A stretch of 64,000 bases of DNA from NCBI RefSeq assembly GCF_009746125.1, contig NZ_CP041352.1:2154436-2218435 (forward strand), in the 5' to 3' direction. The notes beneath the pieces were generated by a model. That model saw only the letters and a program-made list of their open reading frames with translations. It was not told where the DNA came from and made no database searches. The translations under genes and the position numbers were made by a program. Within the stretch, counting starts at the first letter, position 1; each line of letters opens with the position of its first letter. The stretch is from Casimicrobium huifangae. GTDB lineage: Bacteria > Pseudomonadota > Gammaproteobacteria > Burkholderiales > Casimicrobiaceae. This document shows, piece after piece, positions 1 to 64,000 of this stretch.

Positions 1-59
1 AGCGCGTACATCTTGGCCGCAGGGTGGGTGACCAGTATCGAACGGACGACATGCTTCAT
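1..59 (-). CDS. ratA: RatA-like ribosome association toxin / Coq10-START protein, 5' end only
   Basis: Reading the minus strand from the ATG at 57-59 gives [19 protein letters not shown], which matches the start of betaproteobacterial RatA (YfjG), a START/Coq10-domain protein whose N-terminus has the form MKxVxxSxLVxxxAxxMYxLV. The rest lies outside the left edge. RatA is known as a factor that blocks 70S assembly and is related to ubiquinone-binding Coq10. It diverges from smpB, a neighbour arrangement that is conserved across many proteobacteria. Only 19 residues are visible, so the call rests on those plus synteny. Confidence 0.8.
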
Positions 60-88
60 CGCCGCAGCGCCGTGCGGCACGGCATCCC

Positions 89-94
89 TAAAAT
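89..94 (+). promoter_or_regulatory. Candidate -10 of smpB, close enough for a leaderless mRNA
   Basis: TAAAAT sits 7 nt before the smpB ATG at 102. A transcript started the usual distance downstream would begin at or next to the start codon. No Shine-Dalgarno sequence is visible. The same TA(A/G)AAT-to-ATG spacing recurs at paaR, moaD and the PatZ-like gene. No convincing -35 is present. Confidence 0.45.
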
Positions 95-101
95 CCAGTC
101 A

Positions 102-554
102 ATGAGCATTGTCGACAACAAAAAGGCTTTCTTCGATTATTTCATCGAAGACCGCTACGAGGCCGGGCTGGAGCTGGAAGGCTGGGAGGTCAAGGCCATC
201 CGCGCCGGCCGGGTGGGCATCAAGGAGGCCTACGTCCGCGTCATCCGCAGTCAGGTCTGGCTGGTCGGCGCCAATATCAGCCCGCTCAACAGCGCTTCCA
301 CCCACATACGTCCGGACGCCATCCGCATGCGTCGCTGCCTGCTGCACCGGGAAGAAATCAACAAACTGATCGGCAAGGTCAAGGAAAAGGGCTACACCCT
401 CATCCCGATCAACCTGCATTTCTCAAAGGGCCGCGTAAAACTTGAAATCGGCCTGGCCAAAGGCAAGAAAGACCACGACAAGCGCGCCGCGATCAAGGAT
501 CGGGAGAATCAGCGGGACGCGGCGGATGCGATGAAGAAGGCGGGTAGAGCGTAG
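102..554 (+). CDS. smpB: SsrA (tmRNA)-binding protein SmpB
   Basis: This 150-residue protein is the tmRNA partner in trans-translation: it binds the tRNA-like domain of SsrA and delivers it to stalled ribosomes. The family signature is clear: an N-terminal [28 protein letters not shown] block (residues 7-34), a central [16 protein letters not shown] segment, and a basic C-terminal tail rich in K/R/D that enters the mRNA channel. Length is normal for the family. The ATG at 102 (MSIVDNKK) is preferred over an in-frame ATG at 24, because the longer form would run into the divergent ratA coding sequence and adds residues the family lacks. Confidence 0.97.
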
Positions 555-756
555 CAAGTTTCCCCGGGCTCGCGAAATTGCTCACCCTACCTGTCCAGGT
601 GGGGAGCCTTACTGCGTTACCACGTAGGCTACGGTGATGCGTCTACAGCGGGTCCAACAGGTGAATCGGCAAAGGTCAGACTGCCGTTTCGGTGCATCGC
701 CAGATTCGCTATGCTCGTGGCTAGCACGTGAGGCGGAGCAGGGGGCCGCATGGGGC

Positions 757-2547
757 ATGCATACTGGTGACGATGTCGCGCTTCGTGTAGAACGGCTTAC
801 GGTGCTGTTTGCCGATCTCGTCGAGTCCTCGCAAATGCTGGCTGATGACGAAATTGCCGGTGTGAGGCGCATCGCCCGGTTGTTTGCTGACGTGACCGGC
901 GCCGCGGCTGATGGAGGTTCGGGCAGATTGCTTGAGCGTCGCGGTGATGGGCTCATATTTTTGTTCCGTCACGCCATCGACGCCGCCAACGCCGCGTCTG
1001 CGATTCACCGGACAGCCGCGAGCTTTGATGCGGTCAACGGCAGTGCGTTTGTGTTTCGGATTGGGTTGCACTGCGCAAACGTACTCGATCATGACGGCGT
1101 GCGGTTTGGCCTTGGCTTGTCAATCTGCTCCCGCATTGCCAGTCTGGCATTGCCCGGGCAATCGCTGGTCTCTACCGAGTGCCGAGATGAACTCGCTGGC
1201 TTTGCTCACCTGACGCTTGTGGACAAGGGGCGCTGCTATATCAAGGGGGCATCCGATCCGATACGTGTGTTTGAGCTGGCGAGGCGGCAGGGAGGCATGG
1301 CTGCAGGAAGCCTGCCGAAAAGTCAGGTTCAGACCTCGGTTACCCTGGCTGTGTTTCCGCTCAGTCATCTTAGCCTCGCGCCGGCAAATGAAAGTCAGAA
1401 TGGCGCGGCGGTCGGTGACGTTTACGCCGATCTTGCATTGCAGGCGTTCTCGCGGTGCACAGGCATCGAACTGATTTCCCGCCTTTCGTCCGCTGCAGCG
1501 GCGCGGGCGGTCCGATCCGGTGCGCAACTGACGACAGTCATTTCGGCTGACTATGTACTTTCCGGCACCTGGCAACAGCCAGCGGGCGATGAGTATCGTT
1601 TTGCAGTGGAGTTGATGAGTACGGTCGACGGCAGAGTGGTATGGCATGACAGCGCCCGCGCGACCGCCGTTGAATTGCTTGCCCCCGAGTCGCAATACTT
1701 TCTGCGCATCGTGTCCGAGGCAACCCACCGCATTGCGGGCCGAGAGCTCGAAACAAGCAGGACAGCGCCGCTTCCAACGGTACCGACGCACTCTCTGGTG
1801 CTTTCAAGTATCAGTCTTATGCACCGCCTCGGACGCGATGACTTTGACTCAGCCCTTTCGCTCATCGAGCGAGTTGCCGAACGGGCGCCGCGTCATGCGG
1901 TACCGCACGCCTGGCGCGCACGCTGGCATACGTTTCGCGTCGTACAGGGTTGGGCGCATCACGATCAGCGCGATCACGAACAGGCCAAGCGCGAGAGTGA
2001 AATGGCGCTGGCACTCGATGACGAGCTGTCGCTGGTGCATGCCGTCGCGGGCTCTGTCGCCATGAGTGTCAAGCGGGACTTGCCGGCCGCGTTGCGGCAC
2101 TACGAGCGCGCCTTGTCGATCAATCCGAGTGACTCGCTGGCATGGGCGTTGAAGGCAGCCGCACATGCTCTGGACGATGACGGAGCCGCGGCACTCGCTG
2201 CTGCTGATCGGGCATTGACGCTGTCGCCCCATGATCCGATGCGCTTTTTGCACGAATCGCTGGCCGCAAGCGCATGCTTGACGATGCATGATTTTGCCGG
2301 GGCACGCAATCGTGCCGAGGCTTCGATCCGAAGCAACCGTGCGCATTACTCGTCACTGCGGGTGGCGGCCATTGCCTGTGAATTGCTGGGCGATCATGGG
2401 GCGGCCGCACGCCATATCGACGAACTACGTCGGGAGCAGCCCCTGTACACGGTTGGTGCATTTCTGCGGGCAAGCCCCAAACCGGCAGCCTCTGACAATC
2501 GCAAGCTTTTTGCCGACGCTTTGCTTGCCGCCGGCTTGCCTGCCTAG
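757..2547 (+). CDS. Class III nucleotide cyclase-like protein with TolB-like and TPR regions
   Basis: About 596 residues from the ATG at 757; an in-frame start at 634 is also possible. The N-terminal 170 residues form a class III adenylate/guanylate cyclase homology domain. Both metal-site aspartates are recognisable (FADLVESS and ERRGDGLIFLF) and so is the arginine of SRIASLALPGQSLVS. The usual VN before that arginine reads LS, so catalytic activity is uncertain. A TolB-like/FlgO-like segment follows (ADLALQAFSRCTGIELISR, ADYVLSGTW), then TPR-type helices (PAALRHYERALSINPSDSLAW). No signal peptide or membrane segment is seen, so it is probably cytosolic. It is first in a four-gene unit, 39 nt upstream of the PAP2-like gene. 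It likely acts as a sensor or scaffold; the role is not known. Confidence 0.75.
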   Translation: MHTGDDVALRVERLTVLFADLVESSQMLADDEIAGVRRIARLFADVTGAAADGGSGRLLERRGDGLIFLFRHAIDAANAASAIHRTAASFDAVNGSAFVFRIGLHCANVLDHDGVRFGLGLSICSRIASLALPGQSLVSTECRDELAGFAHLTLVDKGRCYIKGASDPIRVFELARRQGGMAAGSLPKSQVQTSVTLAVFPLSHLSLAPANESQNGAAVGDVYADLALQAFSRCTGIELISRLSSAAAARAVRSGAQLTTVISADYVLSGTWQQPAGDEYRFAVELMSTVDGRVVWHDSARATAVELLAPESQYFLRIVSEATHRIAGRELETSRTAPLPTVPTHSLVLSSISLMHRLGRDDFDSALSLIERVAERAPRHAVPHAWRARWHTFRVVQGWAHHDQRDHEQAKRESEMALALDDELSLVHAVAGSVAMSVKRDLPAALRHYERALSINPSDSLAWALKAAAHALDDDGAAALAAADRALTLSPHDPMRFLHESLAASACLTMHDFAGARNRAEASIRSNRAHYSSLRVAAIACELLGDHGAAARHIDELRREQPLYTVGAFLRASPKPAASDNRKLFADALLAAGLPA

Positions 2548-2586
2548 CAGGCCAATTCTTCACTCACACTATTGCAAAGGGGAAAC

Positions 2587-3729
2587 ATGGCGAACTGGGA
2601 AGGCTGGGAAGGCTGGGAAGGATGGGAGGGGTGGGAAGGCTGGGAGGGCTGGGAAGGCTGGCGCTCACCACGGGGCGGCGGGTCGGGCGGGAATGTTGCC
2701 GCACTGTTGCGTGGACGCGAATTGACCCTTGGCGGGCAAATGGGGGCACAGTGGCGGTTGCGCCCTGGGCAGGTGCTGGGTCGAGCACCTGTGCCTGCGA
2801 CGGGGAAAGACCCGCGCAAGGCTCTGGGTAGCGCCGGCGGCATTCTGGAAGTGTCCCAGATTGCCAGAGCGCGAAGCATCATATTTGACCTCTGCACCGA
2901 CGTTGATTTTGATGTGCGTGGCGAGACGTTTGTACTGATGACACGGGCGTTCGACCGTGCAGGCGCCGCGCAAGCCATTTGCACGATTGCCCGGCCCAGT
3001 GATGCCAACTTCGCGGAGCAGGCGCGATTGGTTGAGGCCTGGGCCGTGTTGCGGCCTGAACGTGTTCCGGAAATACTCGATCAGATGGATGTGCCTATGG
3101 GGCTGTGGGCCAGCGTCATGGACTTGAATTCGACGACGACGCCACATACTCTGGCGCTGATTGACGTTTGCATCGGATTTGCAGCGCATGTGGTTCACCG
3201 CATCAAGCACTCACTGGGCACGGCCCGACCGGTCATGTTTAGTCCGTACATTCAACCAATTCGGCCCACGCCGCGGTTTGGTGCCCTGCCGTCCGGGCAC
3301 GCGACGGAGGCGTTCGTCGTGTCAGAGCTGCTGAAGAAGCTAATCGGCTGTCGTGACAGCGCTGACTCGGCGGCAAAAGTGCTTGATGCATACGCTGAAC
3401 GCATTGCGACCAATCGTGTCGTTGCCGGCTTTCATTTTCCAGTCGATAGCATGGCCGGCTGCATGCTCGGCACCTGTCTGATTGACTACGTGCAACGGCT
3501 GGCGACGCCTGACGCTACGAATTTTTCGCCGTATCAATTCGTTTACACAGGGGCGAATCCGGAATTCGATCCTGAAGTTTGGCGCCGTCCGCCAAAACCT
3601 TCCGATGCACGCGCTCAGCTCGGCGACATCGAGGGCAAATCGATTGTCGTCGCCGGACTCGGTTCTGATCACGCCAAAACATCCTCACTCAGCGCGCTTT
3701 GGGAAGCTGCCGCCAACGAGTGGCGTTGA
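2587..3729 (+). CDS. PAP2-superfamily (vanadium haloperoxidase-like) protein with N-terminal WEG repeats
   Basis: This 380-residue protein starts at the ATG at 2587, with an AAAGGGG ribosome site 4 nt upstream. An in-frame TTG at 2572 is less likely. After MAN it carries seven uninterrupted Trp-Glu-Gly triplets plus a closing Trp (residues 4-25), then a Gly/Arg-rich linker. The C-terminal two thirds contain the three PAP2/vanadium-haloperoxidase motifs in order: KHSLGTARP (K-x6-RP), LPSGHATEAF (PSGH), and NRVVAGFHFPVDSMAG (R-x5-H-x3-D). The phosphate- or vanadate-binding site therefore looks intact. No signal peptide or obvious transmembrane helices are seen, unlike membrane PAP2 lipid phosphatases, which favours the soluble haloperoxidase-like branch. 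It sits between the cyclase-like and peptidase genes. Its substrate is unknown. Confidence 0.75.
   Translation: MANWEGWEGWEGWEGWEGWEGWEGWRSPRGGGSGGNVAALLRGRELTLGGQMGAQWRLRPGQVLGRAPVPATGKDPRKALGSAGGILEVSQIARARSIIFDLCTDVDFDVRGETFVLMTRAFDRAGAAQAICTIARPSDANFAEQARLVEAWAVLRPERVPEILDQMDVPMGLWASVMDLNSTTTPHTLALIDVCIGFAAHVVHRIKHSLGTARPVMFSPYIQPIRPTPRFGALPSGHATEAFVVSELLKKLIGCRDSADSAAKVLDAYAERIATNRVVAGFHFPVDSMAGCMLGTCLIDYVQRLATPDATNFSPYQFVYTGANPEFDPEVWRRPPKPSDARAQLGDIEGKSIVVAGLGSDHAKTSSLSALWEAAANEWR
2596..2661 (+). repeat. Seven 9-bp tandem repeats encoding Trp-Glu-Gly
   Basis: Seven consecutive 9-nt units (TGG GAR GGN) are followed by one more TGG. Units differ only at third codon positions (GAA/GAG; GGC/GGA/GGG), so the peptide is perfectly regular while the DNA is not. 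The repeat lies at the very N-terminus of the PAP2-like protein. Confidence 0.95.
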
Positions 3730-3741
3730 CGAGGCAGAGTC

Positions 3742-5562
3742 ATGTCGCATACACAAGGACAACACATCGCCTGGACCGTGCCTGAAGGTCGTGACAACGA
3801 CTGCTGGGATCCTTATTTTGTCTGGGCTTTGACAACAGGCAGATTGCCTGAAGATGACGATCGCCCATATCTGGTGCAAAGAATCAGCAATGGCGGCGAA
3901 ACTGCTTTCTCCACTGAGATGGCGCGACTCAGTGACGGGAACCCTGGCTTCGTTGACGAGAAAAACGTAGTGCGCTGGCAACTCGGCGCGCCACGCAATG
4001 CGTCCTACATCAATTTGAGTGATTACGCTGATGTCGAGGTGAGACCAACGCATACCGACGTCATCGCCGCAGTTCTCGACGACGGATGCCCGCTATTGAA
4101 CAAGGCGTTTCGGGATGCCGACGGTCGCTGCCGGGTTCGCTGGCTCTGGCACCAGGGCAAGACGGGGGCACGCCGTCCGGGTGGGGCAGAAGCCGGAAAC
4201 CGCTGGTGGTATCAGCCGTATATGACGCTTCCGCCTGGACAAACGCCAGCCTATGGCGCGGAGCTCTCCCCGGCCGAGGTGGACCAGCTTTCTTCGCGGA
4301 TCACGCTCGGAGGCGACGCCGTCGAGTGTGAGTCTTACCGCGCTCTGCGGTATCTGGAAACGCCAGAAAAGCGACGGCACGGCGCCAGTGTCATGACTCA
4401 GGTGCTCAATGCCTATCCACCGTTCGGCGGTTCGGGCCAGCGCATGTCCGAGCCGGCATCGGATTGGCCGCTCATCTTTGTCCAGTTTCCGGAAAACGAG
4501 TTGAAAGACACATCGGGAGGCTGGCTAGGGGTTCGTGTTCTTGATGGCCTCCACTACATCATCGACAGGGCGCGACGAGGCGGCTTTCGTCGGAAATCCT
4601 TGCTTGACAATGAGAAGGATAGTGCCCCCATTCCCGTTGTCGCCACATTGAGTTACGGTGGCCTTGCTGGCGCGCACGATGGTGAAAGCCTGCTTGAGGA
4701 AGCGCTCAATGACTTGCAGGATCGCAACCCGCACCTGACGCTTGTGATGGCTGCGGGTAATGCGTATGGTCGTGCAGTCCACGCATCCGCCGCACCGTCA
4801 GCATCGGGGAAAGTGACATTTGAGCTTTTCATTCCGCCAGACAACCCGAACACAGTGTTCGTCGAGTTTTGGCTTCCGCAAGAGGCCGATCTGTCGCGCG
4901 TCAGGTTTGAAATCAATGGGCCGTGTGGCGCGAGCCTCGGGCAGACAGGTAGCGGGTGCACGATTGATGCTCGCAATGTCTGTTCGCTGATTGCCGTTCG
5001 AAACGCGCCGCAAGGGCGCAGTGGCGCGATGGTGCTTGTGTCATTCAACCCGACGCGAATTGGGGGCAAGGGGGCGCATACTGTTGCCGGCGTGTGGCAG
5101 GTTGCCATTGAAGCCGGTACCGTCGGCGTGATCAACGGCTGGATCGAGCGCGACGACATGAATGGCGGTCTCGCGCGCGCCCAGCAAGCGCGATTCCTCG
5201 GCGAACATGTTCGTGAGGACATGAACTTGTCGAGCCCGGCAAATGCGCAGCACACCCGGCGATTCGTTGTTGGCAGTGTGATTGCAAGCGATGGCTCAGT
5301 CAGCGGTTATTCTGCCTCGGGGCCATCGTCAGCGACATTCGCAGCCCGCATGGGACCTGACCTCTCGGCGATTGGAGACGCCGCGCGCACGTTGCCAGGC
5401 ATCGTTTGCGACGGTGTGCGGAGCGGCGAGCGATATCGGGCTGCTGGCACCAGTGTCGCCGCTGGCGCTGCTGCGCACTCGCTGATCATCGAGATGCAGC
5501 GGCGACGGCCTGGAAACTTTGCGCCCGCCGCCCCGGATCTGCGTCGTGGAGTACGCAAGTGA
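3742..5562 (+). CDS. S8 family (subtilisin-like) serine peptidase
   Basis: A 606-residue subtilase. The catalytic triad and oxyanion residue can be placed: Asp in AAVLDDGCP (about residue 113), His in KRRHGASVM (about 212), the oxyanion Asn in MAAGNAYG (about 338) and Ser in AAGTSVAAGAAA (about 573). About 230 residues, including a probable beta-rich insert, lie between the Asn and Ser motifs. There is no signal peptide and no recognisable I9 propeptide, so a cytosolic enzyme or one released by other means is likely. The start is 12 nt after the PAP2-like gene and the stop is 6 nt before the LuxR-type gene, so the four genes are probably one transcript. Substrate unknown; proteins of the same operon are candidates. 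Confidence 0.88.
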   Translation: MSHTQGQHIAWTVPEGRDNDCWDPYFVWALTTGRLPEDDDRPYLVQRISNGGETAFSTEMARLSDGNPGFVDEKNVVRWQLGAPRNASYINLSDYADVEVRPTHTDVIAAVLDDGCPLLNKAFRDADGRCRVRWLWHQGKTGARRPGGAEAGNRWWYQPYMTLPPGQTPAYGAELSPAEVDQLSSRITLGGDAVECESYRALRYLETPEKRRHGASVMTQVLNAYPPFGGSGQRMSEPASDWPLIFVQFPENELKDTSGGWLGVRVLDGLHYIIDRARRGGFRRKSLLDNEKDSAPIPVVATLSYGGLAGAHDGESLLEEALNDLQDRNPHLTLVMAAGNAYGRAVHASAAPSASGKVTFELFIPPDNPNTVFVEFWLPQEADLSRVRFEINGPCGASLGQTGSGCTIDARNVCSLIAVRNAPQGRSGAMVLVSFNPTRIGGKGAHTVAGVWQVAIEAGTVGVINGWIERDDMNGGLARAQQARFLGEHVREDMNLSSPANAQHTRRFVVGSVIASDGSVSGYSASGPSSATFAARMGPDLSAIGDAARTLPGIVCDGVRSGERYRAAGTSVAAGAAAHSLIIEMQRRRPGNFAPAAPDLRRGVRK

Positions 5563-5568
5563 ACGGCA

Positions 5569-6681
5569 ATGACTAGAGCGAATCCAGCAAGTATCGACCC
5601 GCCTGGCGCGAGCGACGCGTCCAGCCTGCGGCGCGCCCGAGTCACGGTTCGGCAGCTTTGTTCACTGCGGCTCCCTGCGCCAGTGCTCTTGCCGTCGCTA
5701 CTGCCCGCAGTGCGTGCGGTCGTGCGTTCGTCCCATGCTGCCTTCTTTTACGCCGATGCGGCGGGCAACATGACCAATATGTATGCCGAGCGAATGTTGC
5801 CCCCCGAGGCAATGGCTAGATACTACGAGCAGTACTACCGCGCCGATTCTTCGGCGTTTACCAAGTCATACCTGAGTTTGGTCGCCGCAAGCGACCCAGT
5901 CTCCTACCGAACTGTCGGTCCAGTGGAACGAAGCAGCGACTACTTCCGCGACGTACTGTCACCGCTTGATGTTGGACACATCATGTACGGCATCGTACGT
6001 GCGCAGGCGAACGGCCGCGAGCCGATCGGTCAGCTGAGTTTGTATCGCCCGGAAACGGACATACCGTTCAGCCCGGCGGATGCCGAGGCGCTGCGTGATG
6101 TTTTGCATTACCTGGGCCGTGCGCTCTCTGCCGCACCGTTTGCCCCTGTCTCAGCGTCGGCCGAGCAGACGGCGGAAGAAGCGATGGCGGTGCTTGATGA
6201 GTCGGGCACCACGCTATTTGCCGATGAAGGCTGGTTGCGGCTGGTTCGCCTCGCTCGAGGTGAGCCAATATCACCGGTGCAGGCGGCCGCAGAACCAAAA
6301 GCGCTGCGGGAGTTTCTGCACGGCGTGGTCAAGGCGACTTCGTCCGCCAGGAACGCGTTGTACTCCGTGGACTCTCCGTGGGGACGATTCGCGTTTCGCC
6401 ATCACCTGCTCGAGGGCGTGTCTGGGCAGCGGGCAACTGCGCTGGTTCTCTCGCGCCTGGCAGCGGAACCCGTGCGGCTTACCGAAGGAGCAGCACGTCT
6501 GCAGCTGTCGGCCCAGCAACGCGAAGTGGCTTTGATGATTGCGCTCGGGCAAACCAATGCCGAGATCGCCGGGAAGCTTGGTGTATCGGTCAATACGGCG
6601 GGTTACCACGTCAAGCAGGTGTTCGCGAAACTCGACGTGCATGACCGCTCGGAGGTGGCAGCGGTTCTACGGCGCGCGTGA
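5569..6681 (+). CDS. LuxR-type HTH transcriptional regulator
   Basis: A 370-residue protein ending in a typical LuxR/GerE DNA-binding domain (LSAQQREVALMIALGQTNAEIAGKLGVSVNTAGYHVKQVFAKLDVHDRSEVAAVL, about residues 311-366). The first 200 residues resemble the GAF/PAS-like N-terminal half of stand-alone LuxR regulators, with no receiver-domain phosphorylation motif and no clear acyl-homoserine-lactone pocket. It begins 6 nt after the S8 peptidase gene, so it is probably the regulator encoded within this operon. The ligand is unknown. Confidence 0.85.
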   Translation: MTRANPASIDPPGASDASSLRRARVTVRQLCSLRLPAPVLLPSLLPAVRAVVRSSHAAFFYADAAGNMTNMYAERMLPPEAMARYYEQYYRADSSAFTKSYLSLVAASDPVSYRTVGPVERSSDYFRDVLSPLDVGHIMYGIVRAQANGREPIGQLSLYRPETDIPFSPADAEALRDVLHYLGRALSAAPFAPVSASAEQTAEEAMAVLDESGTTLFADEGWLRLVRLARGEPISPVQAAAEPKALREFLHGVVKATSSARNALYSVDSPWGRFAFRHHLLEGVSGQRATALVLSRLAAEPVRLTEGAARLQLSAQQREVALMIALGQTNAEIAGKLGVSVNTAGYHVKQVFAKLDVHDRSEVAAVLRRA

Positions 6682-6749
6682 CGGGGTGCTTTCGCGCGTG
6701 GCCGACGCAGCAAGCGGTGATGCGCTGGCACTGTTTGCTCGGCGATCCG

Positions 6750-7481
6750 TCAGCTGCCGCTGGCTGCTTTGGCAAGTGTCTCGAAGTGGGAATAGATCGC
6801 ATCGGCCAGTTTCTGGCTCTCCGTCAGTCGATTCGCCATCTGCGCCGCCATCACGCTCGCGGTCTGCACGTAAGGCTCGCCCGGCAAGCGCGCGAGTTCG
6901 CGTTGCGATGCGCTGAGCCACAGCGCGTGCTTGGCGGCGTCGATCTCGACGTGGAATTGCATGGCCAGCAAGGTGTCGATGGCGAACGCCTGTTGGGGGC
7001 AGGCATCGCTGCTGCCGATGAGTTCGGCAGCGGCGGGGACGGCGAACGACTCGTAGTGCCACTGGATGACGGTTGGCGTGCTGCCGGCGAATTCTCCGAA
7101 CCACGCGCGGGCGGCTGCGGAGTCAGTCGTCTGCATCGGCCACCAGCCGATTTCGATGTTGGGCGACGCGCCAACCGTTGCACCCAGTGCTTTGGCGATG
7201 AGCTGGCCGCCGAGACAATGGCCGATGACCGGTTTGCCAGCGGTACGCGCTTCACGGATAAGCACTTCGGCCTGTCGCAACGACGGCAGGTCGTCGTTGA
7301 CACTCATGACGCCACCGAGGATCGCCAGGCCCGCGTAATCAGCCAATGACGCCGGCGCCTCGTCGCCGTGCTCAAAATCAAAAACGTCGAATGCAATGTT
7401 GCGCTGCCGCAGCCATGTGGCAAGGTAGGCGGGGCCGTCGTCGGTGTTGTTCTGCAGAATGGCGATACGCATCTTCGGCAT
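6750..7481 (-). CDS. Class I glutamine amidotransferase-like protein (GMP synthase amidotransferase-type)
   Basis: A 243-residue, single-domain protein of the class I (triad) amidotransferase fold. The nucleophile elbow is present as GHCLGGQLIAKALG (Cys about residue 90) and the later His-x-Glu as FHVEID. A second conserved block (IQWHYESFAVPAAAELIGSS) is typical of free-standing GMP-synthase-like amidotransferases such as the YfeJ/YLR126C group. No synthetase partner is nearby, so it may act as a stand-alone glutamine or gamma-glutamyl hydrolase. It converges on the LuxR-type gene and diverges from the LysR regulator. Confidence 0.8.
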   Translation of the reverse strand: MPKMRIAILQNNTDDGPAYLATWLRQRNIAFDVFDFEHGDEAPASLADYAGLAILGGVMSVNDDLPSLRQAEVLIREARTAGKPVIGHCLGGQLIAKALGATVGASPNIEIGWWPMQTTDSAAARAWFGEFAGSTPTVIQWHYESFAVPAAAELIGSSDACPQQAFAIDTLLAMQFHVEIDAAKHALWLSASQRELARLPGEPYVQTASVMAAQMANRLTESQKLADAIYSHFETLAKAASGS

Positions 7482-7712
7482 TGTAGGCAGCGTCGTGCGT
7501 CGGCCAGCGGCAGCAATTTCGGTGCTTCAGACTCAATAGCTTCGCGCAAGAACCTTTATCGCAATGGGCCTGAGCGGTCAAATCGGAAAAAGTCGACTTT
7601 GAGCAATTTATCGCTTCCAGCCCATATGAAATGGGGATGGTGAAGAAAAGCCGTAAGCCCATATTGCACCGCGTATACCGTTCTTGCATAGTTTTGACTA
7701 AACTCGGCATCC

Positions 7713-8612
7713 ATGGAACTCAAGTGGGTAGAAGACTTTTTGCAACTGGCCGAAACGGGCAGTTTTTCCAGGGCCGCAGAACTCAGGTACGTTACCCAAC
7801 CTGCCTTCTCGCGGCGAATACGGGCGCTGGAGCAGTGGCTCGGTGCCGAGCTGATAGACCGGACGAGCTATCCGACCAAGCTGACCAAGGCGGGCGAGCA
7901 GTTCCGCGACCGGGCGGCAGAGATTGTGCGGCAGGCGATCGACGCGCGGGCGATTGCTCGCGGGCTGCAGAGCGCGCCGACCGACACCATCCTGTTTGCC
8001 GCGCCGCATACCCTGTCGCTGACCTTTTTCCCGACATGGCTGCACGCGCTCGAGAAGAAGTTGGGTCGCGTCAAGGCCAAGCTGCTGGCAGCCAACGTGC
8101 ACGACGCAGTGATGAGCCTGGTTGAAGGCAACTGCGACCTGCTGCTCTGCTATCACCACACCAATCAGCCGGTGCAGCTTGACGAATCTCGCTACGAGAT
8201 GGTGGTGCTCGGCACCGAGACAATCGCACCGTTCTCGCGTACCGATAGCGAGGGCCGCGCATTGTTCACATTGCCCGGCAGCGATCACAAGAAGATTCCC
8301 TATCTCTCATACACGCCGCAGGCTTATCTGGGGCGCATGGTCGAGCTGATCCTGCAGCAATCGCCGCTACGCGCCCATCTCGACTGCGTCTATGAAAACG
8401 ACATGTCGGAGGCGCTCAAGGTGATGGCGCTCGAAGGTCATGGCCTCGCGTGGTTGCCCGAGAGCGCGGTGACGCGCGAGTTGAAAGCCAAGCGCATCGC
8501 CCGCTGTGGCGACAGCCACTGGACCGGCACGATGGAAATTCGCCTGTATCGCGAGCGCGGTGCTCAGCGCGAAGTGGTGGACGCCGTGTGGCAGGCTGCG
8601 CTGGGCAAGTGA
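7713..8612 (+). CDS. LysR-type transcriptional regulator
   Basis: A 299-residue LTTR. The winged HTH is at residues 1-60 (MELKWVEDFLQLAETGSFSR, then RRIRALEQWLGAELIDR), followed by the linker helix and a two-lobed periplasmic-binding-like effector domain. The stop codon overlaps the ATG of the cupin gene (TGATG), so it is cotranslated with a putative aromatic-ketone dioxygenase and probably controls that gene. It diverges from the amidotransferase across 231 nt, in which no single operator is certain. Confidence 0.9.
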   Translation: MELKWVEDFLQLAETGSFSRAAELRYVTQPAFSRRIRALEQWLGAELIDRTSYPTKLTKAGEQFRDRAAEIVRQAIDARAIARGLQSAPTDTILFAAPHTLSLTFFPTWLHALEKKLGRVKAKLLAANVHDAVMSLVEGNCDLLLCYHHTNQPVQLDESRYEMVVLGTETIAPFSRTDSEGRALFTLPGSDHKKIPYLSYTPQAYLGRMVELILQQSPLRAHLDCVYENDMSEALKVMALEGHGLAWLPESAVTRELKAKRIARCGDSHWTGTMEIRLYRERGAQREVVDAVWQAALGK

Positions 8613-9088
8613 TGAACGCGTTGGCGATCCAGCCTGAAATCGCTGTTGCAGCGATCCCGGACGACGAGCGCGTGTGGGTGCCGCAGGCACCGGACGTGTG
8701 GTTTCGTCCGCTGCTGCTGAACACCGTGAGCGGTGGCTGGTGCAATCTGCTGCGTGTCAGAAAGAGCGGCGTCCTGTCGCGGCACCGGCATCCGATGGCG
8801 GTCGTTGGCTATGTGATCCGGGGCAAGTGGTTCTACCGCGAGCACAACTGGGTGGCGAACGAGGGCAGTTTCGTCTACGAGCCGCCCGGTGAAATCCACA
8901 CGCTGGAGGTGCCCGCCGATTGCCCCGAAATGATCACGTTCTTCAACATTCAGGGCGCGATGATCTACCTGGATGGCGATGGCAATCAGACGGGCTATGA
9001 GGACGTGTGGACCAAGATCGAGATGTGCGCAAAGCACTACGAGACGGTCGGGCTGGGCGCTGACTACGTGAAGCAGTTCATCCGTTGA
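8612..9088 (+). CDS. Cupin protein, 2,4'-dihydroxyacetophenone dioxygenase-like
   Basis: A 158-residue single-cupin protein. The metal-binding cupin motif 1 is visible as SRHRHPMAVVGYVIRGKWFYRE (His residues of HRH and the downstream Glu), with motif 2 near YEPPGEIHTLEVP. Overall resemblance is to the 2,4'-dihydroxyacetophenone dioxygenase / ChrR-like cupin group, in which an Fe centre cleaves a C-C bond of an aryl ketone. The same fold also serves other functions, so the substrate is a family-level guess. The ATG at 8612 overlaps the LysR stop, and its own stop overlaps the crcB ATG. Confidence 0.7.
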   Translation: MNALAIQPEIAVAAIPDDERVWVPQAPDVWFRPLLLNTVSGGWCNLLRVRKSGVLSRHRHPMAVVGYVIRGKWFYREHNWVANEGSFVYEPPGEIHTLEVPADCPEMITFFNIQGAMIYLDGDGNQTGYEDVWTKIEMCAKHYETVGLGADYVKQFIR

Positions 9089-9462
9089 TGCCAGCAACAC
9101 TCACGGCAATTGCGATCGGTGCAGTGCTCGGTGCGTGGGCACGTTACGGGCTCGCGCTGGCGATGAACGGCCGTAGCTGGATGCCGTGGGGGACGTTTGC
9201 CGCCAATGCGATTGGCGGCTTCCTGATCGGCCTTGCCCTTGCACACCTCGCCGCCAAGCCGGAACTATCGCCGCTGTGGCGGATGTTTTTTGTGACGGGT
9301 TTTCTCGGCGCGTTGACGACTTTTTCCAGTTTCAGCGCCGAGGTGGTGGTGCTGGTGCACGATGGCGATCTCGGACGTGCATTGACGCTCGCGGCCATGC
9401 ACCTGGTGGCGTCGCTGGTGCTGACCGCGCTGGGATTCGTCGTTTATCGCAGCATGTTGTAG
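9088..9462 (+). CDS. crcB: Fluoride ion channel CrcB/Fluc
   Basis: A 124-residue protein with four hydrophobic helices and the Fluc signatures: an N-terminal GAVLGAWARYGLA block, WGTFAANAIGGFLIG with the pore-lining Asn, and GFLGALTTFSSFSAE with the TTFSTF-like phenylalanine/threonine track and central break. Length is typical. Dimers export fluoride across the inner membrane. The ATG overlaps the stop codon of the cupin gene. No fluoride riboswitch (crcB motif) was recognised upstream, as expected for an internal operon gene. Confidence 0.93.
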   Translation: MPATLTAIAIGAVLGAWARYGLALAMNGRSWMPWGTFAANAIGGFLIGLALAHLAAKPELSPLWRMFFVTGFLGALTTFSSFSAEVVVLVHDGDLGRALTLAAMHLVASLVLTALGFVVYRSML

Positions 9463-9521
9463 GAGCGGGCTTGTCCGCGATCAAACCATCGGCCATCGCG
9501 ATGCTCGGGAGCATCGTGGCC
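9459..9521. repeat. REP-like palindromic element downstream of crcB
   Basis: It begins with a Pseudomonas-REP-like motif (GTAGGAGCGGGCTTGTCCGC) whose GCGGGC/GTCCGC arms can pair. A perfect 8-bp hairpin follows (CGATGCTC-GG-GAGCATCG, 9499-9516), flanked by GGCCA and TGGCC. It starts on the crcB stop codon, so it may also protect or end the transcript. Confidence 0.7.
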
Positions 9522-9569
9522 AAGGCGACTTTTGCAGGTTCTTTCTTTGTTTTGCAGTTGAGGTAATCC

Positions 9570-10544
9570 ATGACACACGCAATCCGCTTCCACGAAACCG
9601 GCTCCCCCGACTTTCTGAAGTACGAGTCGATCGAGCTGCCGCCGCCCGGCCCGGGCGAGGCGCGTGTGCGGCACAGCGCAATTGGCGTCAACTTCATCGA
9701 CACCTATCACCGCACCGGGCTTTACAAAGTGCCGCTGCCGTCCGGTATTGGCAAGGAGGGCGCTGGCATTGTTGAGGCCGTCGGCGAGGGCGTCACCGTT
9801 GTCACACCGGGCGATCGTGTGGTGTATTGCGACGGGCCGCTCGGCAGCTACGCGAGCGAGCGCAACCTGCCGGCCAGCGTGCTGATCAAGCTGCCGCAAT
9901 ACGTGAGCGAGCAACACATTGCGGCGGGCTTCCTGCGGGCGATGACGGTCGAATACCTGCTCAACCGCACCTACAAATGCAAGGCGGGCGACACCATCCT
10001 GTTCCATGCAGCTGCGGGCGGCGTCGGCCTGATTGCCGCGCAATGGTGTCGCGCGATTGGCGTGAACATGATTGGCACCGTGGGTAGCGACGACAAGGGC
10101 AAGCTCGCGCTGGAGCACGGCTGCAAGCACGTCATCAACTACAACAGCGAGAACTTCGTCGAGCGCGTCAAGGAAATCACTGGGGGCAAGAAGGTGCCGG
10201 TGGTTTACGACAGCGTCGGCAAGGACACCTGGCCGGCGTCGCTCGACTGCCTGCAACCGCTTGGCCTGATGGTCAGCTTCGGCAACTCGTCAGGCCCGGT
10301 CACCGGCGTCGATCTCGGCATCCTCGCGGCAAAGGGCTCGCTCTACGTCACCCGGCAAACGCTGATGGCGTACACGTCAAGTCGCGCTACGACCGAGGAG
10401 ATGGCCAACAACGTCTTCAACATGATGAAAGACGGCAAGATTGACCTCGCTGCGAGGCAGACCTACTCACTCGCCGACGCCGCGCAGGCGCATCGCGATC
10501 TGGAAGCGCGGAAGACGGTGGGTGGGGTTATTTTGGTGCCGTGA
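9570..10544 (+). CDS. qor: Zinc-independent quinone oxidoreductase (MDR superfamily)
   Basis: A 324-residue medium-chain dehydrogenase/reductase that reduces quinones with NADPH. It shows the GroES-like N-terminal domain (GVNFIDTYHRTGLYKVPLPS, the quinone oxidoreductase signature) and a Rossmann domain with AAAGGVGLIAAQWCRAIG (about residues 148-165). The zinc-ligand cysteines of alcohol dehydrogenases are missing, as expected for Qor/zeta-crystallin. Its TGA overlaps the GTG start of the next gene, suggesting coupling. Confidence 0.92.
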   Translation: MTHAIRFHETGSPDFLKYESIELPPPGPGEARVRHSAIGVNFIDTYHRTGLYKVPLPSGIGKEGAGIVEAVGEGVTVVTPGDRVVYCDGPLGSYASERNLPASVLIKLPQYVSEQHIAAGFLRAMTVEYLLNRTYKCKAGDTILFHAAAGGVGLIAAQWCRAIGVNMIGTVGSDDKGKLALEHGCKHVINYNSENFVERVKEITGGKKVPVVYDSVGKDTWPASLDCLQPLGLMVSFGNSSGPVTGVDLGILAAKGSLYVTRQTLMAYTSSRATTEEMANNVFNMMKDGKIDLAARQTYSLADAAQAHRDLEARKTVGGVILVP

Positions 10545-11035
10545 AGCTTATCGATCTAGTTCGCGAGAAGCGAGCTCATGTGGCTCGCGTGACGAATGCG
10601 AGAGGGGCTGATGGTGAGATCGCAGCAATTGCCGAAATGGACAACTGGGTTCCGCGGCCAAAGGGGCCAGCGTTAAAGGTCTTGTTGTCCGCGCTGCAGA
10701 GCCGCGGCATCTCCATCAAAGGGTCAAGCTTCGACGCCATTTCTGTCCAGGATTCGCGCGTCGTTGACTTTACCAAGCTGGATGAGGTGTTGGATGCCAT
10801 TCCGCAAATGTGTTTCGTGGAGATCAAAAGCGCTAGCCAGCGTCGCGTCAAGCCTGGCTTTGACGGTTATTTCTTTGCGTTGACGGAAGCGGAGATTCAA
10901 GCGGCCGAGGCGCTAGGCTCGCAGCACGTGGTCGCTCTGTTCAACAAGTTGACCGGCGAGCTACTGCTGTCCTCCGTGCCAGAAATCCTGGCTCGGGCGC
11001 GGTCCATGAACTGGCAGCTATCGATACAGCTATAG
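10541..11035 (+). CDS. Unassigned protein, possible PD-(D/E)XK/DUF3883-like fold
   Basis: A 164-residue protein with a GTG start overlapping the qor stop. No named family is certain. The middle reads D-S-R-V-V-D ... MCFVEIKSASQRRV (about residues 68-105), which has the D...E-x-K spacing of PD-(D/E)XK nuclease-like domains. The following GYFFALTEAEIQAAEALG ... VVALFNKLTGEL resembles the C-terminus of DUF3883-type domains, where a TxxE-x2-A helix follows the EIK strand. Base composition is somewhat lower in G+C than qor. A palindromic repeat follows within 70 nt. The nuclease function is inference only. Confidence 0.45.
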   Translation: MKLIDLVREKRAHVARVTNARGADGEIAAIAEMDNWVPRPKGPALKVLLSALQSRGISIKGSSFDAISVQDSRVVDFTKLDEVLDAIPQMCFVEIKSASQRRVKPGFDGYFFALTEAEIQAAEALGSQHVVALFNKLTGELLLSSVPEILARARSMNWQLSIQL

Positions 11036-11100
11036 GAATTTGGGCGAGGCTCATTTGTGCATCGACGCAATGGATCGCTTGGATACGCAAAGTGACGTAG

Positions 11101-11203
11101 CCCGGAGAAGCGAAGCGCGTCCGGGTTTTGTGTGCCGCGCGTGAGCGCCGATTGGACAACGGCTTCGATCAAAAAGTGCCTTGACGCGCTTCGCTTCGCA
11201 AGG
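11101..11203 (+). repeat. 103-bp bipartite palindromic repeat, copy 1
   Basis: Two 25-bp imperfect palindromes flank a 53-nt centre. Unit A (11101-11125) begins CCCGGAGAAGCGAAGCGCGT and closes with CCGGG; unit B (11179-11203) begins CCTTGACGCGCTTCGCTTCG and closes with CAAGG. A second copy in the opposite orientation lies at 19748-19850 with the same unit order and the same 53-nt spacing. It lies between the possible nuclease gene and the 3' end of nnr. It resembles a BIME or a small non-autonomous element. Confidence 0.85.
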
Positions 11204-11236
11204 CTGCGAGGATTGCACGAATCGCTGAGGCCCCTT

Positions 11237-12736
11237 CTATAGGGTGGCGAGCTCTCCGACGATATCTCCCGCCACCGCCCGCCTGACGCCGCGCGCCGCC
11301 AGCGCATCAGCCGCCGCGCCATGCAGTGCCACGCCGATGCGTGCTGCGTCACTTGCCGAGTACCCCTGAGCTAGCAGGGCGCCGATCATGCCTGCCAGCA
11401 CATCACCCGTTCCCGCCGTCGCGAGCAGCGGGTTGCCTGTTGTGTTGATGGTGGCGGACTGACCGTCGTCAACGACAGTTCCAGTGCCCTTGACGACAGC
11501 AGCGCAATTGAACCGTGTGGCCAGTTCACGCGCCGCGCGCAAGCGGTCGTCCTGCACCGCTGCTGTTGAAATGCCGAGTAGTCGCGCTGCTTCGGTGGGG
11601 TGTGGCGTGATGATCGTGCCGCCCGTGCGACGCGTCACCTGCCCCTGCAAAGTCTTCGATTGCGCGATCAGATTGAGCGCATCGGCGTCGAGGAGCAAAG
11701 GCTCAGGGTGTCGAAGCATCGCCGCCAGCACGCGTCTTGCGTCCGCGCTCTGGCCCATGCCGCAACCGACTGCCAGGGCAGTGGCGTCTGCATACCCGCT
11801 TTGATCCGCAACCGCGCCCATCATCACTTCGGGCATCAGCGGATCCACTTGCGGGTGCGGTTCGGCAAGCCACGCGACCTTCACCTTGCCAGCGCCCATG
11901 CGCATGGCCGCGCGGCTGGCGAGCAGGGCGGCACCCAGCATGCCGTTAGCACCACCAATGATGGCGAGCGTGCCGCGGCTGCCCTTGTGCGCATTGGCGC
12001 GCGCTGGCCGCAACAGCAGGCGAGCGTCGTCCAGGCCGAATGCCGTGACGGCAGTCGGCGCATCACTCAAATCCAATCCGAGCGATGCAAGATGCAGTTG
12101 GCCAACGTAGTCCAGCGCCGGGCCGGTCATCAGGCCGCGCTTCGGCGCGATGAAGGTCAGCGTGTGATCGGCGGCGACCGCGACGTCTCCCACCAGCGCA
12201 CCGGTATCGGCGTCGACACCGCTGGGTACATCGAGCGCCAGTACACTTGCGCCGGCCTCGCGGGCCTGGGCAATGACGCGGACGGCATCGCTGTAGGCCC
12301 CGTCCAGTGGGCGTTTCAGGCCGATGCCAAAGAGGCCATCAATGATCCACGACGCCCCGTCGAACTCGGTCAATGACGGCACCATGGACACGCCAGCATC
12401 CAGCGCTCGCTGCCGGGCTGCCCGGGCATCGGTCGGCAAGTTCATTGCCTCGGCCAGAAACACGACCAACGGTTCATAGCCGCCGGCTCTAAGCTCTGCC
12501 GCACACGCAAACGCGTCGCCGCCGTTATTTCCCGGCCCGGCAACCAGCACGATGCGGTCGCCGCGCTGGCTGCGCGCCATCAGAAACTCAGCCGCCGCCT
12601 TACCGGCGCGACGCATCAGATCAAGATGGGCGTATTGCGCCTCAATCTGGCGCAGTTCCGCGCTGGAAAGCAGTGCGGCATGGTCGGTCAAACCAGCGTA
12701 TGCAGTTGAACTCACCGTAGGCGCCCTAAAATTCAT
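11237..12736 (-). CDS. nnr: Bifunctional NAD(P)HX epimerase / ADP-dependent dehydratase
   Basis: A 499-residue fusion that repairs hydrated NAD(P)H. The N-terminal NnrE/YjeF_N half (about 1-220) has VLVAGPGNNGGDAFACA and VLALDVPSGVDADTGA. The C-terminal NnrD ribokinase-like half has KGSRGTLAIIGGANGMLGAALLASRAAMRMGAGKV, TPHPTEAARLLG and the anionic-hole motif NPLLATAGTGDVLAGMIGALLAQG. Length is normal for the bacterial fusion. It diverges from the CobW-like gene across 32 nt. Confidence 0.95.
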   Translation of the reverse strand: MNFRAPTVSSTAYAGLTDHAALLSSAELRQIEAQYAHLDLMRRAGKAAAEFLMARSQRGDRIVLVAGPGNNGGDAFACAAELRAGGYEPLVVFLAEAMNLPTDARAARQRALDAGVSMVPSLTEFDGASWIIDGLFGIGLKRPLDGAYSDAVRVIAQAREAGASVLALDVPSGVDADTGALVGDVAVAADHTLTFIAPKRGLMTGPALDYVGQLHLASLGLDLSDAPTAVTAFGLDDARLLLRPARANAHKGSRGTLAIIGGANGMLGAALLASRAAMRMGAGKVKVAWLAEPHPQVDPLMPEVMMGAVADQSGYADATALAVGCGMGQSADARRVLAAMLRHPEPLLLDADALNLIAQSKTLQGQVTRRTGGTIITPHPTEAARLLGISTAAVQDDRLRAARELATRFNCAAVVKGTGTVVDDGQSATINTTGNPLLATAGTGDVLAGMIGALLAQGYSASDAARIGVALHGAAADALAARGVRRAVAGDIVGELATL

Positions 12737-12768
12737 GTCTCTTCAGACTGTGGCGCAAGAATACAAGC

Positions 12769-13860
12769 ATGTCGACCAAAGCCGATGCGGCCAAAAAAGC
12801 TGCCGAAAAAGAAGCTCAATCCTGGGGCACTGAGCCGACTGGTGGCCCGATCCCGGTCACCATCCTCACCGGCTTTCTTGGCGCCGGAAAGACGACGCTG
12901 CTGAACCGCATCCTGCGCGAGAACCACGGCGAGAAGATCGCTGTGATCGAAAACGAGTTCGGTGAAGAGGGCGTCGACAACGAGATACTCGCCGACACCA
13001 AGGAGCAGATCGTCGAGATGAACAACGGCTGCATCTGCTGCACCGTGCGTGGCGATTTGATCCGCATCCTGAACAGTCTGTACAAGCGTCGTGCCAAGGG
13101 TGAGTTCAACTTCACGCGTGTGATCATCGAAACGACCGGCATGGCCGATCCGGCGCCGGTTGCGCAGACGTTCTTCGCCGACGAGAAGGTCAACGAACGC
13201 TACCTGCTTGACGCCGTCGTGACCGTCGTCGACGCCAAGCACGGACTCACGCAGCTCAAGGACTTCAGTGAGGCGCAGCAACAGGTTGCGTTCGCGGACC
13301 GTCTGCTCGTGTCGAAGACTGATGTCACGGCCGAGGACGAGACGCAGAAACTCATGGAGCGTCTGCGCAAGCTCAACGTGCGCGCACCGATCAAAAAGGT
13401 CAACTTCGGCGAGACACCGATCCAGGATCTGCTGGACATTCGCGGCTTCAACCTCAATGCCATTCTCGAAATTCAACCCGACTTTCTGACCAGTGACGAT
13501 CACGAGCACCACGACGAAGTGCACAGCTTCGTCATCAAGAGCGAAAAGCCGCTCGATGTGCGCAAGGTGGACCGCTACATCGGCTCGCTGATCAACCTCT
13601 ACGGCGAGCAAATGCTGCGCTACAAGGGCATCCTCTACATCAAGGGCGAGCCGCGTCGCGTTGTATTTCAGGGCGTGCACATGATGGCCGGCTTTGACTT
13701 TGCGAGCGAATGGCCGGACGACGCCAAGAAGGAAAGCACCATCGTCTTCATCGGTCGCAAGCTGCCAGAACCGCTGTTCCGCGAACTGTTCGAGGACTGC
13801 ATCGCCACCGACGAAACACCGGACGATCCGAAGGCCTACGCACAGGGAAGAGTTGAATAG
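12769..13860 (+). CDS. CobW/COG0523 GTPase, putative metallochaperone
   Basis: A 363-residue G3E-family GTPase. Walker A is GFLGAGKTTLLN (about residues 32-43), the COG0523 metal motif CxCC appears as NNGCICCTVRGDL, and there is IIETTGMADPAPV. The NKxD-type motif reads SKTD. A His/Asp-rich stretch (SDDHEHHDEVHSF) precedes the CobW C-terminal domain, consistent with metal binding. Members deliver Zn, Co or Fe to client enzymes. No Zur-type site was recognised in the 32-nt divergent gap, so the metal is not defined. Confidence 0.9.
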   Translation: MSTKADAAKKAAEKEAQSWGTEPTGGPIPVTILTGFLGAGKTTLLNRILRENHGEKIAVIENEFGEEGVDNEILADTKEQIVEMNNGCICCTVRGDLIRILNSLYKRRAKGEFNFTRVIIETTGMADPAPVAQTFFADEKVNERYLLDAVVTVVDAKHGLTQLKDFSEAQQQVAFADRLLVSKTDVTAEDETQKLMERLRKLNVRAPIKKVNFGETPIQDLLDIRGFNLNAILEIQPDFLTSDDHEHHDEVHSFVIKSEKPLDVRKVDRYIGSLINLYGEQMLRYKGILYIKGEPRRVVFQGVHMMAGFDFASEWPDDAKKESTIVFIGRKLPEPLFRELFEDCIATDETPDDPKAYAQGRVE

Positions 13861-13885
13861 GCCGATTGTTTTGGCCATCTGGTCC

Positions 13886-14824
13886 ATGCCACGGATGCTG
13901 ATGTTCGCTAACAGACTTCGGTGGCTGTTTGCTGTCTTTGGCCTGATGGCGGCGCAGGCTCTCGCACAATCGGTAGCGTTCACCTTTGACGATGGCCCGC
14001 ACCTCAGCGACACGCCACGCCTCACTGCCGCTGGCCGCAATCAGGCGTTGCTGGATGCACTGACAAAGCACGACGTCAAGGCGGCGCTGTTTGTCACTGC
14101 GACTAACGGTGCCGATCGTCCGGCCGGTTACGCGCTGGCGAAAGCCTGGGGCGACGCCGGGCACGCGATCGGCAATCACACGATGACGCATGCAGACCTG
14201 CACAAGGGCAGCGTCACGCTCACGCAATATCAGCAGGAGCTGCTGGACTGCGATGCCATCATCCGGACGCTGCCGGGGTATCGCAAGTGGTTCCGCTTCA
14301 CCTATCTGCGGGAAGGCAACACGCCGGAGAAGCGCGATGGCATGCGCGAATTTCTCAAGGCACAGGGTTACAGCAACGCCTACGTCAGCCTGGACACGAG
14401 TGACTGGCGGCTCAACGACAAGCTGGTTCAGACGCTCCGCCGCGACCCGGACGCCGATGTGGCTGCAATCAAGCGCACCTACCTTGCCCACATCTGGCAA
14501 CGTGCGCAGGCTTATTGGGGCCTGTCGCGGCAATTGCAGGGGCGCGACATCGCGCAGGTGCTGCTGCTGCACCATAACCTGATCAACGCCCTTTGGCTTG
14601 GCGACGTGATTGCCATGTTCAAGGCGCAGGGCTGGACGATCATTTCACCGGCACAGGCGTATGCCGATCCGGTGTATCGCCTGCAGCCGGAGCGTGCGGC
14701 GCCGGGACAGAGCTTGTTGCTTTCGATGGCGCGCAGCCTTGGCCTTGGCAAGTTTGACGGCTGGGAGCGCCTGTTTGACGACGGTGACTACGAGATTGAG
14801 CAACTGAAGCGTCTCGGTTACTGA
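13886..14824 (+). CDS. Exported polysaccharide deacetylase (NodB homology)
   Basis: A 312-residue protein with an N-terminal signal peptide (hydrophobic RLRWLFAVFGLMAAQALA, cleavage near ALAQS) and a carbohydrate esterase 4 NodB domain. Visible motifs are TFDDGP (metal-binding Asp pair, motif 1) and NHTMTH (H-x3-H, motif 2), with LDTSDWRL downstream. These enzymes N-deacetylate GlcNAc polymers such as peptidoglycan or PNAG. Start codons at 13886, 13895 and 13901 are all possible; 13886 is used because none has a clear ribosome site. It follows the CobW-like gene by 25 nt. Confidence 0.87.
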   Translation: MPRMLMFANRLRWLFAVFGLMAAQALAQSVAFTFDDGPHLSDTPRLTAAGRNQALLDALTKHDVKAALFVTATNGADRPAGYALAKAWGDAGHAIGNHTMTHADLHKGSVTLTQYQQELLDCDAIIRTLPGYRKWFRFTYLREGNTPEKRDGMREFLKAQGYSNAYVSLDTSDWRLNDKLVQTLRRDPDADVAAIKRTYLAHIWQRAQAYWGLSRQLQGRDIAQVLLLHHNLINALWLGDVIAMFKAQGWTIISPAQAYADPVYRLQPERAAPGQSLLLSMARSLGLGKFDGWERLFDDGDYEIEQLKRLGY

Positions 14825-14972
14825 AGCGCGGCGGCGCCCGCTTGGTCAGAGTGGTGGCGGATTGCACCGACCGCAAGAGCTCCTTGCAGTTCCGCAAGCG
14901 CAGCGCTGCCGTGAACTTGATCCAGCGCAACATCCCGCTGGCAAATCCCTGATTTCATTGCGCCCAGTTCCA

Positions 14973-14994
14973 GACTGACCGGTCGGTCGGGAAT
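14973..14994 (+). promoter_or_regulatory. Predicted PaaR operator upstream of the diiron oxygenase
   Basis: The 22 nt here are identical to 33021-33042 in the paaA promoter. The palindromic core is ACCG-GT-CGGT inside CTGACCGGTCGGTCGGG. As at paaA, the core lies between positions suitable for a -35 (CAGACT, 14971) and a -10 (TGTTTT, 14994), though both hexamers are weaker here. It is 24 nt upstream of the first possible start codon. Confidence 0.75.
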
Positions 14995-15017
14995 GTTTTC
15001 CAACACCGAAGGAGGAC

Positions 15018-16049
15018 ATGCGCGCCATGAACAAGGAAAAATTTGCCCAGCAGATGGAGTTCCCGCCTGCAATTGATCAACCCAACGTCTACCCGCTGTC
15101 GTGGCATGCCCACACCAAAAAGCTGGAAGAAATCTGGGACGCATCGCAGCGAGATGTATGGGACCCGAAGAAGCTGCCATGGGACACCTTCAACGCCAGC
15201 AAATACACATGGGAACAGCGCGAGGCCATTGCCTATTGGTGGACGCTGCTGTCGGTGTTCGATGCCTCGGCGCCACCCGTATTCGCTTCCGCTTTCATCA
15301 AGACCTACGAAGCGCACGAGGAGGACGCCGTGCGCCGCTGCTTCTTCAGCGTCACCCGCGATGAACAGAACCACGAACAGATGTGCGGTCTCGCGATCAC
15401 CAAGTTTCTCGAGCACCCGGACCCGATTACTTACGAGCCCAAGACTGATCTCGGCAAACGTTTGCAGAAGAACGCGAAGTGGCTCTACTTCAATGGCGGA
15501 CGCTACTGGACGGGCTACAAGGCTGCAGTTCCGAAGTACAGCCTCGCAGTGCTGTTCAGTTCGTTCCTGATGGGAGAAATTGCTGCGGCAACCATCTTCC
15601 ACCAGATGGCGGCAGCCTGCACAGAGCCAGTGTTCAAGGAAGGCTTCCGCAACATCGGCAAGGACGAAGGTCGCCACATGGGCATCTGCATGTCGTTGAT
15701 GGAGCGCGACTACCCCAAGCTCGCGGTTGAAGACCGCAGCATGATTACCAAGCAGATTCGCGCTGGCTATCTGTTCCTGTCCGCCGTGCTGTTCGAGCCA
15801 CCGATGGACTTCTGGGATCTGCCGGCAGACTTTATCGCCAACCAGCGCGAGGGCGAGGACGTTGCCCGCAAGGCAGGTTTTGCCATCCCCGGCTACGAAG
15901 CCAAGCTGAACAACTGGCGAGCTGCGATTCTCAATCTGAAGGGCGTGCTCGACAAATATGGCATCCCGTTCCCCGCCATTCCCGAGGTGGGCATCACCGG
16001 GCAGGAGATTACCGACGTCGAGATGGAAGACATCATTCCGGTGTTCTAG
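15018..16049 (+). CDS. Ferritin-like diiron oxygenase component, unassigned substrate
   Basis: A 343-residue protein (340 if it starts at 15027) with a canonical carboxylate-bridged diiron four-helix core. A helix containing YEAHEEDAV is followed by RDEQNHEQM (ExxH); a second pair, LMGEIAAATIFHQM and KDEGRHMGI (ExxH), supplies the other ligands. It is shorter than BoxB or BMM alpha subunits and distinct from PaaA. A strong AAGGAGGA site is 2 nt from the ATG at 15018 and 11 nt from that at 15027, so the exact start is open. The next gene, 17 nt downstream, is a matching reductase, and the promoter carries a paaA-like operator. A role in aromatic or acyl-CoA oxidation is inferred. Confidence 0.75.
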   Translation: MRAMNKEKFAQQMEFPPAIDQPNVYPLSWHAHTKKLEEIWDASQRDVWDPKKLPWDTFNASKYTWEQREAIAYWWTLLSVFDASAPPVFASAFIKTYEAHEEDAVRRCFFSVTRDEQNHEQMCGLAITKFLEHPDPITYEPKTDLGKRLQKNAKWLYFNGGRYWTGYKAAVPKYSLAVLFSSFLMGEIAAATIFHQMAAACTEPVFKEGFRNIGKDEGRHMGICMSLMERDYPKLAVEDRSMITKQIRAGYLFLSAVLFEPPMDFWDLPADFIANQREGEDVARKAGFAIPGYEAKLNNWRAAILNLKGVLDKYGIPFPAIPEVGITGQEITDVEMEDIIPVF

Positions 16050-16066
16050 CGCGGGGTCGGCCACTA

Positions 16067-17092
16067 ATGTCGCAACACATCAAGCTCTATCCCTCGGGGC
16101 GCTCAGTTGCGTGCGAGGATGGTGACACCGTTCTCGTCGCCCTGGAACGTGCCGGCTACGCCCTGCCAAACAATTGCCGCGCAGGCGCCTGCGGCGAATG
16201 CAAGGTCAAGGTGCGGTCCGGACAGTTTGATCAGGGCTTCGTGCTCGACATGGCGCTCTCGGCGGAGGAGCGCCATCAGGGCTATGGCCTCATGTGCATG
16301 GCCAAACCGCTCTCCGAGGAGCTGGAGATTGAGTGGGGAACGGAGGATGCCAAGCCCAAACTGTTCCCGCCGCGCGAATCGCAGTACGCCGTGCTGGTGG
16401 ATCGCATCCCCCGCACGCCACGCATCACCGAGTTCGTACTGAGACCGCTCGGCGAAACGATGCGCTTCTGGCCGGGGCAGTATGTGCAGATAGGTGACGC
16501 CAGCCTGGGTGTGCCGGTCCGCGCCTACTCCATTGCCAACGCGCCGCGCCCCGATGGCGAGATCCGGCTACAGGTCACCCGTGTTGAGAGCCGCGAAGGC
16601 GGCCGCACCAGCCGCTGGTTGCACGACGAGATACAGCCCGGCGATACGATTCGCTTTTCCGGCCCGTTCGGCACCTTCATTGGCGATCCGTCGGTTGACA
16701 CGCCGGTGCTCTGCCTGGCCGCTGGCTCTGGCCTGGCACCGATCCTGTCCCTGACCGAAGCCGCGTTGCGTCGCGGGTATAAGCAGCCAGTGACGCTGAT
16801 GTTCTCCGCGAGATCGGCTGATGAGCTGTACGACCGTGGCCTGATGCGCTACTGGGAAACGCGCTTTCCCAACTTTCGCTATCTGCCGACGACGACGCGA
16901 GAAAGCGCTCCTCGCATCGCGCACGGACGCATCCCTGTGCTGCTGCCGTCTCATTTCCCTGATCTGGGTGGGCACAGCGTGTTCATCGCGGGAACGACCG
17001 GCTTTGTCGACGATTGCGTCGCCGCTGCTCAGGCGCTCGGGGCGAAGCCGACGCTTATTCACACAGAAGGCTTCTTTACCCAGGCGGGCTAA
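16067..17092 (+). CDS. 2Fe-2S/FAD oxidoreductase, electron-transfer component for the diiron oxygenase
   Basis: A 341-residue reductase of the BenC/MmoC/TouF type. The N-terminal plant-type ferredoxin domain binds 2Fe-2S through NNCRAGACGECKV (C-x4-C-x2-C) and LMCMAKP. The FAD domain has RAYSIANAP (RxYS) and the NAD(P) domain has CLAAGSGLAPILSLTEAALRRG. Electrons would pass NAD(P)H-FAD-2Fe-2S-diiron site. Its position 17 nt after the diiron gene, with the same domain order as known monooxygenase reductases, supports pairing. PaaE has the reverse order (ferredoxin domain C-terminal), so this is a separate system. Confidence 0.88.
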   Translation: MSQHIKLYPSGRSVACEDGDTVLVALERAGYALPNNCRAGACGECKVKVRSGQFDQGFVLDMALSAEERHQGYGLMCMAKPLSEELEIEWGTEDAKPKLFPPRESQYAVLVDRIPRTPRITEFVLRPLGETMRFWPGQYVQIGDASLGVPVRAYSIANAPRPDGEIRLQVTRVESREGGRTSRWLHDEIQPGDTIRFSGPFGTFIGDPSVDTPVLCLAAGSGLAPILSLTEAALRRGYKQPVTLMFSARSADELYDRGLMRYWETRFPNFRYLPTTTRESAPRIAHGRIPVLLPSHFPDLGGHSVFIAGTTGFVDDCVAAAQALGAKPTLIHTEGFFTQAG

Positions 17093-17117
17093 CACAGGCG
17101 CGGCGGTTGCTGCCTGT

Positions 17118-17810
17118 TCACGGCGGGTTAAACCGTTCGCTGGTGTCCATGCGCACGTTGCGCAGCTCGGCAGTGGCCATGTGCGACTCATGTGCTGATT
17201 CGGCACGGTAGGAAATCAGGATCGTGCGCCGACGAGCGCCGGATGGGTTTACCGTCGCCGCGTGCAGCAGATCGGCGTCGAAAACGAGAATGTCGCCGGC
17301 ATTGCCGGTGATCTGCTGCGCGTGAGCTTCCGCCTCGGGAGGTATTGGGTCTGACGTATCGGCAGGTCTGTGCGTTCCGGGTACCAATCGGGTCGCCCCG
17401 TTATGCGGGCCGAAATCGTCGAAGTACGCCAACGCTTGAACGGTATCACCCGGTCGATGCGCCGAGAGGTCGCGGTGCAGCCCTTGATGGCCCTGACCCA
17501 CGAGCGGCTCGCGGCCCTCCACTTGCGCCAGAAAATAGCGCTCCCCGATCATGGCGCCGACGGCATTCAGTACCGCTGGCAGGCGGCAAACCGCCTGCAC
17601 CGCTGCGTCAAGGTCCAGCAACGAGTGCTGCCAGCCAAAGCCACGTGGCACCGGCCATTGCTCGGATGGGCGAATGTTGTCGTCAAACGCGGCGCGCAGC
17701 GAGTCAAGCCACTCCGGAGGAATGGCGCCGCGCAGCAGGACGTAACCATCGCGGGCAAGCGCCACGCGATCAACCGTTGTTTGCTTGATTTCGGTCGTGT
17801 TGTTTTGCAT
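17118..17810 (-). CDS. Phytanoyl-CoA dioxygenase (PhyH)-family Fe(II)/2-oxoglutarate oxygenase
   Basis: A 230-residue protein starting at MQNNTTEIK (ATG at 17808-17810); in-frame sequence further upstream is not family-like. The PhyH fold opens with ARDGYVLLRGAIPPEWLDSLRAAF. The facial triad is visible as GLHRDLSAH (H-x-D) and the distal His in LLHAATVNPSGARRRTILISYRAE, with the Arg that salt-bridges 2-oxoglutarate downstream. It converges on the reductase gene and diverges from a small conserved gene. Substrate unknown; family members hydroxylate acyl-CoA, ectoine, phosphonate or halogenated compounds. Confidence 0.82.
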   Translation of the reverse strand: MQNNTTEIKQTTVDRVALARDGYVLLRGAIPPEWLDSLRAAFDDNIRPSEQWPVPRGFGWQHSLLDLDAAVQAVCRLPAVLNAVGAMIGERYFLAQVEGREPLVGQGHQGLHRDLSAHRPGDTVQALAYFDDFGPHNGATRLVPGTHRPADTSDPIPPEAEAHAQQITGNAGDILVFDADLLHAATVNPSGARRRTILISYRAESAHESHMATAELRNVRMDTSERFNPP

Positions 17811-17884
17811 GATCTCTGCAATGCTAGAACAGGGCCGATAATGCTGGCGACGTCGCGATGTGGGCACACCAAAGGAGATCGCTG

Positions 17885-18298
17885 ATGGCGCGCAAGACAA
17901 AGACCTGGGCGGAAAGGATGAACGCACCGGACCCGCAGATCGAGCTCACGGACAAGGCGTTCGCGGGCATTCCGCCGGGCACGCGCATGCTCATCTCGTC
18001 CCCGCACGAAGTGGCAGCATGGCTGCGCAAGCACGTCGCCTACGGGCAGACGATTGCGGTGCCTGCGCTACGCCTCGCGCTGGCGAAGGATCGCGGTGCC
18101 GAAGCCACCTGCCCGTTGACCGCCAGCATCTTTCTCCGCATTGCCGCCGAGGCCGCGTGGGACGAAATGGAGGCCGGCGCCGCGCTCGCCAACATCACTC
18201 CATTCTGGCGCGCTGTCGATCCCAAATCTGATCTGGCCAGGAAGCTGCGATGCGGGCCGGACTGGATTGCCCACCAGCGGGAGATGGAAGCGGCGTAG
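17885..18298 (+). CDS. Conserved protein of unknown function, faintly like DNA-binding MGMT/ATL domains
   Basis: A 137-residue protein starting at MARKTKTW, with AAAGGAG about 7 nt upstream. It contains TRMLISSPHEVAAWLRKHVAYGQT, an LRLALAKDRGAEATCPLTASIFLRIAAEAAW helix pair and NITPFWRAVDPKSDLARKL. The layout loosely recalls the wHTH part of alkyltransferase-like proteins, with PFWRAV in the place of PCHRV, but no alkyl-acceptor Cys is evident and I would not assign that function. It diverges from the PhyH gene. Confidence 0.55.
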   Translation: MARKTKTWAERMNAPDPQIELTDKAFAGIPPGTRMLISSPHEVAAWLRKHVAYGQTIAVPALRLALAKDRGAEATCPLTASIFLRIAAEAAWDEMEAGAALANITPFWRAVDPKSDLARKLRCGPDWIAHQREMEAA

Positions 18299-18308
18299 CG
18301 TTCGTCAT

Positions 18309-18375
18309 GTAGGCGCGAGCTTGCTCGCGCATGCGATGTGCCGTCGCTATTTGGCGCGAGCAAGCTCGCGCCTAC
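18309..18375. repeat. REP-like element: perfect 22-bp inverted repeat
   Basis: Two perfect 22-bp arms (18309-18330 and 18354-18375), each starting GTAGGCGCGAGCTTGCTCGC on its own strand, are separated by 23 nt. Each arm is itself a small palindrome (GCGCGAGC-TT-GCTCGCGC). The right arm overlaps the last codons of the DUF2306 gene. Confidence 0.92.
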
Positions 18376-18958
18376 GCTGCCACCACTCGGCGAACAGAAG
18401 GTTTGGCACCCAGCATAGCCAGGCAATTGCGGCGTACGACGTGGCAAAGTCCAACCGGGCAGCCATCGACAATGGCAGGTACACGCACAGCATGACGGCG
18501 GCGAACGTCAATGCAAAATTCCGCAACACCCACTTTCTGTGGCCGGTGACATCACCGCTGCGAATGGCCACGTAGGCACGCAGGCCGGTATACAGCCAGA
18601 GCACGGCGAGGGTGGCAAATCCCACCTTGGCGGCCAAGCCGCCATAAGCAAACTGCGCCATGTAAAGGCCGGACAAGCCGCCAATAAGCACGCCCACCGC
18701 CAGATAGACCCGGCCCAGCCAGCGGTGCAGCTTGGGGTTGCGCTGCCGGAGCTTCGTGGAGAACTGAAACGGGCCCAGCGCCATCGCAACCGTCGATGCA
18801 AAGGCGTGGGTGTAAATGCCCAGCGAGTGCGTCAGGAAGTTCACCCGCATGTCCGGATGCACGAGTGACCCCAAGGGCAGCAAGCCATAGGCCACCACCG
18901 TATAACCCGCCACACCGAGCGCCAGAAAGTACAGCAGAAAGTTGCTAAACCAGCGCAT
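18347..18958 (-). CDS. DUF2306 integral membrane protein
   Basis: A 203-residue multi-pass membrane protein with about six hydrophobic segments. The DUF2306 features are HSLGIYTHAFASTVAMALGPFQF, RQRNPKLHRWLGRVYLAVGVLIGGLSG (with the conserved HRWxGR) and SGDVTGHRKWVLRNFALTFAAV (H-R-x-W-M/V-x-R). The function of the family is unknown. The last residues (RRRELARAK) are encoded by the right arm of a REP element, so the C-terminus may have been rewritten by repeat insertion. Confidence 0.85.
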   Translation of the reverse strand: MRWFSNFLLYFLALGVAGYTVVAYGLLPLGSLVHPDMRVNFLTHSLGIYTHAFASTVAMALGPFQFSTKLRQRNPKLHRWLGRVYLAVGVLIGGLSGLYMAQFAYGGLAAKVGFATLAVLWLYTGLRAYVAIRSGDVTGHRKWVLRNFALTFAAVMLCVYLPLSMAARLDFATSYAAIAWLCWVPNLLFAEWWQRRRELARAK

Positions 18959-19064
18959 TTGGCATCCTGATGGTCTTCACGTTGGATGGGTGGTGCGAGC
19001 CGGGACGGGTGCCATGATACGCATGGCCATCTTCGCCCTAATTGAGGCGTGACGGCCAGCCGGG

Positions 19065-19676
19065 TCAGTACAACGTCTTTGCCTGCCGCGCGGGGAGCTC
19101 CGCGTCGTAGGCGGCGCCGTCGATGGCTTTATCGGTCAGCGCAGAGAGCAGTTGCCCGGCGGTCGGTACGTCGGCTCTTGCCGCCAACTGATCATTCGAC
19201 CAGAGCGACGAACGCAGCAGCGCACGCGCGCACTGGAAGAAGACTGTCTCGACGGCGATCTCCAGCACGCACTTCGGTCGCTGGCCGTTCATGGCGAAAC
19301 TCTGTAGCAGGCCTGGCTCAATACAGATTTTTGCGGTGCCGTTCACGCGCACCGTCTCGCGCACGCCGGGGATGAAAAAGATCAGTGAAACGCGCGGGTC
19401 GGCAAGGATGTTCCTGAGACTGTCGATCCGATTATTGCCCCGCCGCTCCGGCAACAGGATGGTGCGCTCACTGCGAATACGCACTAGCGGTGCCGGGTCG
19501 CCACGCGGCGAAGTGTCCAGGCCACCAGGGCCGCTGGTCGCCAACACCGCGAAGGGGGACTTTTCGATCCACGCTTGATAGGCCGGGTGAAGGGTTGGCG
19601 ACTCCTTTCGGATTGACGCGTCACCAGCGGTATCGAAAAGCGATTCGAGGTGTGACAGTGTGGTGATGTATTCCAT
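19065..19676 (-). CDS. Pyridoxamine 5'-phosphate oxidase-like FMN-binding protein
   Basis: A 203-residue protein starting at MEYITTL (ATG 19674-19676); an upstream in-frame TTG at 19694 is less likely. It has the split-barrel PNPOx fold: FAVLATSGPGGLDTSPRGD, then the FMN-phosphate-binding LLPERRGNNRIDSLRNILADPRVSLIFFIPG. The C-terminal KCVLEIAVETVFFQCARALLRSSLW is typical of the group often labelled MSMEG_1061-like FMN or heme-utilisation proteins. Substrate unknown. It lies just beyond a 103-bp palindromic repeat and has an inverted CAACG/CGTTG pair upstream. Confidence 0.82.
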   Translation of the reverse strand: MEYITTLSHLESLFDTAGDASIRKESPTLHPAYQAWIEKSPFAVLATSGPGGLDTSPRGDPAPLVRIRSERTILLPERRGNNRIDSLRNILADPRVSLIFFIPGVRETVRVNGTAKICIEPGLLQSFAMNGQRPKCVLEIAVETVFFQCARALLRSSLWSNDQLAARADVPTAGQLLSALTDKAIDGAAYDAELPARQAKTLY

Positions 19677-19747
19677 GTGCTTGAGCTGACTCAACGTTCG
19701 AGCTTAGAAGGGCGTCGCAAGGTGCGCGGCGAATCGTTGAACCGTAG

Positions 19748-19850
19748 CCTTGAGAAGCGAATCGCGTCAAGGCATTTGTTTAGCGAACCCGCCTGACATT
19801 GCGCCTGCGGTGGAGCGACACGAAACCCGGACGCGCTTCGCTTCTCCGGG
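19748..19850 (-). repeat. 103-bp bipartite palindromic repeat, copy 2 (inverted)
   Basis: This is the reverse-oriented second copy of the element at 11101-11203. Unit B is at 19748-19772 and unit A at 19826-19850, again 53 nt apart. Unit A is identical in both copies; the centres are diverged but alignable at the ends (TTTYGTGT). Confidence 0.85.
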
Positions 19851-19858
19851 CTACGCTA

Positions 19859-20191
19859 CTACGCTGCCCGCGGGAGGGCTTTGACACCGGCGCCGACCCC
19901 GGGCGTGGCGATGACAGCAAGTGAGGAAAAATCTCGCGAGGCAATTCGAATCTCATACTGCCCGATGTACGGACAAACAAAGCGCGCTGCCTCTCCGATC
20001 TCGAACTCGCCACCGATGGCCCGAGACACGTGCACTAGCACCGTCGATTCAGGAATGTGGCGCCGAAGAAATGCCTCGATGCGATTCGGTTCCGGCACAG
20101 GCTCCTCGAGCAGATTCTCCCATTCGCATTGCGTCTGTGAGTATTCCATCCATCCGCGGCGGTACAGCTGATGCAAGGAACGGGCGTTCAC
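19859..20191 (-). CDS. Small protein of unknown function, possible integron cassette gene
   Basis: A 110-residue protein with a GTG start at 20189-20191, only 3 nt beyond the GTTAGAC end of an attC-like element. Sequence features are a basic/aromatic N-terminus (YRRGWMEYSQTQCEWENLLEEP) and a middle part with FLRRHIPESTVLVHV and GQYEIRIASRD; no domain is recognised. Its stop codon lies 8 nt from the palindromic repeat at 19748-19850, so the 3' end may have been altered. G+C is lower than in the flanking genes, in line with transfer. Confidence 0.5.
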   Translation of the reverse strand: MNARSLHQLYRRGWMEYSQTQCEWENLLEEPVPEPNRIEAFLRRHIPESTVLVHVSRAIGGEFEIGEAARFVCPYIGQYEIRIASRDFSSLAVIATPGVGAGVKALPRAA

Positions 20192-20194
20192 ACT

Positions 20195-20288
20195 GTCTAA
20201 CTCCTACGCTAGATGGCCGTGCGGGCCGCAACCCATGATTGCACTGGAAACTTCCTCCCGCACGCGCCGCTTGAGCGCATAGTTATGT
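20195..20288 (-). other. attC-like integron recombination site between two small genes
   Basis: On the minus strand this 94-nt element runs from ACATAAC-TATGCGCTCAAGCGG to GTAGGAGTTAGAC. The end GTTAGAC fits the attC consensus GTTRRRY. The arms pair as TAACT/AGTTA, then an unpaired spacer, then CGCT/AGCG, then GGC/GCC and GTGCGGG/CCCGCAC, which is the two-box, spacer-interrupted hairpin of attC sites. The TAA stop of the upstream gene lies inside the TAAC box and the next gene starts 3 nt after the other end, as in gene cassettes. No integrase gene is in the window. Confidence 0.65.
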
Positions 20289-20624
20289 CGCGCTTGCCGC
20301 GGCCGGAACCAACAGACCAGAGCTGTTGCGCTCGAACGCGGACCCGCAAGGTGCCTCAAGGACGGAGGCAATAGTCGGGTCGTAATTTGCGACAGTATTG
20401 ACGTCGTATATTGCCAAGTTGGCAGGGTTGTTCGCGTACTCGTCCGATTCGTCGCCTGCGAAGAAGCGCCAACCGCTATCCGCGGCTGTACTCGGATCTT
20501 CGCGGTAGCAGTAGCCAACTTGCGCTCCATCAACTGTGATCCGATCCGTTGCAAAGCAGCTGCCGAAACCGATCGCAACGGGCTTGATTTGAGCAGCCGA
20601 AAGACGAAATGATTTTTGAGGCAT
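20283..20624 (-). CDS. DUF2185 / Imm33-like protein, possible integron cassette gene
   Basis: A 113-residue protein matching the DUF2185 family: VGYCYREDPSTAADSGWRFFAGDESDEY, NLAIYDVNTVANYDP and SVLEAPCGSAFER are its hallmark segments. Related domains occur as immunity proteins (Imm33) beside polymorphic toxins and as stand-alone proteins of unknown role. No toxin gene is adjacent. The TAA stop lies in the attC-like element. The surrounding DNA is AT-richer than the rest of the window. Confidence 0.75.
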   Translation of the reverse strand: MPQKSFRLSAAQIKPVAIGFGSCFATDRITVDGAQVGYCYREDPSTAADSGWRFFAGDESDEYANNPANLAIYDVNTVANYDPTIASVLEAPCGSAFERNSSGLLVPAAASAT

Positions 20625-20755
20625 AACGTGTGTTGTCGGACATACCTGTAGTGTTAACAGTTAGCGCCAAAGACCCAACGCTCGCTGGATATCGACGCAG
20701 CCAACTGATTCGCCCAGTACTTTAGTGTTGACATGTACGAGGATACAAATTAACA

Positions 20756-20773
20756 CGCACTCCAACAAGTGCG
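20756..20773. terminator. Hairpin downstream of paaK, possible terminator
   Basis: CGCACT-CCAACA-AGTGCG is a perfect 6-bp stem with a 6-nt loop, 22 nt beyond the paaK stop. On the minus strand it is followed by TGTTAATTTGT rather than a clean U-tract, so termination is uncertain. Confidence 0.3.
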
Positions 20774-20795
20774 ATCAACGAGCCACCTAGTCGCG

Positions 20796-22106
20796 CTAGC
20801 CGATCGCCCGTTTATCCACCACCCGCTTGGCCTTACCAAGGCTGCGTTCAATCGCGCCCGGATCGTTCAGTTCGACGCGTGCGCTGACGCCGATCAGGTT
20901 CTTGATGTTTTCGGTGAGGTTGCGGATCACTTGCTGCCGTGAGTCGATGCCTGCATGAACGAAGCGCAGCGTGGTTTCCACACGCACCGTGAGTTCGTCG
21001 AGGTGACCGGGGCGGGTGATGACGCACTGGTAATGCGGTGCGAGATCCGGCTGGCGCAGGATCAGCTCTTCGATCTGCGACGGGAAGACGTTGACGCCGC
21101 GGATGATCATCATGTCGTCGCTGCGGCCGGTGATCTTGGCCATGCGGCGCATGCTGCGTGAGGTGGGCGGCAGCAGCTTGGTGAGGTCGCGTGTGCGGTA
21201 ACGGATCACCGGCATCGCCTCTTTGCTGAGGCTGGTGAAGACCAGTTCGCCTTCGCTGCCGTCGGGCAGCACTTCACCGGTTTTCGGGTCGATGATCTCG
21301 GGGTAGAAGTGGTCTTCCCAGATCACCGGGCCGTCTTTCGACTCCACGCATTCATTGGCGACACCAGGGCCCATCACTTCCGAGAGGCCGTAGATGTCCA
21401 TTGCATCGATGCCCATGCGCTTTTCGATGTCCTGCCGCATGGCGTTGGTCCACGGCTCAGCGCCGAAGATGCCGATGGCGAGTGACGATTGGGCGGGGTC
21501 GAGCCCCTGTTTCTCGAATTCCTCGGCCAGCGCCAGGCAGTAGCTGGGCGTGACCATGATGATGTCGGGCTTGAAATCGGTGATCAGTTGCACCTGCTTT
21601 TCGCTCTGGCCGCCGCTCATCGGGATGACGGTGCAGCCCAGCCGCTCGGCGCCGTAATGCGCGCCGAGGCCGCCGGTGAACAGGCCGTAGCCGTAGGCCA
21701 CGTGCACCATGTCGCCGGGGCAGCCGCCGCTGGCGCGGATGCTACGGGCGACGCAATCGGCCCAGACGTCGATGTCGTTCTTGGTGTAGCCCACCACGGT
21801 TGGCTTGCCGGTGGTGCCGCTGGACGCATGCACGCGAGCCACCTGCGAGCGCGGCACGGCGAACAGACCGAACGGGTAGTTGTCACGCAGATCGCTCTTG
21901 CTGGTGAACGGGAATTTGGCCAGATCGGCCAGCGTTTTCAGGTCATCGGGATGCACACCTTTGGCGTCGAACTTGCGCTTGTAGTGCGGCACGTTGTCGT
22001 AGGCGTGGCGCAGGCTCCACTTCAGCCGTTGCAACTGAAGCGCGGCGATTTCATCGCGAGAGGCGGACTCGATGGGGTGCAGTGGGGTGGGGGTTTTGGT
22101 GGGCAT
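20796..22106 (-). CDS. paaK: Phenylacetate-CoA ligase
   Basis: A 436-residue AMP-forming ligase that makes phenylacetyl-CoA, the first step of the pathway. The ATG at 22104-22106 has GAGGT upstream; in-frame codons further up lie in a repeat. Motifs: RVHASSGTTGKPTVVGYT (P-loop, about residue 97), GAEPWTNAMRQDIEKRMGIDAMDIYGLSEVMGPG (adenylate-binding), and the C-terminal KITGRSDDMMIIRGVNVFPSQIEELIL hinge. Length is normal for PaaK. It is the last gene of paaH-paaI-paaK, separated from paaI by a palindromic repeat. Confidence 0.96.
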   Translation of the reverse strand: MPTKTPTPLHPIESASRDEIAALQLQRLKWSLRHAYDNVPHYKRKFDAKGVHPDDLKTLADLAKFPFTSKSDLRDNYPFGLFAVPRSQVARVHASSGTTGKPTVVGYTKNDIDVWADCVARSIRASGGCPGDMVHVAYGYGLFTGGLGAHYGAERLGCTVIPMSGGQSEKQVQLITDFKPDIIMVTPSYCLALAEEFEKQGLDPAQSSLAIGIFGAEPWTNAMRQDIEKRMGIDAMDIYGLSEVMGPGVANECVESKDGPVIWEDHFYPEIIDPKTGEVLPDGSEGELVFTSLSKEAMPVIRYRTRDLTKLLPPTSRSMRRMAKITGRSDDMMIIRGVNVFPSQIEELILRQPDLAPHYQCVITRPGHLDELTVRVETTLRFVHAGIDSRQQVIRNLTENIKNLIGVSARVELNDPGAIERSLGKAKRVVDKRAIG

Positions 22107-22144
22107 ACGGGTTACCTCGTTACACGTTCTGTCGTGCGGCGACT

Positions 22145-22266
22145 TCCCTCCCCCCACCGTGGGGGAGGGGCAGGGGAGAGGGGGCAGGTTGCCGAGGGAG
22201 CGCTCGTCGCTCTGCGAATTGCCGTCACCCTCTCCCCAACCCCTCTCCCCTCGAGGGAGAGGGGCT
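22145..22266. repeat. CCCTCTCCCC-type composite inverted repeat, copy 1
   Basis: A G-hairpin (CCTCCCCCCACCGTGGGGGA) at the left and a similar one (CCCCTCTCCCCTCGAGGGAG) at the right enclose inner CAGGGGAGAGGG and CCCTCTCCCCAAC arms that pair with each other. It lies between paaI and paaK. A related element is at 61327-61448. Confidence 0.85.
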
Positions 22267-22281
22267 TAGAGTTTTGGCGCG

Positions 22282-22740
22282 TCATGCGTGGCTGGTGCCC
22301 GGCAGCACTTCCCCCGCGATCCGCGCGCTTTTGCCGCGGAAGAGGGCGATGATGTCGCCGTGCTGGTTGGTGAGTTTGATGTCGTACACACCCGAGCGGC
22401 CGCGCTGCGCCTGCTCCACACCAACGGCGACCAGCGTGTCGCCCAGGCGCGCAGGCGCGAGGATCTCGATGCTGAAGCCGCTCGCCACGGTGTTCTGGTT
22501 GCAGGCGTTGCAGGCGTAGGCGAACGCGGTGTCGCAGAGCAGCGCCATGTAGCCGCCGTGGCAGATGTCGTGGCCATTGACCATGTCCTTGCGCACGGTC
22601 ATGGTGACTGTGGCGGAGCCGAGCGCAACTTGCTCGACGACCATGCCTGCGGCCTGCGCCGCGTGGTCGCGCGAAAACATCGCGTCAGCCACTTGGCGCG
22701 GTGTCGGGCCGGCGGCTACCGGATCAGGTAAAGCTGCCAT
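22282..22740 (-). CDS. paaI: Phenylacetic acid degradation thioesterase (hotdog fold)
   Basis: A 152-residue hotdog thioesterase thought to hydrolyse dead-end CoA esters and free CoA in the phenylacetate pathway. The PaaI signature is present: VNGHDICHGGYMALLCDTAFAYACN (catalytic region with HGG and D), then SIEILAPARLGDTLVAVG. The start overlaps the 3' end of paaH by 17 nt, showing cotranslation. The N-terminus (TPRQVADAMFSRDHAAQAAGM) is as in other PaaI proteins. Confidence 0.94.
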   Translation of the reverse strand: MAALPDPVAAGPTPRQVADAMFSRDHAAQAAGMVVEQVALGSATVTMTVRKDMVNGHDICHGGYMALLCDTAFAYACNACNQNTVASGFSIEILAPARLGDTLVAVGVEQAQRGRSGVYDIKLTNQHGDIIALFRGKSARIAGEVLPGTSHA

Positions 22741-24244
22741 CGCTCCACATCTTTCGCTGTAGCAGCAGGCTCTGGCGATAGCGGTCGTCGCCGGTGTGTG
22801 CCTGCATGTTGACGAGAACGGCGTTCATCAGGGTCAGGCCATATCGATCCGCTGCGGCGAGTGGGCCTTCGGGGTAGCTGACGCCGAGTTTCATCGCGGT
22901 ATCCACACCTGCGGCATCGGCAACGCCTTGCAGCACGGCATCGGCAGCCTCATTGGCGAGCATGGCGACGGTTCGCGCGACGATCATGCCGGGTACATCG
23001 CCCACCATCGTCACCTCGACGCCGAGCGCCTTGAACAGCGCGACGGCATCAGCCACAGCGCTGGTCGTGGTGTCTTCGCCTTTGGCGAGCGCGACACGCT
23101 TGGTCGTCGCGAAGTCGCGCGCCAGGTCGAGCGTGAGCACGTTGGTCAGGTCTTCCTCGAATGCGATCTGGGTGGCGGTGCGGCCATCGGTCAGGCAGAT
23201 CGTCGCGTTGCCCGTGCGCAGCATGCCCGCGCCATAGGGGTCGTCTTCCTTGCGGGACTGCACCTTGATGCCTGCCGCCTTGATGCGCTCGATTAGCGGG
23301 TCCAGGGCGTCGGATTCGGTGAGGTATTGCACCATCGTCGGCGCGGTGCCGGCCGCGGGCGAGGGGGCGGGCGTAGCGGGCTCGACCGGGTAGGTGTAGA
23401 AACCGCGGCCACTCTTGCGGCCCAGCAGGCCACCCGCGACCATCTCCTCTTGCGTGAGGCTTGGGCGAAAGCGGCTGTCCTGGTAGTAGGCGTTCCACAC
23501 GCTCTTGGTCACCATCAGGTTGACGTCGAGGCCGATCAGGTCAAGCAGTTCGAAGGTGCCGAGCTTGAAGGCCCCCACGTCGCGCAGCACCAGATCAATG
23601 GTCGGCACATCGGCGCCGCCCGCTTCGAGCACACGGAACGCCTCGCCGTAGTAGGGCCGCGCCACGCGATTGACGATGAAGCCGGGGGTGCTCTTGCAGC
23701 GCACGGCCGTCTTCTTCCACTCCGCGCAGGCCGCTTCGGCGCGTTCGGCGACGGCAGGCGCGGTCTGCTGCCCCATCACCACCTCCACCAGCGCCATCAG
23801 CGGCGCCGGGTTGAAGAAGTGCATGCCTACCACGTTTTCCGGTCTCGCCAGGCCCGCCGCGATGGCGGTGATCGAGATCGACGAGGTGTTGGTGGCCAGC
23901 ACGGTCGTCGGCGCGCAAATGCCCTCCAGCGATTTGAACAGCGTGCGTTTGGCGTCGAGGTTCTCGACAATCGCTTCAACGACCAGGTCGCAGTCGTGAA
24001 AGTCCGCCAGATCGGGGGCGGCCGAGAGCCGCGAGATGGTTGCGGCGGCGGCTTCGGCGGTGATCTTGCCTTTGGCGGCCAGCGCATTCAGCGTGTCAGC
24101 GGTTTTGGCGTTGGCCGCCGCCGCCGCGCCCTCGCGGGCGTCGAACAGTTTGACGCGGCAACCAGCCTGCGCCGCGACTTGGGCGATACCGGCCCCCATG
24201 GTGCCCGCGCCAATGACGCCGACGGTGTTGAAAGTGAGTGACAT
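22724..24244 (-). CDS. paaH: 3-hydroxyadipyl-CoA dehydrogenase (3-hydroxyacyl-CoA dehydrogenase)
   Basis: A 506-residue NAD-dependent dehydrogenase that oxidises 3-hydroxyadipyl-CoA late in the pathway. The N-terminal Rossmann motif is GVIGAGTMGAGIAQVAAQAG; ATNTSSISITAIA and GMHFFNPAPLMALVEVV follow, with catalytic His/Glu in the latter area. Two 3HCDH C-terminal domains are present (PGFIVNRVARPYYGEAFRV, about 190, and PGMIVARTVAMLANEAADAV, about 415), the long form typical of PaaH. It heads paaH-paaI-paaK and is preceded by a paaA-like operator. Confidence 0.93.
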   Translation of the reverse strand: MSLTFNTVGVIGAGTMGAGIAQVAAQAGCRVKLFDAREGAAAAANAKTADTLNALAAKGKITAEAAAATISRLSAAPDLADFHDCDLVVEAIVENLDAKRTLFKSLEGICAPTTVLATNTSSISITAIAAGLARPENVVGMHFFNPAPLMALVEVVMGQQTAPAVAERAEAACAEWKKTAVRCKSTPGFIVNRVARPYYGEAFRVLEAGGADVPTIDLVLRDVGAFKLGTFELLDLIGLDVNLMVTKSVWNAYYQDSRFRPSLTQEEMVAGGLLGRKSGRGFYTYPVEPATPAPSPAAGTAPTMVQYLTESDALDPLIERIKAAGIKVQSRKEDDPYGAGMLRTGNATICLTDGRTATQIAFEEDLTNVLTLDLARDFATTKRVALAKGEDTTTSAVADAVALFKALGVEVTMVGDVPGMIVARTVAMLANEAADAVLQGVADAAGVDTAMKLGVSYPEGPLAAADRYGLTLMNAVLVNMQAHTGDDRYRQSLLLQRKMWSDGSFT

Positions 24245-24359
24245 GCTTGGTTCCTGACGTGGGCTGCAACCACCGCACCACGCGGGCGCGGCTGATCGCA
24301 GGATTGTGCGCCACTGCAGGGCAGCGGCGCGGCGATGCTAACGCAATTGCACAACAAAA

Positions 24360-24375
24360 CCGACCAACCGGTCAG
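24360..24375 (-). promoter_or_regulatory. Predicted PaaR operator upstream of paaH
   Basis: On the minus strand it reads CTGACCGGTTGGTCGG, one base different from the paaA and diiron-gene sites over this stretch. It lies 116 nt before the paaH start, in the 266-nt gap between paaG and paaH. No strong -35/-10 pair surrounds it. Confidence 0.65.
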
Positions 24376-24510
24376 TTTTTCGTTTTCGTGATCAGCTTTT
24401 TGATGAAACGCCCATTTCGCTGGGCGTAGCGGCACGAAAGCCATGAAGTCAACATCAGGCTGAATTGGGTACGGGGCCCCCATTGAATAAGGCTTTCGAC
24501 CGAAAGTTGA

Positions 24511-25296
24511 TCACCGCCCCTGAAACTTCGGTGCCCGCTTTTCCTTGAACGCGGCGACGCCTTCGCGGTAGTCCTCGGAAAAGCCGCATTCGCGCATGTA
24601 CGCGCCCTCCAGTGCGAGCTGGGCGTCCAAGCTGTTGTTCGGGCTCGCGTAAATCGCCTGCTTGGTGCGGGCGTAGCCAAGCGTCGGCCCGGCGGCCAAC
24701 TGCATGGCTAGAGCATCAATGTGCGCCGCGAAGGCGTCGTCCGCCACGCACTCCCAGATCAGCCCCAGCTCCGCCGCCCGCCGCGCCGGAATCTTGTCGC
24801 CAAGCAGGGCGAGGCCCATCGCGCGCTGCGTGCCGACGAGACGCGGCAAGAAGTACGAGCCGCCGGTGTCCGGGATCAGCCCTAGCTTGCAGAACGGCTG
24901 CAGGAGGTTCGCGCTCTCGCTGGCGATCACCAGATCGCAAGCCAGCGCGAAGTTGCAGCCGGCGCCCGCTGCCACCCCATTCACCGCCGCAATCACCGGG
25001 ATCGGCAGCGCACGGATCGCCTTCACAAGCGGTGCGTAGTTCTTCTCCACTGATTCACCGAGATCGACCGCCTGGCCCGGCGCCACCGCCCGATCGTTCA
25101 AATCCTGCCCGGCACAAAAGCCGCGCCCGGCACCGGTGATCACCAGCACCCGCGCACCATCCGCCGCCAGCCGCGCCAGCGCATCGCGCAGCTCCTCGTG
25201 CATCTTCTGGGTGAACGAGTTCATCCGTTCGGGGCGGTTCAAGGTGATGCGCGCCACACCGTCAGTGGTGGCGTACAGGATGGTTTCGTAGGTCAT
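24511..25296 (-). CDS. paaG: 1,2-epoxyphenylacetyl-CoA isomerase (crotonase family)
   Basis: A 261-residue crotonase that converts ring-epoxidised phenylacetyl-CoA to the oxepin-CoA. It has GFCAGQDLNDR, the oxyanion-hole region VNGVAAGAGCNFALACDLVIAS and GLIPDTGGSYFLPRLVG with the isomerase-type Asp (D of IPDTGG). The AGCGGAGGA site is 4 nt upstream of the ATG. It lies upstream of paaH in the same direction, but the 266-nt gap with its own operator suggests separate promoters. Confidence 0.93.
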   Translation of the reverse strand: MTYETILYATTDGVARITLNRPERMNSFTQKMHEELRDALARLAADGARVLVITGAGRGFCAGQDLNDRAVAPGQAVDLGESVEKNYAPLVKAIRALPIPVIAAVNGVAAGAGCNFALACDLVIASESANLLQPFCKLGLIPDTGGSYFLPRLVGTQRAMGLALLGDKIPARRAAELGLIWECVADDAFAAHIDALAMQLAAGPTLGYARTKQAIYASPNNSLDAQLALEGAYMRECGFSEDYREGVAAFKEKRAPKFQGR

Positions 25297-25386
25297 GGGG
25301 TCCTCCGCTTGGGCTAGCGGAGGATGTTAGCGAGGTAGCGGAGTGACGTCGGCAAGGCGTGTTACGACGGCGCTTGCCCAGGCCGC

Positions 25387-25812
25387 TTATGACGTGCCGC
25401 CGTCCGTAATCCCCGCCCACGCCATCGCCTGCTCGCGTTCGGCAAACGAGTGGTACTCGACCAGTTTTCCATGTCGCACCACGAAACCGTCGGCGAAGCG
25501 TCCGCCGACCCATTCGGTGGCGCCATGCAGGCGGACGTGCGCGTGCAGGTAGACGACGACTTTGTCGCCGTTCTGAAAGAAGCCCTCGGGATCGCAGCTG
25601 CCTTCGACCCAAGTGCCGCGACCGTTGGTGAGATTGGCCGCCACGGCGGCGGCACCGTGATAGGTGCCTGAGGTCGGGAATCCTTCCGGCTCCCTGCGCA
25701 CGATGTCTGGCGCGAAAGACGCGATCGCCGTGGCGAGGTCGTTGCGGTTGATCGCCGCGAAGAATTGATTGAGGATTTCGACCTCGTTGCTGGTTTCGTT
25801 ACTGCTCAACAT
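25387..25812 (-). CDS. SnoaL/NTF2-like protein
   Basis: A 141-residue protein starting at MLSSNETSNEVE. It has the NTF2/ketosteroid-isomerase-like cone fold pattern: EILNQFFAAINRNDLATAIASFAPDIV, GTYHGAAAVAANL, KVVVYLHAHVRLHGATEWVGGRFADGFVVRHGKLVEYHSFAER. Such proteins range from small isomerases to hydrolases and binding proteins; no catalytic set is certain. It lies between paaG and the repetitive surface protein. Confidence 0.75.
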   Translation of the reverse strand: MLSSNETSNEVEILNQFFAAINRNDLATAIASFAPDIVRREPEGFPTSGTYHGAAAVAANLTNGRGTWVEGSCDPEGFFQNGDKVVVYLHAHVRLHGATEWVGGRFADGFVVRHGKLVEYHSFAEREQAMAWAGITDGGTS

Positions 25813-25848
25813 TGCACGTCCCTGGCTACAGCCTTTCCCCACTAACAA

Positions 25849-28800
25849 TCACCGCGCAGCTCGACTACGCCGCCGCGCCGCTTTGGCTCGAGCACTGATG
25901 CCAGCCAGCGCGGCGGCCAGCAGCAGCAGTGTCCACCAGGCGTCGGCTGGCACCGGGCGGGCCGGGTTGCCGACCTGCGCTGTGCTGCAGTTTTGTGCTG
26001 GTTGTGCCGTTACGTTCACGCAGGCCGTGTTGGCGGTGGTCAGACCCGGGGCGAGCGTGCCGCGGACGACCACGTCAACCCGTTGGCTGGCGGTGGTTGC
26101 TGCCGCGTCAGCGGTGTAAGCAAGGGTGCCGGTCACGTCCAGCGTAGTACCGCCGGCGGTGAGCGCGCAGCTGGTGATCGTGGTCCCCGTGTTACCAGTG
26201 GCTACGCACGTGACTGAACTACCGATCATGCTGGCGGGTAACACGTCGGTGACGCTGAAGCCGACCGGCGTCAGTTGGGAATTGCTGGTGCTGTTGTTGA
26301 TGACCGTGATGGTCCACTCGACGGTGACGCCATCGTCCAGCATCCGGCCACGTTTGGTGATGGACGGTGATGCGGCCGTCGCGGCCGCAGTGCTGACGCA
26401 GCTACTGTCGTTTGCGGTGCAGGCGATCGGGGGTGTGCAAACGGTGGCGCTGCCCGCCAGTCCACAGCCGCGCGGCGCAGCGCATGCCTCGCCGGTGCAG
26501 GCAGCGGGTGCCGTGGCGTAGTAGAACTGGTTGACAACTGTTGTTGAGGTGGTCGGGAAGGGCGTTGCCGGCATGACGACAAAGTGCACGACGACCGGGG
26601 CGCCGCCTGAAATGGGCGCGTTGACGGTAACGGTGCATAGCGTACCTGCGACCGAGGTGTTGGCGATGCAGTCCGTGGTCGCATTGCCCGAAACCGACGC
26701 AAACACAGTGTTGGCCGGTACGACTTCAAGGAGCCGGTAGCCCGCAGCCTGAGTGGTGCCGGGCGCAGTGTTGGTGAGCGTCAGTGCATAGTCAAGTGGC
26801 ACGCCGGGCGTCACCGGGCTGCCGGAAGCAAGCGATTTGGCGATGATGACCCGCGGTGCGGGTGCGACCAGCGCAGTCGAGCTGCAGTCGCCTGCATTGG
26901 GCAGGTTCGTCACCGGTGAGCAGTTGCCGCTGGTGCTGGCGGTGTTGCTGATTACGCCGGCGGCGCTGATGGCCACCGTGCCGCTGACAGTCAGGGTGGC
27001 GCTTGCGCCAGGCGCCAGCGTCGCGACGGTAGCGACGACATTGCTGGACAGGCCGCTGCTCACCGTGCAAGCGGCGTGGGCGCAGGTCACGCTGCTGAGC
27101 GTGATGGCCGCAGGCACCACGTCGCCCAGCGAAACGTTGTTCGCTACGCTGCCGCCGACGTTGCTGACCTGAATGCTGTAGCTAATCGGTCCGCCCTGAA
27201 CGTAGGAACCTTGTGCTGCGTACTTGCTGAGGATGACGCTGGCTGGCGCGGAGGCGATGGATGTGGGAGCAATATCCACCGATGCCGAGCACGCATTGCC
27301 CAGCATTGGTACGCAGAAGCTGCCCGCTGGCGGCACTAGCGTCGCCACGTTGGTGATGACACCGGTGGTATTCGACGGAATTGCACCGTTGATACGTACC
27401 ACCACGCTGCCGAAGGCAGGGACCGTAACCGTTGCAGCGACGATTTGTCCCGAAACGGTTGGCACCGAAGTGCAGCCCGAAGGGCAAGACGCTGTGGGGA
27501 CACCCAGCACCGCCGGCACCGTGTCAGTGACTGTTGCGCCAACGACTGCGGTGTTGGTCGCGTTGTTGATCACGATGTCGTAGCTGAGTGCTCCGCCGGT
27601 CGGCGGGTAAGTGGCCAGTGATGCGCGTTTGCTGATCGTGAGAGTGCCGGCCGTCGCGGGATTTGCGGGCGCGAGGACGTGCGTTGCGGTACAGCCGGCA
27701 GCGCAGCCAGAGCCGGTGACCGTGGCAGTATTGACAATCGTGCTGGTGGTACCCGCAGGGATGGTGCCGGTGTAGGTAAAGGTGAGCGAACTGCCTGCCG
27801 CGATGCTGGCTCCGATGCTGCCGCTGGTGCTGGCCGTACCGCAGTTGCTGCCCGCCCCGGCGCTGCAGGTGACAGACGCCCAGTTGCCGATCTGCGTCGG
27901 CGGAAGATCGCTTACGTCAACGCTCTGCGCGGTGCCGGCTCCGGTATTGCTGACGATCACACTGTAAACAACGGTGTTCGCGGCGACGGTGTTGTACGCG
28001 GCCAGACTGGACCGCTTGACCACACTCAAAGACGGGCTCACTACCCGAACGCATTGATCGGTGACGCCATTGCTAACGCTGGCGGCGCCACTGATGTTGC
28101 CGGCGCCGTTGGTGAAGGCAGCATTGGGGCAAGTGGCGTTGGTCTGGCCGGTGGCATTGGTAACGGCAACGCTGACCGTACAGGCACCGCCTGCGGGCAC
28201 CGCCAGGCCGTTTACGGTGATTGCGCCACCGCTGCCCGTGGTCGTGGTCACCACCCCGGCACTGGCGATGTTGCTGCAACTGCCGCCAATGGCCGGGCTG
28301 GTGCCGCCGACAATCTGCAAACCGCCTGGCAGGGTGTCAATGAAGCTGGCCGTCGTCGCGGCTGCGCCTGGCGGATTGGCGAGCGTGAAGGTCAGCGTTG
28401 TGGTGCCGCTATCGGGGAGGGCGGTGGGACTGAACGCCTTGGTCAACGTGGGCAACAGCGAGTTGACGAGCGTGCATGTGATATTGGACCCGGCCGCAGT
28501 TGCTGCGGCGTCCAGCGTCACGGTGTTACCAGTGATAGTCGCGGTGCCGCCTGGCCCCACGCCAGCGCAGTTGGCGGACGCGAGCACGTAGCCCGCCGGG
28601 CCGCTATCGGTGATTGTGGCTGCGGCGCCTGCCACGGCCAGCGACTGCGTTGCTCCAGAAACGCCAATGCCCGGTGTGGCGGTGGTGATCGTCTGGCTCG
28701 ACCAGCCGTTGGTACCGCTGAAGGTGAATGCGCCCACGCCGCCGTTGGATACTTTCGTCAAGGTGAGCGTCGGCAGTCTGGCATTGGTGAACGTGCAGGC

Positions 28801-29823
28801 GATGTTTGCGCCGGGTGCGGTAGCTGCTGCGCTCAAGGTGAGCGATTTGCCGTTCAACGTCGCGGTGCCGCCGCTGCCCATTCCGCTACAGCTGGCGCCG
28901 GTGAGCAGGTAGCCCGGCGGAACGAACTCCGTGATGGTGGTTGCGATTGACGGTGACGCAAGCGTTTGCGTCGTGCCGGACGCTCCAATACCGGGTGTGG
29001 TGGTGGTGATCGTCTGCGACGACCAGCCGTTGGTACCGCTAAAGTTGAAGGCGCCTACGCCGCCGTTGGATACCTTCGTTACGGTAAGCGTCGGCAGCCT
29101 GGCATTGTTGAATGTGCAGACGATATTTGCGCCGGGTGCGGTAGCTGCTGCGCTCAGTGTGAGCGAATTGCCATTCAACGATGCGATCCCGCCACTGCCC
29201 ATCCCGGTGCAGCTGACGCCGGTGAGCAGGTAGCCTGGCGGGGTGATCTCCGTGATAGTGGTCGCGGTCGCCGGTGACGTGAGCGTCTGCGTCGCGCCGG
29301 ACACGCCCGTGCCGGGTGTGGTGGTGGTGATCGTCTGGGTCGACCAGCCGTTGGTACCGCTGAAGGTGAAGGCGCCTACGCCGCCGTTGGATACCTTCGT
29401 CAAGGTAAGCGTCGGCAGCCTGGTATTGGTGAACGTGCAGACGATGTTTGCACCAGCCGCAGTGGCTGCTGCGCTCAGAGTAAGCGAATTGCCGTTCAAC
29501 GAGGCGATCCCGCCACTGCCCATCCCGGTGCAGCTGACGCCAGTGAGCAGGTAACCGGGCGGGCTGCTTTCGGTGATGGTGGTCGCCGTACCCTCTATGG
29601 CGAGGGTTTGCGGTGCCCCCGGCACCGCTACGCCGACGGTCGTTGTGATGATGCTTTGCGACGTCCAGCCGTTGGTTCCCGTGAAAGTGAACAGGCCTAC
29701 ACCGCCAGCGGATACCTTTTGTATTGTGAGGGTAGTCGCACGTGCGTCGTTGCCGTAAAGGGCTGACGAAATCAGTATCAGCATTGTCGACGCAGCTGCA
29801 CTGATTCGGCTGTAAAGTTGCAC
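25849..29823 (-). CDS. Large repetitive exported protein with DUF11-like domains and C-terminal sorting-type tail
   Basis: A 1324-residue protein with a GTG start at 29821-29823 and AAGGAGA 6 nt upstream. A signal peptide (about 1-29) is followed by four 107-residue repeats (31-458), each with TKVSNGGVGAFTFSGTNGW and PPGYLLTGVSCTGMGSGG, like prealbumin/SpaA-type beta folds. Then come a DUF11/DUF7933-like domain (FSPTALPDSGTTTLTFTLANP) and at least four further DUF11-type repeats with paired cysteines. The end, PADAWWTLLLLAAALAGI followed by a basic run, has the layout of IPTL/PEP-CTERM tails (short motif, hydrophobic span, Arg-rich end). It is probably a surface or matrix protein. No exosortase gene is nearby. 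Confidence 0.8.
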   Translation of the reverse strand: MQLYSRISAAASTMLILISSALYGNDARATTLTIQKVSAGGVGLFTFTGTNGWTSQSIITTTVGVAVPGAPQTLAIEGTATTITESSPPGYLLTGVSCTGMGSGGIASLNGNSLTLSAAATAAGANIVCTFTNTRLPTLTLTKVSNGGVGAFTFSGTNGWSTQTITTTTPGTGVSGATQTLTSPATATTITEITPPGYLLTGVSCTGMGSGGIASLNGNSLTLSAAATAPGANIVCTFNNARLPTLTVTKVSNGGVGAFNFSGTNGWSSQTITTTTPGIGASGTTQTLASPSIATTITEFVPPGYLLTGASCSGMGSGGTATLNGKSLTLSAAATAPGANIACTFTNARLPTLTLTKVSNGGVGAFTFSGTNGWSSQTITTATPGIGVSGATQSLAVAGAAATITDSGPAGYVLASANCAGVGPGGTATITGNTVTLDAAATAAGSNITCTLVNSLLPTLTKAFSPTALPDSGTTTLTFTLANPPGAAATTASFIDTLPGGLQIVGGTSPAIGGSCSNIASAGVVTTTTGSGGAITVNGLAVPAGGACTVSVAVTNATGQTNATCPNAAFTNGAGNISGAASVSNGVTDQCVRVVSPSLSVVKRSSLAAYNTVAANTVVYSVIVSNTGAGTAQSVDVSDLPPTQIGNWASVTCSAGAGSNCGTASTSGSIGASIAAGSSLTFTYTGTIPAGTTSTIVNTATVTGSGCAAGCTATHVLAPANPATAGTLTISKRASLATYPPTGGALSYDIVINNATNTAVVGATVTDTVPAVLGVPTASCPSGCTSVPTVSGQIVAATVTVPAFGSVVVRINGAIPSNTTGVITNVATLVPPAGSFCVPMLGNACSASVDIAPTSIASAPASVILSKYAAQGSYVQGGPISYSIQVSNVGGSVANNVSLGDVVPAAITLSSVTCAHAACTVSSGLSSNVVATVATLAPGASATLTVSGTVAISAAGVISNTASTSGNCSPVTNLPNAGDCSSTALVAPAPRVIIAKSLASGSPVTPGVPLDYALTLTNTAPGTTQAAGYRLLEVVPANTVFASVSGNATTDCIANTSVAGTLCTVTVNAPISGGAPVVVHFVVMPATPFPTTSTTVVNQFYYATAPAACTGEACAAPRGCGLAGSATVCTPPIACTANDSSCVSTAAATAASPSITKRGRMLDDGVTVEWTITVINNSTSNSQLTPVGFSVTDVLPASMIGSSVTCVATGNTGTTITSCALTAGGTTLDVTGTLAYTADAAATTASQRVDVVVRGTLAPGLTTANTACVNVTAQPAQNCSTAQVGNPARPVPADAWWTLLLLAAALAGISARAKAARRRSRAAR
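28450..29733 (-). repeat. Four in-frame 321-bp tandem repeats in the surface protein gene
   Basis: Four 321-nt units encode 107-residue modules. The second and third are the most alike; the first and fourth have drifted. Near-identity over long stretches implies recent duplication or ongoing homogenisation, and the unit number could vary between strains. Confidence 0.9.
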
Positions 29824-30002
29824 CGGGACTCTCCTTTACCGGGTTGCCAGGTTGCCGGCATATCGGCGATCCGCTGCCGCGTCGTTGTCGTTTCCGGTGG
29901 CAGTGGATCGCGCAGTTAGAAGGCCACGGGCGGCATGGTGGACGGCCCAAGCTGGTGCGTACCTGAAATTGACTTGGGCATGGGTGGTTGCAATGACTGT
30001 GC

Positions 30003-32732
30003 TTATCCTACCGCCCACAACGTAGACGCTGTTGGCGGCGGTGGCGGTGGCGTGGCTGAGCGCAGCCACGCGATGGTATCGGCCAGTGGCAGCGGATGGG
30101 CAATGCCGTAGCCCTGGGCAAAGTCGCAGCCGTGCAGCTCGAGAAATTGCAGCGTGGCGGCGTCTTCCACGCCTTCGGCAACGACGGTGAGCCCCAGGTT
30201 GTGGGCCAGCGCGATGGTGGACTGCACGATGATCGCGTCTTCCGCGCTCTGCATCACGCGGGAGACGAACGAGTTGTCCATCTTCAAGCCCTTCAGCGGC
30301 AGCCGGCGCAGGTAGGCCAGCGAGCAGAAGCCGACGCCGTAGTCGTCAATGATGATCGAGAAACCCTGCGCCCGACAGTCGGCGAGGATCTGCGCGGCCC
30401 GGTCGGAGTTGTGGATCAGTGAGGTCTCGGTGATCTCAAGATCGACCAGCCGTGCCGGCAGGCCGTATTTGCGGATGCTTTTCTGCAGATGGGCAACGAT
30501 GATGGAGTCGCCCAGCAGTCGCGGCGAGATGTTGATGGCGACACCGACACCCGGCGCTGGTACCTGCCAGTCGCGTGCGGCGGCGAGCGCGTTGTCGATC
30601 ACCCAGCGCGTCAGCACCCGGATCGAGTCCGACATCTCGGCGCGGTGCACGAAGTCGCGCGCGGTCAGGCGGCCATATTCCGGGTGATTCCAGCGCACCA
30701 GCGCTTCCAGGCGCACTGGCTTGCGGGTGAGGCAATTGATGATGGGCTGGAATTCCAGCACCAGTTCGCCGCGGTCGATCGCCTCGGGCAAACCAGCGAG
30801 CAGCAGCAGTTTGCGTTTCTCGAATACCACCGTGCTGCGGCTGAACAGGCGCACGCCACCGCCGGTCTGCTTGGCGTGATACATCGCCTCGTCGGCAGCG
30901 CGGGACAGGTCGGAGAACGTGCGGCCATGCGTCGGATAAATCGCCGCCCCGATGCTGGCCGAGACATGGAATTTGCCACCACCGATCACGAAGGGCTGCG
31001 CCAGCGCGTTGGTGATTGCCTCAGCGACCCGCATGGCGCCCTCGGCGGTGCCGACACCGCGGACGAAGACGCCGAATTCGTCGCCGCCCAGCCGCGCAGC
31101 AATCGCGTCTTCATTGGTCAGCGCTTCGTCGAAGCGGTCCTTCATCTGGCGCAGCACTTCGTCGCCGGCGCTGTGGCCAAGGGTGTCGTTGATGTCCTTG
31201 AACTGGTTGAGATCAAGCAGCAGCAATGCGGCGGACGGATCGTCGCCGCGATGACCGGATTGCTCAATGTTTTCGTTGATCTCGGCTACCAGCCGCTGGC
31301 GGTTGAGCAGGCCCGTGAGGGGGTCGCGGAAGGCGAGATGTTCCAGCAGCGACTGATAGCGCTTGCGGTCGGTCACATTGCGGCGCGCGCCCCACAGGCG
31401 GACAAGTTTGCCGTCTTCGACGACGCCGAGCAGCGTCAGCGTCAACCAGTGCAGATCTTCACCACGCACCTTCAGGCGCAGCTCGCGCTCGTTCAGACGA
31501 TAGCCACGGTCGATCCAGTCGCGCAGCGAGGTGCCCTTGAACAGCTCGGGCATGAATTCCGACAGGCGGCGGCCAATGACGTCGGTCTCTTCGCGGTGAT
31601 AGTCGCGGGCAAACGCTGCATTGACGTCGCTGATCAGCCCCCGCTCGCGCAGCAGGGCAATCTGCTCCTGCGGCGGCAGACTGGTCGGGATGGCGGGCTC
31701 GACGTCGACCGCCCAGATGGAGTCAAGGCTCGCCTGGATGAAGGCACGATGGCGCTCACGGGTGGCATGCAATTCAGTTTCAGACTTGATCCGCTCCGAC
31801 ACCTCATGCGCGAGCGACAACAGGTCCACCGCCGAGCTGGCATAGGCCTGCGAGTCACCGTCCCACACACGCGTCTGCTCGCAATCTTCAAAACAGACGA
31901 CGCCCCAGAGATGGCCATGGTGAAAAACCGGTACATCAAGCAGGGCTCTGACGCCTGTTTGCGGCAGATAGGTGACGCGGAACTCCTCCAGCACCGGGTC
32001 TGCGACCGCGTCGCCAACGGCGAGGGCGCGCCGCTGTGCGATGGCGGCGAAATAGGTGGGGAAGTCAGCGGCGTCAAGTACCTGACCCGCCCTGGCCTCG
32101 CCGTTCACGACGCGGGCGTCATGCTGATGCAGGCACACCAGTTGCCGGCCGCTTTCGCTGAAGCGCCACAGCCCGGCGCGAGCGACGTTCAGCGCGGCTG
32201 CGCACTGGCGCATGATCTGGGTTGACGAGCGGGCAAAGTCACCACGATCAACCACCAGCGGATTGCGCGCCAGCGAAAAGAGGGACTCGTGATACGCCAG
32301 CAGCTTCAGCTCGCGCTCGGACGCTTCGGTGATGTCGGTAATGGCGCCAACGTAGCGCGACTTGCCATTTGCCTGCGGGGCGTTGCGGCCCTTGCAGGCG
32401 AGCCAGACCACGCCGTCGCCGTCGCCGTTGCTGCGACGAACGCGGAATTCGACGTAGACCTCCGGCTCGCCAGCCTCGCACTGACGCAGCAGGCGTTCAA
32501 CGGCAGGCAAGTCCTCTGCCGCGACATAGCTGGTGAACTCGCTGAGCGGCCCGTAGTAACGGCCCGGACGCAACGATTCGAACGAGAAAACGTTGTGGTA
32601 GAGATCGATCATGCCGTTGGACGGCGTGTAATCCCACAGCCCGACGCCGCCGGCTTCCAGCGCCCGATGCAGCAGGGGTTCGTTGCTGCCGAACGGAATC
32701 TTGGTTAACTGGGCGATGCGGGGTTGCGCCAT
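30003..32732 (-). CDS. PAS-GAF-PAS-GGDEF-EAL cyclic-di-GMP signalling protein
   Basis: A 909-residue soluble protein (start MAQPRIAQL; MHAAKG 33 nt upstream is possible). In order: a PAS/PAC module (about 15-130), a GAF domain (about 150-310, with LPQTGVRALLDVPVFHHGHLWGVVCFEDC), a second PAS with PAC, a GGDEF domain with RLGGDEFGVFV (A-site intact) and an EAL domain with LEALVRW, LEITET and VAEGVED. Both cyclase and phosphodiesterase motifs look intact, so the activities may be switched by the sensors. It lies beside the surface-protein gene (180-nt gap), which may hint at matrix or biofilm control. It diverges from paaA. Confidence 0.92.
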   Translation of the reverse strand: MAQPRIAQLTKIPFGSNEPLLHRALEAGGVGLWDYTPSNGMIDLYHNVFSFESLRPGRYYGPLSEFTSYVAAEDLPAVERLLRQCEAGEPEVYVEFRVRRSNGDGDGVVWLACKGRNAPQANGKSRYVGAITDITEASERELKLLAYHESLFSLARNPLVVDRGDFARSSTQIMRQCAAALNVARAGLWRFSESGRQLVCLHQHDARVVNGEARAGQVLDAADFPTYFAAIAQRRALAVGDAVADPVLEEFRVTYLPQTGVRALLDVPVFHHGHLWGVVCFEDCEQTRVWDGDSQAYASSAVDLLSLAHEVSERIKSETELHATRERHRAFIQASLDSIWAVDVEPAIPTSLPPQEQIALLRERGLISDVNAAFARDYHREETDVIGRRLSEFMPELFKGTSLRDWIDRGYRLNERELRLKVRGEDLHWLTLTLLGVVEDGKLVRLWGARRNVTDRKRYQSLLEHLAFRDPLTGLLNRQRLVAEINENIEQSGHRGDDPSAALLLLDLNQFKDINDTLGHSAGDEVLRQMKDRFDEALTNEDAIAARLGGDEFGVFVRGVGTAEGAMRVAEAITNALAQPFVIGGGKFHVSASIGAAIYPTHGRTFSDLSRAADEAMYHAKQTGGGVRLFSRSTVVFEKRKLLLLAGLPEAIDRGELVLEFQPIINCLTRKPVRLEALVRWNHPEYGRLTARDFVHRAEMSDSIRVLTRWVIDNALAAARDWQVPAPGVGVAINISPRLLGDSIIVAHLQKSIRKYGLPARLVDLEITETSLIHNSDRAAQILADCRAQGFSIIIDDYGVGFCSLAYLRRLPLKGLKMDNSFVSRVMQSAEDAIIVQSTIALAHNLGLTVVAEGVEDAATLQFLELHGCDFAQGYGIAHPLPLADTIAWLRSATPPPPPPTASTLWAVG

Positions 32733-32914
32733 GTCAGCAACCTTGCGGCCCTTCGCCGCATGCATACGGCATGCAGTGTGTGCTGTTGGCGATCATCCGT
32801 TGGCACCAGCAAGCGCCATAGGCGATATAAAGGCTGACGCCGTCGCGTTCGATGCGCTCCACAAACTCAACACATGCCCCCCGATCAATCGGGCAATGCT
32901 ATCGGGATTGCGCG

Positions 32915-32935
32915 TGCCTGAACAGCGTTCAGGCA
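32915..32935. promoter_or_regulatory. 8-bp inverted repeat, possible operator or hairpin
   Basis: TGCCTGAA and TTCAGGCA flank CAGCG. The site is about 85 nt upstream of the paaA -35 and about 180 nt upstream of the GGDEF-EAL start. It has no following T-run, so it is more likely a binding site than a terminator. Confidence 0.35.
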
Positions 32936-33018
32936 TACGGTCGTCCCGCGCGGTTGAGTGGGATGAGGGTGTCTAGGCGATGGCTTTCAGGCTGACCGCA
33001 GTCGATCGAAACACTATA

Positions 33019-33047
33019 TTGACTGACCGGTCGGTCGGGAATACTAT
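33019..33047 (+). promoter_or_regulatory. paaA promoter with PaaR operator between -35 and -10
   Basis: The -35 TTGACT (33019-33024) and -10 TACTAT (33042-33047) are spaced by exactly 17 nt, and that spacer is the palindromic operator GACCGGTCGGTCGGGAA. A TetR-type repressor bound there would block RNA polymerase. The 22-nt block 33021-33042 recurs upstream of the diiron oxygenase. Confidence 0.8.
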
Positions 33048-33197
33048 TTGCGCTGGATCAAACAACTTGCAGACAGGCTGCATTGACGTTGCGCGGGTTG
33101 TTTGGCGACCACGCCGCCATATCAGTCGGATCGCTGCAGCATGGCGGCGCTAGACGGTGCAGCGCCCGAAAGCCCGTATCAATCGCCCGAGAAGTGT

Positions 33198-34202
33198 ATG
33201 TATACCCAAGCCATTGATGTTGCTCCGGTGACTGAAAATGCGGTTCGCAGCAAATCAGCCGCCGATACCGAATTTGAGGCGCGTGTAGCCCGCGACGACC
33301 GTATCGAGCCGCAGGACGAGATGCCCGAGGCCTATCGCAAAACCTTGATCCGCCAGATCTCGCAGCACGCACACTCGGAGGTGGTGGGCATGCTGCCGGA
33401 GGGCGGCTGGATCACGCGGGCGCCGTCGCTCAAGCGCAAGGAAATCCTGCTCGCCAAGGTGCAGGACGAGGGCGGGCACGGGCTTTACCTCTACAGCGCG
33501 GCGGAAACGTTGGGGGTCAGTCGCGATGAGTTGATCGAGGCGCTGCATTCCGGCAAGGCCAAATATTCGAGCATCTTCAATTACCGCACCGAGACGTGGG
33601 CTGACATCGGCACCATCGGCTGGCTGGTGGACGGCGCGGCGATCATGAACCAGGTGCCGCTTTGCCGCTGCAGCTACGGGCCGTACGCGCGGGCGATGAT
33701 TCGCGTCTGCAAGGAAGAATCCTTCCATCAGCGCCAGGGCTTCGACATTGTGCGAGCGCTGTGCGAGGGCACGGCAGCGCAAAAGGCCATGGCTCAGGAA
33801 TCGGTGAATCGCTGGTGGTGGCCGACGCTGATGATGTTCGGGCCGCACGACTCCGACTCGCAACACTCCGGACAGGCGATGAACTGGGGCATCAAGCGCA
33901 TCAGCAACGATGATCTGCGCCAGAAGTTTGTCGATGTGACGGTGCCGCAGGCGCAATACCTGGGCCTGACCTTGCCCGATCCCGATTTGAAGTGGAACGC
34001 GGAACGCGGTCACTACGACTTCGGCAAGATCAACTGGGACGAGTTCTGGCGTGTCGTCAATGGCGACGGCCCCTGCAACGCCGAGCGCATGCATGACCGC
34101 GTCAAGGCGTTCGAGGACGGGCGCTGGGTGCGCGAGGCCGCCACGGCGCACGCCGCGAAGCAGGTCGACAGGGTTCACGCAATGCAACGGAAGGCCGCAT
34201 GA
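33198..34202 (+). CDS. paaA: Ring 1,2-phenylacetyl-CoA epoxidase, catalytic subunit
   Basis: A 334-residue diiron subunit that, with PaaB, C and E, epoxidises the ring of phenylacetyl-CoA. The ATG at 33198 ([10 protein letters not shown]) fits the family; longer in-frame starts add non-family residues. Diiron ligands are recognisable in [22 protein letters not shown] (ExxH) and [17 protein letters not shown] (ExxxH). [18 protein letters not shown] is a typical later block. The TGA overlaps the paaB ATG. Confidence 0.97.
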
Positions 34203-34507
34203 GCAACGCAGCAGACAGTAAGGACAGCCGCGGCTGGCCACTCTACGAAGTGTTCATCCGCAGCAAGGCGGGGCTTGACCACAAGCATGTGGGCAGCCTG
34301 CACGCGAGCGACGCGCAGCATGCGGTGACGCTGGCGCGCGACGTGTACACGCGGCGGCAGGAAGGCGTGAGTATTTGGGTGGTGCCATCGAACGCCATTA
34401 CCGCGAGCGATCCGACGCAGAAGAGCGAAAACTTCGACCCGATGGCCAACAAGATTTACCGCCACCCGACTTTCTACGACATCCCGGAAGAAATCGGCCA
34501 CATGTAG
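34199..34507 (+). CDS. paaB: Phenylacetyl-CoA epoxidase subunit PaaB
   Basis: A 102-residue protein with the PaaB pattern [50 protein letters not shown] and a C-terminal [23 protein letters not shown]. It bridges PaaAC heterodimers in the epoxidase. Length is normal. The start overlaps paaA by 4 nt (ATGA), indicating coupling. Confidence 0.97.
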
Positions 34508-34597
34508 CGCTGCCGATTGCCAGTGTGATTCCGCACCGGAACTGGCGCCCACGCGCATCACCCTGCGCCCATATCGTCCCTTGCCTATCGACCCGAC

Positions 34598-35335
34598 ATG
34601 AGCATATTTCTGCCGGAACAATCCCTGCTGACGCTGGCCGACACCTGCCTGCTATCGGGTCATCGCCTGTCTGAGTGGTGCGGCCACGGCCCGGCGCTGG
34701 AAGAGGACATCGCGCTGACCAACACCGCGCTCGACGCCATCGGACAGGCGCGAGGTCTCTTGCAAATCGTCGCCGCGCGGCGCGGCGGCGGTGCCACCGA
34801 GGATTCGCTGGCTTATCTGCGTGACGCAGCAGACTTCTGCAACGTCGCGCTGGCGTCGGCTGCGAACGTGGACTATGCGCACACCGTGCTGCGCTCCATG
34901 TTGCTGGCCGCCTGGCAAATTCCGATCTGGGACGCCTGGCTCACCAGTGCTGATCGCGATGTGGCGGCGGTCGCGGCCAATGCGGCGAAGGAGGCCCGCG
35001 TGCAGTGGCGTCAGGCAAGAGACTGGGTAGTTCGCTTTGGTGACGGCACCGACGAATCGCGTCGCCGGCTGCTGGCTGCGATAGATGCGCAGTGGCCGCT
35101 TTGCCCGGAAATGCTGGCGACACCGATGGCCGGTGCAGACGCGGCAGTCAACCAGCGACAATGGACCGACGCCGTGGCTGCGGCATTCGCAGATGCGACC
35201 GTACCGATGCCCGCGCTTCTGCCGGCAGCATCGGAGACGGTGGCGGCGGCCGTTGGCAACGCCCGACTGGCCCGTGCCGAACTGCTTGCCGAAATGCAGT
35301 CGCTCGCCCGGCAGCATGCCGGTGCCACCTGGTAG
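34598..35335 (+). CDS. paaC: Phenylacetyl-CoA epoxidase structural subunit PaaC
   Basis: A 245-residue ferritin-fold subunit that pairs with PaaA but lacks a functional diiron site. Family features: LADTCLLSGHRLSEWCGHGPALEEDIALTNTALDAIGQARGLLQ, then EDSLAYLRDAADFCNVALAS. It lies 90 nt after paaB. In most paa operons paaD would follow; here paaE begins after 36 nt. Confidence 0.93.
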   Translation: MSIFLPEQSLLTLADTCLLSGHRLSEWCGHGPALEEDIALTNTALDAIGQARGLLQIVAARRGGGATEDSLAYLRDAADFCNVALASAANVDYAHTVLRSMLLAAWQIPIWDAWLTSADRDVAAVAANAAKEARVQWRQARDWVVRFGDGTDESRRRLLAAIDAQWPLCPEMLATPMAGADAAVNQRQWTDAVAAAFADATVPMPALLPAASETVAAAVGNARLARAELLAEMQSLARQHAGATW

Positions 35336-35371
35336 CAACGCTACCTTTGCACGACAGGAACAAGGCCTGAC

Positions 35372-36448
35372 ATGGCACTACATTTTCACACGCTGCAAGT
35401 AGCTAGCGTCACCCGCGAGACCTCAGACTGCATCGTCGTTGAGTTCGAGATTCCCGCCGACTTGCGGTCGCAATTTGCCTACCGTGCGGGGCAGTACATC
35501 ACCCTGCGCGCCGACGTTGGCGATCGCGAGCTTCGCCGTTCGTATTCACTTTGTTCGGCGCCGCACGAAGGGCGCTGGCAGGTGGCGATCAAGCGGGTCG
35601 ATGGCGGCCAGTTTTCGCAATGGGCGCATGCGCTGCTGCGCGAAGGGGAAGCGATCGACGCTCTGCCGCCTGACGGTCATTTCACTTTCACACCGGAGGC
35701 TTCCCGGCCGCGCAATGTGCTGCTGCTGGCGGCTGGCAGCGGCATCACGCCGGTGTTTTCGATCTTGAAGACATTGCTGGAGACTGACCCGGCATCAAGG
35801 GTGACGCTGGTCTATGGCAACCGTCGAGTCAGGGACATCGTGTTCAAGGAGGCGCTTGAAGACTTGCGCGACCGGTTTCTCACGCGCTTTCAGCTCATGC
35901 ACACGCTGTCCGGCGAGGTGCAGGAAGCGCCGATTGCCAACGGGCGTCTGGACGGCGCCAAAGTCACCGATCTGTTTGCCGGCGCGCTCAGTGCAGCAGC
36001 GTTCGACGAGGTTTACATCTGCGGGCCGGGCGAGATGATCGCTTCCTGTGCTGCGGCCTGCGAGGCTGCCGGGATCGCGCACGACCGGATTCACAAAGAG
36101 CTGTTTGGCGTACCGAACAAGGTGACGGCGAGCGACCCCAGCGCGGTGAACCCTGACGTCGGTGAGATGGCGCAGGTTTCGGTGATCGCCGATGGAATCG
36201 AGCGGGTTCTCCAGGTCGGCTTTCGTGGCGAGTCCATCCTCGACGTGGCGCTTGCTGCCGGCATTGATGTGCCTTACGCCTGCAAGGCGGGCGTCTGCTG
36301 CACCTGTCGTGCGCAAGTGCTCGATGGCGAGGTGCGCATGGACGCCAACTTCGCGCTGGAGGAATATGAGGTGAATCGCGGCTTTGTGCTGACCTGCCAG
36401 TCGCATCCGGTGACCGACCGCGTGCGCATCAGCTACGACGGGCGCTGA
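35372..36448 (+). CDS. paaE: Phenylacetyl-CoA epoxidase reductase PaaE
   Basis: A 358-residue reductase. The order is FAD domain (RRSYSLCSAPHEG), NAD(P) domain (LLLAAGSGITPVFSILKTLL, YICGPGEMI) and a C-terminal plant-type ferredoxin (YACKAGVCCTCRAQVLDGE and a distal Cys in LTCQSHP). It passes electrons from NADPH to the PaaA diiron centre. Length is normal. It comes directly after paaC with no paaD between them. Confidence 0.96.
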   Translation: MALHFHTLQVASVTRETSDCIVVEFEIPADLRSQFAYRAGQYITLRADVGDRELRRSYSLCSAPHEGRWQVAIKRVDGGQFSQWAHALLREGEAIDALPPDGHFTFTPEASRPRNVLLLAAGSGITPVFSILKTLLETDPASRVTLVYGNRRVRDIVFKEALEDLRDRFLTRFQLMHTLSGEVQEAPIANGRLDGAKVTDLFAGALSAAAFDEVYICGPGEMIASCAAACEAAGIAHDRIHKELFGVPNKVTASDPSAVNPDVGEMAQVSVIADGIERVLQVGFRGESILDVALAAGIDVPYACKAGVCCTCRAQVLDGEVRMDANFALEEYEVNRGFVLTCQSHPVTDRVRISYDGR

Positions 36449-36468
36449 GCCTTTCGCCCTGGCTTGCA

Positions 36469-36474
36469 TAGAAT
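36469..36474 (+). promoter_or_regulatory. Candidate -10 of paaR, leaderless spacing
   Basis: TAGAAT is followed by 6 nt and the paaR ATG. No Shine-Dalgarno sequence precedes the ATG. No paaA-type operator is present here, so paaR may be expressed separately as well as by read-through from paaE. Confidence 0.45.
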
Positions 36475-36480
36475 CAACGC

Positions 36481-37128
36481 ATGCCCCGCGGTCCGTCATC
36501 TGCCCACTCGCTGCAACGCGACACCATTCTCAATATCTCGGCGGAGGCCTTTGCGGAACTGGGCTATCCGAGCGCCACGATGGCGCAACTGGCGCAACGC
36601 TGCGGCGTGTCGAAGAGCCTGCTCTATCACTATTACGCGTCGAAAGACGCCATTCTCTACGACCTGCTGCATGCCTACATGACGCGCCTGCAGTCGTTGG
36701 TGATCGAGGTCGCGTCACGCGATTTGCCGGCCCGCGAGGCGCTGGCCGAGACCATTCGCCGCTTTGTACGGGAATACGAGAGCTCGCGCTCGCGGCATAT
36801 CGTGCTGCTCAACGACGTCAAGTACCTGCCACCGACCGAGCGCGAGACGGTGATCGCGCTGGAGCGCAGCGTGGTGCAGGCGTTTGCCGACCTGATCAGC
36901 AGCACCTACCAGATCGACGAAGGCCGGGCCAAGGTGCTCACCATGAGCGTGTTTGGCATAGTGAACTGGACATTTACCTGGCTCAAGCCGGGCGGGACGC
37001 TCACCTACTCGCAGTACGCGGAAGCGGTGGTAGGTATTCTCGAAGGCGGCCTCAATGGCGGCGCCGCCCGTATGCAGCACATTCCGCTCAAGAAACCGAA
37101 AACCGCATCTGGAAAACATCATGTCTGA
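36481..37128 (+). CDS. paaR: TetR-family repressor of phenylacetate catabolism (PaaR)
   Basis: A 215-residue TetR-type regulator. The HTH is at about residues 25-60: AELGYPSATMAQLAQRCGVSKSLLYHYYASKDAILYDLL. The rest is an all-helical ligand domain. In beta-proteobacteria a TetR-type PaaR with phenylacetyl-CoA as inducer is known, and its position inside the paa operon supports that identity. The palindromes at 14973, 24360 and 33021 are its predicted sites. Its 3' end overlaps the paaF start by 8 nt. Confidence 0.9.
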   Translation: MPRGPSSAHSLQRDTILNISAEAFAELGYPSATMAQLAQRCGVSKSLLYHYYASKDAILYDLLHAYMTRLQSLVIEVASRDLPAREALAETIRRFVREYESSRSRHIVLLNDVKYLPPTERETVIALERSVVQAFADLISSTYQIDEGRAKVLTMSVFGIVNWTFTWLKPGGTLTYSQYAEAVVGILEGGLNGGAARMQHIPLKKPKTASGKHHV

Positions 37129-37906
37129 ACCTCTGGTCACCGTCGAAAAACTTGACAACCCGGCCCGCGTCGCGCTGATCCGCTTCAACCGCCCGAAGGT
37201 GCTGAATGCGCTGAACGATGCGCTGGCAGAAGAGCTGGCTGGCGTGCTCACTACGCTTGATGCCGACCCTTCAGTGCATGTAATGGTGGTCACCGGCAAC
37301 GAGAAAGCCTTTGCCGCTGGCGCGGACATTGCCGCAATGGCGGAGTGGGACTACGCCAAGGTCTACAACGACAACTACATCACCCGCCACTGGGAGGCTG
37401 CAAAGAGCCTGCGCAAACCGCTGATCGCCGCGGTTTCGGGCTACGCGCTGGGTGGTGGTTGCGAGTTCGCCATGATGTGTGACTTCATCATTGCCGCTGA
37501 CACCGCGAAGTTCGGCCAGCCGGAAATCACCATCGGCACCATTCCCGGCCTGGGTGGCACGCAACGCCTGCCACGCGCGGTGGGCAAGGCGAAAGCCATG
37601 GAGCTGTGTCTGACCGGCCGCTTCATGTCGGCGCAAGAAGCCGAGGCGGCGGGGCTGGTCGCACGGACTGTTCCGGCCGACAAATTGATGGAAGACGTGC
37701 TGGCCACTGCCGGCAAGATCGCCAGCATGTCGCTGCCGGCGGTGATGAAGGTGAAGGAATCGATCAACGCCGCTTATGAGACCACGCTGACGCAGGGGCT
37801 GCAGTTCGAGCGCCGCGAGTTTCATGGCACCTTTGCGCTGGCCGACCAGAAAGAGGGCATGCGTGCCTTCGTCGAGAAGCGCAAGCCGGATTTCAAGAAC
37901 CGCTGA
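37121..37906 (+). CDS. paaF: 2,3-dehydroadipyl-CoA hydratase / enoyl-CoA hydratase
   Basis: A 261-residue crotonase starting at MSEPLVTVEK; longer in-frame sequence overlaps paaR. Catalytic glutamates of true hydratases are in place: GYALGGGCEFAMMCDFIIAA and FGQPEITIGTIPGLGGTQRLPRAVG. NEKAFAAGADIAAM forms part of the oxyanion hole. It overlaps paaR by 8 nt, so it is the last paa gene of the plus-strand operon. A housekeeping fadB1-type hydratase role is also possible. Confidence 0.9.
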   Translation: MSEPLVTVEKLDNPARVALIRFNRPKVLNALNDALAEELAGVLTTLDADPSVHVMVVTGNEKAFAAGADIAAMAEWDYAKVYNDNYITRHWEAAKSLRKPLIAAVSGYALGGGCEFAMMCDFIIAADTAKFGQPEITIGTIPGLGGTQRLPRAVGKAKAMELCLTGRFMSAQEAEAAGLVARTVPADKLMEDVLATAGKIASMSLPAVMKVKESINAAYETTLTQGLQFERREFHGTFALADQKEGMRAFVEKRKPDFKNR

Positions 37907-37915
37907 TCGCGCCCG

Positions 37916-38428
37916 ATGCAGAGAGTATTCGGTTTTGCCGGCTGGTCCGGAAGCGGCAAAACGACGCTTATCGAGCAGGTCATCGCCGAGCTGGCGCGGC
38001 AGGGTCAACGGGTGTCGCTGATCAAGCACGCCCACCACGGTTTCGATGTCGACCATCCCGGCAAGGACTCATTCCGCCATCGCGAGGCCGGGGCGACGGA
38101 AGTGCTCATCTCGTCCGCGACGCGATGGGCGCTCATGCACGAGTTGCGCGATGCGCCCGAGCTGTCGCTGGCGGAGGCACTGGGCAAATTCAGCGCCTGC
38201 GATCTGGTGCTGGTGGAGGGGTACAAGCGCGAAGCCATCCCAAAAATCGAGATCTGGCGGGCGGCCGTGGGCAAACCGCTGCTCTACCCGACTGACCCGC
38301 ACATCGTCGGGCTGGCCACTGACGATCCGCTGCCGGACGCCGTCCGGGAACCTGCCTTGCGCCGCTTTGGTCTATCCAGCGTCAGCGGAATTGCCCAGTT
38401 CGCACTGGAACGGGCGATTTCGCTGTAG
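37916..38428 (+). CDS. mobB: Molybdopterin-guanine dinucleotide biosynthesis adaptor MobB
   Basis: A 170-residue P-loop protein: GWSGSGKTTLIEQV (residues 6-19), HAHHGFDVDHPGKDSFRHREAGA and LVLVEGYKREAIPKIEIWR are family hallmarks. MobB assists MobA in attaching GMP to molybdopterin. It begins 9 nt after paaF but is functionally linked to moaD/moaE about 1.1 kb downstream. Confidence 0.94.
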   Translation: MQRVFGFAGWSGSGKTTLIEQVIAELARQGQRVSLIKHAHHGFDVDHPGKDSFRHREAGATEVLISSATRWALMHELRDAPELSLAEALGKFSACDLVLVEGYKREAIPKIEIWRAAVGKPLLYPTDPHIVGLATDDPLPDAVREPALRRFGLSSVSGIAQFALERAISL

Positions 38429-38549
38429 CACCGAATTGTTGCAATGCAGCGTTGGTTGTGTGCAACACGACCCATGCCAATGTCGTACTTTACAAACCGA
38501 AAGCCCGGTTTTCGTTGACTTCGCCAGAGTGAAGTTGGAATATTGTCAT

Positions 38550-39200
38550 ATGACCTGTCAAGCACGATTCAGCCCCAGTTTGCGAGCCTCCACGCTCGCT
38601 GGTGTGGTTGCGCTCGGCTGGCTGGTGTCTGCACCGACCGCTGTCGTGGCGCAGGATGGCGGCTACTTCTCGGGAGTGCGCTTTGGCCAGAGCGGAAAAG
38701 CGTGGAGCTTCACGGCCCCCGGACTCAAGCTGGGGCAGGCGCTGGAGTACTCGCGTGGCAGTGACGCCGGTAACACCGCTTTCAGCGGCTACCAGTTCGA
38801 AAACGGGCTGGCGCTCGGCGCCGCGTTGAACACGGACCGTAGCGAAGCGTTGATCCGCTCCAGTCTGGGTCTCAAGTTCGACGGCATGCGCTGGACCGAA
38901 TCGCGCCCGAACGTCAATGTGGATGTGGTTTCTGCCTTCAACTGGCGCAATTCGCTGTCGGTGTTCGGCAAGCTGGGGGTTGGTCGTGGCGACAACCGCC
39001 TGACGCCGGAATGGGCGTCCGCCAGCGCCTCCGCGCTGGATCGCACCGCCATTTCCTATGGCGTAGGCGTGCGCTACGACATCACGTCCAGCCTGGGCCT
39101 CAAGCTTGAGCTGACCCGTGGCACCCGCTTCGGCATGGATCGCCTGCGCACCGATGTTGATGGCGACGCGGTGAACTTCGGCATTCGCTGGTCGTTCTAG
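38550..39200 (+). CDS. Exported beta-barrel outer-membrane protein, unknown role
   Basis: A 216-residue protein with a signal peptide (MTCQARFSPSLRASTLAGVVALGWLVSAPTAVVAQ, cleavage near VAQDGG). The mature part alternates polar and hydrophobic residues in short strands (LGLKFDGMRWTE, ISYGVGVRYDITSSLGLKLELTRG) and ends NFGIRWSF, with the C-terminal Phe typical of outer-membrane barrels recognised by BamA. Size fits an eight-stranded OmpA/OmpW/opacity-like barrel. It stands alone between mobB and moaD. Confidence 0.7.
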   Translation: MTCQARFSPSLRASTLAGVVALGWLVSAPTAVVAQDGGYFSGVRFGQSGKAWSFTAPGLKLGQALEYSRGSDAGNTAFSGYQFENGLALGAALNTDRSEALIRSSLGLKFDGMRWTESRPNVNVDVVSAFNWRNSLSVFGKLGVGRGDNRLTPEWASASASALDRTAISYGVGVRYDITSSLGLKLELTRGTRFGMDRLRTDVDGDAVNFGIRWSF

Positions 39201-39523
39201 CGCTTTCGCTTCTTTGCGGCTTGGCGACCATATCGTCGCTCCCTGGCCGCCGTTTCCACTGCCAGACGCCCGAATCCGTGTCCTGAGCGACTTGGCTTCG
39301 CCGCAGTCAGCTTTTTGGTGAAAACCACATCCGAAAAGGCCCAGGCGCAAGAAATCGCCATAGTCGATATTCGACGCTTTGATGTGCTAAGCCCAGTATC
39401 GATGACGCTTTCGTCGTAAAGCTGAAAGCGTCGCAAATTCACGCAGTGCGGCGATTTGTCGACTCGTGCAGCGTTCGTGGCTCGACCGGCAAGCAACTGT
39501 GAGCTGAATCCTAAAATCGGGGC
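39201..39523. other. Non-coding gap between the barrel gene and moaD
   Basis: The 323 nt contain no supported gene. An inverted repeat ACGCTTTC-N11-GAAAGCGT is at 39405-39431 without a T-run, and the moaD -10 is at the right end. Short minus-strand reading frames here show no family features. Confidence 0.6.
39512..39517 (+). promoter_or_regulatory. Candidate -10 of moaD, leaderless spacing
   Basis: TAAAAT ends 6 nt before the moaD ATG. No ribosome site is seen upstream except the weak CGGGG directly before the ATG. The arrangement matches paaR and the PatZ-like gene. Confidence 0.45.
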
Positions 39524-39781
39524 ATGACGATTCAACTGCTTTTCCTTGCCCGGTTGCGTGAACGCTTTGGCGTTGCCCGCGAGACCTTTGCATTGACCGA
39601 CGCTACTGTCACCGTTGCCGACCTGCTGGCAGCCCTGCGGGCGCGCGGCGGCGAGTTCGCAGCGGAGCTGGCACCCGGGCGCGCATTTCGTGTGGCCGTC
39701 AACCAGGAAGTGGTGACCGCCGAGCATCCGATCCGCTCTGGCGACGAAGTGGCGATCTTTCCGCCGGTGACCGGGGGCTGA
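39524..39781 (+). CDS. moaD: Molybdopterin synthase sulfur-carrier subunit
   Basis: An 85-residue ubiquitin-like protein that ends in the required Gly-Gly (FPPVTGG), which carries the thiocarboxylate used to build the dithiolene. N-terminal IQLLFLARLRERFGVARE is typical. The stop is 1 nt before the moaE GTG start. Confidence 0.96.
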   Translation: MTIQLLFLARLRERFGVARETFALTDATVTVADLLAALRARGGEFAAELAPGRAFRVAVNQEVVTAEHPIRSGDEVAIFPPVTGG

Positions 39782-39782
39782 C

Positions 39783-40241
39783 GTGGGCAGCGTTGTTCGG
39801 GTGCAGACAGGGGATTTTGACGTCGGTGCTGAAATCCGCGCGCTGCGTGAAGGCAATCCGGCGGTCGGCGCGGTGGCGAGCTTCATCGGCTGCGTGCGCG
39901 ACATCAACGAGGGCGATGCGGTCGGCCTGATGTATCTGGAGCACTATCCCGGCATGACCGAGCGCGAGCTGGAAAAGATCGCCACCGAAGCCAAAACGCG
40001 CTGGGACATTTTTGATTCGCTGATCATCCATCGTGTGGGCGAGCTGCGCCCGCTTGACCAGATCGTGTTTGTCGCGGTGACCAGTGCGCATCGCGGCGAA
40101 GCGTTCGCGGCGTGCGAATTCATCATGGACTTCCTCAAGACCCGGGCGCCGTTCTGGAAGCGCGAGAGCACGCCACAGGGCGAGCGCTGGGTCGATGCGC
40201 GTAGCAGTGATGACGCAGCAGCCGAGCGCTGGCAGCAGTGA
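39783..40241 (+). CDS. moaE: Molybdopterin synthase catalytic subunit
   Basis: A 152-residue protein with a GTG start at 39783. MoaE signatures: GAVASFIGCVRDINEGD, LMYLEHYPGMTERELEKIATEAKTRW, HRVGELRPLDQIVFVAVTSAHRGEAFAACEFIMDFLKTRAPFWKRE, the last containing the conserved lysine near the active site. With MoaD it converts cPMP to molybdopterin. The stop overlaps the next gene's GTG. Confidence 0.96.
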   Translation: MGSVVRVQTGDFDVGAEIRALREGNPAVGAVASFIGCVRDINEGDAVGLMYLEHYPGMTERELEKIATEAKTRWDIFDSLIIHRVGELRPLDQIVFVAVTSAHRGEAFAACEFIMDFLKTRAPFWKRESTPQGERWVDARSSDDAAAERWQQ

Positions 40242-41158
40242 GCGAACCCGCTGCTCTCGACGCTGCGGCCATCGCCTGCATCGGCCTCGACTGGGGCAGC
40301 ACGCATCTGCGCGCCTATGCGTTTGATGGCGCTGGCCTAGTGCTCGCGCAGCGGCACGGCCGCGACGGCGCGCTGACGCTCACCACTGCAGCGGCATTCG
40401 ACGCCGCGCTGTCGCGACTGGTCGGTGACTGGGCAGCGGCGTCGCCTGCAGCTTCGTTGATTGCTTGCGGCATGGTTGGCGCTCGCAGCGGCTGGCGGGA
40501 GGCGGCGTATGTGCCCTGCGGCGCGGGTGTCTACGAACTGGCGACAGCGGCCGCGTTCGTCAATACCAGCGTCGGCCGTCCACTGGCGATCATCCCTGGC
40601 ATGAGGAGCGACGAGCCCGACGTCATGCGCGGTGAAGAGACGCAACTGGCAGGCGCGGGCGTGCGCGATGGGGTTGTTGTGCTGCCAGGCACGCACAGCA
40701 AGTGGGTTCAGGTCACGGATGGCCGAGTGCAGAATTTCGCGACCTTTCTCACCGGCGAGATGAACGCGCTGTTGCGCGACCACAGCTCGATCGGCAAAGC
40801 GGCCAACGCTGCGCCGGAACTTGCGGACGCTGCCGCCATTGATCTTGGCGTCAACTATGCGCGGGGCGGCGCTGCTTCGTGGCTGCACGATCTGTTTGTG
40901 TTGCGTGCATCGGTCGTTACCGGTCAGAAAAGCAGCCCGGAAATCAGCACAGTGCTGGCTGGCTGGCTGCTGGGATGTGAATTCGCAGCGGCGACAGCGA
41001 TGTATCCCGATGCTCGCCGGATCACGCTGATCGCCAGCGCCGCACTGCGGCCCTGGTATGAACGCATTGCCGCGGCGTTCGGCCTGCAGTGCGACGCAAA
41101 AGATGCCGATCAGGCCACTGCAGCCGGGCTTTGGCAGGTGGCGCAGTGGTTGCGCTGA
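40238..41158 (+). CDS. dgoK: 2-dehydro-3-deoxygalactonokinase
   Basis: A 306-residue sugar kinase of COG3734 with a GTG start overlapping moaE. Features: an N-terminal phosphate loop CIGLDWGSTHLRAYAFD, MVGARSGWREAAYVPC, IPGMRSDEPDVMRGEETQLAGA and VVLPGTHSKWVQVTDGRVQNFATFLTGEMNALLRDHS. It phosphorylates 2-keto-3-deoxygalactonate in the De Ley-Doudoroff pathway. No other galactonate genes are nearby, so it is an isolated member here. Confidence 0.9.
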   Translation: MSEPAALDAAAIACIGLDWGSTHLRAYAFDGAGLVLAQRHGRDGALTLTTAAAFDAALSRLVGDWAAASPAASLIACGMVGARSGWREAAYVPCGAGVYELATAAAFVNTSVGRPLAIIPGMRSDEPDVMRGEETQLAGAGVRDGVVVLPGTHSKWVQVTDGRVQNFATFLTGEMNALLRDHSSIGKAANAAPELADAAAIDLGVNYARGGAASWLHDLFVLRASVVTGQKSSPEISTVLAGWLLGCEFAAATAMYPDARRITLIASAALRPWYERIAAAFGLQCDAKDADQATAAGLWQVAQWLR

Positions 41159-41269
41159 TTTGGTGCTGGCGGTGACGGCGACGTTGCGGCAATTTCACCG
41201 CCCATGAACTTGCGTCAAACATTGCAGAAATAGGTCAATTGCTGGGGCATTTGCTCCACGCACGAGACC

Positions 41270-41275
41270 TAGAAT
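41270..41275 (+). promoter_or_regulatory. Candidate -10 of the PatZ-like gene, leaderless spacing
   Basis: TAGAAT followed by 6 nt and ATG, the same layout as paaR. No ribosome site is visible before the ATG. Confidence 0.45.
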
Positions 41276-41281
41276 CGCCGC

Positions 41282-43993
41282 ATGTCTCAACACAAGCTTG
41301 GCAAGTTGTTTGAACCGCAGTCGGTGGCGGTGGTCGGTGCCTCGGAGCGCGAGGGCAGCCTCGGTCGTGCTGTCTGGAAGCGACTGCGTGCGCACCCGTA
41401 CGCAGGTCGTGCCTACGCGGTGAACCCCAAACACAAGGAGGTGTTCGGCGAACCCTGCTACGCGAAGATGACCGATCTGCCCGAGCGCGTTGATCTGGCG
41501 CTCATCGCGGCCCCAGCGTCGTCGTGTGCTGCCATTCTGCGCGAGTGTGGTGCCAGTGGCTGCAACCATGCGCTGATGCTGTCGCATGGCTTTGGCTCCG
41601 GCAGCAGCGATGCTGACCTCGCCGCGACGCAGAAGCTGGCCGACGTTGCGCGTGCAGCGCGCGTGCGTCTGGTCGGGCCCAATGCGCGCGGGCTGCTGCG
41701 GCCGCGCATTGCGCTCGATGCATCGGCGATGACAGACGTCGACACCATGCCGTCAGCTGGATCGCTGGCCGTGTTGTCGCAGTCCGGCGCGTGGCTCTCG
41801 ATCCTTCGTGATTTCGTTGCCGGCTCGTCGATCGGGTTCTCCAGTCTGCTGTCGCTGGGCGCCTCGCTTGACCTTGATTTCGGTGAACTGCTCGACTATT
41901 TCACCTTCGATGCGCAGACCTCTGATGTGCTGCTCTACATTGAGGAGGTGAAGAACGCGCCTGCCTTCATGTCAGGCGTGCGGCAGATTTCGCGGATGAA
42001 ACCGGTGATCGTGCTGAAGGCGGATCGCGCCGATCTGCACCGCGAGCCGGATGGCACCCACGCCAACGTATTGGCGCAGCACGACCGCATCTTCGAGGCC
42101 GCCATTGCCCGCGCCGGCGCGGTGCGGGTGCAGACGGCCATGCAGATGGTGGCCGCAGCCCGCCTGTTGACCGGCACCCATTCGCGAACGCAGCAGCGGG
42201 TGGTGGCCATCACCAACGGACGCGGGCCCGGACTGGTCGCCGCTGACGCGGTCCGCGAGCAAAAACTCACGCTGGCGCCACTGACGGAGATAACCTATCA
42301 GGCGCTACGATCGGCGTTGCCCAAGCATGCCCACGTTGGTAATCCGCTGGACCTCGCAGGTGATGCAACCGCAGAGCGCTATCGGGTGGCGATGAACGCC
42401 GTGCTCGCCGATGAGCACGTCGATGTGGTTCTGGTGCTGTTCTCACCGCAGGCGATCGTCAGCGCGGACGACGTGGCGAACGAGATCATCGCGGCCAGCG
42501 CGCAGTATCGCAAGACCGTTCTCGCGGTGCTGGGCGGTGGCCCCAGCGTGGCCGCCGCGCGCATCAAGCTGGATCAGGCGCGGATCCCGCAGTTCCTCAG
42601 CACCGAAAACGCAGTGGACGCCATCGGCTTTCTGGAGACGTTCGCGCGCAATCAGTCGTTGCTGCGCCAGGTGCCGGAGCAGAGCGTGGATGGTTTCGTG
42701 CCGCGCCTTGACGACGCGCAGAAGCTTTTCGAGCACGTCTGGGCTGAAGGCCGTACGCTGCTATACGCCCACGAGGCGCGGCAGTTGCTGAGCGCATTCG
42801 GCATTGCGATGACCAACACCGGTATCGCGCGAACGCCGACCGAAGCCGTAACACTGGCGGACAGCTTTGGCTATCCGGTGGTGCTCAAGGTGGTTTCTCC
42901 GGACATTGCGCATAAGACCGAGATGGGCGGCGTGCGCCTTGATCTGCGTGACGGTGAAAGCGTTCGTCGTGCGGCGACAGCGATTTTTGAGGAAGTCGGC
43001 CATCGCGCACCCGATGCCCGTGTCATCGGGTTGACAGTGCAGCCTTACGTGCGACAGCGCGGGCAACGTGAGCTCTATCTTGGTATCGCCAACGATCCCA
43101 CTTTTGGCACCGTGCTGGCATTTGGTGCCGGTGGCATCGCGGTGGAGCGGCTGGACGACGTCGCGTTCGAATTGCCACCGGTCAACGATGTGCTGATCAA
43201 CAACATGATCAATCGCACCCGTGTGTCGCGACTGCTCGATGCCTACAGCAATGTGCCCGCCATCAATCGCGAGGCCCTGACCACCATGATGCTGCGCTTC
43301 TCGACGCTGGCCTGTGCCTGCCCGGAGATTGCCGCCTGCGACCTGAACCCGGTGATTGCCTATGAGCACGGCACGGTGGCGGTGGATGCCCGTGTGGTGC
43401 TGAAGGAGCGGAGCAAGGTCACGGCACTGCGGCGGCTTGGACGCTACGGCCATCTCGCTGTTTATCCCTATCCGCGTGAGCTTGAAGAGCGCGTGACGCT
43501 GCGCGACGGTACTGATTTGCTGATCCGCCCGATCCAGCCGGAAGATGCGACACGTGAACGCGAATTCATCTCGCGGCTGTCACCGGAGACCCTTTACTTC
43601 CGCTTCATGATGCCGGTGCGCGAGCTGCCAGCGGCGATGATTGAGCGCTTTACGCAGATCGACTACGGCCGCGAACTGGCGTTGGTAGGCGTGGTTGGCG
43701 AGGGCCTGGAGCAGAAGATCGTCGGTGTCGCGCGTATCACGCCGACCACCATTCCGGAGCGCTGCGAGTTTGCAATCGTCGTAGAAGAAAGCATGCATGG
43801 CAACGGCCTGGCCCGCACGCTAATGCAAAGACTGTTCGACGCGGCCCGTCTGCGTGGCTATCGCGAGATCGAAGGCATCGTGCTGCGCGAGAATCCGCGC
43901 ATGCTCAAGTTCTGCGAATCGCTCGGTTTCGTGATTCAACCGAATCCCGATGATCCGGGCGAGCGGATCGCATTGCGAACTCTGGCTGACTAG
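41282..43993 (+). CDS. PatZ-like fusion: NDP-forming acyl-CoA synthetase plus GNAT acetyltransferase
   Basis: A 903-residue protein. In order: CoA-binding domain (SVAVVGASEREGSLGRAVWKRL, residues 14-140), succinyl-CoA-ligase-like flavodoxin domain, ATP-grasp domain (YPVVLKVVSPDIAHKTEMGGVRLDL, about 535-720) and a GNAT domain (about 735-900, GIARTLMQRLFDAARLRGY-like block NGLARTLMQRLFDAARL). This is the layout of PatZ/Pat lysine acetyltransferases that acetylate Acs and other enzymes. A segment reading THANVLAQHDRIFEAAIARAGAVRV keeps a His at the place of the phospho-His in active ADP-forming synthetases, which is often lost in PatZ. Confidence 0.88.
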   Translation: MSQHKLGKLFEPQSVAVVGASEREGSLGRAVWKRLRAHPYAGRAYAVNPKHKEVFGEPCYAKMTDLPERVDLALIAAPASSCAAILRECGASGCNHALMLSHGFGSGSSDADLAATQKLADVARAARVRLVGPNARGLLRPRIALDASAMTDVDTMPSAGSLAVLSQSGAWLSILRDFVAGSSIGFSSLLSLGASLDLDFGELLDYFTFDAQTSDVLLYIEEVKNAPAFMSGVRQISRMKPVIVLKADRADLHREPDGTHANVLAQHDRIFEAAIARAGAVRVQTAMQMVAAARLLTGTHSRTQQRVVAITNGRGPGLVAADAVREQKLTLAPLTEITYQALRSALPKHAHVGNPLDLAGDATAERYRVAMNAVLADEHVDVVLVLFSPQAIVSADDVANEIIAASAQYRKTVLAVLGGGPSVAAARIKLDQARIPQFLSTENAVDAIGFLETFARNQSLLRQVPEQSVDGFVPRLDDAQKLFEHVWAEGRTLLYAHEARQLLSAFGIAMTNTGIARTPTEAVTLADSFGYPVVLKVVSPDIAHKTEMGGVRLDLRDGESVRRAATAIFEEVGHRAPDARVIGLTVQPYVRQRGQRELYLGIANDPTFGTVLAFGAGGIAVERLDDVAFELPPVNDVLINNMINRTRVSRLLDAYSNVPAINREALTTMMLRFSTLACACPEIAACDLNPVIAYEHGTVAVDARVVLKERSKVTALRRLGRYGHLAVYPYPRELEERVTLRDGTDLLIRPIQPEDATREREFISRLSPETLYFRFMMPVRELPAAMIERFTQIDYGRELALVGVVGEGLEQKIVGVARITPTTIPERCEFAIVVEESMHGNGLARTLMQRLFDAARLRGYREIEGIVLRENPRMLKFCESLGFVIQPNPDDPGERIALRTLAD

Positions 43994-44010
43994 GGGCGTC
44001 TCAACGCGTC

Positions 44011-46152
44011 TCAGACCGACCGCGCCGCCGCTCTCCGCAGCTGCCACGCATATGGAATGGCGGTGATGACTTTCGGTCTGGAAGTGTCGGGGCCGATCTT
44101 CTCCGCAAACCTTGCTGCGTTGTAACCGGTCGCAAAAGCGGCAAATGTGTCAGCGTGCTCCGGCCAGCGCTGGGCTGCCATTGTCATGGTAGTGCTTACC
44201 GTGTGTCGACTTTCAACCGGTAGCCCTGCAGCAATGAGTCGCTTGCGCAACTGGCGCCATGCGCGCAACCACGGGTCTAGCTGACGTTCCTGTCGCGCCA
44301 GCCAGAACCACCAGGCGGCGCCCATCAGCGCGCCGCTCGCCGTGATTGCAAGCAGCATCCAGCCGAGCGCAGTGAAGGGGCTCATTCCGCCGAGCCCCAA
44401 GTCTTTCAGCAGCTCGCGCTGGCGATCGCGGTCAAAACCGATGACCCACTTGGTGTAGGCGAAATTAGCCTCCTCCCACAACACGTTGAAACCCGTGAAC
44501 GACAGCCAACTGCTGGCGGACACCAGCAGGCGCTCGGTTTCGGGCAGGGCCTCCTGCAGTCCGCGCTCGACGCGATCAGGAGCCACCGCTGCCGTGGGAT
44601 CAATGCGCGTCCAGTAGCCGTCAAGCCATGCCTCGACCCAGGCATGCGCGTCGCTTTGGCGTACGATCAGGTGACCGGACGGGTGGTACTCACCGCCTTG
44701 GTACCCGGTGACAACGCGTGCCGGGATTCCGCTCGCACGTAACAGAAACACCGTTGCACCCGCATAGTGCTCGCAAAATCCGCGGCGGCCATCGAACAGG
44801 AACTCGTCAATCGCTGTGGTGCCGCGAGCGTCGCCGTAGAGCGGCGGGTTCAGGGTGTAGAAGAACTTTTCGCTATTGAAGTAACCAAGCAGCGCACGCA
44901 CACGGTCGGCGGGCTCCGGGTGCGCGCCGGCCAGCTCCGATGCGAGGGCACGTGCGCGAGTGTTCCATGTGCGCGGACCCGTTCTCAGTTCGCTGGTACC
45001 GGGTTCCGGCTCAGGGGCGGCGTAACTGCCTCGTGCGAACGATTGCGCGCGGTACTGCACGGCACCACCGGGCGCGCGCCGCACACCAATCTGTTGCGCG
45101 TCGGACAGGAACGCGGTGGTCTCCACCGCCGGACCGACCGGGTAGGCAATCGGCATTTCGAGAATCGGAAGCCAGCGTGTGTCCTGCCGTTCCGCGGTCA
45201 CGGTGTATTCAATGGCTTCGCGTGCGTGTTCGGCGGGCGTGAACGGGATGAAGTTGCCGCGCATGCGTGACATCGTTTCTGCGCCACCGCTCCAGGTTTT
45301 GCCGTCGAACTCGCGCAACACGGGGCCGCGCCAGTAGAGCGCCTGCTGAGGCGGTCGGCGCTTGTCGAATTCAACGCGGAATGCAGTCTCTTTTGACAGG
45401 ATGAGTTGCGCAATTTGGCCCGGCGACATCTCTTCGGAAAGCCCGGTTCTTGCCGTCGGTGCCTCAAGCCTGCCCCAGAGTGGCGCAGTGGCTCGCGGGA
45501 AAAGGATAAAGAGCATCGCCGCCAGCGGAATGCCGAGCGCCAGGTGCGCAGTTGCGCCGACCGCGTGACGCCAGATGGTGTTTTCAACGCTGGTTGATTG
45601 ACTGCTAGTAGTGGCAGGTGCATCGAACAGGCGCAGCGCTGTCACGTAGACCACGATCACCGCCGGTACGCTCAGCGCGGCCAGCAGGCCGAGGTTCTCG
45701 AAAAAGCTGGTGACGTAGAGCATCAGTCCGAGCCCCCACACCACCATGAAGTCGCGGGTGGACTTCGCCTCCAGCAGTTTGAGCGGGCCGAAGATGAATA
45801 GCAGCGCGATGCCGGAATCACGGGCAAAGAGCTTGCCGTATTGCATGAAGACCAGCACGCCCGCACCAATGGTAGCCAGCATCAGCAGCGTTCGCCAGAC
45901 AAAGCTTCGCGGCGGCTGACGAACGATGAGTGCCAGCAGCAAAGCCAGCGCGCCGGCGATCAGGATGGGCGTATTGACCGAGGTGACGTTGGCCGCCTGT
46001 GATGACGCCACGGCGAGCGCCAGGAAGCGGCGTGCCCGAAGGTCCGGGTCCGCAATCGCGTTGACTGGCTGGTTAACGCGCTTCTTCCGGCCGAAAGCAA
46101 ACCAGCGGCGCCACGTAGCAACGCCCGCTGGCGCTGTGGGGGTGGCACTCAA
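44011..46152 (-). CDS. tgpA: TgpA-like membrane transglutaminase
   Basis: A 713-residue inner-membrane protein. About five to six N-terminal transmembrane helices (40-215) precede a periplasmic transglutaminase core with the triad visible: Cys in RRGFCEHYAGATVFLLRASGIPARVVTGY, His in SDAHAWVEAWLDG and Asp in RIDPTAA. One further helix follows (WMLLAITASGALMGAAWWFWLA), then a DUF4129-like cytoplasmic tail. The TTG start overlaps the DUF58 stop (TTGA). It is part of the MoxR-DUF58-TgpA unit common in proteobacteria. Confidence 0.92.
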   Translation of the reverse strand: MSATPTAPAGVATWRRWFAFGRKKRVNQPVNAIADPDLRARRFLALAVASSQAANVTSVNTPILIAGALALLLALIVRQPPRSFVWRTLLMLATIGAGVLVFMQYGKLFARDSGIALLFIFGPLKLLEAKSTRDFMVVWGLGLMLYVTSFFENLGLLAALSVPAVIVVYVTALRLFDAPATTSSQSTSVENTIWRHAVGATAHLALGIPLAAMLFILFPRATAPLWGRLEAPTARTGLSEEMSPGQIAQLILSKETAFRVEFDKRRPPQQALYWRGPVLREFDGKTWSGGAETMSRMRGNFIPFTPAEHAREAIEYTVTAERQDTRWLPILEMPIAYPVGPAVETTAFLSDAQQIGVRRAPGGAVQYRAQSFARGSYAAPEPEPGTSELRTGPRTWNTRARALASELAGAHPEPADRVRALLGYFNSEKFFYTLNPPLYGDARGTTAIDEFLFDGRRGFCEHYAGATVFLLRASGIPARVVTGYQGGEYHPSGHLIVRQSDAHAWVEAWLDGYWTRIDPTAAVAPDRVERGLQEALPETERLLVSASSWLSFTGFNVLWEEANFAYTKWVIGFDRDRQRELLKDLGLGGMSPFTALGWMLLAITASGALMGAAWWFWLARQERQLDPWLRAWRQLRKRLIAAGLPVESRHTVSTTMTMAAQRWPEHADTFAAFATGYNAARFAEKIGPDTSRPKVITAIPYAWQLRRAAARSV

Positions 46153-47225
46153 CGCAGGCCTCCGATCTCTTCGTGACGCTTCGGATAGATGGCCAACAGC
46201 AGCATCGCGTCGGCGAGTTGCTGCGCGCCGTCGGCCATTTCCAGGCGGCCATTCGGCAGGCTGAGTGTGTAGGCACAGCCTTCGTTATCGGCGCGTATCA
46301 CCCACGACGCCATGCGCGAGAGGCGCGCCTCGGTGTCAGCGAGTTGTGTTGCCTGCCAGTTGAGATCAATCTCCTGCCGGGCGCCGCTGTCGCCGGTGCG
46401 GGTGTACCAGCGCCCTGACTTGGCAACCTGCTTCCAGGCCACCCGCTTCAATGAATCGCCAGCAACATATTCGCGCAGGCTGTCGGGGTCGTGTGCCACG
46501 TGCATCGCGGTGCGGGCGCTGTGCCCATCGTCGTCGCCAGCGCTCAGCGGCAGTGGTGGTGCCGGGGATTCGGGGGTTGGTTCGATGATGCCGATCCAGT
46601 CGAAGTGAACATAACTCCATGCCCGCACCAGTCCATAGGGGGCACGAGATTCGACCGTGATGCGACCGAGCGGGACGATGCCGCGAGCATCACTCTGTTC
46701 TGGTATGGGCGTGGCGATCGCGGTCGGTGTGACCGCATCGGCCGCGGCCGTCAGTGGGCCGGTGACGACACGTGCCCCACGTAGCACAGCTGTCAGCCGA
46801 ATACCGCTGCGCTCGCGGTCAGGCGACGTCACTGTGACAGGAAAGCTCAACGTTTCGCCCGGCCGGGTGTGCGGCGAGCGTCCTGAACGCACCAGCAGGC
46901 CGCTCAGGTTGCGATAACTGGCCAGCAGCGCGGCCTGCATCAGTCCGGCCAGCAGAAAGGCGACCACATAGGCCAGCGAGAGTTGGTAATTGACACCCAC
47001 CAGCAGCAGCAGAATTGCCGTGATGATGAGGAACAGGCCGCGCCCGGTGGGCAGCAGATAGATGCGCTGCTGTATCAACTCGACACAGTCGCTTGCCGTG
47101 GGCGTGCGGCCGGTACCGGTTGTCCACTTTCCTACCCACCGGCGTCGTGTCTCCTGCCACCATGAGCGATCTGCGGGACGTGGCGATGCCGAAGGTGAAG
47201 GAGCAGCGGTTGCGCGACTCGTCAT
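46149..47225 (-). CDS. DUF58 protein of the MoxR-associated unit
   Basis: A 358-residue protein with two adjacent transmembrane helices (GLFLIITAILLLLVGVNYQLSLAYVVAFLLAGLMQAALLAS, about 59-100) and a von Willebrand-like DUF58 region. The family block DSLREYVAGDSLKRVAWKQVAKSGRWYTR is clear (R-x-Y-x2-G-D-x2-x-x-I/V-x-W). Partners are the MoxR ATPase upstream (29-nt gap) and TgpA downstream (overlap). Confidence 0.9.
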   Translation of the reverse strand: MTSRATAAPSPSASPRPADRSWWQETRRRWVGKWTTGTGRTPTASDCVELIQQRIYLLPTGRGLFLIITAILLLLVGVNYQLSLAYVVAFLLAGLMQAALLASYRNLSGLLVRSGRSPHTRPGETLSFPVTVTSPDRERSGIRLTAVLRGARVVTGPLTAAADAVTPTAIATPIPEQSDARGIVPLGRITVESRAPYGLVRAWSYVHFDWIGIIEPTPESPAPPLPLSAGDDDGHSARTAMHVAHDPDSLREYVAGDSLKRVAWKQVAKSGRWYTRTGDSGARQEIDLNWQATQLADTEARLSRMASWVIRADNEGCAYTLSLPNGRLEMADGAQQLADAMLLLAIYPKRHEEIGGLR

Positions 47226-47254
47226 GACAGGCTGCTGCTTCTGTTCGCGTGCGG

Positions 47255-48190
47255 CTAGGGCGCCGCGACGCCCGCGAGCACCGTGCTGGCCAGTTGGGCA
47301 CCCTTGCCCAGGCTGTCGTGGCTGGCTCCCAGCCGGTGACCGACGACCGCTGCCCAGACCGCCTGCACGTCGTCCGGCAGCACGTGGTCGCGGCCCGTCT
47401 GTAGTGCCTCGGCACGGGCAGCGCGCAGCAGCGCGAGACCAGCGCGTGGCGATAGCGGGCGGGTGGCGCCGGTGCGGCTGGCGGCGAGCAGTTGCTGGAT
47501 ATAGCGCAGGATCGGATCGGCAACATGAACTTGCTCGATCAATGCTTGCAGCCGCAGCAGGGCGTCGGCCGTGATCACTGCACCCAGCCGCGTCGCGTCG
47601 CCTCGACGGTCGCCGCCGCGCAACAGGGCGATTTCCGCGTCGGCGTCCGGAAAGCCCAACGTCAGGCGCATCATGAAGCGGTCAAGCTGTGATTCTGGTA
47701 GCGGCGAGACGCCGACCTGGTCAAGCGGGTTCTGCGTCGCAATGACAAAAAAGGGTTGCGGCAGTGCCCGCGTTTCACCGTCGACGGTGACTTGCCGCTC
47801 CTCCATCGCCTCCAGCAACGCACTTTGTGTTTTTGAGGGAGCGCGGTTGAGTTCGTCCGCCAGCAGCAACTGCGCGAAGATCGGACCGGCCGTGAACCGC
47901 ATCTGCTGTGCGCTGCTATCCCAGATAGACAACCCGAGCAAATCAGACGGCAGCAAGTCATTGGTGCAGGCGACCTTGGTGTACTGCAGGCCGAAGGTCT
48001 TGGCCAACGCTAGCGCCAGTGTGGACTTGCCTAGTCCGGGCGCGTCCTCAATCAGCAGATGCCCCTGCGCGAGCAGACAGGTTACGGCGAGGCGGGTGAC
48101 GCTGGACTTGCCCAGTACAATCGAATCGAGTTGTTGATGTATCTCGCCAAGCAGCTTGCTGGCGGTCACAATGTGCGGCGATGGGGACAC
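47255..48190 (-). CDS. MoxR-family AAA+ ATPase
   Basis: A 311-residue ATPase. I use the GTG at 48188-48190 (VSPSPHIVTASKLL) because AGGA lies 8-9 nt upstream and MoxR proteins start near here; further in-frame upstream sequence is low-complexity and overlaps the divergent promoter region. Walker A is EDAPGLGKSTLALALA, Walker B is LLADELNRAPSKTQSALLEAMEERQV and sensor 1 is ATQNPLDQVG. MoxR ATPases act as chaperones for VWA/DUF58 partners, encoded next here. Confidence 0.92.
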   Translation of the reverse strand: MSPSPHIVTASKLLGEIHQQLDSIVLGKSSVTRLAVTCLLAQGHLLIEDAPGLGKSTLALALAKTFGLQYTKVACTNDLLPSDLLGLSIWDSSAQQMRFTAGPIFAQLLLADELNRAPSKTQSALLEAMEERQVTVDGETRALPQPFFVIATQNPLDQVGVSPLPESQLDRFMMRLTLGFPDADAEIALLRGGDRRGDATRLGAVITADALLRLQALIEQVHVADPILRYIQQLLAASRTGATRPLSPRAGLALLRAARAEALQTGRDHVLPDDVQAVWAAVVGHRLGASHDSLGKGAQLASTVLAGVAAP

Positions 48191-48323
48191 GTAAATATTT
48201 CCTGGTCCGTAGTACGGAGAAGCGGATTGTCCGGTTTCAGCGTCTGCTGGCGAGCGACGATTTGAGACGTCTGCCGGAGTACTCGATGAACTATCGTGAG
48301 CATAGCGGTTCGGGCGGGTCACC

Positions 48324-49031
48324 TTGACGGCGGACAACGACAGTATTGACTGCGACCAGCGCCGGGAGTTTCTCGCCGCATGCTCATCTGCGGCGCTGTG
48401 CGGTTTCGCCACGGCTCTGGCCGGTGGCGAGGCGCTTGCCAATGCGCCTTCCTCTCCCGGCGGCCACACACGTCGGCTCTATCCTGCAGCATTGCTGGTG
48501 GACGAACGTGGCGCCCCGTTCAACGGCCGTTCGCTGCAGCCGCGCACCAACTATCTGTTTCACTTTCCCTTTGTGGCAACGCCATGCCTTCTGATTGACT
48601 TGGCTCGCGACGTGGGTGGGGTGGGGCGTAGCCGTTCCATCGTGGCGTTTTCTGCGATCTGTTCGCACCAGTTGGCCTATCCGGCGAAAGAGGTGAGCTT
48701 TATCCGCTTTCAGGCGACGGCGTCAACGCATAGTGAAGCCGAGCGCATCCATTGCTGCGCTGATCACTCGGTGTATGACCCGGCGCAGGGCGCGCGCGTT
48801 GTTGCCGGGCCGGCACCCGCTCCGCTGGCGCAGATTGAGTTGAGTTACGACGCGAAAACAGGCAACCTGACCGCAATTGGCTTGCGCGGTACTGACCAGT
48901 TCGATGCTTTCTTCCGCAAGTACGACTTCAAGCTGGGCATGGAGTTTGGTGGTCGCGCGCGCGATCTGGTGGGGCGGACCAGCCAATTGCAGGAGCTGAC
49001 GCGCTTTTGCCGCAACGTGGCGCAATGCTGA
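48324..49031 (+). CDS. Tat-type Rieske 2Fe-2S protein, unknown partner
   Basis: A 235-residue protein with a probable TTG start. The N-terminus has a twin-arginine signal (RREFLAACSSAALCGFATAL), ending near GGEALA. The Rieske cluster ligands are present as AICSHQLAYP (C-x-H) and HCCADHSVYDP (C-x2-H). This places a high-potential 2Fe-2S protein in the periplasm or attached to the membrane. It overlaps the ABC ATPase start by 7 nt, an unusual association. It diverges from moxR. No cytochrome b or oxidase partner is adjacent. Confidence 0.78.
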   Translation: MTADNDSIDCDQRREFLAACSSAALCGFATALAGGEALANAPSSPGGHTRRLYPAALLVDERGAPFNGRSLQPRTNYLFHFPFVATPCLLIDLARDVGGVGRSRSIVAFSAICSHQLAYPAKEVSFIRFQATASTHSEAERIHCCADHSVYDPAQGARVVAGPAPAPLAQIELSYDAKTGNLTAIGLRGTDQFDAFFRKYDFKLGMEFGGRARDLVGRTSQLQELTRFCRNVAQC

Positions 49032-49771
49032 CGGCGGCAGCGGACCAGGCGGTCGTCGTTCGCGATCTGCGCAAATCCTATGGCGCGAGCGAGGCCGTGC
49101 GAGGAATCTCGTTTTCCGTTGGTCGCGGGCAGACGGTCGCGTTACTGGGCGGCAACGGCGCCGGCAAGACAACGACGCTCTCCATGCTGCTGGGCGTGCT
49201 GACGCCGTCGTCGGGATCAATCGAGCTGCTGGGGTTGCCGCTCGCGCAGCACCGCTATGACATCCTGCCGCGCATCAACTTCACATCCCCTTATGTCGAT
49301 CTGCCCAAGCGGCTGTCGGTGGTCGAGAATCTGCGCGTTTTCGCTGGACTCTATGGCGTTGACGATGCCCGCCGGCGCATTGCAGAGCTGATCGCCGAGC
49401 TTGACCTCACTGAAGTGGCAGACCGACCGTACGCCAATCTTTCGGCTGGCCAGCGTACACGGGTCAGCTTGGCCAAATCACTGCTGAATTCGCCGGAGCT
49501 TTTGCTGCTGGATGAGCCCACCGCATCGCTCGATCCGGACGTCGGTGACCGCATGCGTTCGCTGCTGGAGCGCTTTCGTGCCCAGTCGGGTTGCGCGATG
49601 CTGCTTGCCTCGCACAACATGGCCGAGGTGGAGCGGCTGTGCGATGAGGTGATCATGCTGCGCCGGGGTGAAATCGTTGACCACGGGTCGCCCGCCGTGC
49701 TGCTGGCGAAGTATGGGCGCAGCTCGCTGGACGACGTGTTCCTCGATATCTCGAGGGCGGAGCCAGCATGA
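49025..49771 (+). CDS. ABC-2 type transporter ATPase
   Basis: A 248-residue ATPase starting at MLTAAADQ. Walker A GGNGAGKTTTLSMLLGVL, signature LSAGQRTRVSLAKSLL and Walker B LLLLDEPTASLDPDVG are intact, with the H-loop in LLASHNMAEVERLCDE. Such ATPases of the NodI/DrrA/CcmA type power export. The stop overlaps the permease ATG by 4 nt. Confidence 0.93.
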   Translation: MLTAAADQAVVVRDLRKSYGASEAVRGISFSVGRGQTVALLGGNGAGKTTTLSMLLGVLTPSSGSIELLGLPLAQHRYDILPRINFTSPYVDLPKRLSVVENLRVFAGLYGVDDARRRIAELIAELDLTEVADRPYANLSAGQRTRVSLAKSLLNSPELLLLDEPTASLDPDVGDRMRSLLERFRAQSGCAMLLASHNMAEVERLCDEVIMLRRGEIVDHGSPAVLLAKYGRSSLDDVFLDISRAEPA

Positions 49772-50595
49772 GTGCGGCAGGATCGGCACGCGGCAGTGGG
49801 CTGCGGCGTATCGGCGCCATGATGGCGCGGCATTTCTACCTGATCCGACGGTCATGGCCGCGCCTGCTTTCATTTGCCTACTACCCGGTCATGCAGTTGC
49901 TGGTGTGGGCGTTCGTGACCAAGTATCTGGCCGCGCAAAGCGGCAGCCAGAGCGTACTGCAGGCAGCGCCGGGCATTCTGCTGACCGGCGTACTGCTGTG
50001 GGATGTGCTGGTGCGCGGCGAGCTGGGGTTGTTTCTTTCGTTTCTGGAAGAGATGTATTCGCGCAATCTTGGCAATCTGTTTGTCAGCCCGCTGCGCCTG
50101 CACGAGTTTGTCATCGCCCAGATGCTGCTGTCCATACTGCGGGTCGTGATCGGCTCTGGCATGGCTTTGCTCGTCGCAGTCGTCTTTTTCGATCTGCGCG
50201 TCGTTGGGCAGGTTGCCGTGCTGGCGGGTTGTCTGGGGTGCCTGCTGGTGTTCGGCTGGGCGATTGGTCTGATTGCCAACGGTCTGGTGTTGCGTTTTGG
50301 TCTGGGCGCGGAGGAAATCGGCTGGGCTGTAGTGTTCCTGATCGGGCCGTTGTCGGGGGCTTACTACCCGGTTGCAGTGCTGCCCCAATGGTTGCAGTGG
50401 GTGGCGTTGGCGATGCCTACAGCCTGGACGTTCGAAGCGATGCGTGCGGCCCTCATTGATGGGCAGGCTCGCTGGGACTTGCTCGCGTGGTCGCTGGCCA
50501 TTGCCGTTGCCTATCTTGGCTTTGGCGCAATCGTGTTCCGGCAACTGGTCGAGGCAGGACGCCGTCGTGGCCTGTTGCTGCAGATGGGCGAGTGA
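49768..50595 (+). CDS. ABC-2 type transporter permease
   Basis: A 275-residue membrane protein with about six helices and the ABC-2 membrane fold, including the ELGLFLSFLEEMYSRNLGNLFVSPLRLHEFVIAQML coupling region and LSGAYYPVAVLPQWLQWVALAMPTAWTFEAMR, typical of NodJ-like permeases. It follows its ATPase with a 4-nt overlap. Cargo unknown; the coupled Rieske gene suggests a metal- or redox-linked role but this is inference. Confidence 0.9.
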   Translation: MSAAGSARGSGLRRIGAMMARHFYLIRRSWPRLLSFAYYPVMQLLVWAFVTKYLAAQSGSQSVLQAAPGILLTGVLLWDVLVRGELGLFLSFLEEMYSRNLGNLFVSPLRLHEFVIAQMLLSILRVVIGSGMALLVAVVFFDLRVVGQVAVLAGCLGCLLVFGWAIGLIANGLVLRFGLGAEEIGWAVVFLIGPLSGAYYPVAVLPQWLQWVALAMPTAWTFEAMRAALIDGQARWDLLAWSLAIAVAYLGFGAIVFRQLVEAGRRRGLLLQMGE

Positions 50596-50611
50596 TGATT
50601 CGGCCGAGCGC

Positions 50612-51346
50612 ATGATTGCCTGGCTTGACAGCGGTGATGCATTCCCGCCGGCAACCGACGCGCTGACCGATCCCAATGGCTTGCTCTGCGCCGGGCTCGA
50701 GCTGACCGCTGACCGCGTGCTGGATGCCTATGGCCAAGGCATCTTCCCTTGGTACAGCGAGGGTCAGCCGGTGCTGTGGTGGAGCCCGGATCCCCGCATG
50801 GTGTTGCGACCGCAGGATTTCCGCCTGCATCGCAGTCTGCGCAAGACATTGCGCAATACGGTGTACGAGGTGCGGGTCGACAGCAGCTTCGAGGCGGTGA
50901 TGCGCGCCTGCGCCGAGCTTCGGCCGGATCAGGACGGCACCTGGATCAGCGAGGCGATCATCGCTGCCTACACTCAACTGCACAAGCGAGGCTTGGCGCA
51001 CTCGGTGGAGACTTGGGTCGATGGTGAGCTCGTCGGCGGACTCTACGGCATTGCACTTGGACGCGTGTTCTTTGGCGAGAGCATGTTCATGCGACGCACC
51101 GACGCGTCAAAGATCGCCTTCGCCCACTTGGTGGAGCAGTTGCGTCGCTGGCAGTTTGAGCTGGTCGATTGCCAGCAGAACACCGATCATCTGGCATCCC
51201 TTGGCGCAGCGCCGATACGGCGGGCGGAATTTCTGCAACGGCTGCAGCGGTTGGTAAACTCCCCGGCAGACGTTTCACTGCAGGGTCGATGGCAATTTGA
51301 CGCCGACCTCGGCGCCAGCCTGACTAGGACGGCGAAGACGGCCTAA
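50612..51346 (+). CDS. aat: Leucyl/phenylalanyl-tRNA-protein transferase
   Basis: A 244-residue enzyme that adds Leu or Phe to N-terminal Lys/Arg, marking proteins for ClpS/ClpAP. The family blocks are GLLCAGLELTADRVLDAYGQGIFPWYSEGQPVLWWSPDPRMVL, AYTQLHKRGLAHSVETWVDGELVGGLYGIALGRVFFGESMF and ELVDCQQNTDHLASLGA. The ATG at 50612 is 16 nt after the permease stop. Confidence 0.96.
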   Translation: MIAWLDSGDAFPPATDALTDPNGLLCAGLELTADRVLDAYGQGIFPWYSEGQPVLWWSPDPRMVLRPQDFRLHRSLRKTLRNTVYEVRVDSSFEAVMRACAELRPDQDGTWISEAIIAAYTQLHKRGLAHSVETWVDGELVGGLYGIALGRVFFGESMFMRRTDASKIAFAHLVEQLRRWQFELVDCQQNTDHLASLGAAPIRRAEFLQRLQRLVNSPADVSLQGRWQFDADLGASLTRTAKTA

Positions 51347-51382
51347 GGGAATGGCGGGTTAGCGAACGCTGCTGAATCATCA

Positions 51383-52114
51383 ATGAGCAAACTCAACGAT
51401 CTCGCACACATCCCCTGGCAGGCGCTGCAGTTTTATTCAACGGCGCCATACCCCTGCAGCTATGTGGGCGGACGGGTGGCGCGCTCGCAGGTGGCAACGC
51501 CCAGTCACCTGATTGACAGCCGGGTCTATGGTGAGTTGCTGCGCATGGGTTTTCGTCGCAGCGGGACGTTTGTCTACCGACCCAATTGCGATGGTTGCAA
51601 TGCCTGCACGCCGCTCAGGGTGCCGATGGCAACCTTCATACCGACACGTAGTCAGAAGCGGGCCTGGCTACGGCATTCGCGAGAGTACCGGGCGCGCGTC
51701 GTGCCGCTCGAATATCGCCCGGAGCACTACGAGCTTTACCTGCGCTATCAGCGGCTGCGCCACCACGGTGGCGGGATGGATCGCGACAGCCGCGAGCAAT
51801 ACCAGCACTTCCTGCTGCAAAGTCATGTCGACACCATGCTGGTGGAGTTCCGTGATGCCGATGGCGCGCTGATCATGGTCAGCCTGATCGACATCCTTGC
51901 TGATGGCCTGTCAGCCGTCTATACCTTCTACGAACCCGAGATTCACGGCAGCCTGGGCACCTTCGGCATCATGTGGCAGATCGAGCAGGCCAAACGGCTC
52001 GGCCTGCAGTACGTCTACCTTGGCTACTGGATCGAGGGCAGCGACAAGATGAGCTACAAGGCGAATTTCTCGCCGTGCGAGATGCTGCGCGACGGCGTCT
52101 GGCAGACCGCTTAA
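51383..52114 (+). CDS. bpt: Aspartate/glutamate leucyltransferase (Bpt)
   Basis: A 243-residue ATE-like enzyme that attaches Leu to N-terminal Asp/Glu, feeding the same N-degron route as Aat, encoded just upstream. The N-terminal Cys motif is [17 protein letters not shown], and the C-terminal ATE block is [45 protein letters not shown]. Length is normal. Its 3' end overlaps the end of the convergent MFS gene by 4 nt. Confidence 0.95.
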
Positions 52115-53484
52115 CCGTCACGTTGCCTGGTGCCGAATCCTGGCTCGATGCGGATCAGCGCGGTCACCACAAAGCTCGGAATGGTTGCCACGCAGACCCA
52201 GATGAAGAAATTGCTGTAACCCATCTGCGACTGCAACCATCCGCTCGGCATGCCGGGCAGCATCATGCCCAGCGCCATGAACCCGGTGCAGATCGCGTAG
52301 TGCGCGGTTTGATGGTCGCCTTTCGCAGTCATGATCATGTAGAGCACGTAAGACGTAAAGCCGAAGCCATAGCCGAATTGCTCAATGGCGACCAGCGTGG
52401 CAATCAGCTCAACGCTGCTGGGTAACACCAGCGCCATATAGACGTAGACCGCGTTCGGTACATTGATTGCCAAGGCCATCGGCCACAACCATCTCTGCAT
52501 ACCATGGCGCGATATTAGCCAGGCACTCAACAGGCCACCCACGGTCAGCGCGATGACGCCGATGGTGCCGTAGACCACACCCACCGTGGCGGTGGAGAGC
52601 CCGAGCCCGCCATTCTCGGCCTTGTCGAGCAGGAATACCGGTGCGATCTTCACCAGTTGCGATTCGGCGAAGCGATACAGCAGCAGGAAGGCGAGGATGG
52701 TGACGATCTCCTTCTTGCGCAGGAACTTCAGAAAGACCAGCACAAAGGCTTGGCCGATCGGGGCCGGCCGTCCGTGCTCGTCGGTAGCGACGTTGCCGAT
52801 GTCGTTCGCCGGTCGCGGCAGGATCAGGCTGTGCCAAAGGAACAGCGAGATGAACATCGCGCCGAGCAGGAAGAACACGATGGACCACGCCGCCGACACG
52901 TTGCCGGTCATTTCAGTGAGCTTGCCAGCCAGATAGACGAGGCCGCCCTGACCGGTGATCATCGAGAGCCGGAAGAAAGTGCTGCGAATGCCGACATAAG
53001 CGGCCTGCTCATGCTGCTGTAGACCCAGCATGTAGAAACCATCGGAGGCGATGTCATGGGTCGCCGCGCTGAATGCCAGCAACCAGAACACCGCCAGGCT
53101 CAATTGAAAGAAGTTGCTGGTCGGCAGTGTCAGCGCCACCAGTGCGAAAGCGCTGCCGATCAGCAGCTCAAGCCAGACGATCCACCAGCGTTTGCTGCGG
53201 AACATGTCCACAAACGGCGACCACAGCGGCTTGATCACGAAGGGCAGGTAGAGCCAGCTCGTATAGAGCGCAATGTCGGTGTTGGAGATGCCGAGGTTCT
53301 TGTACAGGATGACCGAAAGCGTCATCACCGCGACGTAAGGAATGCCCTGACCAAAGTAGAGCGTCGGGATCCAGCGCCAGACGCTGCCATGAGCTTGCCG
53401 ATTGGCGCCGGCCGACGAAGCCACGTCTGTCGCGTCGCGATTTTGTGTCTGCTTTTGACTGCCTTCGAGTGTTTCCCCGTTCAC
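52111..53484 (-). CDS. AmpG-like MFS transporter
   Basis: A 457-residue transporter from the GTG at 53482-53484, which has AGGGA upstream; a TTG at 53559 would add 25 residues. Twelve or so hydrophobic segments follow a soluble N-terminus. The start [33 protein letters not shown] and [18 protein letters not shown] resemble the AmpG/PAT muropeptide permease group. Beta-lactamase genes are absent here, so a peptidoglycan-recycling role is family inference. Confidence 0.83.
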
Positions 53485-53597
53485 GCCTGATCCCTGAATT
53501 TGCGGGAGAGCGCCCGCATCAGTCCAAGTGTGCCTGAATTTGCGCGTGGTGTTCAGCAAAGTAAGATAGGTTGTGCTGCGGAATATCCAACCTGACC

Positions 53598-53625
53598 CCT
53601 TTAATCTTGTACCTTTAATCTTGTA
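53598..53625. repeat. Tandem 14-bp direct repeat
   Basis: CCTTTAATCTTGTA occurs twice back to back, after CCTGACC. It lies in the gap between the divergent MFS and exported-protein genes. Its origin is unclear. Confidence 0.85.
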
Positions 53626-53658
53626 CGGCGTGCCCCCAAGGAAGCAGAAGTAATTCGC

Positions 53659-54240
53659 ATGTATTACCGTGCTGGTCGATTCTCTCTTGTTGCAACGCTT
53701 GTGCTCCTGTTGTCACTCAACGCAGTCTTGCGCGCGCAGACTACTGTGGGCGAGAAGGCAGACCCTCCATGCGCCACTATATCTGGTACATACGAGAATA
53801 CAGGGCCGATTGTGGACGGGCCGGAGCGTCACAGGCTTCGAACTGGCCTGCATTGGCGCGTATTCGACGGGGCACGACTAGACTTTCCTGGCCTCAACGG
53901 GAAGATTGATGCTGTGCGTTTGGAGGCCGTCGATGGGGAGCTGTTGCGAGTCTTCGCGATCGATCGCGATGGAACCAGGGTTGGCCCATACCTTTTAGGT
54001 TCCCGCGCACCGTGGCGTTGCATCGATGAGGCGTTCATCAATGAGACCGATGCGCCGCTCGCAGGGGAAGGGAACGCGGGTGATATGCACGAGAAAACGT
54101 CTATGTTCGTTGACACATCAGGCAGCTTGGTTTACGAAACCATTACAACGATTCAGCGCCGTACAGCATTTTTGTTGGGTGGCAAGGTCGGCAAAGCCGA
54201 GGTGACTCGTCGGGCATTCGTATTTCAACGAATTCGCTGA
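53659..54240 (+). CDS. Exported protein of unknown function
   Basis: A 193-residue protein with a signal peptide (RFSLVATLVLLLSLNAVLRAQ). The mature part has two cysteines (PPCATIS and APWRCID) that could form a disulfide, and no recognised domain. It is followed by a REP hairpin. Base composition is a little lower in G+C than neighbours. Confidence 0.6.
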   Translation: MYYRAGRFSLVATLVLLLSLNAVLRAQTTVGEKADPPCATISGTYENTGPIVDGPERHRLRTGLHWRVFDGARLDFPGLNGKIDAVRLEAVDGELLRVFAIDRDGTRVGPYLLGSRAPWRCIDEAFINETDAPLAGEGNAGDMHEKTSMFVDTSGSLVYETITTIQRRTAFLLGGKVGKAEVTRRAFVFQRIR

Positions 54241-54253
54241 ATCTTCTCCGCCC

Positions 54254-54282
54254 GGTAGGGTAGGCACGCCGTGCCCACCGCA
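54254..54282. repeat. REP hairpin beside the transposase remnant
   Basis: GGCACG-C-CGTGCC within GGTAGGGTAGGCACGCCGTG and on to CCCACC forms a compact palindrome of the kind mobilised by REP-associated tyrosine transposases. It lies about 50 nt upstream of the decayed transposase gene. Confidence 0.7.
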
Positions 54283-54329
54283 GGGGGGCAAAGGCGTCAG
54301 GTTGATAGAAGATCAATCTCTATTGCTGT

Positions 54330-54629
54330 ATGCCCGCGCCACCGCCGAGTCCACCGGTCGGACTTAGCGTTGCAAATTGTGCGGCGTGGCGACAATTGGG
54401 ATGCCTGTTTCTTTGGCTAAAGCAGTCACGTCAGCCAACGCCACTTGCCTCGCAAAGCATTGGAAGAGACGTGTTGTGCACTGCGCGGTACGTGCTGATG
54501 ACCAATCATGTGTACCTGATACTCATGCCACCTTTGGGCAAAGGCTCGAGACGCTTGATCACGGCCCTCAGTCGTTGCTATGTGCAATACGTGCACTTGA
54601 CGTGCTGTGGGGCGAGCGCACTGATCCCG
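54330..54629 (+). pseudogene. Decayed REP-associated tyrosine transposase (RAYT, IS200/IS605-like Y1)
   Basis: Parts of a RAYT protein are readable in different frames. One frame gives LQIVRRGDNWDACFFG, matching the N-terminal HHIIQRGNNRQACFF-type block; a stop follows. Another frame gives YVLMTNHVYLILMPP, matching the YVLMTNHVHLL(V/L)TP metal-binding HUH motif (second His changed to Tyr), then LITALSRCYVQYVH, matching the GRRYVQYxN helix with the catalytic Tyr region. Frameshifts, a stop and loss of the HxH histidine make it inactive. The remainder of the gene is missing. Confidence 0.8.
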
Positions 54630-55079
54630 CTACTTGCCGGTAGAAGGCACCGGAATAACCAGCTTGCCCTCATGCTCGGCGATGAACGACTCGCTGCTGC
54701 CGGAGGAGCTGCCGTTGGCGGATTTGGTTGTGGTCTTTAGGATGAGCTTTTTGATTGGCTTCAGTGTCATCTTCATCGGGCGGCCGTCTGGCGATTTGGC
54801 GTCCTCAAGGCGCTTGAGGTCTTCGGCGTCGAGATCGGCCAGGGTGATCGACATGATGGTGGCACCAAAGTCTGCAGTCAGCAGCATCTTGTAGAAGTCG
54901 AGCGCCATCGGGTCAGCGCCCTTGCTATAGAGCAGGGCATGCAGCGCTTTGGCATCCTTCTTCTCGAACGCGCCGCGGTAGGCGTCGACGAAGGCCTTTT
55001 CCTGCGCCGGACTGGCGGCGAAGGCGGTGGCAGCAACCAGCGCTGAGACGGTGGCGAGCAGGGCGATGAACTTCCTCAT
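54630..55079 (-). CDS. Small exported protein of unknown function
   Basis: A 149-residue protein with a signal peptide (FIALLATVSALVAATAFAAS) and a mature region that starts QEKAFVDAYRGAFEKKDAKALHALLYSKGADP, which looks like an SnoaL/NTF2-type helix but lacks the full fold pattern. A Ser/Gly-rich patch (KSANGSSSGSSES) precedes the end. It shares direction with the next small exported gene, 15 nt away. Confidence 0.65.
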   Translation of the reverse strand: MRKFIALLATVSALVAATAFAASPAQEKAFVDAYRGAFEKKDAKALHALLYSKGADPMALDFYKMLLTADFGATIMSITLADLDAEDLKRLEDAKSPDGRPMKMTLKPIKKLILKTTTKSANGSSSGSSESFIAEHEGKLVIPVPSTGK

Positions 55080-55094
55080 GGCGATGCCGTCCGC

Positions 55095-55412
55095 TCAGGA
55101 AAGCGCAATCGCGTCGATCCGATCAACGCGCAGGATGATGCGGCCGAATTGCTGGTTGCGCACTTCGATCGTGTTGCCATCAATGCGTTTAACGAATACG
55201 CAGTTGATGACCTGACCGCCCATGTAGATGGACATTCCCTTCTTCTGGGCCAGACTGGTGTTGAGGATTTCCTCGACTGCCGCGGCGTTGAGCGCACCAC
55301 CCGACTGAGCGAGGGCTGGCAGCGCAACAGTGCCGACCGCGAGAGTGGCGGCGACGGCAACCAGCCTTGCAACACGGCGAACCGGGCTGTGACGATGGAA
55401 GCTGGAATTCAT
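55095..55412 (-). CDS. Small exported protein of unknown function
   Basis: A 105-residue protein starting at MNSSFHRHSP; the signal peptide has hydrophobic RLVAVAATLAVGTVALPALA. The mature part, VEEILNTSLAQKKGMSIYMGGQVINCVFVKRIDGNTIEVRNQQFGRIILRVDRIDAIAL, looks like a small SH3-like or Sm-like beta barrel with one Cys. It is upstream of and probably cotranscribed with the 149-residue exported protein. Confidence 0.65.
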   Translation of the reverse strand: MNSSFHRHSPVRRVARLVAVAATLAVGTVALPALAQSGGALNAAAVEEILNTSLAQKKGMSIYMGGQVINCVFVKRIDGNTIEVRNQQFGRIILRVDRIDAIALS

Positions 55413-55568
55413 GTGGGTCTCCTGAACAGGAAAATGGGTGGTCACTGGCAGACAACCGCCCGGTGACCGTGGCTATCCTGCATAGACGGATTCAAGCCTT
55501 CCGCAGCGTCATGTCCAGTAATTGCGTGCGGCTGCACTCTGCTGGCCACGACTGGTTCCCTAGGGAAA

Positions 55569-57974
55569 TTACTCCCCGTACGGCACCCAGATGTTTTTGA
55601 TCTGCGTGGCGCGTTGCAGGAATTCCCGCCCTTGTGCCGTAGTGGATCGCCAGTCACGAGCGCCGGCGACCTCTACCCAGGTGGCTTTCAGGTTGCCGCT
55701 GGAGGCGCGCTCGACCATGCTGCCGCCCTCGGCGCCGCCAAAGTACCAGAGCGCGGCCACGTCGTCGTGCTCCGCCAGTGTCTTCGCGAGCACATCCCGC
55801 TCGCCGGTGACGATGTTGAACACACCGCCGGGAACGTCGCTGGTTTCAAGCACCTGGTACAGGTCGGTGGCGATCAGCGCGTGTGCTGCAGACGGCACGG
55901 CGACCGCGCGGTTGCCCATCGCGATCGCCGGCATTGTCAGCGAAATCAGCGAGAGCAGCGGCGCTTCATCCGGGCAGACAATGCCCACCACGCCCCAGGG
56001 CTCAGGCATGGCCAGCGTCACGTTGCGGCTGCGAGTAGGGTGTACCGCGCCATCGAACTTGTCGGCGTGTGCGGCGTAGAACATGATGCGGGCGACGGTC
56101 TGGGCGACTTCCTCACTTGCCCGAGTGATGGAGCCGCCGCACAGTGCTTGCAGGCGTGCGGCGAATTCTTCACTGCGCTGCTCCAGGTTCTCCGCCAGGA
56201 AGAACAGCACCTGCGCCCGATTGTGGGCGGTGTAGCCGGACCAGCCACTGGCCCCATGCGCGGCTTCAACGGCGTTGCGGATGTCCTTGCGGTTGCCAAG
56301 CCCGGCTTGGCCGAGTGGCTTGCCATTGGCGCCGAACACCGTGTAGCTGTTGCCGCCGTCGGGACGGGATTGTTTGCCGCCGACATAGAGCTTGGCGGTG
56401 CGGTCAAGCTCCGGCGTGTTGCCTCGCGCAGCCGTTGTGGTGGCCACCGGTGACGCGCCGAGGCGGGCCGTAGCGGCGGCAGGCTTGCGGGAAACCGCCG
56501 ACGACACCGGCTTCAAGTATTCGTAAAGCCCTTCACGACCGCCTTCGCGACCAAAGCCGCTCTCGCGGTAGCCACCGAAGCCAGCGGCGGCGTCGAACAG
56601 ATTGGTCGAATTGATCCACACCACGCCGGCCTTGATGCGGGCAGCGGCGTCCAGCGCCACATTGATGTTCTCCGACCAGACCGAAGCCGCCAGTCCGTAG
56701 CGGGTGTTATTGGCCAGCGCGATGGCTTCGTCATGCGTGCGGAACGTGGTGCTGACCAGTACTGGTCCGAAGATTTCCTCCTGCGCGATGGTGGCGGCCG
56801 GGCTGACCCCTGTGAACAGCGTTGGCGGAAAGTAGAAGCCCTTGCCGGGCACCGCACCGTCCGGTTGCCAGCATTCGCAGCCTTCGGCACGACCTTGTTC
56901 AACCAGGCGACCGATGCGCTGCAACTGCACCGACGACACGACGGCGCCGATGTCGGTGGACTTGTCGAGCGGGTCCCCCACGCGCAGTTTGCCGGCGCGC
57001 GCTTTGAGTTTGGCATGAAAGCGGTCGGCGACCGACTCCTGCACCAGCAGTCGCGAGCCCGCACAGCAGACTTGGCCCTGGTTGAACCAGATGGCGTCGA
57101 CCACGCCTTCGACGGCGCTATCGAGATCGGCATCGTCGAACACGATGAAGGGTGATTTGCCGCCCAGCTCGAGCGAAAGCTTCTTGCCGCTGCCTGCTGT
57201 GGTCTGGCGGATGATACGGCCGACCTCGGTAGAGCCGGTGAAGGCGATCTTGTCGATGTCGTCGTGATTGACGATCAGCGCGCCAGTGCTGCCATCGCCG
57301 GTGACGATGTTGACCACGCCAGGCGGCAGCCCGGCTTCGGCGCAAAGTTCGGCAAAGGCCAGCGCCGTCAGCGGTGTGTCTTCCGCAGGTTTGAGCACCA
57401 CCGTATTGCCGGCGGCGAGAGCCGGTGCAACCTTCCACGCCAACATCAGCAGCGGAAAGTTCCACGGGATGATCTGGCCGCAAACGCCGACGGATGTGTA
57501 GCCGGGGTATTCGCTGGCGAGCAGGTCGGCCCAGCCGGCATGGTGATAGAAGTGCCGTGCCGCCAGCGGGATGTCGATATCGCGAGACTCGCGGATGGGC
57601 TTGCCGTTATCCATCGACTCAAGCACCGAGAAGAAGCGCTCGCGCTTCTGCAGCAGGCGGGCGAGGGCGTACAGGTAGCGCGCGCGGGCATTGCCGGGCA
57701 GCGCGGACCAGCCTTTGTACGCACGTCGCGCAGCGGTCACGGCGGCATCAACCTCTGTCTCGCCGCCCAAAGCGATAGTGGCGAGCTCACCGCCATTCGC
57801 CGGGTTCACGACGGCGATCTGTTGCGCAGATTTCTTCGGCGGCGTGGTGAACTTGCCGTCAATGAAGTGGCCGAAACGGCGATGGTTCTGGTCGAGCCAG
57901 CGCGTCACATGCTCGTTGCCTTCCGGTGCGACGCCGTAGTCCATGGTGTTCAGAATGTCGGTGATTTTGGGCAT
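55569..57974 (-). CDS. Two-module aldehyde dehydrogenase associated with deoC
   Basis: An 801-residue protein (ATG 57972-57974; a TTG at 57995 is also in frame). Residues about 40-500 are a complete NAD(P)-dependent ALDH: GQIIPWNFPLLML, catalytic Glu in LELGGKSP, catalytic Cys in NQGQVCCAGSRL. Residues about 525-795 are a second ALDH-like N-terminal half (EPWGVVGIVCPDEAPLLSLISL, GGVFNIVTGERDVLAKTLAEHDDVAALWYFGG) that ends before a catalytic Cys would occur. It is 13 nt after deoC, so it probably oxidises the acetaldehyde that DeoC releases. Confidence 0.88.
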   Translation of the reverse strand: MPKITDILNTMDYGVAPEGNEHVTRWLDQNHRRFGHFIDGKFTTPPKKSAQQIAVVNPANGGELATIALGGETEVDAAVTAARRAYKGWSALPGNARARYLYALARLLQKRERFFSVLESMDNGKPIRESRDIDIPLAARHFYHHAGWADLLASEYPGYTSVGVCGQIIPWNFPLLMLAWKVAPALAAGNTVVLKPAEDTPLTALAFAELCAEAGLPPGVVNIVTGDGSTGALIVNHDDIDKIAFTGSTEVGRIIRQTTAGSGKKLSLELGGKSPFIVFDDADLDSAVEGVVDAIWFNQGQVCCAGSRLLVQESVADRFHAKLKARAGKLRVGDPLDKSTDIGAVVSSVQLQRIGRLVEQGRAEGCECWQPDGAVPGKGFYFPPTLFTGVSPAATIAQEEIFGPVLVSTTFRTHDEAIALANNTRYGLAASVWSENINVALDAAARIKAGVVWINSTNLFDAAAGFGGYRESGFGREGGREGLYEYLKPVSSAVSRKPAAATARLGASPVATTTAARGNTPELDRTAKLYVGGKQSRPDGGNSYTVFGANGKPLGQAGLGNRKDIRNAVEAAHGASGWSGYTAHNRAQVLFFLAENLEQRSEEFAARLQALCGGSITRASEEVAQTVARIMFYAAHADKFDGAVHPTRSRNVTLAMPEPWGVVGIVCPDEAPLLSLISLTMPAIAMGNRAVAVPSAAHALIATDLYQVLETSDVPGGVFNIVTGERDVLAKTLAEHDDVAALWYFGGAEGGSMVERASSGNLKATWVEVAGARDWRSTTAQGREFLQRATQIKNIWVPYGE

Positions 57975-57987
57975 GATGGCGGCCTGG

Positions 57988-58971
57988 TCAGGCAACAGCG
58001 TGACGGTGGCCGGTCGAGTAGCGGCCGGTCACGAAGTGTTCGATCTGGCGCTCGATGTCGCCCAGCATGGAACTGGCGCCGAAGCGGAAGAGATCGGGTT
58101 GCAGCCAGCGATTGCCCATTTCCTCCTTCATCAGCGTGAACCAGGCGAGCGCGTCTTTCGCGCTCTTGAGCCCGCCCGCCGGCTTGAAACCGATCAGATG
58201 GCCGGTCGCTTCGCCGTAATCACGGAGCGCGCGGACCATGGTCAGACCGACTGGCAGGGTGGCGTTGACCGGCTCCTTGCCCGTCGAGGTCTTGATGAAA
58301 TCGGCGCCGGCCATCATTGCCACCCAACTGGCGCGATAGACGCTGCGCAGACTTGCCAGCTCCCCCGTCGCGAGGATCGCCTTCATGTGCGCGTCTCCGC
58401 AGGCCTCGCGCATCGCGACAATTTCGTCGTAGAGCTGCTGCCAGTCGCCGCGAAAGACCAGCGCGCGACTGATCACGATGTCGATTTCGTCCGCACCTTC
58501 TTCCACCGCGTAGCGGATCTCGGCAAGGCGCAGCTTGAGCGGCATCAGCCCGGCCGGAAAGCCGGTCGCTACGGAGGCGACGGGAATGCCGCTGCCCGCC
58601 AGCGAGCGCACGGCAGGCGCCACCATCGTCGGGTACACGCAGACCGCGCCGACGGTGGGCATGGCCGGTAGTCCCAATGCGTCCACCAGATCGGCCCGCA
58701 GCGGTGCGCGCGCCTTGGCGCACAGACGCGCCACGCGGTCAGGGGTGTCGTCGCCCGACAGCGTGGTGAGGTCGATGCAGGTGATGGCCTTGACCAGCCA
58801 GGCGGCCTGCCATTCCTTCTTGACCGAGCGGCGGGTGGTGAGCGTCGAGGCGCGGCGCTCGACAGCACTCAGATTGACGCGGGCGCCTTCGATCCGGTCG
58901 AGATCGAGTGGCATGCCGGGATTGCGCGGGAATGTCGCTGCTGGAGATGTGCTTACGGCTGAATTGGTCAT
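57988..58971 (-). CDS. deoC: Deoxyribose-phosphate aldolase
   Basis: A 327-residue class I aldolase, DeoC type 2 like those of eukaryotes and many actinobacteria/proteobacteria, splitting deoxyribose-5-phosphate into glyceraldehyde-3-phosphate and acetaldehyde. Blocks: ITCIDLTTLSGDDTPDRV, ICVYPTMV-like VCVYPTMV, ASVATGFPAGL, ADEIDIVISR, MKAILATGEL (Schiff-base region) and DFIKTSTGKEPVNATLP, GFKPAGGLKSAKDAL. The start codon abuts a perfect palindrome. Confidence 0.94.
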   Translation of the reverse strand: MTNSAVSTSPAATFPRNPGMPLDLDRIEGARVNLSAVERRASTLTTRRSVKKEWQAAWLVKAITCIDLTTLSGDDTPDRVARLCAKARAPLRADLVDALGLPAMPTVGAVCVYPTMVAPAVRSLAGSGIPVASVATGFPAGLMPLKLRLAEIRYAVEEGADEIDIVISRALVFRGDWQQLYDEIVAMREACGDAHMKAILATGELASLRSVYRASWVAMMAGADFIKTSTGKEPVNATLPVGLTMVRALRDYGEATGHLIGFKPAGGLKSAKDALAWFTLMKEEMGNRWLQPDLFRFGASSMLGDIERQIEHFVTGRYSTGHRHAVA

Positions 58972-58997
58972 ACAAATGTTACAAAATTAACATTTGT
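58972..58997 (-). promoter_or_regulatory. Predicted DeoR-type operator of deoC
   Basis: ACAAATGTTA-N6-TAACATTTGT is a perfect 10-bp inverted repeat. Its core TGTTA-N6-TAACA has the same arms and spacing as the E. coli DeoR operator (TGTTAGAATTCTAACA). It covers the predicted transcription start and touches the deoC ATG. Confidence 0.75.
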
Positions 58998-59002
58998 TGG
59001 AA

Positions 59003-59031
59003 AGAATACTAGATTCCCCGGTCGGGTTCAA
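59003..59031 (-). promoter_or_regulatory. deoC promoter
   Basis: On the minus strand, -35 TTGAAC (59026-59031) and -10 TATTCT (59003-59008) are separated by 17 nt. Transcription would start near 58996, inside the palindromic operator. Confidence 0.65.
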
Positions 59032-59145
59032 GACCATTGCTGTTGACGCTTTGAGATGCCCTTGACCGGCTGGTGATGGCGATGAAGGCCGGCCGGTGCG
59101 GCGGATTGCGCCGGAATTACGACGACAGACTTGCCGGCGCCTTGC

Positions 59146-60006
59146 CTAGCTCGCGGAAGCAACGGTCAATCGGCCTGCCAGCGGCTTATGGCCTGCCACG
59201 TCGGGCGTCACGCCGTCATCGGTAATGATCTGGTCAAACTCGTCAACGCGGGCGAAAAACGCGGGCTTGACCTGGCCGAACTTGGATGCGTCGACCAGCA
59301 GAACCTTCTGTACGCTGCGCGCCATCGCTGCCTGTTTGACCGGCGCCTCGTGAAACTGCACGCAGCTCGCGCCGCGCAGCAGATCTACGCCCGCTGCGGA
59401 GATGAAAGCCTTGTTGATGCCGAGCCGGCCGAGCTGGGCCAACGATTCTTCGCTGCTGAAACTGGCCGAAGAGGAGTGCCAAAGTCCTCCGAGAAGAATA
59501 ACTCGCAAGTCATTGTTTTTGCAAAGAATATTGGCAACGTTCAAGGAGTAGCAGATGACCGTGGCGCGGATGCCTTGCGGGATGCGGGCGGCGAGGTGCG
59601 GGGTGGTCGAGCCGCAATCGATGAACACCGTATCGCCATCCTCGATGAGGGCGGCTGCGCGCTGGCAGATGGCGATCTTGGCGGCTGTGTGGCTCTGTTC
59701 TTCGTCGCTGAGGGCGTACTGAGCGACATTGCCGTTGACCAGTCCGCCGGCAGGCAGCAGGTGCCCGCCTAGATAGGCGATCAGGTCGGCGCGGGTGGCG
59801 ATGTCGCGGCGGACGGTCATCTCGGACACGCCGAGCAACGCGGCCGCGTCGCGCAGGTGTAGCGGCCCACGCTCCGCGAGGACGCGGGCGAGCGTGCTCA
59901 TGCGTTGCGTGCGACGCGGGATCGCGCCTGCCGCCGCGCTCAACGCAGCGCCAGAGCCGGCACGGATCGCGGCACCCTGTCGAGAACGTGGCGAGGCGGC
60001 TTTCAT
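59146..60006 (-). CDS. DeoR/GlpR-family transcriptional repressor
   Basis: A 286-residue regulator. The DeoR HTH is at about residues 36-85 (RVLAERGPLHLRDAAALLGVSEMTVRRDIA), and the DeoR C-terminal sensor domain has TVFIDCGSTTPHLA, VICYSLNVANIL and LLVDASKFG, the sugar-phosphate-binding pattern of the family. It lies upstream of deoC in the same direction and diverges from the transporter genes, so it is the likely regulator of both and the likely binder of the palindrome at 58972. The first 35 residues are an extra basic/Ala-rich segment; a start at the later Met (MSTLARVL) is possible. Confidence 0.87.
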   Translation of the reverse strand: MKAASPRSRQGAAIRAGSGAALSAAAGAIPRRTQRMSTLARVLAERGPLHLRDAAALLGVSEMTVRRDIATRADLIAYLGGHLLPAGGLVNGNVAQYALSDEEQSHTAAKIAICQRAAALIEDGDTVFIDCGSTTPHLAARIPQGIRATVICYSLNVANILCKNNDLRVILLGGLWHSSSASFSSEESLAQLGRLGINKAFISAAGVDLLRGASCVQFHEAPVKQAAMARSVQKVLLVDASKFGQVKPAFFARVDEFDQIITDDGVTPDVAGHKPLAGRLTVASAS

Positions 60007-60171
60007 GACATCTCGGCAATCAGCTTTTTCGTCAATATCGCATTCTTAATGGGCTTGAAAGGCAGAAAGACAAAAAGTCGACTTCTCATCGTTTTGCGCT
60101 TTGAGCCCAGCACGGACGCCATTTTAACGAAAAGATGATCAGAGGATTGAGTCACTTTTGTGCAACGCAAA

Positions 60172-60200
60172 TTGACAGCCGGATGGTCCTATGTGATTAT
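60172..60200 (+). promoter_or_regulatory. Promoter of the ABC transporter operon
   Basis: A perfect -35 TTGACA (60172-60177), a 17-nt spacer and -10 GATTAT (60195-60200) with an upstream TG. It is 45 nt before the start codon of the binding-protein gene, which has an AAGGGAGG ribosome site. Confidence 0.65.
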
Positions 60201-60245
60201 CCTAACAAATCTGTATTGACCTGAAAAGTTGTAAGGGAGGTTCGC

Positions 60246-61289
60246 ATGAGTTTCATTCACCACGCCGCCAACGGGTTCCGCCGACTGGCGAGCGCCGGTC
60301 TGCTGGCAGGCGCCATGGCCGCGTCGTTCGGGACGGCCAACGCCGCGGAAACGCTCAACGTTTATTCGATCTGGCCGGAGAACTGGGCGCGGCCGATGCT
60401 GCAGGAGTTCGAGAAGCAGAGCGGCGTCAAGGTCAACTTCCTGCGCTTTTCGTCCGGTGAGGCACTGGCGCGATTGATTGCCGAGAAGGGCAATCCGAAG
60501 GTCGACGTGCTGTTCGGCGGCCCGGTCGAAACCTTCGGCGCTGGCGTGAAAGAGGGCATCTTCGAGGCTTACAAACCCGCGGCTTTCGCTGCGTTGCCTG
60601 CTCGCTTCAAGCACGAGGGCGGCATGTGGACGGCCATCGCCGACGACCCGCTGGTGTTCATGACCAACAAGAAGTTCCTCACCGACAACAAGCTTGCCGC
60701 GCCTACCTCGTGGAACGACTGGCTGAACCCGGCCTACGCCAACATGCTGCAGATGGCCGATGCGCGCACGTCCGGCACCGCAGTCACCCGCATCTTCTCG
60801 GTGCTGGAGGTCTACGGCCGCGACGAAACCAAGGCCTTCGACTTCATGAAGAAGATGGGCAAGAGCATCCAGACCTACACCAAGAGCGGCGGCGGCGGCA
60901 CGCTGCCGGTGGGGCTTGGCCAGGCGGCGGGTGGCATCTTCTTCATCGTCGACGCGCTCGATACCAAGGCCAAAGGCTACGACGTCGAGATCAGTTTCCC
61001 GAAAGAGGGCATCGGCGCTGCCGCCGAAGGCATCGCCATGGTCAAGGGGGCCAAGAACCCTGAAGCCGCGAAGAAGCTGATTGATTGGGCCACCAGCCCG
61101 GCGATGCAGTCACTCTATGCGCCGAACAAGATCAACTTTGTGCCGGCACACCCACAGGTGAAGACCGAGGCCTCGCTAGCGGCGATTCTAAAGAACGCCA
61201 AGATCATCCCGATTGACGATGAGTACGCCGGCAACAACCGCAAGCGCATTGTTGACCGCTGGGTGGCTGAGGTGCTGAACGCCAAGTAG
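60246..61289 (+). CDS. Periplasmic substrate-binding protein, ferric/sugar-phosphate (FbpA/AfuA)-type
   Basis: A 347-residue exported protein (signal peptide to NAAETLNVYS) with AAGGGAGG 5 nt before the ATG. Two-lobed type II binding fold: LNVYSIWPENWARPMLQEFEKQSGVKVNFLRFSSGEALARLIAEKGNPKVDVLFGGP, TSWNDWLNPAYANMLQMADARTSGTA. It belongs with ferric-ion, 2-aminoethylphosphonate and AfuA sugar-phosphate binders. The Tyr-Tyr iron ligand pair of FbpA is not evident near the C-terminus, so an organic phosphate ligand is more likely. First gene of a three-gene transporter. Confidence 0.82.
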   Translation: MSFIHHAANGFRRLASAGLLAGAMAASFGTANAAETLNVYSIWPENWARPMLQEFEKQSGVKVNFLRFSSGEALARLIAEKGNPKVDVLFGGPVETFGAGVKEGIFEAYKPAAFAALPARFKHEGGMWTAIADDPLVFMTNKKFLTDNKLAAPTSWNDWLNPAYANMLQMADARTSGTAVTRIFSVLEVYGRDETKAFDFMKKMGKSIQTYTKSGGGGTLPVGLGQAAGGIFFIVDALDTKAKGYDVEISFPKEGIGAAAEGIAMVKGAKNPEAAKKLIDWATSPAMQSLYAPNKINFVPAHPQVKTEASLAAILKNAKIIPIDDEYAGNNRKRIVDRWVAEVLNAK

Positions 61290-61326
61290 ATGTGAATTTG
61301 AGTCGGCGTGGCTGAAGCTCGCTGGT

Positions 61327-61448
61327 TCCCCTCCCCCTTGAGGGGGGAGGGGCCAGGGGAGAGGGTGACGGTGGGTCAGACGCGTCGACCGACCTGTTGC
61401 TCCGCTACCCCCTCTCCCCAACCCCTCCCCCACGAGGGGGGAGGGGCT
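61327..61448. repeat. CCCTCTCCCC-type composite inverted repeat, copy 2
   Basis: Outer hairpins CCCCTCCCCCTTGAGGGGGG and CCCCTCCCCCACGAGGGGGG enclose CAGGGGAGAGGG and CCCTCTCCCCAAC, which pair across a 40-odd-nt centre. It is the same element type as 22145-22266. Here it separates the binding-protein gene from the permease gene. Confidence 0.87.
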
Positions 61449-61462
61449 CAAACGTTGCTCCG

Positions 61463-63160
61463 ATGACAGCAGACTTCCCGACATCCGTCGCCACCCAAAA
61501 GCGCGACCCGTTCATCGCTGGCATCGTGCTGGTGCTCTGGGTGCTGCTCGGCATCTTCGTGCTGTATCCGTTGGCACGGCTCTTCGGTCGGGCGTTTTTC
61601 GACGATGGCGCGTTCGTGTTGCAGCCGTTTCTGGACGTCGTCGGCAATCCAAACCACCGCAAGGCATTCCTGAACAGTCTGCTGCTGGCGCTGGCGGTTG
61701 GCGTGGGTGGCACCGCACTGGGATTCCTGTTCGCCTTCACCGCCGTGCGCGCCGGACTCAGCAAGCGGGTGATGGGCTTCATCGATACAGCCACGCTGCT
61801 GCCGCTGATCTCGCCGCCGTTCACCATCTCGGTAGCGATCCTGTTCTCGTTTGGTGCCCGCGGGCTGATCACCTACGATCTGCTCGGCATCAAGGGCTTT
61901 GTCGTCTACGGCTTCATGAGCACGGCGGCGGCGGAGATCATCACCTACTTCCCGCTTGCCTATCTGACGCTGCGGCCGATCCTCGCCAGCATCGACCCCA
62001 ATATCGAGAACGCCGCCTTCAGCATGGGCGCCACGCGCTGGCGGGTATTTCGCACCATGACGCTGCCGCTGGCGCTGCCCGGTATTGCCAACGCCTTCCT
62101 GCTGCTGTTCGCCTGTTCGTTGGCGGATTTCGCTACGCCGCTGATCCTGTCGGGCAATGGCTTCCCGGTGCTGCCGACCGAAGCCTTCCTGCAGATCACT
62201 GGCCAGTTTGATCTGCGCGGCGGGGCGCTGCTGTCGATCCTGCTGCTGGTGCCGGCGGCGATTGTTTTCTTCCTGCAGCGCTACTGGCTGGCGGGCCGCA
62301 GTTTCGTCACCGTGAGTGGCAAAGCCGGATCGAAGAGCAGCGTCGAAATCCTCACGCCGGGCATGCGCTACATGCTGTTCGCCGCCTGCGGTGTGGTGGC
62401 GGCGGCGGTGGCCTACTTCTATCTGGTGCTGCTGTTCGCCTCGCTGGTGGTGGCCTTCGGCGCCAATCACTCGCTGACCTTCAAGCACTATCACGTGATC
62501 TTCACCGAAGGCATCCCGGCGATCCGCGACACGCTGATCATCGCGGCGATTGGCATGCCGCTCGGTGGACTGTACGGTGTGCTGGTGGGCTATCTGGTTG
62601 CGCGCAAGCAGTTCATCGGGCGCCGCACACTGGAGCTGGTGTCGATGATCAACTACGCACTGCCCGGCACCATCGTTGGCATCGCCTATCTGCTGGCCTT
62701 CAACGAAAAACCGCTGGAGCTGACCGGCACCGCGACCATCATCATCGCCTGCTACATCTTCCGCTACAGCCCGACCGGCATCCGCGCGACGGTCGCACTG
62801 TTGCACCAGATCGACAAGAGCCTCGAAGAGGCCTCGGAAAGCCTCGGCGCCAGCAGCTTCACCACCTTCCGCCGCATCACGCTGCCGCTGATCATGCCGG
62901 CGTTCTTCTCGGGGCTCGGCGTGGTGTTCATCCGTTCGATGACGGCGATCAGCGCGACGATCTTTCTCATCTCGATCAACTGGACGCTGGTGACCGTGCG
63001 CATCCTGGAGAACATGACCGAGCTCTCGCTCGGGCCGGCGGCGGCATTCTCGGTGTTCGTCGTGGTGGTGGTTTACGTGGTGCTCTGGGTCATCGGCAAG
63101 CTGCTCGCACGCTTCCGCACGGGCGAGGGCGGGCGCGTGGAAAGCATTCTTGGAGGTTAA
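61463..63160 (+). CDS. ABC transporter permease, fused two-domain FbpB/AfuB type
   Basis: A 565-residue protein from the ATG at 61463. It has about twelve transmembrane helices arranged as two BPD_transp_1 units; both EAA loops are visible (ENAAFSMGATRWRVFRTMTLPLALPGI and EEASESLGASSFTTFRRITLPLIMPAF). This double-permease form is typical of ferric, sugar-phosphate and phosphonate importers. It comes after a palindromic repeat and 4 nt before the ATPase gene. Confidence 0.9.
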   Translation: MTADFPTSVATQKRDPFIAGIVLVLWVLLGIFVLYPLARLFGRAFFDDGAFVLQPFLDVVGNPNHRKAFLNSLLLALAVGVGGTALGFLFAFTAVRAGLSKRVMGFIDTATLLPLISPPFTISVAILFSFGARGLITYDLLGIKGFVVYGFMSTAAAEIITYFPLAYLTLRPILASIDPNIENAAFSMGATRWRVFRTMTLPLALPGIANAFLLLFACSLADFATPLILSGNGFPVLPTEAFLQITGQFDLRGGALLSILLLVPAAIVFFLQRYWLAGRSFVTVSGKAGSKSSVEILTPGMRYMLFAACGVVAAAVAYFYLVLLFASLVVAFGANHSLTFKHYHVIFTEGIPAIRDTLIIAAIGMPLGGLYGVLVGYLVARKQFIGRRTLELVSMINYALPGTIVGIAYLLAFNEKPLELTGTATIIIACYIFRYSPTGIRATVALLHQIDKSLEEASESLGASSFTTFRRITLPLIMPAFFSGLGVVFIRSMTAISATIFLISINWTLVTVRILENMTELSLGPAAAFSVFVVVVVYVVLWVIGKLLARFRTGEGGRVESILGG

Positions 63161-63164
63161 TGGC

Positions 63165-64000
<836 letters not shown>

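Follow-up and report, generated by a model that had tools for sequence, protein, structure and literature searches.

A conserved proteobacterial gene cassette with variable tandem arrays on a PAP2-fold enzyme and a TPR regulator that may recognise them

In the RRNPP systems (Rap, NprR, PlcR, PrgX and AimR), a TPR receptor, which in many cases has a DNA-binding output, is encoded next to the source of a variable short peptide. The peptide is derived there from a small separate propeptide which is usually secreted, the receptor has 250-500 residues, and a review ties these receptors to Firmicutes (PMC10075063). The gene set analysed here, from a 64,000-nucleotide stretch of the Casimicrobium huifangae genome (the window), is similar in that its regulator (gene 1) carries TPRs, as seen with Pfam and AF2, and, in most loci, precedes the enzyme gene. 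It differs in that the variable peptide is part of an enzyme, as a tandem array, that the set includes a protease gene, and that the receptor has 596 residues in the window (at least 546 for the full open reading frames listed in other loci, whose starts were not refined). Designed repeat proteins are reported to bind tripeptide-repeat peptides of polyproline-II form by superhelical matching (PMC10115654). The cassette likewise sets a helical repeat protein against a tandem tripeptide, but here the pairing would be a natural one that we infer, and the units are almost free of Pro, which occurs in GGPV only.

The enzyme shares its fold and active-site motifs with the PAP2 superfamily of class A acid phosphatases and vanadium haloperoxidases, from which it is set apart by the N-terminal array, the dedicated TPR regulator, the accompanying S8 protease and the lack of a visible signal peptide. 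CspB-type S8 subtilases act in clostridial spore germination. They are the best solved relatives of the cassette S8 profile (best E 5.5e-23 in PDB), whereas the cassette protease sits in a proteobacterial gene set. Gene 1 also shows a weak likeness to TIGR04510, a putative peptide modification system cyclase (E 5e-5, 21.9 bits), which is far under the curated cut-off of 400. The first-pass annotation knew of no described system of this composition, and no description of the gene set or of its arrays was found in the literature searched, which comprised open-licence papers.

The gene set in the window and in other genomes

The four plus-strand genes noted earlier, with gaps of 39, 12 and 6 nt, were confirmed (coordinates in Table 1). 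No internal promoter stands out: a sigma-70-type consensus scan of positions 500-6900 gave one site against a shuffle mean of 1.4. Hydropathy, which is not a trained predictor, gave no clear hydrophobic signal or membrane segment in any of the four window proteins, in line with the earlier view of the enzymes as lacking signal peptides.

Table 1. Coordinates of the cassette features in the window
Feature	Position	Strand	Basis
Gene 1, regulator: cyclase-like N-terminal domain, FlgO/TolB-like middle part and TPR solenoid	757..2547	+	Pfam, NCBIfam, AF2, Foldseek
Class III cyclase-like domain of gene 1	784..1284	+	Residue comparison with relatives, AF2 model
TPR solenoid of gene 1, helices at residues 342-591	1780..2529	+	AF2 model, covariation tests
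PAP2-fold enzyme (acid phosphatase / vanadium peroxidase superfamily), soluble	2587..3729	+	Pfam PAP2, PDB profile and fold matches, invariant active site
Tandem WEG array, 7.3 copies, 3 residues past the start of the PAP2 enzyme	2596..2661	+	Repeat analysis
S8 subtilase (D113, H213, N340, S571); among solved structures closest to the CspB-type germination proteases	3742..5562	+	Conserved residues, Peptidase_S8 in relatives, profile matches
LuxR-type regulator, cassette partner at genus level	5569..6681	+	Pfam GerE, co-occurrence

In gene 1, one TPR model lies just over the Pfam cut-off and the class III cyclase match falls below the threshold (E 0.03). The predicted structure, of which the CHD and TPR parts are confident in the AF2 model, was matched by Foldseek to mycobacterial adenylyl cyclases in PDB and to a consensus TPR. 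The cyclase-like domain of the window keeps D20, D64 and R126, and K60, D115 and N122, common in relatives, are replaced; we take these residues to have metal, base-binding and transition-state roles. Cyclase activity of the window protein appears doubtful, because several residues that are common in relatives are missing. The cyclase-like N-terminus of the window protein is not general: across the loci gene 1 keeps its FlgO/TolB-like part and TPR solenoid and carries an N-terminal domain of three kinds. Typing of 77 gene 1 matches by motif only gave 42 cyclase-like, 19 CadC-type wHTH (including L113, which is SARP-like in appearance), 12 SARP-type wHTH and 4 unassigned domains, and Trans_reg_C was confirmed by Pfam in L100 and L071.

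The enzyme of the window has 380 residues, with the array at its N-terminus in place of any hydrophobic signal by hydropathy, and its Pfam PAP2 score of 40.8 bits (cut-off 27.2) places it in the superfamily. Its profile and model have class A acid phosphatases as the nearest PDB entries, vanadium peroxidases being weaker. The active-site motifs, reported as intact for both enzymes, are nearly invariant across the aligned family members. For the PAP2 enzyme, K207, R214, H238, R277 and H283 are each kept in 81 of 81 proteins and S236 in 73 of 81. The window S8 protein has no Pfam match of its own, and Peptidase_S8 is matched by seven of eleven aligned members of its family; the Asp-His-Ser triad and oxyanion Asn stand in the subtilase profile with D113 conserved in 77/78, H213 in 78/78, N340 in 77/77 and S571 in 76/76. 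The genome of the window holds no second cassette enzyme; its one further match (3.5e-8) spans part of the PAP2 core.

Gene 1, the PAP2-fold enzyme and the S8 protease form a conserved cassette that occurs in Alpha-, Beta- and Gammaproteobacteria. PAP2 matches with an E value of 1e-3 or lower were obtained in 32 of 149 related genomes, and the strong ones (E 5.5e-27 or better) are the window match and 11 more. When GTDB genomes were scanned with the PAP2 alignment, at least 503 relatives were confirmed, of which the best 80 were kept. Although these loci were picked on PAP2 similarity alone, 74 hold all three genes, which is far beyond chance and bears out the proposal of a real unit rather than a chance cluster; in L113, which is among the 74, gene 1 lies on the other strand. 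The six misses comprise five loci at a contig end (L041, L051, L059, L062 and L112) and one, L090, with no gene 1 match. In the wider survey of 192 loci, S8 is present in 187, so that the peptidase and the repeat-bearing enzyme do travel together. Gene 1 was located in 181 loci and missed in 11: in 157 it lies upstream in the orientation of the enzyme, in 18 it is upstream but divergent, and in 6 it is placed otherwise. The divergent arrangement, in which the TPR end of gene 1 does not adjoin the array, also accounts for 18 of the 179 non-redundant loci. The 100 loci added to the survey were for the most part high-ranking ones (54 of 95 places in the family of G599, 40 of 51 in the family of G695 and 6 from the phylum sample). 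Enzyme profile matches occur in 19 of 397 genomes across the phylum and, at family level, in 76 of 345 genomes (family of G599) and 49 of 349 (family of G695). Some of the genomes surveyed carry two or three enzyme copies, and copies also occur on plasmids.

The LuxR-type regulator, whose HTH is above the Pfam cut-off (GerE), belongs to the unit in the window's genus, and elsewhere it is no core component. Among 17 genomes of the genus, the enzyme is present in 10 and LuxR in 12, that is in 10 of 10 with the cassette and 2 of 7 (G009 and G015) without it. The order gene 1, PAP2, S8, LuxR is kept in the seven same-genus loci whose contigs span the cassette. Identity to the window is 63-80% for LuxR and about 22-46% for the other three products. 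Outside the genus, a LuxR match was found in 3 of 80 loci, one of them weak and upstream, and L024, from another family, has the first three genes with no LuxR adjoining.

Tandem arrays at the enzyme N-terminus and selection on their peptide

The WEG repeat of the window enzyme turned out to be one case of a family hallmark, with other units elsewhere. Of the 179 loci that remain when each enzyme core is counted once, 171 have an enzyme that starts with a tandem array. In the other eight, contig ends truncate L023, L029, L059 and L062, L041 shows a poly-G stretch at a contig start, L203 has a degenerate repeat in place of a clear array, and L201 and L205 have all three cassette genes and no array. 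Ninety different units were counted, for example WEG, SGW, NGF, GGA, TGV and QG, with a period of 3 in 145 arrays, 4 in 24, and 6 and 2 in one each; the median array has 9 copies and 28 residues. Gly occurs in the unit of 143 of the 171 arrays. The array starts within 12 residues of a Met in 154 of 165 cases, is predicted to be disordered, and varies freely in length between relatives by whole units.

The first 90 proteins already included 87 with arrays and 51 units, the remaining three (L041, L059 and L062) being at contig starts. In the window's genus, all eight enzymes with a complete N-terminus, the window included, start with a tandem repeat: WEG, SGW, EGH, TGA (twice), NGA, NGF and GTNG. 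Units can differ between close enzymes, as in L037 (SGV) and L046 (TGL), whose cores are 89% identical. The best run in shuffled N-termini has a mean of 2.5 and a maximum of 9; in the real N-termini the median is 25, and the weakest array that was called has 6. Comparable runs are absent from gene 1 and S8 except for one case each (L039 among 169 gene 1 proteins and L195 among 175 S8 proteins). The array of L195 is QGS, a unit that it has in common with L211. A search for the exact DNA pattern of two units found no further WEG array in the genome of the window, and the three weaker PAP2 relatives that were examined, all from outside the cassette (L032-L034), are without an array.

Selection acts on the array peptide, because the amino acids are perfectly periodic while adjacent codons are more varied than chance. 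Across 2122 comparisons in 86 arrays, the codons of adjacent units are identical in 0.280, where 0.344 is expected if codons are shuffled inside each column and 0.373 if they follow the codon usage of these loci (z -7.2 and -7.8, values that overstate independence as the loci are related). The opposite trend, adjacent identity raised at p < 0.05, is seen in 3 of 86 arrays. Both Ser codon boxes are used in 10 of 23 Ser-containing arrays. The NSF array on 10 Phaeobacter plasmids of three species (10 of 21 listed plasmids were compared) shows whole-unit indels, with 5-7 units, and synonymous changes only. The arrays show selection which holds the peptide exactly periodic while the DNA stays non-repetitive.

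A few arrays, such as those of L099, L064 and L113, are more repetitive in DNA than chance. Two further ideas were set aside: frameshift phase variation, as units of 6, 9, 12 or 18 nt keep the frame, and a self-modified aromatic precursor, for which GGA, GGV and QG arrays would leave little to modify.

Covariation of the TPR end with the repeat unit

Covariation was analysed in 161 of the 171 array loci, L195 and the loci lacking gene 1 or S8 being omitted. Similarity in the last TPRs (about 125 residues of gene 1) correlates with sharing of the unit, with a partial r of 0.276 once identity in PAP2, S8, FlgO and the N-terminal domain is controlled for, and a maximum of 0.133 in 500 permutations. 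The values for the other regions are 0.056 for TPRa (p 0.11), 0.070 for FlgO (p 0.05), 0.078 for the N-terminal domain (p 0.02) and 0.058 for PAP2 (p 0.05). The protease shows no covariation with the unit (partial r -0.198). In distant pairs (enzyme identity < 0.5) with GGA excluded, the last TPRs show an excess of 0.058 (null sd 0.008), compared with 0.043 for FlgO, 0.033 for TPRa and 0.006 for S8, and the FlgO excess means that relatedness is not fully removed. Close pairs alone, again with GGA excluded, gave a last-TPR excess of 0.057 which is not significant (p 0.09).

The signal is distributed unevenly over the solenoid. By residue, association with the unit has a mean z of 1.7-2.8 for A helices 3-6 and the last helix and of 0.5-1.4 for B helices 3-6; FlgO columns average -0.11, though single columns score high. 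Against matched controls (30 units, no GGA), A helices 3-6 gave +0.087 (CI 0.053-0.119), B helices +0.037 (CI -0.002-0.081) and FlgO +0.012, and the difference of A minus B was 0.049 (CI 0.013-0.088), positive in 20 of 30 units. In the distant pairs (16 units) this difference was 0.057, with a CI of -0.004 to 0.127 that includes 0. In TPR solenoids the A helices face the inner groove. As A and B helices are interleaved, their contrast is hard to explain by linkage alone.

Linkage has nevertheless a share in the signal. For pairs that differ in unit, drawn from Kiloniella loci and one related MAG, identity is 0.73-0.99 in the N-terminal domain, near 0.9 in FlgO and 0.66-0.76 in the TPRs, compared with a TPR identity of 0.98 in a Kiloniella-type pair of the same unit. 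This divergence forms a single block of TPR end and enzyme N-terminus and, together with the TPR end adjoining the array in most loci, it indicates that part of the signal comes from exchange of linked DNA.

Among 43 closest pairs that are independent of one another (25 of the same and 18 of different unit), the TPR effect has p 0.009 relative to PAP2 and p 0.21 relative to FlgO. Nearest-neighbour prediction of the unit was correct for 63 of 110 with the last TPRs, no better than with the enzyme core (63 of 110). In the last TPRs, L213, which is the one further locus with a WEG unit, is 0.16 identical to the window, less than the background value of 0.34. When the array was joined to gene 1 in AF2 it was not docked and was left disordered (pLDDT 25-32), and no column survived 394 tests for size complementarity of unit and groove. 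Overall, we conclude with moderate confidence that the TPR groove of gene 1 reads the array.

Proposed mechanism and alternative explanations

The gene set, the arrays, the selection on their peptide and the covariation of the TPR A helices with the unit were obtained by computation. With a probability of about 0.5, we consider the cassette to be a cytoplasmic recognition-and-switch device composed of an array tag, a TPR reader, a coupled output and an S8 reset. The N-terminal array of the PAP2 enzyme would serve as a protein tag, which the C-terminal TPR groove of gene 1 would bind, repeated helices against repeated peptide, with the groove of each lineage fitting its own unit. Binding of the tag may couple the state of the enzyme to the output domain of gene 1, which would be cyclase-like or DNA-binding. 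The S8 protease, related to precursor-activating proteases, would then remove the tag and so end the contact or reset it. The steps that we infer are that tag and groove bind physically, how this acts on enzyme and output, and what the protease does. The observation behind the first-pass annotation is confirmed and its interpretation is partly supported: an intracellular signalling device is still the best reading, and action of the S8 peptidase on the repeat-bearing enzyme is plausible.

Other explanations would use the same components differently. It is possible but unlikely that the arrays make the enzymes self-stick, in a filament or condensate, and that the TPR covariation is mostly linkage and relatedness. 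The low-complexity Gly-rich repeats, their predicted disorder, their freely varying length and the position of the TPR end beside the array would suit this explanation, but the A-helix over B-helix contrast arises inside the same TPRs, and a specific TPR regulator is present in nearly all loci of the survey. The yeast alpha-factor precursor offers a parallel for a further alternative, in which S8 cuts the array into short lineage-specific peptides that are sensed by the gene 1 TPR in an RRNPP-like manner. An array fused to an intact and conserved enzyme, a window enzyme with no signal peptide by hydropathy, a protease that does not track the unit and units as plain as GGA in many genera make such a tandem precursor unlikely, even if the identical repeated units, the protease next door, the DNA-binding output of the TPR regulator in some loci and the covariation of the TPR with the unit are all in keeping with it.

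An anti-phage or self-limiting defence, with the regulator sensing infection and the protease freeing a toxic phosphatase or peroxidase, is improbable. The patchy distribution in the phylum and in the two families and the plasmid copies are of the kind expected for it, but the defence reading proposed earlier found nothing beyond weak and partial PADLOC matches (for gene 1, PycC only, at 2e-4 over 77 residues; for the window LuxR, CARF3 at its HTH), no window protein gave a full-length PADLOC match to Pycsar or other anti-phage systems, and the cassette has a fixed position beside LuxR in the genus. Functionless replication-slippage products, that is a neutral minisatellite, are hardly credible: the whole-unit indels between relatives and the few DNA-repetitive arrays are contradicted by adjacent codons which are less alike than random synonymous choice, by the near-fixed place after the start codon and by the presence of an array in almost every locus. 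The codon statistics led to the rejection of neutral slippage.

Returning to the recognition-and-switch device, a variable motif with a likely groove that seems to change together with it suggests a protein-tag recognition system which is undescribed. Somewhat more tentatively, it can be speculated that a natural code exists, in which TPR grooves read tandem tripeptide tags and unit and groove diverge together, insulating the enzyme-regulator pair of each lineage or paralogue. If this is true, it would provide about 90 natural short tags with candidate helical-repeat readers encoded alongside, in many bacteria (at least 503 relatives), and the rules of modular peptide recognition would become directly testable. 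It would also place a TPR-peptide device in Proteobacteria and be a natural counterpart of designed superhelical matching.

Array and orientation variants of the cassette

The cassette (gene 1 encoding a TPR regulator, the PAP2-fold enzyme and the S8 protease) is complete in L201 and L205, and these are natural variants in which the enzyme carries no N-terminal repeat array. Extreme arrays were found in L212 (QG x17), L165 (GHT x19) and L168 (GNQ x19), as well as in L134, where the repeated unit is the hexamer YGGQGA. In a subgroup of loci, gene 1 is oriented opposite to the enzyme gene and in some of them the S8 gene is likewise reversed; the units of this subgroup include GNQ, NAE, GKM, EAV and QG.

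Genes adjoining gene 1

Six loci of the Burkholderiales type have a member of one gene family immediately 5' of gene 1, and its product in L068 was found to match Peptidase M48. In Rhodobacteraceae-type loci, an uncharacterised 5' gene ends at the start of gene 1. Pfam searches gave no match for its product in L104, nor for the product of a minus-strand neighbour in L089.

Loci and position of the cassette-associated features
Feature	Loci	Position
Reversed orientation	L152, L155, L157, L162, L164, L168, L209-L222	
Burkholderiales-type upstream family	L051, L058, L068, L079, L093, L115	
Gene ending at gene 1 start	L038, L071, L073, L075, L086, L089, L092, L104	
Crp/Fnr-type and PAS-LuxR-like neighbours	L085, L087, L094, L099, L101, L066, L114, L115, plus others	
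Second LuxR-like stretch	L031	17623-17814

Regulatory genes near the cassette

The second LuxR-like stretch of L031 has a 91% match to the C-terminal 64 residues of LuxR and adjoins a glutamine-amidotransferase-like gene; it is perhaps a remnant LuxR copy. Among the best 80 of at least 503 relatives, a Crp/Fnr-type gene was close to the cassette in 15 loci, in most cases convergent and directly 3' of it, and a PAS-LuxR-like family was present among the neighbours in 14. The Crp protein of L099 contains a cNMP-binding domain, which may be compatible with a cyclase-like gene 1.
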